Below, one piece after another: positions 1 through 27,525 of a DNA stretch of 27,525 nt (its first letter is position 1; each line of letters opens with the position of its first letter). The notes under the pieces were generated by a model. The model was not told where the DNA came from and ran no database searches. It worked only from the letters and a program-made list of their open reading frames with translations. Source of the DNA: a virus; IMG/VR virus record IMGVR_UViG_3300042691_025214, positions 1 through 27,525 of that record. One strand, written 5' to 3'. The position numbers were made by a program, and so were the translations under genes.

Positions 1-69
1 ATTACACACCATATTAAGAAACAAAAATCGTTGGGTACAAAAGTAATGGCAAAACTAAAAACCCAACCA
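1..69. repeat. Left copy of 69-bp terminal direct repeat
   Basis: Bases 1-69 are identical to 27457-27525. The simplest reading is that the contig is circular and an assembly overlap was left on both ends, giving a unique length of 27,456 bp. A real short terminal redundancy is also possible. The repeat lies in the non-coding stretch between the 84-residue gene (ends 87) and the terminator at 27309-27330. Confidence 0.95.
30..67. other. Stem-loop at the genome junction
   Basis: GTTGGGT (30-36) pairs with ACCCAAC (61-67), giving a 7-bp stem with a 24-nt A-rich loop. It sits 19 bases before the end of the 84-residue gene and is followed on the circle by a second G/C-tract stem-loop (27408-27457). 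Function is unknown. Possible roles are an origin, a packaging or cos-proximal site, or an RNA 3' end. Confidence 0.4.
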
Positions 70-86
70 TCGACAATAAATATACG

Positions 87-341
87 TTACTCTGTTGGAG
101 TCGCCAAGCTATCCTTAAGATTTCTTAATTGTTCTTGAATACCACACCACAACATAAATTTAGTATATAATGCGTTTTCCTCAATAAATTGAATTGCTAA
201 TTTTTCTTCCTCACCTTCAGCAAAGATGTCTTGTGTTAAGTTTTCTTCTACTATTTTAGGTGTTAATTCATTAACTGATAATGTAAGTTTACTGTCAACC
301 AATTTCTGTTCTGGTTGGTCTGATTTAAATTCGAATCCCAT
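87..341 (-). CDS. Small acidic protein downstream of terminase
   Basis: This 84-residue protein is strongly acidic, with a Glu-rich run near residues 42-47 (EGEEEK) and a hydrophobic helix near 56-66. I do not recognise the family. It starts one base after the stop of the large terminase gene (stop at 343, ATG at 341), so it is probably translated by re-initiation and belongs to the packaging operon. It is the last gene of the leftward block; transcription would continue across the contig junction to the terminator at 27309-27330. A role in packaging or capsid assembly is guilt by association only. Confidence 0.7.
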   Translation of the reverse strand: MGFEFKSDQPEQKLVDSKLTLSVNELTPKIVEENLTQDIFAEGEEEKLAIQFIEENALYTKFMLWCGIQEQLRNLKDSLATPTE

Positions 342-342
342 A

Positions 343-1590
343 TTAATTATATTGTTGTTGTTTATTTGCGTTTCCTATATAAAGTTTTGATTTAGTGAAT
401 GCCTGTTTATTACGTGCTAAATTAGCTAACATAATAGCATCAACTATATCATCATGCATTCCATTAGGATGTATAAATGATATATTACCATTAGCAGCAT
501 ACTTAAATGTATACGCTGACATTTCATTAAAACATTCAGGCATTAATTGTTTGCTGGGTAATTCAACTTTACCTTCCTGAATATCATAGATTAGTTTACG
601 TACACCTTCAGTTTTACTATCTTGAGTAGTAGTAAATGATTGTAGTTTACGAATGTTAGGTCTTAACAATTCATACATTGCTAATCCAATCCCATTTGTT
701 TCGCAAAATCCTCCCACGACATTCCACTTACGACACTCAAATATGATATCCTTTCCAATTTCCTCAAATGTGCGTCCGTTAGTTCTAATAATTTTTTCGA
801 TTCTACCGGATTCGCTTTGGATAGCGCAAACTGTAAAATCATTTGTGATTCCAGTGTCAACTCCAATATAATAGCGTTCAGTTCGGTTTGGTATTCCCCA
901 TTCATCAATCATACATACTAAATCCAAGTTTGTAAATACATCATTACCTGCATCAGTAAATTCAGCTAAATACTCTTGATAGTAAATGTCACGTGGTAGT
1001 GATTTATGTTGTTCTATAAGGAATTCTTTACTAACGTATGGATTATCACGACTGATGCCTTTAAATGCTATATAGACGTTATTAGGCGTGTTACCACGTA
1101 CAAAATACTCATAGAACCAGTTCTTAGATTTAGGTGTAGATATGATTAAGCATTTCTTACCAATTGCAGTTAACGTAGGCATTACTGCTTGTTCAATTGC
1201 ATCTTGTTTAACGAATGCTGCCTCGTCTATTACTACATAATTAAAACTAAAACCGCGTATAGTATTATAATTATCAGTGGATAAAAATTGTAAAGTAGAT
1301 CCGTTAATAAATGTGATTGTAAGGTCTGCTTTATTTTGTTTAGTAATGATTGAATGTGCCGCATTAGTTAATTCATCAAATATTTTCTTACATTGGTTAT
1401 AAACTGGTGCTATCCAACTACCCTTTTGATTTGGAGTCTGTAGCAACCAGTATAGCATCATATTTTGAGCTAATAATGATTTTCCAAACTGTCTACCAGT
1501 TGCTACGATACCAAATTTATGTATAGAATCAGCAAATCCGTCAATGATTTGTTTTTGTCCTTTATGTGGTGAAAATAATTGAACGTCCAT
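343..1590 (-). CDS. terL: Terminase large subunit (packaging ATPase-nuclease)
   Basis: The 415-residue motor protein docks on the portal, pumps DNA into the prohead and cuts the concatemer. Visible motifs are a Walker A-like ATGRQFGKS (30-38), Walker B VVIDEAAF (119-126), a coupling motif LIISTPKS (148-155), and RNase H-fold nuclease acids: Asp245 in YIGVDTG, Glu298 in CETNG, and Asp380/381/384 in HDDIVDAI. Length is normal for a compact TerL. The ATG at 1590 lies 6 bases after the stop of the 82-residue gene. The small subunit is encoded one gene upstream. Unusually, portal and capsid genes lie far away in a different block rather than directly downstream. Confidence 0.95.
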   Translation of the reverse strand: MDVQLFSPHKGQKQIIDGFADSIHKFGIVATGRQFGKSLLAQNMMLYWLLQTPNQKGSWIAPVYNQCKKIFDELTNAAHSIITKQNKADLTITFINGSTLQFLSTDNYNTIRGFSFNYVVIDEAAFVKQDAIEQAVMPTLTAIGKKCLIISTPKSKNWFYEYFVRGNTPNNVYIAFKGISRDNPYVSKEFLIEQHKSLPRDIYYQEYLAEFTDAGNDVFTNLDLVCMIDEWGIPNRTERYYIGVDTGITNDFTVCAIQSESGRIEKIIRTNGRTFEEIGKDIIFECRKWNVVGGFCETNGIGLAMYELLRPNIRKLQSFTTTQDSKTEGVRKLIYDIQEGKVELPSKQLMPECFNEMSAYTFKYAANGNISFIHPNGMHDDIVDAIMLANLARNKQAFTKSKLYIGNANKQQQYN

Positions 1591-1596
1591 TATTGT

Positions 1597-1845
1597 TTAT
1601 TGTTGCTCATTGTTGTATGATTTTTTTTCTCTTGCAAATAACTTAAAACTATTTCCCTTACCATCGTCAAATGTAATAATTGAATCAGTAGTGTTTCCAA
1701 TTGTAAAACTTAATTCGTTAGAATATCCAAATAAAGATGGTTCTGCAAAATGTATTGGGTCATCATCATTAAACTGAAATACCCATTCAAGATTTTGTAT
1801 TTTATTAGATAGTATTCTCACGCTACTTTGTTTATTGTTGCTCAT
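1597..1845 (-). CDS. Small protein between terminase subunits
   Basis: This 82-residue protein is of unknown family. It is predicted mostly beta: alternating hydrophobic residues in LEWVFQFNDDDPIHFAEP and in LSFTIGNTTDSIITFDDGKGNSFKLF suggest a small beta-sandwich or barrel, with a polar C-terminus ending in EQQ. Its ATG shares an A with the terminase small-subunit stop (TAATG at 1845), so translation is likely coupled. Its place between the two terminase genes suggests a packaging accessory role, but that is inference. Confidence 0.75.
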   Translation of the reverse strand: MSNNKQSSVRILSNKIQNLEWVFQFNDDDPIHFAEPSLFGYSNELSFTIGNTTDSIITFDDGKGNSFKLFAREKKSYNNEQQ

Positions 1846-2252
1846 TATAGTATTTCGGTTTGTCCAAAGTCAGGTGATAATTCATTACCCCAGCTTAGTC
1901 TTACGTTACCATCAATTTTTGCCTCAATACGTTCAACCTCACCGCCCTTGATTTTGTTTTGGTATTTAATTACCTCTAACCATACTTTTCTATCATTATC
2001 TTCAATAGCAGATTCTTTTACCTGTTCTAATTCGATTAATGTTTTTTCTACCGTATGTTGAATGTTGTCAGCAAAATCCTTAGTTAATAATTCCCAAGCC
2101 TCTTTCCATAAGGTGTTAGCTTGTTTGTTGTTAATGTCGTATTTCTCCCTTGCCCAATTAGTAAATTGAGTCCAACCCGACTTATGTTGTAGTATATATT
2201 CTACACACTCATCAAGATGTGTATTGTGTTGTAATTTGTTTGATTTTTTCAT
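1845..2252 (-). CDS. terS: Terminase small subunit
   Basis: This 135-residue protein has the usual TerS layout: an N-terminal helical DNA-binding part (about 12-56, with SGWTQFTNWAREKY and an apparent helix-turn-helix), a central helical oligomerisation region (about 58-103, TVEKTLIELEQVKESAIEDN then a WLEVIKYQNKIKG helix), and a short C-terminal beta segment KIDGNVRLSWG that in related proteins contacts the large subunit or portal. TerS recognises the packaging site and stimulates TerL. It lies two genes upstream of terL on the same strand. The identification rests on architecture and position, as small terminases are poorly conserved. Confidence 0.8.
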   Translation of the reverse strand: MKKSNKLQHNTHLDECVEYILQHKSGWTQFTNWAREKYDINNKQANTLWKEAWELLTKDFADNIQHTVEKTLIELEQVKESAIEDNDRKVWLEVIKYQNKIKGGEVERIEAKIDGNVRLSWGNELSPDFGQTEIL

Positions 2253-2321
2253 CGCGTGTTATGTTATATAAGTATATACGATACTTTAATGATACATATC
2301 GCCCATCAAATATTAATGAAC
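2253..2321. other. AT-rich gap upstream of terS
   Basis: A 69-bp gap between the 148-residue gene and terS, one of the few gaps in the leftward block. It is AT-rich with TATA-like stretches on the minus strand, so it may hold a promoter. No clear TTTG-N19/20-TANNTTTG element is visible and no convincing terminator is present. Confidence 0.3.
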
Positions 2322-2768
2322 TTAATTGTGATTGATTCCTTTGTGATGATAGCCCCATTTGTAGTTGTCGTAATTGCGTTTTATACTGTCTATATTAAAC
2401 GGCCATCCCATTTTCATAAACTCGGCCGCAAAATATATTTTTGTGTTTCTAATATTGGTTGTTATACGGTCTTTAGCAAAGTATACTTTATTTTGTGTTC
2501 CGTATTTAGCATTGAATATTCTACCTAATGATGTAATACAATAATTATCACAATCACCATCAAACATATAATATTGTTCATCTGGTAATAATAATGATTT
2601 TAATTTTTCCTCATTACGTATTGCTGTTACCTCAGTAACAAAATGTTCTGGATATAATTCATCTATATTAGCATCATATCCCATTATTTTCTTTTCAATA
2701 ATTTCCCATGCCTTATCTCCATCTAAATAAGTATAAAACATAGGTCCATTGTATTGTGGAGCTCCCAT
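2322..2768 (-). CDS. Unknown protein with NUMOD4-like segment
   Basis: 148 residues. The segment NYCITSLGRIFNAKYG (75-90) resembles the YxVSNxGRVxN pattern of NUMOD4-type modules that accompany homing endonucleases. It is followed by basic residues and an aromatic-rich tail (MKMGWPFNIDSIKRNYDNYKWGY). No HNH or GIY-YIG catalytic motif is visible, so it is more likely a DNA-binding or adaptor protein than a nuclease. The ATG shares its A with the stop of the 115-residue gene upstream (TAATG at 2768). It lies just ahead of the terminase genes. The NUMOD likeness is weak and comes from pattern memory only. Confidence 0.6.
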   Translation of the reverse strand: MGAPQYNGPMFYTYLDGDKAWEIIEKKIMGYDANIDELYPEHFVTEVTAIRNEEKLKSLLLPDEQYYMFDGDCDNYCITSLGRIFNAKYGTQNKVYFAKDRITTNIRNTKIYFAAEFMKMGWPFNIDSIKRNYDNYKWGYHHKGINHN

Positions 2769-3115
2769 TATTCAGTTAATCCTGATTGTGCTTTAGGTTT
2801 ACGACCTGCTTTAGCTTTTGTAGCTGGTGTATTAGTAGTATATCCTGTTTCACCGGTTTCAGTTTTTGTTACAGGGTAAGCAATATCCTCAATTTGTTTA
2901 GCATATTGACTTAAACGTGAATTCCATACATTGTATGTTTGAAGGTATTCACACCCACATCCCGGAATACTTACTTGTTCTTTAAAAGCATAATTATGAG
3001 CTGTCATCCACCAACTTAAGGTTTTGTGATCAATTCTGTAACCTGCTTTAGGAAATACTTCTTCAATAATATATAAAGCTTGTTCCCTTGTTAATTGTTC
3101 ATTAAAATTTATCAT
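2768..3115 (-). CDS. Unknown 115-residue protein with basic tail
   Basis: I do not recognise this protein. The N-terminal half looks helical (LTREQALYIIEEVFPKAGY), then a tryptophan-rich patch (LSWWMTAHNYAF) and a CGC pair in PGCGCEYL, then a Thr-rich linker and a Lys/Ala-rich tail with AGRKPKAQSG that could bind nucleic acid. The N-terminal helix-loop pattern is reminiscent of small DNA-binding proteins. It overlaps the upstream membrane-protein gene by 14 bases and is coupled downstream by TAATG, so it is a regular member of the leftward operon. Confidence 0.65.
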   Translation of the reverse strand: MINFNEQLTREQALYIIEEVFPKAGYRIDHKTLSWWMTAHNYAFKEQVSIPGCGCEYLQTYNVWNSRLSQYAKQIEDIAYPVTKTETGETGYTTNTPATKAKAGRKPKAQSGLTE

Positions 3116-3362
3116 ATCTGTGTCTATCCATTAAATCTACTAAATAACTTATTGTATATCCGAATATACTAATAAGGAGTGCAGAATACAAGCTATGGGT
3201 AAGAATTAGTCCTAACCAAAAACAAGTGCATTTCACACAATATAAATGTTTACCAATATGTGGCCATTCATAAACTTTCATTTCATTCTTTAACCACTGA
3301 ATAGGCTGGAACCATTCAGCAATAAAGAATCCTAATATTGCTATACCAAGTAAATTAATCAT
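3102..3362 (-). CDS. Small membrane protein with CVKCTCFW motif
   Basis: 86 residues. One hydrophobic segment at the N-terminus (LLGIAILGFFIAEWF, about 4-18) and a longer one near 48-76 (FWLGLILTHSLYSALLISIFGYTISYLV) predict two membrane spans. Between them is HLYCVKCTCFWLGL, a Cys-rich motif seen in small phage membrane proteins of unknown function. The C-terminus is charged (MDRHRYDKF). It overlaps the 59-residue membrane gene by 8 bases. No endolysin is recognisable in the genome, so a role in lysis or superinfection control is possible but unproven. Confidence 0.65.
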   Translation of the reverse strand: MINLLGIAILGFFIAEWFQPIQWLKNEMKVYEWPHIGKHLYCVKCTCFWLGLILTHSLYSALLISIFGYTISYLVDLMDRHRYDKF

Positions 3363-3534
3363 TCCTTAATTCATTTAAGTATAAATCTACTTCTTTTCTA
3401 ATCTTAGCACGCATATTACGTTCACGTTGTTCTTTACGCGTTTTTAGTTGTCTATAACGCATTACTAATGATGGTGCCATAAGAGTTATGACTGATGATA
3501 TAAATGCGGTTAATATAAAGTATAGTATGTTCAT
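3355..3534 (-). CDS. Small single-span membrane protein, charged helical tail
   Basis: A 59-residue gene. The ATG at 3534 overlaps the stop of the sigma-like gene by four bases (ATGA) and the TAA is at 3355-3357. The protein starts with a hydrophobic span (MNILYFILTAFISSVITLM, about 1-19), then MAPSLVMRY, then a highly charged helix (RQLKTRKEQRERNMRAKIRK, then EVDLYLNELRND). An N-terminal anchor with a long charged helix recalls inner-membrane spanins or small holins, but there is no lipoprotein partner next to it. Overlaps on both sides support it as a real gene. Confidence 0.65.
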   Translation of the reverse strand: MNILYFILTAFISSVITLMAPSLVMRYRQLKTRKEQRERNMRAKIRKEVDLYLNELRND

Positions 3535-4106
3535 ATGTTTTGTGCTTTTTTACATTCGGTTCTAATTATTTCAATACCTTTGTCTACTGCTTTTTTTAAA
3601 TTAGTTAATGAAATATTGTATTTTTTATTTAATTGCTGATAAGTCATCTCATTCAAATAATAATCTATTACTAATGGCTTATGATAAAAATCTAACTTAT
3701 TAAGCTGAGTAAGCATACAATCATAATTAGCATCCTCTGTTATTGTAATTTCATCATATTGTCCAGTAACATAAGCATCATCAGTTTCAGCCAAATATAC
3801 ACCTCTGTAATTATATGATTGTTTTCTAATCTGATTCCAGTATGGAGATGAACTTGATCTGAGATTTAAACTCATACTTCTACCAATATAGTTAAGTACC
3901 TTCTTATCTATACAGCATACTTTAAACTGATAATCTAATGATTTTTTACTCAGAAATTCTGATAATACAAATGATAATAAATCACTGTATAAATGATAGT
4001 TATAACTTGTTATTCTACGCTCATCAGCTAACATCTTAGGATATGCTTTACTAATCTCATAGTTAATCATATCCCTCATTTCATCCTTTGTTAATTCATT
4101 CATCAT
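3531..4106 (-). CDS. Sigma-70-like regulator
   Basis: A 191-residue protein with the plan of a small sigma factor. Residues about 35-100 (SDLLSFVLSEFL..., VLNYIGRSMSLNLRSSSSPYWNQIRK) resemble sigma region 2. Residues about 132-186 (LNKLDFYHKPLVIDYYLNEM, then TYQQLNKKYNISLTNLKKAVDKG, a helix-turn-helix) resemble region 4. The first gene of the leftward early/packaging block, it lies just downstream of the divergent control region. It would redirect host RNA polymerase to phage promoters, perhaps those with the TATTTAT boxes noted elsewhere. Region 2 is divergent, so a non-sigma helix-turn-helix protein is an alternative. The start could be either of two adjacent ATGs. Confidence 0.65.
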   Translation of the reverse strand: MMNELTKDEMRDMINYEISKAYPKMLADERRITSYNYHLYSDLLSFVLSEFLSKKSLDYQFKVCCIDKKVLNYIGRSMSLNLRSSSSPYWNQIRKQSYNYRGVYLAETDDAYVTGQYDEITITEDANYDCMLTQLNKLDFYHKPLVIDYYLNEMTYQQLNKKYNISLTNLKKAVDKGIEIIRTECKKAQNI

Positions 4107-4150
4107 ATATAACTATATAAACCAGATGTTAAAATGCAAAGTCTAAGTAA

Positions 4151-4185
4151 TTGATTTACTCCCCCCCCATATCTTGAGTAAACAA
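4151..4185. other. Hairpin with C8/G8 tract in the sigma-operon leader
   Basis: TTG plus TTTACTC (4151-4161, one bulged A) pairs with GAGTAAA plus CAA (4176-4185). The 14-nt loop carries most of the C8 tract 4161-4168. In the leftward transcript the loop is a run of G residues exposed about 45 bases before the sigma-like start. It could be a protein-binding RNA element or a DNA-level signal. Confidence 0.4.
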
Positions 4186-4294
4186 TTCTTATGAAACAAA
4201 CCTCAAGCATAAATAATAAAAACAATTGATCCGATCCAACAATCAGTAACTTTATAATACCTGATTGAAGTTTAGTACGCGGCTGCTTGTACGA

Positions 4295-4326
4295 TAATAA
4301 ATATTGCATTTCAAACCAAGGACGAC
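4295..4326 (-). repeat. 32-bp inverted repeat, left arm
   Basis: Read on the minus strand this matches 4711-4742 at 29 of 32 positions, including an unbroken 17-nt core AAATGCAATATTTATTA. It points leftward towards the sigma-like gene and ends about 190 bases before its start. The pair is likely a duplicated promoter or operator serving both transcription directions. Confidence 0.6.
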
Positions 4327-4343
4327 CGTTTTTTAAAAACTTC

Positions 4344-4388
4344 TATGAAACCTTTGCTGGACTAAGTTTGGCTTCATAAGATTTTTTT
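4344..4388 (+). terminator. Hairpin plus T7 tract (terminator or attenuator candidate)
   Basis: TATGAAACC (4344-4352) pairs with GGCTTCATA (4370-4378), 8 of 9 positions, with a 17-nt loop, then TTTTTTT at 4382-4388 on the rightward strand. No rightward gene lies upstream, so it would act as a leader attenuator for the rightward genes, end a small RNA, or be an operator. It overlaps the promoter candidate at 4367-4398. Confidence 0.35.
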
Positions 4389-4398
4389 GATATCTTTT
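4367..4398 (+). promoter_or_regulatory. Bacteroidota-type promoter candidate for rightward genes
   Basis: TTTG at 4367-4370, a 20-nt spacer, and TATCTTTT at 4391-4398 match the Bacteroidota consensus TTTG-N19/20-TANNTTTG except for the last base. The predicted start would fall shortly before the ATG at 4422. Confidence 0.4.
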
Positions 4399-4421
4399 TG
4401 TTAACACAGAAACATAATATC

Positions 4422-4706
4422 ATGGAAACACAAAAACAATGGACAGTAGAAGAGAAATTAGAATTTGTTGAAACTATTAAACGTTGGAAAAACGAGTTAA
4501 TTAAGGTGCCTGAAAAAAACATTTATTATCACCCAGAAAAACACTGGAAGCCTTATTATTTAATTAAAGAAGGTAAATGGTTCAAACATAAACCATATGT
4601 TGTTAAAAACCAAACTATCAGATATACTAAGAATGGTGTTACAGAAATAATACATGTATCATCATTTCTACCTCAGTTACAAGAAGTTGAAAATCCCTTT
4701 ATATAA
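4422..4706 (+). CDS. Unknown 94-residue protein, first rightward gene
   Basis: The ATG at 4422 is preferred over an in-frame TTG at 4398 because that region looks like promoter sequence. The protein begins METQKQWTVEEKLEFVETIKRW and is rich in Lys, Trp, Tyr and His (YYHPEKHWKPYYLIKEGKWF), with a basic aromatic middle and no recognised domain. It may bind nucleic acid. It is flanked by both arms of the 32-bp inverted repeat. As the first gene of the only rightward operon it is a candidate early or host-takeover protein, but this is inference from position. Confidence 0.65.
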   Translation: METQKQWTVEEKLEFVETIKRWKNELIKVPEKNIYYHPEKHWKPYYLIKEGKWFKHKPYVVKNQTIRYTKNGVTEIIHVSSFLPQLQEVENPFI

Positions 4707-4710
4707 AAGC

Positions 4711-4742
4711 GTTGTCTTTGGTTTAAAATGCAATATTTATTA
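4711..4742 (+). repeat. 32-bp inverted repeat, right arm
   Basis: This is 29 of 32 identical to the reverse complement of 4295-4326. It ends 5 bases before the ATG of the nuclease-like gene (4748) and contains TATTTATTA (4734-4742). It also holds ATGCAATATTTATTACTG then TAA, a six-codon frame whose stop overlaps the ATG of the next gene. Confidence 0.6.
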
Positions 4743-4747
4743 CTGTA

Positions 4748-5374
4748 ATGGCGGACATAATAAAACCAGACTTTAACAGTATTAAATACTATAAACAAAC
4801 TCAGCATTGGTGGGTTTCTAATAACTTTGATAAATTAGGATTAGGCGATGTAAAAAATATAGGTAGTTTAATGGATTTTTGTCATAAGAAAAAACCAAAA
4901 GATTTAGAGGATTTTTGGTGGAAATGGATTAAATTACCATCAAATCAAAAACGTTTTCTTAATTTACTAAGTATAATATCTAAAGCCAGACCAAGGACTA
5001 CTGAAAAAGATAACATTAACACTTTATTCATTGGTTTATTTTATAATACTCTATTAGGTTATTTAGCTGAAAGTAAAATAGCTGAAGATTTATTAAGTAA
5101 AAATTATAAAGTATATAAATCTAATAAAACATTTGATAAAAAATATGCTATTGATTTTGTGATTATAAGTCCTGAAGGTGTGAAAACAGGAGTACAAGTT
5201 AAATCTGATAATTCCCGTTATAACAACTCTACTAACTACATTAATCGTAATCAATATAAGATGGCGAAATTCAAAGATAAATTTAATATAGACACTATAT
5301 ATGCTTATTATACACACTCATATGATGGTGATAATAAAACATTTAATATATTAGGTTATTCTTTTGATAATTAA
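4748..5374 (+). CDS. PD-(D/E)XK nuclease-like protein
   Basis: 208 residues. The region 100-155 has the order expected of the PD-(D/E)XK fold: helix with Glu108 (GYLAESKIAEDLLSKNY), strand with Asp136 (KYAIDFVII), then strand QVK (Gln150-Val-Lys152) in GVQVKSDNS, followed by a helix and a strand (TIYAYY). The Gln-x-Lys form of the last motif also occurs in some restriction enzymes, for example MjaI-like ones. It probably cuts DNA: a junction resolvase, host-DNA nuclease or restriction-like enzyme are all possible. No methyltransferase is nearby, which argues against a classical restriction system. A promoter-like repeat arm lies directly upstream. Confidence 0.6.
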   Translation: MADIIKPDFNSIKYYKQTQHWWVSNNFDKLGLGDVKNIGSLMDFCHKKKPKDLEDFWWKWIKLPSNQKRFLNLLSIISKARPRTTEKDNINTLFIGLFYNTLLGYLAESKIAEDLLSKNYKVYKSNKTFDKKYAIDFVIISPEGVKTGVQVKSDNSRYNNSTNYINRNQYKMAKFKDKFNIDTIYAYYTHSYDGDNKTFNILGYSFDN

Positions 5375-5402
5375 AATAATTTAAATAAATACGTATTAAT
5401 AT

Positions 5403-5927
5403 ATGAAATTCACAAACGAACAAAAAGCAAAAATATTCAACGACTGGTTGGGTAATCGTTTTAAGACATTTGAGGTAGCAAGTGATAATGCTCCTATCAG
5501 TTTTTTAGCTAAAGACAATGAGGATAAAGAATACTACATCCATGTTAATGTAGCTAATGAATTATCTATTAATGACAATAACAGATATGAAACTGGTATT
5601 GCTATGGAAAATAAACATTTTTATACATTATATGGGATGATCTCACAAGGTATGAATGTATTCTGGTTTGAGGCGTTTAATGACGGTTATATGCTGTTTT
5701 ACCTGAATGATTGTTGCACACCTGAACAACTAAATGTATTAGAAGAAGTTACATTGATTGGTGTTGCCTCAGCATTACACGTTCAGCGTCCTGTTATTAA
5801 ACATGAAAGTAGTGATGGTAAAAGTTATACTACAGTAGTATCAGCACCTAAACAACCTACAATTATTCAAGGTTCACCAATTTTAGGTAGACAACCTAAA
5901 ACAAGAATAACTAAACGTAAAAAATAA
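5403..5927 (+). CDS. Unknown 174-residue protein with Lys/Arg tail
   Basis: The N-terminal 115 residues look like a compact alpha/beta domain (FNDWLGNRFKTFEVA, EYYIHVNVANELSIN, NKHFYTLYGMISQGMNVFWF, EAFNDGYMLFYLND). Strand-helix-strand order loosely resembles a PD-(D/E)XK fold in which the catalytic ExK is replaced by VNV, so it may be an inactive relative that binds DNA. The tail (about 130-174) is disordered and basic, ending in TRITKRKK. It is the last rightward gene. Its stop at 5925-5927 abuts the stop of the convergent 42-residue gene, and its terminator hairpin lies just beyond. Confidence 0.65.
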   Translation: MKFTNEQKAKIFNDWLGNRFKTFEVASDNAPISFLAKDNEDKEYYIHVNVANELSINDNNRYETGIAMENKHFYTLYGMISQGMNVFWFEAFNDGYMLFYLNDCCTPEQLNVLEEVTLIGVASALHVQRPVIKHESSDGKSYTTVVSAPKQPTIIQGSPILGRQPKTRITKRKK

Positions 5928-6056
5928 TTATCTACCTTGACCACGATAGGTCTTAGTAGGAGTAGATTTTGGGCCCACAGATTTGTGGGCCTTTCCTTTT
6001 TTCTTGGTTTTGCTTTTATATAAGCTAACTCCTATAGATTTAGTTGCTTTAGCCAT
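5928..6056 (-). CDS. 42-residue Lys-rich basic protein
   Basis: A small gene with its ATG at 6056 sharing an A with the stop of the glycine-rich adhesin (TAATG). The product is MAKATKSIGVSLYKSKTKKK followed by GKAHKSVGPKSTPTKTYRGQ and GR: very basic, no hydrophobic core. It could bind DNA or be a minor virion component. Very short Lys-rich proteins ending in RGQGR-like tails seem familiar from other phages, but I cannot verify that here. It ends the long virion block and converges exactly with the rightward operon. Its middle codons also form the rightward terminator stem. Confidence 0.65.
   Translation of the reverse strand: MAKATKSIGVSLYKSKTKKKGKAHKSVGPKSTPTKTYRGQGR
5972..6005 (+). terminator. 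Rho-independent terminator of the rightward operon
   Basis: GGCCCACA (5972-5979) pairs perfectly with TGTGGGCC (5984-5991) around a 4-nt loop, followed by TTTCCTTTTTTCTT. This is a good terminator for the rightward genes. It lies wholly inside the coding sequence of the leftward 42-residue gene; on that strand no T-tract follows the stem, so it should be one-directional. Confidence 0.75.
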
Positions 6057-7654
6057 TATACGTTTCTCCCTAAAGCAGCATTAAATGTTGTTACACAAAG
6101 TGACATATTTTGCATTTCTGTATCTGTAAGTCCTTGAGAGAAATAAACACTTCTAAATTGTTGTGTACTTACATCTTGTATAATTCCTGTACTTTGATAA
6201 TGGTTACCTCCTATGCTTATAGGCCAACTTGGAGGAGTATTAGTTCTTGTACTTGTATTTGTACCAATAACAGCACCATTTTTATATAATTTTAATGATG
6301 AAGCACTTGTACTACTTACACTATAAAATCCAACAGCTGAAGTATTACCAACTACAATACGTCCATCACCCTCACTAAAACAATCTGTTAAAGCAATGTT
6401 TGCACTTACAATGTTACCTCCTAAGTAAAAACTACTATTACTCCCAGCACCTGAATAAACAGCTACATCAATACCACCAGGATTAGCTACAGCACCATAT
6501 ACACCAGCTGACCAATTAAATCCTACACTTGCTGATATTAAGTTAAAATTAGTAATCATTCCTACATTGGATGAACCTGAAGTATTTTGTACTCCATTAG
6601 AATTAAAAGTTAAATTACCTTCATTTCTATAAGTAATTCTATATGCGGCATCAGTATCTGCAGGATCTACAAGATTGTATTTACAAGTAGCAGATGTACC
6701 TCCAATAAATGGATAAAATGTATATAATTTATTCCATAAACCATATGATTTTAAATTATAAACTAAACTATCTATAGCAGTAGCATTAGTACCTGTTATA
6801 CCTGTAGCATTAATAAAATCTAAAGTATCTGGATCATCAGACAAATATTGGTATTTAATAATAGCTATACCTGAACCTCCTGTACCACCACTTCTATTAT
6901 CAGGATTAGCACCACCACCTCCACCACCAGTGTTAGCAACTCCATTTCCTGAATTACCAGCACCTCCTCCTCCTAATCCTCCAGGATATGAGAAACCACC
7001 TGCTGTAGAAAAACCACCTCCACCACCACCAGCATAATATGAAGATGTTCCTGAAATATCAAATGCTAAACCATCGTTACCATTAGGGCCAGAACTACCT
7101 GTTACACCAGCACCTCCTCCACCTCCACCAGTGTTATTATTTGCATCAGTATTACCGTTTTGTCCATATCCAAATACACCACTATTGTTTGGAGATAAAG
7201 ATTGTGAACCAATACCAGGAGTAGAAGCTAATCGTACTCCTCCTCCACCTGAACCTCCATTAGTAGCAAATGTTTGGTTTCCACCACCTCCACCACCACC
7301 TAAAGCTACTAAATTAGCTAAAGAAGAAGTACCTCCAGGAGAAGCTGGATTACCAGGTCCACCACCAGCACCTACTATAACAGGACATATACTTGAAGAT
7401 AATACTACTCGAGGAACATTTACAATTCCTCCTCCTCCACCGCCTCCGCCTCCACGTTGACCACTATTACCTCCTCCACCTCCACCACCAACTAAGAAAA
7501 CATTATATAAACCATCATTTATAACAGTTAAATCAGCAGATGCTGTGAATGTATGAATTCTGTATGATCCGGTTGAAACAACCTCGCCTCCTGTAGCGTA
7601 AGCAAACGAGGAGGCACTTATAGGTTGAGAGATAAAAGAAAATGAATTAATCAT
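6056..7654 (-). CDS. Glycine-rich adhesin with LamG-like C-terminus
   Basis: 532 residues. An N-terminal segment (about 1-50) is followed by a very glycine-rich region (about 53-265) with runs of 6-9 Gly such as GGGGGGGG, SGGGG and TGGSG, like the polyglycine-II sandwiches of S16 gp38-type receptor-binding proteins. Residues about 285-532 look like a concanavalin/laminin-G beta-sandwich, with LKLYKNGAVIGTNTS, ISIGG and the ending FSQGLTDTEMQNM near the C-terminus, typical of phage LamG domains. It is likely a distal tail adhesin that contacts host surface glycans. It is the last of three consecutive adhesin genes. Confidence 0.75.
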   Translation of the reverse strand: MINSFSFISQPISASSFAYATGGEVVSTGSYRIHTFTASADLTVINDGLYNVFLVGGGGGGGNSGQRGGGGGGGGGIVNVPRVVLSSSICPVIVGAGGGPGNPASPGGTSSLANLVALGGGGGGGNQTFATNGGSGGGGVRLASTPGIGSQSLSPNNSGVFGYGQNGNTDANNNTGGGGGGAGVTGSSGPNGNDGLAFDISGTSSYYAGGGGGGFSTAGGFSYPGGLGGGGAGNSGNGVANTGGGGGGANPDNRSGGTGGSGIAIIKYQYLSDDPDTLDFINATGITGTNATAIDSLVYNLKSYGLWNKLYTFYPFIGGTSATCKYNLVDPADTDAAYRITYRNEGNLTFNSNGVQNTSGSSNVGMITNFNLISASVGFNWSAGVYGAVANPGGIDVAVYSGAGSNSSFYLGGNIVSANIALTDCFSEGDGRIVVGNTSAVGFYSVSSTSASSLKLYKNGAVIGTNTSTRTNTPPSWPISIGGNHYQSTGIIQDVSTQQFRSVYFSQGLTDTEMQNMSLCVTTFNAALGRNV

Positions 7655-7657
7655 ATA

Positions 7658-8950
7658 TTATGCTAAGTTCTTAACACTGCTTAAATATAAACTTCCAGAA
7701 TCAAATGATACTAAAGTTAATATATCAACTGCATCACTTGCTAATGTTGGATTATAAACATTTGCTGATGGTTGCTTAATTGATGATCCGAAAGCCATAT
7801 TACCAAAAGCTGTTGATGGTTGTGTAATTCTTATATTAATTGTTTGACCTGGTTGGATGTTTGAAGGATTTAAGAATGTTGTAGAACCGCTTACAAGAGT
7901 AAGTGTGAATGAATTTCCTGTTGAACAATCTAAAGATGCTGTTTGAGAAGATATAGATAAAGGATAAACATTACTTAATGCTGAAGCTGATACTACAAAA
8001 TTAGGAACATATACTGTATTTTGAGCTGATGCTGTGATGTTGTAACCACCAATAATAGCTGAATAAGATATGTTAGGTAATATTTTGTTGTTTTGACCTA
8101 CAAAAATACCAGAATATAAAGTACCAACTCCTGTTGAAATACCATCATAATCTAATAAGTTACCTTTACCACCTATTATAGCACCATAAGAGTTATTATT
8201 ATCAATTGTATTGTTTTGTCCACCAAAAATACTGTTTGCAAATCCCGCTGCTTTAATTGTATTACCTTGACCACCTGCTATAGTACCGTAGTTACTTCCT
8301 CCTACTTCATTACTTTCACCACCAAGTACAGTTAAAACATATCTGTCACCATTTCCTTGATAATTCCAGTTTATAAAGTTGTAAGCACCACCAATCATAC
8401 TTGAACCATAATGTCCATTACCGCCTCTCATTTTGTTTTGCAAACCTCCTATCATTGTGATAGTACCTCCTGCATTATTACCTCCATCGTAGGTATGACG
8501 GGCACCTCCAAATATTATGTCTCCTTTATTACCTATATAACCAGGAGCATTATTAGCGTTTGTATAAGTTAAATCATATGAGGCAAATATTGAACCAGAT
8601 TGTTCAGTCATTTCCCATACTTGCTTTCCACCTGAGTTAGGATTGAAAGTCATTGGTATAGCACCACTTCCAGTATCACTAAACAAGAATGTGTAGTTAA
8701 TACTTCCTGAAGTTAAACCTTGGAAACCATAAGCAGCACCTCCACCTCCTCCACCTGAACCAGTATCTACAGTTATTGGGAAAGTTGAACCATCACCTTT
8801 AGTAAATGTAATTGTATTTAAACTTACACTTGCTGTAGCTAATAGTGAACCTGTGTTTGTAGTCCCAACAGGTGTACCGTTAAGAGTTAATGAACCTGTT
8901 ATATTTAAACTTCCGGTTAAATCTGTATTACTTTGTAATTGAATACTCAT
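7658..8950 (-). CDS. Beta-helical tail fibre/adhesin
   Basis: 430 residues. It begins with the LTGSLNITGSLTLNGTPVG motif shared by fibre proteins in Bacteroidota phages. Residues about 140-303 repeat short units of the type GxIxGGxxNxI (TMIGGLQNKM, TVLGGESNEV, GTIAGGQGNTI, SIFGGQNNTI, AIIGGKGNLL), which suggests a stacked left-handed beta-roll or helix like YadA heads. The C-terminal 100 residues (TLVSGSTTFLNPSNIQPGQT...) resemble a small beta-domain seen at fibre tips. Probably a trimeric receptor-binding fibre. It sits 1-3 bases from its neighbours and is co-transcribed with them. Confidence 0.75.
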   Translation of the reverse strand: MSIQLQSNTDLTGSLNITGSLTLNGTPVGTTNTGSLLATASVSLNTITFTKGDGSTFPITVDTGSGGGGGGAAYGFQGLTSGSINYTFLFSDTGSGAIPMTFNPNSGGKQVWEMTEQSGSIFASYDLTYTNANNAPGYIGNKGDIIFGGARHTYDGGNNAGGTITMIGGLQNKMRGGNGHYGSSMIGGAYNFINWNYQGNGDRYVLTVLGGESNEVGGSNYGTIAGGQGNTIKAAGFANSIFGGQNNTIDNNNSYGAIIGGKGNLLDYDGISTGVGTLYSGIFVGQNNKILPNISYSAIIGGYNITASAQNTVYVPNFVVSASALSNVYPLSISSQTASLDCSTGNSFTLTLVSGSTTFLNPSNIQPGQTINIRITQPSTAFGNMAFGSSIKQPSANVYNPTLASDAVDILTLVSFDSGSLYLSSVKNLA

Positions 8951-8951
8951 A

Positions 8952-11438
8952 TTATGTTAGTCTTATTAAAATGAAATTTCCACTTCTATATAATCCGCCT
9001 AATGGAACTCCACCAGCGGCTGCTGCTGTATCATCAGCAAAATTCAATGAGGATGATACTTGAGATAACACTACAAATCCATTAAATGAACCTGTACCTG
9101 TTACTGTTAAATTAGTTAATGTTCCTACATTTGAAGCAAAAGATGCTGTTGTAGCAAATGATGAACTTGTTGCTGTTAAAGCGTATGATGCTGAAGTACT
9201 TGTATTAGCATAGCTTGCACTTATAGATGTAGTAGCAAAGGATGCTGTTGTAGCAAATGAAGCACTTGTTGATGTTAAGGCGTATGATGCTGAAGTAGCA
9301 CTATCAGCAAATGAAGCTGTACCTTGTAATGAACCTGTAAATCCACCTGTTGAAATAGTTGAACCAGTTACTGTTAATGAACCTGAAATAATAGCTGAAC
9401 CTGTATATGGGAAAGCACTTCCACTTCCTCCACCACCAGTAATAGCTACTCCATTTACTGTTAATGAACCTGAAATGTTTGTTGAACCTGATATGTTTAA
9501 TGTTCTTGAACTAAAATTACCTTTAATTAACGGTTCAGTAGTATAATCGTTATGAATTATTAGAGTATTACTTCCACTATAGTTTTGTCCTGCTGTATAT
9601 CCTAAAAATACATTATTAGAACCCACAGAATTTAAACCAGCTTGTAAACCAAGGGCAGTATTATTGTTACCATTAGAACCTTGAAGGGCAAAATATCCTA
9701 TACCTACACTTGAACCTCCATTAGAAAATGCCTTACCCGCACCTTTACCAACAAATGTATTAGCACCCGTAGAATTAGCATCTGCTGGATAGTTTGTATC
9801 ATTACCAATTGCTATGTTATCACCTCCTACAGTTCCAAATCCTGATAATTCACCTATATGAACGTTGTTACTTGCGTTTCTTGAACCTTGTTGGAATCCT
9901 GAATTATTACCAATTGCTATATTTGAATTACCGCCTTCAATATAAAAACCAGCACCTGTACCTACACCAACGTTGCTTCCACCTGAGTTTACACCTTGTA
10001 AAGCATAAGAACCAAGGGCAGTATTATTATCTGCTGATGTTAAAGAAGCTAAAGCATTTTGTCCAAGGGCTACTGTTGAATTATTTGTTCCGGCACCGTG
10101 TTGATTAATTAATAATACTCTACCACTTGGATTAGTAACTACAGTTCCATAAGGTACTGTAATACCATTGCTTAAATTAGTTGAACCTGTTACAATTAAT
10201 GAACCAGAAATAATAGCTGAACCAGTAAATGGGAATGGATTAGAAGCTACTGATGGTGCCCAAGAAGCTGATACAGCAAAACTTGAACTAATTGCTTGTG
10301 AAGCAGATATAGCAAATGATGCAGTACCTTGTAATGAACCAGTAAATCCTAAAGTTGAAGTAGTTGAACCTGTTACTGTTAATGAACTTGAAACTTTTAG
10401 GGGTAATTTAAAAGTAGCTCCGGCATTACTATTGAAAAAATTATAAGGAGTAGTACCAGCTGTAGCATTTCCAAAAAATCCAATTCCAGTAGAATCACCA
10501 AGTACAATCATATTTCTCAAATTGCTTTGGTCAACTCCTAAGAATAACCAACTATTTGTTCTTCCTGAAAGTACAGCACCACCATTTGTTTGTTTAGATA
10601 TCACTACAGTTTCATCATCAGTAGTATCAGGATAAAAAATAGTAGAACCAGTTACAACTAAAGAACCAGTAATAACCGCTGAACCAGTAAATGGAAATGG
10701 ATTTGCTGCTGGTGCGTATGAAGCACTAACTGCGTTTTGTGCTTGAGAAGCACTTACAGCATATGAAGCTGATACTACATTAGCCACATAAGATGCTGTT
10801 GTAGCAAAGGATGCTGAAGTAGCATTAGTAGCTTGTGATGATGATAAAGCGTATGATGCTGAAGTAGCTACACTCGCACTATTAGCGTTTACTACGTTAT
10901 TAGCTGTAAGACTAAATGTAGTACCGTCGCCCTTAGTGAAAGTTGTAGTTGCATCGCTTATAGACGCTGTAGTAACAAATGAACCTGTGTTAATAGGTGT
11001 TACATTTAAAGCGAATGAAGCAGTAACAGCATTTTGAGCTTGTGACGCTGAGACAGCATATGAAGCACTTGTAGTATTATCAGCATATGAAGCACTCGTA
11101 CTTGTAAGAGCATATGATGCTGATGTAGCAATACTCGCACTAACCGCATTAGTAGCGTTTATAGCGTAAGAACTACTTGTAGCCGTGGCAGCATATGAAG
11201 CTGATGTAGATGTGTTACTATACGAAGAAGTTACAGCGTATGAAGCAGAAACAACACTGGCTACATAAGAAGCAGTTGTTGCAAATGAAGCAGAAGTAGC
11301 GTTATCTGCTTTTGATGAGGTAATTAATAAACTACCTGTTAATGTGCTACCTAATCCAGTTTGTAATTCACTTCCACTTACTTGAATTAAGTATTGAAAT
11401 GATTCACTGATGAATAGGTTAGTTAAATTTCTTCCCAT
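8952..11438 (-). CDS. Large tail fibre with SASYA repeats and YadA-like head
   Basis: 828 residues. Two blocks of the degenerate repeat SASYAxTxT (about 39-240 and 709-766) probably form a long trimeric stalk. Between them, about 455-630, is a series of NTALGxxAL, NIAIGNxSG, NVFLGYTAGQN units, the left-handed beta-roll pattern of YadA-type trimeric adhesin heads, ending in TEPLIKGNFSSRTLNISG. The motif FPFTGSAVITGSLVVTGS (or close variants) occurs four times. It is the longest fibre and likely the platform for host binding, followed by the two shorter adhesins. The low-complexity DNA repeats here are coding, not a CRISPR array. Confidence 0.8.
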   Translation of the reverse strand: MGRNLTNLFISESFQYLIQVSGSELQTGLGSTLTGSLLITSSKADNATSASFATTASYVASVVSASYAVTSSYSNTSTSASYAATATSSSYAINATNAVSASIATSASYALTSTSASYADNTTSASYAVSASQAQNAVTASFALNVTPINTGSFVTTASISDATTTFTKGDGTTFSLTANNVVNANSASVATSASYALSSSQATNATSASFATTASYVANVVSASYAVSASQAQNAVSASYAPAANPFPFTGSAVITGSLVVTGSTIFYPDTTDDETVVISKQTNGGAVLSGRTNSWLFLGVDQSNLRNMIVLGDSTGIGFFGNATAGTTPYNFFNSNAGATFKLPLKVSSSLTVTGSTTSTLGFTGSLQGTASFAISASQAISSSFAVSASWAPSVASNPFPFTGSAIISGSLIVTGSTNLSNGITVPYGTVVTNPSGRVLLINQHGAGTNNSTVALGQNALASLTSADNNTALGSYALQGVNSGGSNVGVGTGAGFYIEGGNSNIAIGNNSGFQQGSRNASNNVHIGELSGFGTVGGDNIAIGNDTNYPADANSTGANTFVGKGAGKAFSNGGSSVGIGYFALQGSNGNNNTALGLQAGLNSVGSNNVFLGYTAGQNYSGSNTLIIHNDYTTEPLIKGNFSSRTLNISGSTNISGSLTVNGVAITGGGGSGSAFPYTGSAIISGSLTVTGSTISTGGFTGSLQGTASFADSATSASYALTSTSASFATTASFATTSISASYANTSTSASYALTATSSSFATTASFASNVGTLTNLTVTGTGSFNGFVVLSQVSSSLNFADDTAAAAGGVPLGGLYRSGNFILIRLT

Positions 11439-11444
11439 TATATA

Positions 11445-12080
11445 TTAAAAATTAGATACGTTGTTCATGTAAGCCCTGTATGGGTATTGTGGAAATTGAG
11501 GATAACGAGAATCATAAACAGGCAATCCACATTCGACTGCTTGTCCATAATGTGCTCCTCTTCCGTTTCTTCTCATTACTATAGGACTACGATATTGTAT
11601 TCCAAAGTCTGGATATAATTCTTGTAATTGAACATTACCATTCAATTCTGGATATAATCCTTGGTTTTGAATTAAATAATTAGTTAATCTTTCTTGGTAA
11701 AATTGTGATTTATTTTTAATTGATTCACGTTTTCTGTTGTACCAAGTACCGTCAACTTTTTCACTGTTTTCACCTCCTGTAGGAGACAACAAACCGTTAT
11801 TACGAGGACGGATATAAATGTCTTCTAAAGAATAGTAGTATGCTAAATATAATAAAGCATTTTGTACAAATCTAAGTACTAAATACTCATAGTCACCTGT
11901 TAAGGTATTTGTTTTAATTTTTGCTAAAATTGCCTCGTACAATTTAGTACCAAGCAATCTTTGTATATCAATGTCTTGTGCTTCTCGCACCGCATTTTTC
12001 AACAATTTAGAATCAACATTATTGTTGATGTCTGTAAATTGTCTTAAATTTTCTTCTGAAATTATAAGTACGTCAGTCAT
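11445..12080 (-). CDS. Head-tail connector/adaptor
   Basis: 211 residues. The N-terminus (LIISEENLRQFTDINNNVDS, then KLLKNAVREAQDIDIQRLLG, TKLYEAI) and the aromatic helix LLYLAYYYSLEDIYIRP match the head-tail adaptor family seen next to portals in Bacteroidota phages (DUF6712-like, HK97 gp6-like role). It would form a ring under the portal and join tail to head. The C-terminal 60 residues are Tyr/Pro/Arg-rich and probably extended. It starts 4 bases after the portal stop, a normal partner position. Confidence 0.75.
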   Translation of the reverse strand: MTDVLIISEENLRQFTDINNNVDSKLLKNAVREAQDIDIQRLLGTKLYEAILAKIKTNTLTGDYEYLVLRFVQNALLYLAYYYSLEDIYIRPRNNGLLSPTGGENSEKVDGTWYNRKRESIKNKSQFYQERLTNYLIQNQGLYPELNGNVQLQELYPDFGIQYRSPIVMRRNGRGAHYGQAVECGLPVYDSRYPQFPQYPYRAYMNNVSNF

Positions 12081-12084
12081 TATC

Positions 12085-13335
12085 TTAGTTTATTGGTTGT
12101 TCTTGTCCTGCTTGATTGATGTTAGGATTATTTAATCTATCAGCACGTTCGATTTGTGCCTCAAGTAAATTATCTTCTCCTACTTCACTTTCTTGTCCTG
12201 TAACTACATCAACTTCTTCTTTACCATCAGAATATAATTTAAGTTGTTCAATACCTAAAATATAATCATTACCAAAGTTAATTTTTAATATTTCATCAAA
12301 ACAATCTAAGATTGCTTGCTGGAATGGTTTAACTACTGTATTAGTAAACAACAAATAAGCTTCTGATGTTTCTGTTCTACCACCTAATTGACCTTCGGTT
12401 TTAATACCTAACATCATAGGAGAAGTAATACGGTGAGCTGTAAGTATTTTCTGCGTTACTAAGTCGTTTATAGTTGTGTAATAAACATCTGTTCCGTTTG
12501 AGTCAATAGGGGTTATGACTGGTGCATTTTCTGGACTATCACAGTCCATATAGATTAATGAACCTGCGTTTTCTGTTCCACCATATTGTGAACGAAGCAT
12601 TATTTCAATTGCTTCTCTTTCTTCATCATTTGCATTTGTAAAAGTTGTGATTGCTAATGATGGTACAACTCCGTTAGTAATGTTGTTAAGGTGGAAATTA
12701 TCAATTTGTGCATCTAATTCTATTACTTTCAAAGCACCTATATAATCAGGTACTGGATAGTATTTCATACCAGGACGATAATCTTGGTAAACATAAATTT
12801 GAGATGGTTCCTCGTCTTTTTTCAACGGGTTATATACAGGTAAAAATGGGATATCTTCTAATGATTGATTAACGTAGCCGCTAACACCATTCCATTCATC
12901 CCAAATGTAATAACCTGGTACTTTACCTCTAAAGTTCTTTTCTTTAGCACGTAAGTATGAAAAATCAATGTGGTATACTTCAGCAATCTTGCTTCTATCT
13001 TTAGACCAGATTACTTCCAAAGCAAACCCACCAAATAGTTTTAAGTCTTTAGCTACTTTTTTAAGCAAATCGTTCCATGATTCACCTTCAAAGTTTGCAA
13101 AATCTAATGTCTCGGGTCTATCACTTGTCAAACCATTACCAACAATTGAATCAACTGTGGCGTTAACACAAGTTCCATGAATTGATGAATAATTCATCAA
13201 ATCGATTAATTTATTTGGAAAACCATTATCCGCACCAAAACTAATGTAGAATTGATTCTTGCGTTCTACAAAACTAACACGTTGATTAGTTCCATTTGAA
13301 CGAGGGATGGTTTTAAATGTATATTTGTTACTCAT
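12085..13335 (-). CDS. Portal protein
   Basis: 416 residues, of the compact PBSX/HK97-like portal type. It has the N-terminal FGADNGFPNKLIDLMNYSSI wing segment, FGGFALEVIWSKD and the conserved ITSPMMLGI region followed by a long helix (TETSEAYLLFTNTVVKPFQQ) that fits the stem/crown part. Portals form the dodecameric DNA channel at the capsid vertex and bind the terminase. The adaptor gene follows directly. Order is unusual because major capsid and protease lie upstream rather than downstream. The Gln/Glu/Asn-rich C-terminal tail is probably disordered. Confidence 0.85.
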   Translation of the reverse strand: MSNKYTFKTIPRSNGTNQRVSFVERKNQFYISFGADNGFPNKLIDLMNYSSIHGTCVNATVDSIVGNGLTSDRPETLDFANFEGESWNDLLKKVAKDLKLFGGFALEVIWSKDRSKIAEVYHIDFSYLRAKEKNFRGKVPGYYIWDEWNGVSGYVNQSLEDIPFLPVYNPLKKDEEPSQIYVYQDYRPGMKYYPVPDYIGALKVIELDAQIDNFHLNNITNGVVPSLAITTFTNANDEEREAIEIMLRSQYGGTENAGSLIYMDCDSPENAPVITPIDSNGTDVYYTTINDLVTQKILTAHRITSPMMLGIKTEGQLGGRTETSEAYLLFTNTVVKPFQQAILDCFDEILKINFGNDYILGIEQLKLYSDGKEEVDVVTGQESEVGEDNLLEAQIERADRLNNPNINQAGQEQPIN

Positions 13336-13337
13336 TA

Positions 13338-13790
13338 TTATGGATAATTATAGGTAGTGTATTTACCTCCGTTTGCTGGTAATAAATATGTGGTTGTATC
13401 TACTCCATTGCTGCCTGAAATAAAAGCACGTTCAGTTGAAAGTAAAATTCCTTTAATAGGAGTAACTCCTTGACTCCATAAAAAATTAGCATTATTCCAA
13501 GTCATATTAGCATTGTACCATTGGTATGCTATACCGGTACCTGCATTTTCATAAATCTGAACATTATATTGACCTGAGGCTGTTGGTAGTGTTGAACCAG
13601 ATACCTGAAATACTAACCAAGGATTTGTAGGACCTGGAGTATTAAGTAAAGTAGCAATTACATTACCTTTAGTGGAATAATCGTAGGATTGAGTAAATTC
13701 AAGAACTAATGCTGTAGTTCCAACAGGTGCTGCTATGTCAGGGTAAACCGCACTTGAATTCGTAGTAGATGAAACGTTTAACTGTAGCAT
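13338..13790 (-). CDS. Unknown virion-associated protein (150 residues)
   Basis: A beta-rich protein: LVLEFTQSYDYSTKGNVIATLL, NPWLVFQVSGS, GQYNVQIYENAG and TYLLPANGGKYTTYNYP suggest an immunoglobulin-like or jelly-roll fold. It sits between the tail tube and portal genes and is probably a minor structural or capsid-decorating protein; I cannot name it. Its ATG at 13790 lies 11 bases after a large G5/C5 stem-loop in the mRNA leader, which could tune its translation or set the end of the strongly expressed capsid unit upstream. Confidence 0.65.
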   Translation of the reverse strand: MLQLNVSSTTNSSAVYPDIAAPVGTTALVLEFTQSYDYSTKGNVIATLLNTPGPTNPWLVFQVSGSTLPTASGQYNVQIYENAGTGIAYQWYNANMTWNNANFLWSQGVTPIKGILLSTERAFISGSNGVDTTTYLLPANGGKYTTYNYP

Positions 13791-13801
13791 AGTTTACTTT
13801 C

Positions 13802-13845
13802 AACCAAGTAGGGGGTTAACACTCACGTGCAACCCCCATTTGGTT
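13802..13845. terminator. Large stem-loop between tail-tube and 150-residue genes
   Basis: GGGGGTT (13811-13817) pairs with AACCCCC (13831-13837), extended by AACCAA (13802-13807) with TTGGTT (13840-13845). The loop is 13 nt. A T-rich tract follows on the plus strand (13844-13852) but not on the minus strand. For the leftward transcript it may be a partial terminator or a 3'-end stabiliser below the capsid and tail-tube genes. Confidence 0.5.
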
Positions 13846-13857
13846 TGTTTTTAAAGA

Positions 13858-14421
13858 TTAGATAGTAGTTGAGTAAGAGGTAATTGTAATACCACTTAAA
13901 GAACCAGTGAAGGAAGTAGCTGAACCACTAACCTCTGAAGCAGGGTTAGGCTCGTTACCTGAGAATACCAAGTTGTAACCGTTCAAATCACTGAACGCAG
14001 TTCCAGTTTGGCTGGTACCGCTCAACAATTGAGCTCCGTTTACTTGGCCCATCAAGAACCAACGAGCGGCTCCTGTTTCACTACCGTTGTTGGTTTCAAC
14101 AATGATAGCTAAGTTAGGGTTTTGTGCTAACACTCTTACTTGGTTGCGAGTCGCAGTTTGCATTTTGAAGAATACAGCGTTACAAGTTTGGTTGTAAACT
14201 ACTGTACCATTTTCAGGAGTTGCAACTATTTCTTCGCTATAATTAGAGGTTTGTCTAAATAATTGGAATTGATAGAAAGTACCTGAACCAGAGATCGAGG
14301 TGATTAAACCTTGTGATCCTGAAATGCTTGAGATCGAACCAGATAAGATGTAAATATTTTTGATACCACCGGTATTGTCACGACAACCCAACTGGAATCC
14401 TGATGTAATTGAACACGCCAT
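13858..14421 (-). CDS. Probable major tail tube protein
   Basis: 187 residues. The stretch from GAARWFLMGQVNGAQLLSGT to SQTGTAFSDLNGYNLVFSGN resembles the pattern of siphovirus/gp5-like tail tube proteins in Bacteroidota phages (xxLGxxNGxxLxSGTxQTGTAxxDxNGYxLxFxGxE). The N-terminus MACSITSGFQLGCRDNTGGI is also typical. Tube subunits stack as hexamers to form the tail lumen. Codon choice is visibly richer in C-ending codons, as in the neighbouring capsid gene, which fits high expression. A large stem-loop follows immediately. A capsid-decorating protein is the main alternative. Confidence 0.65.
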   Translation of the reverse strand: MACSITSGFQLGCRDNTGGIKNIYILSGSISSISGSQGLITSISGSGTFYQFQLFRQTSNYSEEIVATPENGTVVYNQTCNAVFFKMQTATRNQVRVLAQNPNLAIIVETNNGSETGAARWFLMGQVNGAQLLSGTSQTGTAFSDLNGYNLVFSGNEPNPASEVSGSATSFTGSLSGITITSYSTTI

Positions 14422-14457
14422 AATATTATATCTTTCTGATTTTAAATGTTAGACAAA

Positions 14458-15396
14458 TTATTGAGCTGAAACCCAGAATTCAGGGTAAGCAATGTTAACA
14501 CCCAATTTGGTAGAAATACGGTGACGTAATGTGTCAGTATTGATATCATACCACAATTGGAACTCGGTGAAGTCGCTCAACAAGTCAGTACCAGCAACGA
14601 TTTGCTTAGCAGGACCTAAGAAGATACGATTCAAACCTTGCAAACCTACAGTACCAACAACTTTGATGTTAGGTTGGAAAGGGTATTGCATTTCGTACAA
14701 ACCACCACGGTTAGTAACTGAATTAGGATCGAAGTAGAAGTTGTTAGCTAAACGCAAACCAGTCAAGTAGTTACGGAACAAACTTACACTCATGAAGAAT
14801 GTCAAGTCATCTCTGTCAGCAACATCAGCACTTGAAGTAGCAATCATAGTGTCCATAGTGGTCAAAATGTTAGCAGCTGAACTTGAAGCAGCATTGATAG
14901 AAACTGGAACAACACCTGAGGTAGAAGAGCTAATGATAGTAGCCAAACCGTTTACAGCACAAGTTCCACCGTAGGTAGAAGCTGAACCAGAAACTTGCTG
15001 CCACAAGAAGTAGTCGTTAGCTTTTTGGAATTGGTTTACTAACAATTCGCTGTACTGAGTAGCCAAAGCGAAAGTTTCGTTGTAAGAACCTGGAGCCAAA
15101 GCAGAGATACCTAAGTATTTCTTGTCAAGGTCTTTCAAACATAAAGCATCAAAAGATGTACGAGGACATACTTCGATAGTACGTTGAGTGAAGGTAGCTG
15201 ATCCAGAGGCAGTGCTTACGCAAGTACCGTTCTGCATATACAAGCTTACTTCAAATAGGTTAATAGGCTCTTGGTATTTAACACCCTCTTGGATGGTGAT
15301 ATATTCCATTGTTGAACCAGCATAAACCATCTTGATGATTAACTCACCAGCAATCTGGTTGTTAAAATCGGATAGGGCGGATACGTTTAATGACAT
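14458..15396 (-). CDS. Major capsid protein
   Basis: 312 residues. Assigned from position (directly after the scaffold gene and downstream of the protease), length, and sequence features: an N-terminal region followed by helices (FALATQYSELLVNQFQKAND), FFMSVSLFRNYLTGLRLANN typical of capsid A-domains, and a C-terminal LSDFTEFQLWYDINTDTLRH strand region. The codons are clearly more C/G-ending (AAC, ATC, AAG) than in surrounding genes, as expected for the most abundant virion protein. HK97 fold is expected but not provable by eye. Four Cys residues are present (CVST, EVCPR, ALCLK, TCAV). Confidence 0.8.
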   Translation of the reverse strand: MSLNVSALSDFNNQIAGELIIKMVYAGSTMEYITIQEGVKYQEPINLFEVSLYMQNGTCVSTASGSATFTQRTIEVCPRTSFDALCLKDLDKKYLGISALAPGSYNETFALATQYSELLVNQFQKANDYFLWQQVSGSASTYGGTCAVNGLATIISSSTSGVVPVSINAASSSAANILTTMDTMIATSSADVADRDDLTFFMSVSLFRNYLTGLRLANNFYFDPNSVTNRGGLYEMQYPFQPNIKVVGTVGLQGLNRIFLGPAKQIVAGTDLLSDFTEFQLWYDINTDTLRHRISTKLGVNIAYPEFWVSAQ

Positions 15397-15424
15397 AATT
15401 GTATTGTTTTAGTTGTTTTTGGGG

Positions 15425-16120
15425 TTATTTTTTATTTTTAAGTAATTCAGCCATAACTTTCATTTGTTTGGCTTGTAGGTTTTCAGAAGCAAAATTTTCT
15501 TTAGCTACAGAAGACATCATAGTTTTGTCTTTAGCAGGTGACTTCATGAATTCTTCCATTTTAGTCTTCATTGCTTTCATTTCTTCTTTAATACCAGCGA
15601 TTTCTGAAGCAATGGTTTCGTCGATAGCCATCTTAATTTTAGCCATATTTTCGGCTTCAACTTCGGCTTCTGTTTTACCCATAGGTTTCAAAGCACCGTT
15701 AACGTCAGTTACAGCGTTTTGAGGAGTAGTACCTTCAACGTTTGAAATTGATTCTTTAGGTCCAGCAAAGCCTTCTTTAACAGCAGCAATTTCTTCGTCT
15801 TCAATAGCACCTAAACCATCTTCCATAGACATTTCCTCTTCTTTTTCACCAGAAGCGGTTGTGATTTCTACTACAGATGAACCTTCAGTTTTAATCATTG
15901 TACCATCTTCTAATTTGTGGTATCCATCGGGAGCAAGGCTTTCTTGGCCTTCGGCGGTTACAACTTTAACTTCGTCGCCTACTTTCAAAGTATCACCTGG
16001 GAAAACGATTTTGAACGCTTTGTTCTCATCGTATACTTCACCAAATGTTTCTTTTACAGGAGTCTTATCAACTAAGCCAAAGTGTTGTTTAACCAACTCT
16101 TTTAATTGTTCTTTGTTCAT
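15425..16120 (-). CDS. Capsid scaffold-like protein
   Basis: 231 residues. The N-terminal part is small and beta-like (about 30-90, KIVFPGDTLKVGDEVKVVTA); the rest is acidic and helical, with EKEEEMSMEDGLGAIEDEE, a coiled-coil stretch (AEVEAENMAKIKMAIDETIA, then SEIAGIKEEMKAMKTKMEEF) and a basic C-terminal helix (MKVMAELLKNKK) that would bind the capsid protein. This is the usual plan of a scaffold removed by the prohead protease. It lies just upstream of the major capsid gene. Two overlapping TATTTAT boxes (16136-16153) precede the start, so a capsid-unit promoter may be here. Confidence 0.7.
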   Translation of the reverse strand: MNKEQLKELVKQHFGLVDKTPVKETFGEVYDENKAFKIVFPGDTLKVGDEVKVVTAEGQESLAPDGYHKLEDGTMIKTEGSSVVEITTASGEKEEEMSMEDGLGAIEDEEIAAVKEGFAGPKESISNVEGTTPQNAVTDVNGALKPMGKTEAEVEAENMAKIKMAIDETIASEIAGIKEEMKAMKTKMEEFMKSPAKDKTMMSSVAKENFASENLQAKQMKVMAELLKNKK

Positions 16121-16135
16121 AATTAATTAATTTGA

Positions 16136-16153
16136 TTATAAATATATAAATAA
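16136..16153 (-). promoter_or_regulatory. Tandem TATTTAT boxes upstream of scaffold gene
   Basis: On the minus strand the sequence reads TTATTTATATATTTATAA, 15 bases before the scaffold ATG at 16120. A similar TATTTATAA precedes the chaperone start (26471-26479) and TATTTATTA precedes the nuclease start (4734-4742). It could be a phage-specific promoter box or an AT-rich translation enhancer. Confidence 0.35.
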
Positions 16154-16164
16154 TGTTGTGAAAT

Positions 16165-16290
16165 TTATTTTTTAGCTTGAGCATAGCAAATAGCTGATGC
16201 TTGCTTTACAGGATATTCTTTACGTAGTTTAGCAATACATTTTGCTATAAACTCATCCTTTGGTTCGGGTCCTCGTTTTGGTATTGGCAT
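16165..16290 (-). CDS. 41-residue protein with Cys/ICYAQ motif
   Basis: A small gene, ATG at 16290, TAA at 16165-16167, overlapping the end of the holin-like gene by 38 bases. The product, MPIPKRGPEPKDEFIAKCIA then KLRKEYPVKQASAICYAQAK K, contains the pattern EFIxxCxxxLxxEYPxxQAxAICYxQ that recurs as a short helical element in phage capsid-associated proteins and portal or protease tails. The two Cys residues are conserved in that pattern. Its place between protease and scaffold supports a head-assembly role. Family assignment is from pattern memory. Confidence 0.65.
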   Translation of the reverse strand: MPIPKRGPEPKDEFIAKCIAKLRKEYPVKQASAICYAQAKK

Positions 16291-16456
16291 TTTTTCTATT
16301 TTTAAACCAGTCTATAATTCTGAGTATATTAAGCGTTAAAGCTGTTAATAACACAGCTGCTGTGATAAATGGAGTAAACTTCATTATAAACGCTAATACA
16401 CCGCCTATAGTTAAAGTATCACTCGCTACACTAATTAATGTTGAATCGTGTTGCAT
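16253..16456 (-). CDS. Small membrane protein, holin-like
   Basis: 67 residues. One long or two close hydrophobic segments (about 14-50: LTIGGVLAFIMKF, then TPFITAAVLLTALTLNILRIIDWF) followed by a strongly basic tail (KNRKNANTKTRTRTKG). This layout is typical of small holins and of some virion-associated membrane proteins. The ATG shares an A with the protease stop (TAATG at 16456). No endolysin is recognised nearby, so the holin call is tentative, and its position inside the head module is unusual for a lysis gene. Confidence 0.5.
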   Translation of the reverse strand: MQHDSTLISVASDTLTIGGVLAFIMKFTPFITAAVLLTALTLNILRIIDWFKNRKNANTKTRTRTKG

Positions 16457-18096
16457 TATTTTTTAGTAAGTACGTTATTGTAAAAGTATCCTTCAACACT
16501 AAAACCTTTAACCTTACCTGTTTTTACATATTCGTTCCAAACACGTCTATTGTCAATTTTGTACATTCCATACCATTGACCTGTAATAGGTTGGAAACCA
16601 TATAATACTGATTTATCAGCTTCTGGATCTTTAACAATCCAAGTTTCAACTAAGTAAGCATCATCAACTCTATGAGCACCATCATGTTCAATGTTAACTG
16701 AATCAACTAATTTGTCTTGCATCATTTTATATGCAATTTTTTCAATTGTTTCTTTAGAGAAAAATACTTGATATTCCTCACCTGTTTTTTCATCAACACG
16801 AGGTATTAATTTACCTGGAGTCATTAATGGACCTACTAACATTTGCTTTTCAGCTAATTCAGAGGCAAAATTACGTTTTTGACCTGTTGATGCTTCATTA
16901 ATAAAGTTAGGTAATCCAGCTACATTAATTTCAAAATCTTCTTTAGGTACACAGTTAGGTACTTTACGACCATTTTTAGTTTTCAAACCAATTGCTCTAT
17001 ATCCAGCTTGACAAGCATCATCTAATCCTTCAAACTCACCATTCTCTAATAACCATTCTAATATTTCTTGATCTTCAAAGGCATTAGGTTCATTTGTAGG
17101 TTGTTGAGGAATGTTTGATTTCAAAACAGACATTTCTTGTTTTATAAGTTCCTCTACTATAACCGCCTCAGGATCAACTAACGCAAAATTATGTTTAGTT
17201 GCATAGTCGTCGTTATTAGTCACTATATAGAACTTATCTAAGTAAGCCATACGCTCACCTATTCTCATTCCTTCTAACACATCTGTTTTATACTTAAATT
17301 TACTCATTAAGTATTCAGTATAAGCATTACCAGCCAAGAACATAAAACGATCATACTGTAAACTGTATTTATCTAATATTTGACTGTATACTTTATTTGC
17401 CCAATCTTTCTTTTGTTGTACTGAAAAATTCTTTAATGTTAAATCATAAGGCTCAATTACTTTATCTAAATCAGTCAAATAATATTTGGCAGATAAGATT
17501 TTGATATAATCATCATCTTTTTGTTGTTTACGAGCAAATGTTAATGATTTTTTAAATAATGCTGAATCATACATTTCTTCAGCAGCACACTTATAATCTA
17601 ATTTTTCTGAAGAACAAGAAATTAAATAAACATCTTTACCTTCATCTGAGAATTTAGAAAATTCAATACCTGCTTGACGTAATTTCTTTTCGGCCCAAGG
17701 TAATGCTGCTTCTCCACCCCATAACAAGTATGAAATATACCCACAAGCATTATAATCTTTTCTACGTGTAGCCAATTCGAAATTACCTTTTTGTCTAATT
17801 AAGAATGAACGCATACGTTGAATAGTATCAAGTGATAATTTTTCACCATTTACTAATTGTTGTGCTCTTACTTTACCCACTTGGGTAGCACATTTCATAT
17901 TGTTTTTTTCATTTAATTCAATACCACGTTTAGCTGCATCAACAGCTGCTTGTGGATAGTCATTGTATGTCATTTCAGCCATACTAACTTTATTAAATGC
18001 GATAAAATTTTCTTCTATGGCAGGTGATTCAACTAATGCCGTAGCATCAAATCCTGAAATTATTGAATCATCTATTTTAAGTTCTACTATTTTCAT
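16456..18096 (-). CDS. XkdF-like capsid protease fused to a DUF6884-like domain
   Basis: A 546-residue multidomain protein. 1-35: typical phage protease start (FDATALVESPAIEENFIAF). About 45-140: a small helical domain (DYPQAAVDAAKRGIELNEKN ... WGGEAALPWAEKKLRQ) common in Bacteroidota phage head proteins. About 155-287: DUF6884-like (VYLISCSSEKLDYKC, MYDSALFKKSLTFAR, KILSAKYYLTDLDKVIEPYD, FMFLAGNAYTEYL). About 410-540: XkdF-type prohead serine protease with His471 in NIEHDG and Ser533 in KGFSVEGYF. The protease would mature the scaffold and capsid. The inserted domain, of unknown chemistry, is the oddity. TAATG overlaps join it to the genes on either side. Confidence 0.8.
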   Translation of the reverse strand: MKIVELKIDDSIISGFDATALVESPAIEENFIAFNKVSMAEMTYNDYPQAAVDAAKRGIELNEKNNMKCATQVGKVRAQQLVNGEKLSLDTIQRMRSFLIRQKGNFELATRRKDYNACGYISYLLWGGEAALPWAEKKLRQAGIEFSKFSDEGKDVYLISCSSEKLDYKCAAEEMYDSALFKKSLTFARKQQKDDDYIKILSAKYYLTDLDKVIEPYDLTLKNFSVQQKKDWANKVYSQILDKYSLQYDRFMFLAGNAYTEYLMSKFKYKTDVLEGMRIGERMAYLDKFYIVTNNDDYATKHNFALVDPEAVIVEELIKQEMSVLKSNIPQQPTNEPNAFEDQEILEWLLENGEFEGLDDACQAGYRAIGLKTKNGRKVPNCVPKEDFEINVAGLPNFINEASTGQKRNFASELAEKQMLVGPLMTPGKLIPRVDEKTGEEYQVFFSKETIEKIAYKMMQDKLVDSVNIEHDGAHRVDDAYLVETWIVKDPEADKSVLYGFQPITGQWYGMYKIDNRRVWNEYVKTGKVKGFSVEGYFYNNVLTKK

Positions 18097-19961
18097 TAGA
18101 ATTGTCTTCTTTGGTTAATTTTTGCTTCAGCAGCTTGTGCACTTGTCACATCACCAGCTAATACATATGTTTTAAAAACGCCGCCTCGTGGTCCTCCTGT
18201 TTGTGAACCTCCAAAACCACCTGCTATTGGAGCTACTGATGGAGTGGTATTTGTTCCAAATCCTCCAAATTGTGATTGAGCAACACCAGCATTAGGTAAT
18301 GATGGAGTTGAAGGAACTGTTGGACCTGAAGCTGTTCCTGAACCTCCACTATTTAAAATAGCTTTGGCTCTTGATGCAGCACCTAATACTGCAGCAATTT
18401 GTGAGGCATAAAATATAGGGAAAGCAAACGGTGCTGCAGGTCCTGTTGCTTTGGCTCCTTTTTGAGCAATGTCTAAAGCATTTATAAATCCAACTCCTGT
18501 ACCAATTGCAATGTCTGCTAATGCTGCTGCTTTAGCGGCTGTACTACCTTCTTTAAATAGTCCTCCTAAAGCAACTAATGCACCTCTTGATGCTGCTACA
18601 AATTCTGCCTCAGCAGATGCTTTAGCTTGAGCTGTTGCTTCAGTACTTGCTAATGACTCAGCATCTAATCTTTTTTGTTCTTCTACTCGTTTTTCTTGTA
18701 AAGCAGTTTCAGCATCATTAAGTTCAGCGGTTGCTACAACTTGTAAATCAGCATATTTTTTATCAATAGAAGCTAATGCTTCAGCATTACCCGCGGCAGC
18801 AATTTGTTCTTGTATAAATGATTCTTGTAAAGCAGCTAATTTATTTTCATAAGCAATTTGTACCGCTAAATCCTCATTTTCTGCTTCAGCTAATCGTCTT
18901 TGACGAGCAGCATCTGCTGCACTTAATTCAGCTGAAACTCTTTCATCTAAAGCAGCAGCTTGGTCTGCTGCAATTTGTTTTAAACGTTCTGCTTCTTTTT
19001 CAGCAGCTGCTATTCTTTTAGCTCTACGTTTTTCTGCTTTTTGTTCAGCATCATTTTCACGTGCTTCTGTAGTTGATATTTTATCTAATTCTAAAGCATC
19101 TTCAGCTGCATTTCTTTTAGCTTTTGCTTCTGCTCTTACTTTATCATATTTTTCTATAATAGCTTTTTCTGCCTCAGAACCTTTTGCAACTCGAGCTACT
19201 TCTTCTTCTTGTGCTTTATTAGCAGCGACAGTAGCTGCTCTGGCTTCTTCACGTTGACGAATAAGTGCATTTTGTCTAATTGCAGCTACTTCATCAATTG
19301 ATTTACCTTCAGCTTTAGCTCTGGCTTCAGCCAATTTAGCTTCTCTATTATAGAAATCAGAAGCTTCTTTAGCTTTAGCTAATTGACGATCAAATGATTC
19401 TTCTGTTTTTGCATTTGCTTCAGCGGCTTTAGTACCAAATATATCAAATGCATCTGCTAATGCTGTTACAGCTAATATAATAGCACCAATACCTAATCCA
19501 GCTAAAGCAACACGTGTAACGTTAATTGCTCCTGTGGCTGTAGTAAATGCGGCTTTAAATGAAGAACCTAATAATTTATTAGCTGATACTAATGAGTTAG
19601 ATACATCCCTTATTCCTGAAACAACACCAATTACACCTAATAATTTCTTTTCAGCATCCTCGATTGCTTTAGATTCAGCTCCAAAGGCAATAAATGCAGA
19701 ACTAACTGCACCTACCGCACCTGTTAAACCATTGAAAGTATCAACTAACGCTGTTGCGCGTTGTTCTTTATCTAAACCTTCAAATTGTAGTTCAACATCT
19801 TTTAATTGAGATTTTACTCCCTTAATTTTATTACCTAACTCATTAAATCCTGGATCACCAATTTTAAGTGTCTTAAATTGAGCTTCTAAGGATTGTAAGT
19901 CCTGTTCCAGTTCATTTACTGATTTACTATTGACTGCGACGTCTATGCTAAATGTAGCCAT
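18096..19961 (-). CDS. Tape measure protein
   Basis: 621 residues. The N-terminus (ELEQDLQSLEAQFKTLKIGD) is coiled-coil, then a hydrophobic segment (about 147-176, VALAGLGIGAIILAVTALAD), then a long Ala/Glu/Lys/Arg-rich coiled-coil (about 180-440), a second hydrophobic patch (about 465-520, AKAAALADIAIGTGVGFINA), and a Gly/Ser/Pro-rich C-terminus. This is the standard tape-measure plan. At about 0.15 nm per residue (established for siphophages) the tail would be roughly 90 nm. It is encoded after, not before, the two large tail proteins, which departs from the usual order. Confidence 0.85.
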   Translation of the reverse strand: MATFSIDVAVNSKSVNELEQDLQSLEAQFKTLKIGDPGFNELGNKIKGVKSQLKDVELQFEGLDKEQRATALVDTFNGLTGAVGAVSSAFIAFGAESKAIEDAEKKLLGVIGVVSGIRDVSNSLVSANKLLGSSFKAAFTTATGAINVTRVALAGLGIGAIILAVTALADAFDIFGTKAAEANAKTEESFDRQLAKAKEASDFYNREAKLAEARAKAEGKSIDEVAAIRQNALIRQREEARAATVAANKAQEEEVARVAKGSEAEKAIIEKYDKVRAEAKAKRNAAEDALELDKISTTEARENDAEQKAEKRRAKRIAAAEKEAERLKQIAADQAAALDERVSAELSAADAARQRRLAEAENEDLAVQIAYENKLAALQESFIQEQIAAAGNAEALASIDKKYADLQVVATAELNDAETALQEKRVEEQKRLDAESLASTEATAQAKASAEAEFVAASRGALVALGGLFKEGSTAAKAAALADIAIGTGVGFINALDIAQKGAKATGPAAPFAFPIFYASQIAAVLGAASRAKAILNSGGSGTASGPTVPSTPSLPNAGVAQSQFGGFGTNTTPSVAPIAGGFGGSQTGGPRGGVFKTYVLAGDVTSAQAAEAKINQRRQF

Positions 19962-19980
19962 ATTGCTAAATATTTTATTA

Positions 19981-22900
19981 TTAATACATTGAATTAAAAG
20001 TTGCTATAATTGAAGGAATAGCTGGATAAACTCCTGGAACTCCTGCAACATAATCTATATAAAGATTATTATTAGTAGCGGTCCAAGCTAACTCCCAATA
20101 ATCACCAGCAGAACCACTTACAAAGAAATTCCAAGCAGCAACAAATCGTTCATTAGCTCCTCCAGGAAGGTGAACTGAAGTATTTGAATTAGCTACATCA
20201 GTACCATTTTTTCTTAACCAAATCCAACACGTTTCTCCTCCTCCAGAACTTATATTAAGCTGAGCACTAAATGCTAAGTTATAAGCACCTGGTTCTGAAA
20301 TAGTAAATCGTGAACTTGATACTAATGTTATTCCTCTATTAAAATCAACAGTGTCGAATGTCATTACTGATGCTGTTAAAGCACCATCTATTGTTTGGTC
20401 TGTAGTATCATAAACTGAAATAAATGATGCTGTTGTAGCTACACTACCTGTTGTTCCTCCAAATGGCCAACAATCTCCATTCACACATAAACTACCTGTA
20501 ATATCTACAGAACCAGTATACTGAGCACTATTCTGAGTAATTGAATTACCCATATATACAGTACCTGTATTATAAGTATCTAATATAACTGTAGGAAAGA
20601 ATATAGCTGTGTTTTGAGTATCTTGAGGTATAGCTCCATTATTACCAACTGATATTACATTATTAGCTGTTTCATCATAATCAGCATTACCAATAATTAA
20701 AATATTAGGATTGTAAATAAATGGTTTTGTTTGATCCCAAATAACATCGGTACCATAAACCTCATTAGCATCACGTGTACCTGCTTGAAATAAAAGTTCT
20801 GATGAAGTAACCGGTTGATTACTTACAAAATATGAGTACGATGTTGTACCATTTTCATTATAATCATTTTGAATTACATCCTCGTATGTTTGAGGATCAA
20901 GATAAATTCTTCTACGTGGAAATTGTAATTTACGAGGTAATGTCTTTAACAATTCAACTTGTGTTGATTGTTTATCAATTAAGTTAGCACCTTGTATTTT
21001 ATTAATTCTATAGTAATGCCCATCAATAAAGATCTTATCGTTTAATTGTATACGTTCAATTTCAGTTGGATTTAAAACAACATTCATTGTTACTAAACGA
21101 GTATCTACATCATATAATTCGTTTATATAATAAGCCCAATATGTTGAATAAGCATCATTACTTGTTCTTCCATTAACATAGTTTTGCTGATAAGGATAGA
21201 AATCTAAGTTATTAAAATGTATATCAAATGATGAAGAGAAACTTGCAGGCGATTCAGATAAACCTCCTAATGTTCTATAGTAATTAACAGGTATAGTATT
21301 TCCACTATCATCTTTAACATAATAATATCCTCTAACAGAACCTGACACACCATAAGCTTCAGTTGCAGGTACTGTTTTTAAAGATTGTTTATGTAATAAA
21401 CGTGGTTTGAATTTATATGGTTGACCATATTTGTTTTCTTCTTTCTTATAAATTTGAGGAATAACAGTTGTATAACCATTTTGAATACCCTTAACAGGAG
21501 TAGCTGCAAATATAGTTTTAATTGTTTTAGTACCTTCAGTTAAATCAGAATCTGAATAGTAATTGTATTCACCATATGTGTTATTAAATGTTGAGTTTTG
21601 ATATTTGTTAATTACATCCTCATCAGTATCATCAGTGAATAATATTTCTTTAGGTTGATCTCCTAATGGGTGTCTAATTTCCCATTTAACATTTCTATCT
21701 ACTTTATTAGTCCAATCAACAATAACACCTTGATCAACCCAAGTATTAAATGGTTCAATACGTAATAAGTTTCTTTCACCTTTAACAGGTTCAATTACTA
21801 AATTATATTTTAAAACTAAACTTTGAATAAAGTCAAGTATTTTTATATCCTCAGGAAATTGTAAACCCATATCTACAATTCCTAATTCAGTAGAAGGAGG
21901 ACCAAGTACTTTTAACCAAGTATTAGTTCCTGTTTGAACTCCAATAGTTTCAGCAGCTGAGAATCCATCACCGAATACCTCAACTTGAATAAAATCAGTT
22001 TGATTTAATGTTACCTGAAATGGTCCTAAATTTATATTACCTGAACTGATGCCAGGTATTCTTCTAACATAAGTTTGTAATGCTGTAGTACCATTTTTTA
22101 GTACTCTAATTCCTATTGTTCTTGTAGGATCAGGTCCTCCATAATTATTAATTACAAAAGGAATAGCAGCATTTATAGTATAAGCACCTCTAACATCAGC
22201 AGTATACTTATAAAGACCAGTATCATAATTACCTCCATTATCATAAACTTCAGCATTGTATTCTACAGGATAGTAAGTACCATCCATAACAATACTTTGT
22301 GTTGTACCCGTTCTATAAGCGTATACTGACTGCGAAACATAGTTGTTAATAGCAGGTCCTTTAAATTCATTAGCTGTGGTTAATAGATAAACACTTTGAA
22401 AATAAGCACTATTTAAAAACGATGAAGTATACTTATAATTAACAGTATCAAAAATAGTATCCATTACAGCTTTAGCTCTAATGGCTGGTTTTAAATCTTG
22501 TGGTCTTAAAGGATAATTAATATTATCAATTTGAAAATCACCTCCTCCAAATTCAATATTTGCTGAAGATGTATAGTTAGGATCTTTACCATAATGAACT
22601 AATGGGTATAAAATATCTCCATTAAGTAATTGATCATTCCACGATTGTGAAATAGCAGTCCAACTTGAAGTATGATTATAAGCACTCCAGTTTAAATCAG
22701 CTAATGCACGAGTGTCAATTTGAGTTCTAAAATCAACTGTTTCATTTACTACAGCACAATTGTAAATTACATCATTGTATTGATCTGTAATAATGTTGTT
22801 TAAGTATAATTTGCCTGTATATACAGCTTGACCATCAACTAATACTTGACAAGGTACTGTATGTGTTAATCCAATTGCTGGAGTAGTACCTAAATCAAAT

Positions 22901-23100
22901 AAGTTATTAAAGAATTGGTTATTAATATCAGTACCAGGCAAAGCAAATTCCTGAGACGATATCCCATAAATTTTTCCTATATCATCAGACTGAATAGCTG
23001 AGATGTCTAATAAAAATTGAGGATCATTTGTTAATTCAAGATCAAATTTCTCTTGATCATCATTTATAGCTCTTAATATTACTTGATACTGTGTGGCCAT
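19981..23100 (-). CDS. Large tail-tip protein with C1q-like C-terminal domain
   Basis: 1039 residues. The first 450 residues start with a conserved tail-tip-like segment (LLDISAIQSDDIGKIYGISS, SQEFALPGTDINNQFFNNLF) and look beta-rich; the centre includes LDFIQSLVLKYNLVIEPVKG and IFIDGHYYRINKI, motifs of baseplate-hub-like proteins. After a GSVDITGSLCVNGDCWPFGG linker, residues about 880-1039 form a C1q/TNF-like jelly roll (GAYNLAFSAQLNISSGG, CWIWLRKNGTDVANS, GDYWELAWTATNN, PSIIATFNSMY) common at phage fibre tips. It probably serves as tail hub and receptor contact. TAATG overlap joins it to the 467-residue gene. Confidence 0.75.
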   Translation of the reverse strand: MATQYQVILRAINDDQEKFDLELTNDPQFLLDISAIQSDDIGKIYGISSQEFALPGTDINNQFFNNLFDLGTTPAIGLTHTVPCQVLVDGQAVYTGKLYLNNIITDQYNDVIYNCAVVNETVDFRTQIDTRALADLNWSAYNHTSSWTAISQSWNDQLLNGDILYPLVHYGKDPNYTSSANIEFGGGDFQIDNINYPLRPQDLKPAIRAKAVMDTIFDTVNYKYTSSFLNSAYFQSVYLLTTANEFKGPAINNYVSQSVYAYRTGTTQSIVMDGTYYPVEYNAEVYDNGGNYDTGLYKYTADVRGAYTINAAIPFVINNYGGPDPTRTIGIRVLKNGTTALQTYVRRIPGISSGNINLGPFQVTLNQTDFIQVEVFGDGFSAAETIGVQTGTNTWLKVLGPPSTELGIVDMGLQFPEDIKILDFIQSLVLKYNLVIEPVKGERNLLRIEPFNTWVDQGVIVDWTNKVDRNVKWEIRHPLGDQPKEILFTDDTDEDVINKYQNSTFNNTYGEYNYYSDSDLTEGTKTIKTIFAATPVKGIQNGYTTVIPQIYKKEENKYGQPYKFKPRLLHKQSLKTVPATEAYGVSGSVRGYYYVKDDSGNTIPVNYYRTLGGLSESPASFSSSFDIHFNNLDFYPYQQNYVNGRTSNDAYSTYWAYYINELYDVDTRLVTMNVVLNPTEIERIQLNDKIFIDGHYYRINKIQGANLIDKQSTQVELLKTLPRKLQFPRRRIYLDPQTYEDVIQNDYNENGTTSYSYFVSNQPVTSSELLFQAGTRDANEVYGTDVIWDQTKPFIYNPNILIIGNADYDETANNVISVGNNGAIPQDTQNTAIFFPTVILDTYNTGTVYMGNSITQNSAQYTGSVDITGSLCVNGDCWPFGGTTGSVATTASFISVYDTTDQTIDGALTASVMTFDTVDFNRGITLVSSSRFTISEPGAYNLAFSAQLNISSGGGETCWIWLRKNGTDVANSNTSVHLPGGANERFVAAWNFFVSGSAGDYWELAWTATNNNLYIDYVAGVPGVYPAIPSIIATFNSMY

Positions 23101-24503
23101 TATCTGCTTCTCTTATTGTTAGCTAATGTATAATTAATTGTATATTGGAAATTCTTTTGTGTACGAGGATTTCGTTTACTTGTAAACTGTGAATCAGTAA
23201 TAATAACAGGTACCATATTAAATCCATCTTGTATATACACGTTTGGTGAATAAAACAATGGTTCTAACCAATCAGCTTCTGCTTGTGTCAACCAGTCACT
23301 ATTAGCCGTAAAATTCTCGTTTATATTCGTATAATACGCATTATTTCCTCGTCTGCGTATATTGTAGTCAACTGCGTTAGTTGTTGTACTATAATCAACA
23401 AATGTTTGCTTGTATATACCTTTATCTAAATTAGTATTTTTATCTGATTGTAAAGTGAAATTAAACCAATCCCAAACTCCATAATCATTAATCCAAGCAA
23501 ATCTTACTCCCTCATATCCACAATTAGGATCTTGTTTATTAATAGTAAATTTATCCCAACTTGCATTTGTATTAACTGTGTTAGCTGCTTGTTGTGGTCT
23601 TAAAGTAATAGTGTAATAATCCCAATTTTGAGTACTGAAATCAAAGTTACCATTATTAGTAATATTTTGAGGTCCAATACCAGTATATAATAAGAATGAA
23701 CCTGATGATTGTGAACCTGAATTTATAGAACAAGTTTGTACTGTTGCAACAGCTGACCATAATTGAGCAGTTGATGTTCTTGGTCCTCCATAATAAGAGG
23801 CTGTATTAACACTTGTGTTAAACAATGATTGAGTATATGCTAAAGCACCCGTATAATAAACGTTTAAATCAAGGGCATAAATGTCTTGTGCGCTTGATGT
23901 GCTTCCATTAAGTGCTCCGTTTATAGACGCTATAGTAAGGTAATCTGTCGGTCTTGCTGACTGTGTTCTACTCGCGTCTGTTAAAGCAACATTTTTAGTG
24001 AATGTAGCTGATGATGGTGTAGTTTGAGGATCATAAAATGAACTTGTATTCCAATTCCAAGCACCACTATTAGGATCAATAACTCCATTAATTAAATAAT
24101 AATAAGGAATTGAACCAGTAACAGAAGCAGAACCAGTAGTTGAACCTACACCAGTATATGATGTTACAGATGAAGAAGGTGATACTCCATATTCTTCACC
24201 AAATGCTACTTTAAAGTATTTAGCGGCGTTAGTATTTTTATAAAATAAACCATCAGCACCCATACTAAAATTATCTGTATCATAGTCTAAGTATTGTCTT
24301 ACAATACGTCCTAAGTTAAATACACCTTTATAGCTTGGATTAGGTTGTTGTTTTATTGTTGTTAATGTTGTTCCACAGCCATCTTTTAAAGCACAAACAT
24401 ATTGGTATTGAGCTGCTGATGAGGAGTTAGATGTAACTTCCCATAACATATCACTGTTTGCTAAATTAAGTTGTCCTGCGTATTGTTGAATTGTAATACT
24501 CAT
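23100..24503 (-). CDS. Probable tail-tip/distal tail protein
   Basis: 467 residues, no catalytic motifs. The N-terminus SITIQQYAGQLNLANSDMLW, followed by YQYVCALKDGCG and PSYKGVFNLGRIVRQYLDYD, is of a type found directly before the large tip protein in Bacteroidota siphophages. The rest is beta-rich with many Thr/Ser/Asn/Tyr residues, and the end (NPRTQKNFQYTINYTLANNK) looks like a beta-sandwich tail domain. Likely a distal-tail or baseplate component that links the tube to the tip. Function is inferred from order and composition. Confidence 0.65.
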   Translation of the reverse strand: MSITIQQYAGQLNLANSDMLWEVTSNSSSAAQYQYVCALKDGCGTTLTTIKQQPNPSYKGVFNLGRIVRQYLDYDTDNFSMGADGLFYKNTNAAKYFKVAFGEEYGVSPSSSVTSYTGVGSTTGSASVTGSIPYYYLINGVIDPNSGAWNWNTSSFYDPQTTPSSATFTKNVALTDASRTQSARPTDYLTIASINGALNGSTSSAQDIYALDLNVYYTGALAYTQSLFNTSVNTASYYGGPRTSTAQLWSAVATVQTCSINSGSQSSGSFLLYTGIGPQNITNNGNFDFSTQNWDYYTITLRPQQAANTVNTNASWDKFTINKQDPNCGYEGVRFAWINDYGVWDWFNFTLQSDKNTNLDKGIYKQTFVDYSTTTNAVDYNIRRRGNNAYYTNINENFTANSDWLTQAEADWLEPLFYSPNVYIQDGFNMVPVIITDSQFTSKRNPRTQKNFQYTINYTLANNKRSR

Positions 24504-24504
24504 T

Positions 24505-24951
24505 TTATTTTAAAATTTGTTTTGCTATTGTGTCTATTGCTTTACCAAATATACCTGTTAAATCTTTACTTAATACTGTAGTGATAGCAGGTTCAATAAA
24601 TGGAAATGCTTGTCTTCTTGTTTGGCCTCGTTTACCTATAGAACGTTGAATAACATAAGGTAATTGTTTTGCTGTAATACCACCTCGAGGTGTAATACCA
24701 TTTTTAGCAATCCAGAATCTAATTGCTTTAATTGGAGGTACTCTACCAGGACCACGTTCGTGTCCATCATTAACCCATTTACCATAATCAAGCATACTAA
24801 TTACTAATCTATCACTCTGAACTGTTGCTTCAATTGAATTAGCTAACATTCCAGTGTTATCATTATTATTACGTTGTAAGTTAGCTTTCATCTGATCTAC
24901 GATCTGATTACCAACTTGCTGTATTGCTTGATTTAAAGGTGTTTGCGCCAT
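24505..24951 (-). CDS. HK97 gp10-like neck/tail completion protein
   Basis: 148 residues. Pattern of the HK97 gp10 family: N-terminal helix (AIQQVGNQIVDQMKANLQRN), TGMLANSIEATVQ, strand DRLVISMLDYGKWVNDGHER then GPGRVPPIKAIRFWI, an RRQAFPFIEPAI motif and a C-terminal helix. These proteins sit in the neck and help close the head-tail joint. The ATG overlaps the stop of the tail-terminator-like gene (TAATG at 24951). Confidence 0.75.
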   Translation of the reverse strand: MAQTPLNQAIQQVGNQIVDQMKANLQRNNNDNTGMLANSIEATVQSDRLVISMLDYGKWVNDGHERGPGRVPPIKAIRFWIAKNGITPRGGITAKQLPYVIQRSIGKRGQTRRQAFPFIEPAITTVLSKDLTGIFGKAIDTIAKQILK

Positions 24952-25421
24952 TATGGTAATTTAGGAAAGTTACAGAAATCAAGTGTTGCTTGTGTATTAA
25001 CGGTAATGTTAGCTACCCAACCACAAACACGATCATTAAATGCCTCATATAATGGGCTAATACTGTTTAATGTAATAAATTCTAATTGTTGATATTGTCC
25101 TAAGTTAAAATAGGCAATAATATCATATAAATAAATTTCACAGTTAGACTGTAATTGCAATACATCAGTATCAGTTAACTGAGGTACATCCATCATATAA
25201 AATTCAAAATTAAGTGTTCTGGCACCTGATACTCCATTTGCATTTAATGTTAAACCATTTGATTGAATTGGTCTTAAGAATGCTAATGGGTATTTTACAT
25301 TTTGATTTAAACTGTCTAAACGGTCAATACTACCTTCACCAAATTCATTAATTGCTAAATGTTCGGCACAGGCAGTTCTAAACTGTTCTACAATATATTG
25401 GTAGGTAGGAAAATCGCTCAT
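24951..25421 (-). CDS. Tail terminator/completion-like protein
   Basis: 156 residues from the ATG at 25421; an upstream in-frame TTG at 25436 lies inside the preceding gene and is less likely. Alpha/beta plan: a long N-terminal helix (YQYIVEQFRTACAEHLAINE), a strand (YPLAFLRPIQS), a beta region (GARTLNFEFYMMDVPQLTDT), a second helix (DVLQLQSNCEIYLYDIIAYF) and a final strand (GWVANITVNTQATLDFCNFP). This fits tail terminator/completion proteins, which cap the tail tube. It lies directly before the gp10-like gene, the usual pairing. Confidence 0.6.
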   Translation of the reverse strand: MSDFPTYQYIVEQFRTACAEHLAINEFGEGSIDRLDSLNQNVKYPLAFLRPIQSNGLTLNANGVSGARTLNFEFYMMDVPQLTDTDVLQLQSNCEIYLYDIIAYFNLGQYQQLEFITLNSISPLYEAFNDRVCGWVANITVNTQATLDFCNFPKLP

Positions 25422-25423
25422 AA

Positions 25424-25663
25424 TTAACAGTTGCAATCCTCAGTTGGAGGAAGTTTATCTAAAATTGTTTGTAATTCAGTTTCGGTTAATCCGAACATTG
25501 CTTGTAATGCAGGAAAATTTAATTCATTTCTACGCATTGCAATAGATGCCTCTAATTCTGTTAATCCAGGTTCAGTGGCTCCAAATGCTTTTCTATTAAC
25601 TTTGCTAACTATTTCTTCTTGGAAATTAGTTAACTCGTTGTTGTTGTTGTCTAAGTTGTTCAT
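25424..25663 (-). CDS. Unknown 79-residue protein of the tail module
   Basis: Helical protein beginning MNNLDNNNNELTNFQEEIVS; the middle (ELEASIAMRRNELNFPALQA) and end (ETELQTILDKLPPTEDCNC) look like short amphipathic helices. No known family. It overlaps the end of the -1 frame of the chaperone gene by 38 bases, where a CAA repeat encodes Gln in one frame and Asn in the other. It could be a structural or assembly factor. Confidence 0.6.
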   Translation of the reverse strand: MNNLDNNNNELTNFQEEIVSKVNRKAFGATEPGLTELEASIAMRRNELNFPALQAMFGLTETELQTILDKLPPTEDCNC

Positions 25664-25919
25664 TTTTTTCTAATTGTATTTCAGTTAACATTGATAAATA
25701 ATCAAATGCAAATATTGTATTTAAATCTGTTACGCATTTATCTCCAGTGATGTGTAAGACGGAACTCTTAGCAAGTTCATTGAGGATATATAACCAACCG
25801 TAATGCGCGCTAATGCTCTTTGAATCTTGGAGTTTTTCTTCGTCACTTCGTTCATCATTAACTCCCATTGTAGGGAAGAGGACTCCGTATTTTTTGATAA
25901 TAAGTGATTGCTGCCTAAA
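25626..25919 (-). CDS. -1 frameshift extension of the chaperone gene
   Basis: This is the second part of a 280-residue fusion reached by a -1 shift at the UUUUUUA heptamer (25922-25916). The frame is open from there to the TAA at 25626. Seventeen codons (TTT, then RQQSLIIKKYGVLFPT) precede an internal Met, and then follows the helical region ISAHYGWLYILNELAKSSVL, HITGDKCVTDLNTIFAF, DYLSMLTEIQLEKNEQLRQQ. That helical, conserved-looking sequence suits a T-domain that recruits tape measure. The internal ATG at 25868 could also start an independent 80-residue protein. Confidence 0.65.
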   Translation of the reverse strand, partial: FRQQSLIIKKYGVLFPTMGVNDERSDEEKLQDSKSISAHYGWLYILNELAKSSVLHITGDKCVTDLNTIFAFDYLSMLTEIQLEKNEQLRQQQQRVN

Positions 25920-26467
25920 AAAAAACCCAAAGCACCTAACGCTACTGATGCTGGAAAATTATCATACTGTGATGCTATTTCAACTCGTTTAGTATGATCA
26001 TATTTTTCTATATCATAATAATCAAATCCATTTTCTACTTGTCCCTGAAGTACTTTAAATGTTTGTTTAGTAATCCATTTACTTGAATTTAATTTATTTT
26101 TAGTAATTGGACGATATAAGATAGCTAAAATATCATTAATGTTTCTATCAGTATCTTTAATCAACATATCAACATCAACATACTCATCTAAATTCATTTT
26201 ATGCATTGGTCTATAACCATATTGTTTACCTTCCCATTCAATAACAGGATAAAATTCAGGTTCAACATTAATTATAAGCTCGTTTAAACGCGCATATAAT
26301 TGTATAATAAACGGAATAGGCCATTGTCTAACGGTTTCCATTGATTCGCCAGTTAATGTTGTTATAACGTGAAGTCTTTGTTCCATCTCATCTAATGATT
26401 TTAGAACACTAAACTGCTTATAATGCTTGACAGTAAAATAATCTGGTATATTTGTTGTAATTTGCAT
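25730..26467 (-). CDS. Tail assembly chaperone (G-like, frameshift site inside)
   Basis: In the zero frame this gene gives 245 residues. 1-180 look genuine: FTVKHYKQFSVLKSLDEMEQ, TGESMETVRQWPIPFIIQLY, PEFYPVIEWEGKQYGYRPMH and YVDVDMLIKDTDRNINDILA are characteristic of chaperone-like proteins before the tail genes of Bacteroidota siphophages. After Phe183 the zero frame becomes low in pattern, whereas the -1 frame is protein-like. At 25925-25917 lies T9, containing U UUU UUA in frame with codons 183-184. The gene therefore matches the lambda G/GT plan. It starts the long virion block; a TATTTATAA box lies 3 bases before the ATG. Confidence 0.75.
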   Translation of the reverse strand: MQITTNIPDYFTVKHYKQFSVLKSLDEMEQRLHVITTLTGESMETVRQWPIPFIIQLYARLNELIINVEPEFYPVIEWEGKQYGYRPMHKMNLDEYVDVDMLIKDTDRNINDILAILYRPITKNKLNSSKWITKQTFKVLQGQVENGFDYYDIEKYDHTKRVEIASQYDNFPASVALGALGFFLGSNHLLSKNTESSSLQWELMMNEVTKKNSKIQRALARITVGYISSMNLLRVPSYTSLEINA

Positions 26468-26470
26468 CTG

Positions 26471-26479
26471 TTATAAATA
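26471..26479 (-). promoter_or_regulatory. TATTTATAA box before chaperone gene
   Basis: The minus-strand sequence TATTTATAA ends 3 bases before the ATG at 26467, in the gap after the 26518-26535 terminator. A start for the virion block is needed here. The same box precedes the scaffold gene. If it is a -10-like element the mRNA would be nearly leaderless; otherwise it is an AT-rich initiation context. Confidence 0.35.
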
Positions 26480-26517
26480 TGTGTGATGAACGTTTTTGAA
26501 AGTAAAATTAAACAAAA

Positions 26518-26535
26518 GAACCCCTTTCGGGGTTC
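26518..26535 (-). terminator. Rho-independent terminator after the lipoprotein unit
   Basis: GAACCCC and GGGGTTC form a perfect 7-bp stem with a 4-nt loop. On the minus strand it is followed by TTTTGTTTAATTTT. It ends the two-gene lipoprotein unit and separates it from the virion block. Confidence 0.85.
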
Positions 26536-26563
26536 AATTGCGTTATTAAATTAGACTGTTACT

Positions 26564-26764
26564 TTATGCCTTATATTGTTCTATTTCTTCTACTTTTTCT
26601 ACAATAACATTAAAGTTACCAATGATAGTAAAACTTGTTTCACTGTCAGTGTAATGAATTTCTACGCCTCCCATTGTTGATGTTGTTTGAGATGCTGGTC
26701 GTGATTTGGAGATAAATGTTCTAATAACTTCTCCTTTGGTCGTAACTAATTGTGTTTTATACAT
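26564..26764 (-). CDS. Unknown 66-residue protein beside the lipoprotein
   Basis: Product starts MYKTQLVTTKGEVIRTFISK and ends VIVEKVEEIEQYKA. It looks like a small beta-rich domain (GVEIHYTDSETSFTIIGNFNVIVEKV), with no transmembrane or signal segment. Its ATG lies 8 bases after the stop of the lipoprotein, and both are followed by the terminator at 26518-26535, so they form one unit. Function unknown; a cytoplasmic partner or immunity-type protein is possible. Confidence 0.6.
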   Translation of the reverse strand: MYKTQLVTTKGEVIRTFISKSRPASQTTSTMGGVEIHYTDSETSFTIIGNFNVIVEKVEEIEQYKA

Positions 26765-26772
26765 AACTTTTT

Positions 26773-27264
26773 TTATTTTTTATAAACGTGATAATCAATT
26801 CTTTTAAATGTAGGATCAGAATATTGTATATATTCTAAAACCAAATACTGATTTAAAGTATCAAAATGATGTATGTTTTGATTTTTATTAAATTGTTCAT
26901 TCTGATAATATTTTAAATCTAATCCTTTAGTTGACTTAATAACAAAAACATCTTCTCTATGATTATCAGCACCTGTATATGCTTCTGTTTTAATAACATA
27001 AAGAGTATCAATCCACATATGTTCAATTTTTATAAACTCCTCATGCCATTTAACTCCATTATGATATAAATCTTCCCAAGTATGTACTTGAAAACTATCA
27101 ATCCAAATAGTTGTATCTTTTTTAGCATCATTAGGAATAAAATACCCCCAAGTTGTTTCTACAGGTAATTTTGTTTTAGCACGTGGTGTTGGTGTAATGG
27201 GTTGTTCTTTCTGACAACTAATTAATGTTAAAACTAATAATATTAAATAACCTATTTTTCTCAT
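26773..27264 (-). CDS. Phage lipoprotein, probably surface exposed
   Basis: 163 residues. N-terminal signal peptide with a lipobox, LTLISC (Cys17 after L-I-S), preceded by MRKIGYLILLV. The residues after Cys are QKEQ, close to the Bacteroidota export signal Cys-x-Lys-(Asp/Glu) known for sending lipoproteins to the outer surface. The mature part is Trp/Tyr/Asp rich, mostly beta. Such phage lipoproteins often block superinfection by hiding or mimicking a receptor, or alter the host surface. It has its own promoter candidate (27269-27300) and, with a 66-residue partner, its own terminator, suggesting separate expression. A spanin role is an alternative. Confidence 0.7.
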   Translation of the reverse strand: MRKIGYLILLVLTLISCQKEQPITPTPRAKTKLPVETTWGYFIPNDAKKDTTIWIDSFQVHTWEDLYHNGVKWHEEFIKIEHMWIDTLYVIKTEAYTGADNHREDVFVIKSTKGLDLKYYQNEQFNKNQNIHHFDTLNQYLVLEYIQYSDPTFKRIDYHVYKK

Positions 27265-27268
27265 ACGA

Positions 27269-27300
27269 TTAATATAACATCACATTTCAGAATAGCCAAA
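27269..27300 (-). promoter_or_regulatory. Bacteroidota-type promoter candidate for lipoprotein unit
   Basis: On the minus strand TTTG (27300-27297), a 20-nt spacer and TATATTAA (27276-27269) match the spacing of the Bacteroidota consensus TTTG-N19/20-TANNTTTG; the -7 box matches at four of six fixed bases. The predicted start lies almost on the ATG at 27264. Confidence 0.45.
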
Positions 27301-27308
27301 CATAAGAA

Positions 27309-27330
27309 ACCCTCCTTTTTAGGGGAGGGT
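27309..27330 (-). terminator. Terminator of the leftward sigma-terminase block
   Basis: ACCCTCC (27309-27315) pairs with GGAGGGT (27324-27330) around an 8-nt loop; on the minus strand the stem is followed by TTCTTATGTTT. It lies downstream of the terminase block only if the contig is circular, and upstream of the lipoprotein promoter. Confidence 0.6.
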
Positions 27331-27407
27331 CGGTCCAAGGAGACTATCCAAGGAATGGTTGTCTGTAGTGTTGTTTTCTCAAAAGCGTTACATTGATAAA
27401 TATAGTG

Positions 27408-27457
27408 TGGGGGGTATAAATTTATGAAAGAAGAGCAAATACTGCTAAGACCCCCCA
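27408..27457. other. G6/C6 stem-loop in the junction region
   Basis: TGGGGGGT (27408-27415) and ACCCCCCA (27450-27457) form an 8-bp stem with a 34-nt loop. G/C runs like this stand out in an AT-rich genome. Together with the stem-loop at 30-67 it makes the junction a candidate origin, packaging or cos-proximal site. No open reading frame in the area is convincing. Confidence 0.45.
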
Positions 27458-27525
27458 TTACACACCATATTAAGAAACAAAAATCGTTGGGTACAAAAGT
27501 AATGGCAAAACTAAAAACCCAACCA
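27457..27525. repeat. Right copy of 69-bp terminal direct repeat
   Basis: Exact copy of bases 1-69. It begins one base after the C6 tract at 27451-27456. Leftward transcription from the terminase gene would cross this junction and meet a hairpin terminator at 27309-27330, which fits a circular (or concatemeric) genome. Confidence 0.95.

Follow-up and report, generated by a model that had tools for sequence, protein, structure and literature searches.

The window, by which we mean the whole 27,525-base IMG/VR virus record analysed here, derived from an uncultured phage, carries at positions 25730–26467 of its minus strand an open reading frame of 245 aa, the short product of the gene considered here according to ORF translation and a structure model. 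Codons 181–185 of this gene read GGT TTT TTT TTA GGC and contain a run of nine T's (T9; positions 25917–25925, minus strand, GG T TTT TTT TT A). A first-pass annotation, made from the sequence alone, had proposed this run as the site of a -1 shift at an in-phase U_UUU_UUA heptamer (25916–25922, minus strand), and direct reading of codons 181–184 confirms both the run and the phase. Insertion of one T, which is equivalent to a -1 shift, gives a 280-aa fusion that stops at 25628–25626, and the zero frame continues for 61 codons beyond codon 184; our recomputed products agree with those first described. The -1 frame extension, delimited by translation and alignment motifs, occupies 25626–25925 (minus strand), with 99 codons from the slip site plus a stop, and forms the C-terminal part of the fusion. 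Between 25730 and 25918 (minus strand) the zero-frame tail and the -1 extension overlap and the DNA is dual-coded, the zero frame being kept free of stops through codon choice. The next gene in the ORF list (25424–25663, minus strand; 79 aa) starts within the last part of the -1 ORF. In the structure model of the zero-frame product, residues 1–192 are predicted to be folded and residues 193–245, the tail after the site, to be disordered; the -1 domain was modelled with a pLDDT of 65.

Relatives were collected by searching IMG/VR with both halves of the gene, followed by profile searches, and removal of duplicates over 240 bases around the site left 179 unique sequences. The two halves retrieved largely one set of contigs, one of which is identical to the window over the gene. 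The run is exactly T9 in 176 of the 179 and T7 in three, which represent two lineages (L081/L082 and L084), and U_UUU_UUU (25919–25925 in the window, minus strand) is in phase in all 179. Most relatives (172/179) have the form NNT TTT TTT TTN, ending in TTG (89), TTA (77) or TTC (6); four have TTT TTT TTT ACG and the three T7 sequences have AAT TTT TTT ATG/ATA. The core is preceded by AGT, AAT, GGT, GCT, TCT, ACT, CAT, GAT or TTT, always NNT, so the residue varies between Gly, Ala, Ser, Thr, Asn, Asp, His and Phe while the third base is invariably T. The heptamer U_UUU_UUA first put forward is thus genuinely in phase in the window, but many relatives have UUG or UUC at its end and it is lost in the T7 and TTT TTT TTT ACG lineages; U_UUU_UUU, which that annotation did not mention, is the better slip core, because the T7 lineages keep only this heptamer and many relatives have UUG. 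At codon 184, TTC is seen and TTT never, with only about two TTC clades, which are too few to prove avoidance of T10. The AAAAAAT heptamer downstream (25895–25889) was also considered as a slip site and was rejected as unconserved among the relatives.

In every complete relative, down to about 30% identity, both frames are open, and past the site the zero frame extends for 50–104 codons and the -1 frame for about 93–106 (leaving aside contigs cut by an end). The alignment reveals conserved motifs in the -1 domain, namely FFF..R...lk.y..lFP, H.GW, L..L, TGD..IT.LN and NYL. Among the IMG/VR relatives there was no continuous, unshifted homologue, their matches ending in the -1 frame, and scans of GTDB genomes gave no relative. 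The first-pass annotation had proposed alignment of homologues and a search for other phages with the same layout as checks; the 179 unique relatives, together with the cultured phages P12024S/L discussed below, share the two-frame T-run layout, and the conserved run and open -1 frame across relatives bear out the idea of a -1 recoding event that joins the two frames. In AT-rich DNA such a run is not itself unusual, as one T9 was found on both strands of the window versus 3.9 expected from shuffles; what lies beyond chance is its conservation, with exact length in 176/179 relatives and an open -1 frame.

The codon usage of the overlap points to selection on both frames. Leucine in the -1 frame is encoded by TTA in 35 of 226 cases (15%) within the overlap versus 533 of 1035 (51%) elsewhere, and by CTC in 94/226 versus 30/1035. 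Since TTA followed by A or G would create a stop in the zero frame, this avoidance keeps the zero frame open, and when the -1 frame was redrawn with synonymous codons, a zero frame as long as that observed arose in fewer than 1% of redraws at most loci (P<0.01). The sequence of the zero-frame tail diverges fast, and the -1 part is a conserved domain. Over long distances, identity of the tail is 0.207 in the real sequences and 0.186 after synonymous redrawing, but shared ancestry lifts the third frame as well (0.223 versus 0.209), and we therefore claim selection for openness of the zero frame and not for its exact sequence. Since the layout is preserved in 179 distinct relatives and in a cultured marine phage, the two-frame gene is a real, selected two-protein gene. 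In two relatives (L142, 4001–4816, and L162, 4001–4837) the two frames are open over similar lengths, the zero frame reaching 97–104 codons past the site.

Cultured relatives were reached through structure. The matches of the zero-frame model in BFVD included a Nonlabens phage P12024S protein of 175 aa (prob 1.0, E 1.5e-8), encoded by P12024S_38, which lies directly after the terminase gene; the same position is seen in relative L119, and one gene lies between in L047. P12024S_38 carries CTT TTT TTT TAT, again nine T's that include an in-phase U_UUU_UUU, and its -1 frame is open for about 83 codons; P12024L and contig L182 have the same layout. Homology to the window family extends to both the N-terminal domain (hhalign E 4.9e-8) and the -1 domain (profile comparison E 9.8e-6). 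P12024S_38 and P12024L_40 (phrog_32199, of unknown function) therefore resemble the window gene in both domains, in T9 and in the post-terminase position, and differ from it in their 175-aa zero frame, their -1 part of about 83 codons and the register of their run. Both are annotated as hypothetical proteins and the fusion is absent from the annotation; P12024S_39 (L179, 23663–23830) and P12024L_41 (JQ823123, 24473–24640), separate hypothetical proteins in GenBank, correspond to the C-terminal end of the preceding gene's -1 extension. Gene callers currently miss or split the long product, and the family offers a hint of function for phrog_32199 and for these hypothetical genes. A terminase search of INPHARED for isolates closer to the window returned only remote phages. 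Flavobacterium phage 6H encodes a structurally similar protein (AGN89393.1; L180, 10352–10927, minus strand) that ends shortly after an in-phase TTTTTTC; there the -1 frame stops within a few codons, and the 300 bases that follow the gene, which carry no annotation, include a long open frame. The homologues in Nonlabens phages and this structural match suggest that the host of the phage is probably a member of the Bacteroidota.

Considering how the second frame is reached, we lean towards slippage at the ribosome, and infer both this level and the ratio of the products. One start would yield two proteins, the 245-aa frame-0 product and a presumably rarer 280-aa fusion, the latter resulting from a one-base backward slip within the nine T's. 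The tRNAs in the P and A sites (Phe-Phe or Phe-Leu) would jointly re-pair on U_UUU_UUU or U_UUU_UUA/G, and the slip would occur without an RNA structure or a Shine–Dalgarno helper. Shine–Dalgarno motifs precede just one of 24 gene starts in the window, so that this element, which normally assists -1 frameshifting in bacteria, would probably be ineffective there. Downstream stem-loops or pseudoknots are common at ribosomal -1 sites and are not obligatory. Folding of 36 loci, limited to pseudoknot-free structures, gave no conserved downstream RNA stem, with a mean z near 0 where control windows averaged -0.56. In E. coli, ribosomes slip less efficiently on U_UUU_UUU than on A_AAA_AAG (PMC5009743), and for P2 and its relatives a frameshift efficiency 2- to 3-fold above the lambda-type level has been reported (PMC5009743).

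Transcriptional slippage, which the first-pass annotation had named as an alternative to its ribosomal shift, is a serious rival that we consider possible. RNA polymerase would stutter on T9 and add one U to some mRNAs (or drop two), which ribosomes would then read normally. The constancy of T9 in 176 of 179 relatives and in P12024S/L is what such a mechanism predicts, all the more as the nine-T length is kept in three registers (NNT TTT TTT TTR, TTT TTT TTT ACG and CTT TTT TTT TAT), and the process needs no stimulator, none having been found. Long runs are also rare in all frames of the 476 kb of other coding sequence in these contigs, in which runs of at least eight T's occur once versus about 8 expected and runs of at least nine A's once versus about 29; avoidance of slippage-prone runs has been described in many bacteria at length nine (PMC1088944). 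However, the residues that the two frames encode also account for the T8 and T9 positions, and the runs of the two T7 lineages, which fall short of the nine bases of published slippage cases, hold U_UUU_UUU in phase. T9 is unspecific in this respect, as it always contains an in-phase heptamer, whatever the register, and the heptamer is thus no independent evidence for ribosomal slippage in the T9 relatives; its conservation is informative in the T7 lineages only, where it somewhat favours the ribosome. The recoding proposed at the outset stands, with its ribosomal level favoured to that extent, and both kinds of slippage may act. It is conceivable, if tentative, that in a large phage family, probably of Bacteroidota, the ratio of a chaperone pair is set by RNA polymerase slipping on exactly nine T's. 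If true, transcriptional slippage would here produce a tail-chaperone pair, with 50–100 codons kept coding in both frames. The contrast between T9 and T7 lineages amounts to a natural experiment that separates the two levels.

That the two frames are instead overlapping genes with separate starts, in which the -1 ORF is translated from its own ATG at 25868 and no fusion arises, is very improbable. There is an ATG in the -1 frame, and in GenBank a portion of the P12024S extension has a gene entry of its own, but the Met at 25868 occurs in only 5 of 67 homologues, and conservation in the -1 frame extends upstream of this Met as far as the slip site (FFF..R...lk.y..lFP). We therefore rejected 25868 as an internal start, and the first-pass annotation's own counter-case, homologues with two separately started genes, is made very unlikely by the same count. 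Least credible of all is that one frame is truly continuous, whether through an error of sequencing or assembly or through decay of the gene, since, although long homopolymers are error-prone and the window comes from a metagenome, the identical T9 in another metagenome contig (L043), the agreement of 179 unique relatives and the T9 of the two P12024S/L isolate genomes refute the sequencing indel once suggested, and selection on both frames argues against decay.

Recoding on a T-run, which the first-pass annotation contrasted with GGGAAAG, is not unusual: in phage P2, E/E+E' undergoes a -1 frameshift at TTTTTTG with no hairpin (PMC3091744). Like P2 E/E+E', the window gene combines a T-run -1 site lacking a downstream hairpin with a short product and a longer fusion in a tail or structural module, but the P2 site is T6G with products of 91/142 aa, compared to T9 and 245/280 aa here, and the window family has a zero-frame tail of 50–104 codons overlapping the -1 frame; no common family was found. 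As in lambda G/GT, a short protein is accompanied by a longer -1 fusion in a structural module, and the window gene differs from G/GT in slip sequence, size, long dual-coding overlap and the lack of a family match. Shigella mxiE and Thermus thermophilus dnaX, which use transcriptional slippage, similarly have a conserved coding homopolymer leading to two products, but these are bacterial genes and the two T7 lineages do not fit. While T-run -1 recoding is already known from P2, the conserved T9 two-frame family is a fresh variant, and represents a recoding gene that is both widespread and unannotated among phages that barely use Shine–Dalgarno motifs.

As to function, a gene of the tail-chaperone type is plausible from the layout together with weak fold hits. 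Two predicted products that share an N terminus lie within a structural module, as in G/GT, and Foldseek against BFVD gave weak matches named tail assembly chaperone (E 0.28 with prob 0.93, E 0.64 and E 0.91). The gene had no functional or chaperone match in Pfam or PHROGs and no match in the PDB by sequence or by fold, nor did a fold search with the -1 domain model give one. A G/GT gene is typically located directly before the tape-measure gene; here a probable tape-measure protein of 621 aa (18096–19961, minus strand; profile match) lies away from the slip gene, five genes (79, 161, 148, 467 and 1039 aa) intervening, and in relatives the slip gene adjoins the terminase gene. The tail chaperone first proposed thus retains the G/GT layout, but tape-measure adjacency and a Pfam/PHROG family match are both absent. 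The gene thus seems to work in the manner of G/GT, and its place in a known chaperone family is putative, though fairly likely. By analogy, the shared N-terminal domain would act as a chaperone of tail assembly, and the minority of copies with the -1 domain would gain an additional binding domain.

The gene order common to relatives is terminase (large subunit), slip gene, a gene of about 150 aa, an HK97-gp10-like gene and a gene of 430–470 aa. In the window, the HK97-gp10-like tail completion/neck protein is encoded at 24505–24951 (minus strand; profile match and synteny). The terminase (343–1590) and the slip gene, at the 26467–27525 end, are neighbours in L047 and L119, and because these genes of the left and right ends adjoin in relatives, the window may represent an almost full-length genome that is circularly permuted. 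Elsewhere, a 546-aa protein (16456–18096, minus strand) has several different PHROG matches, its C-terminal 130 residues resembling head maturation proteases, and the 1039-aa protein (19981–23100, minus strand) weakly matches a C1q domain close to its C-terminal end.
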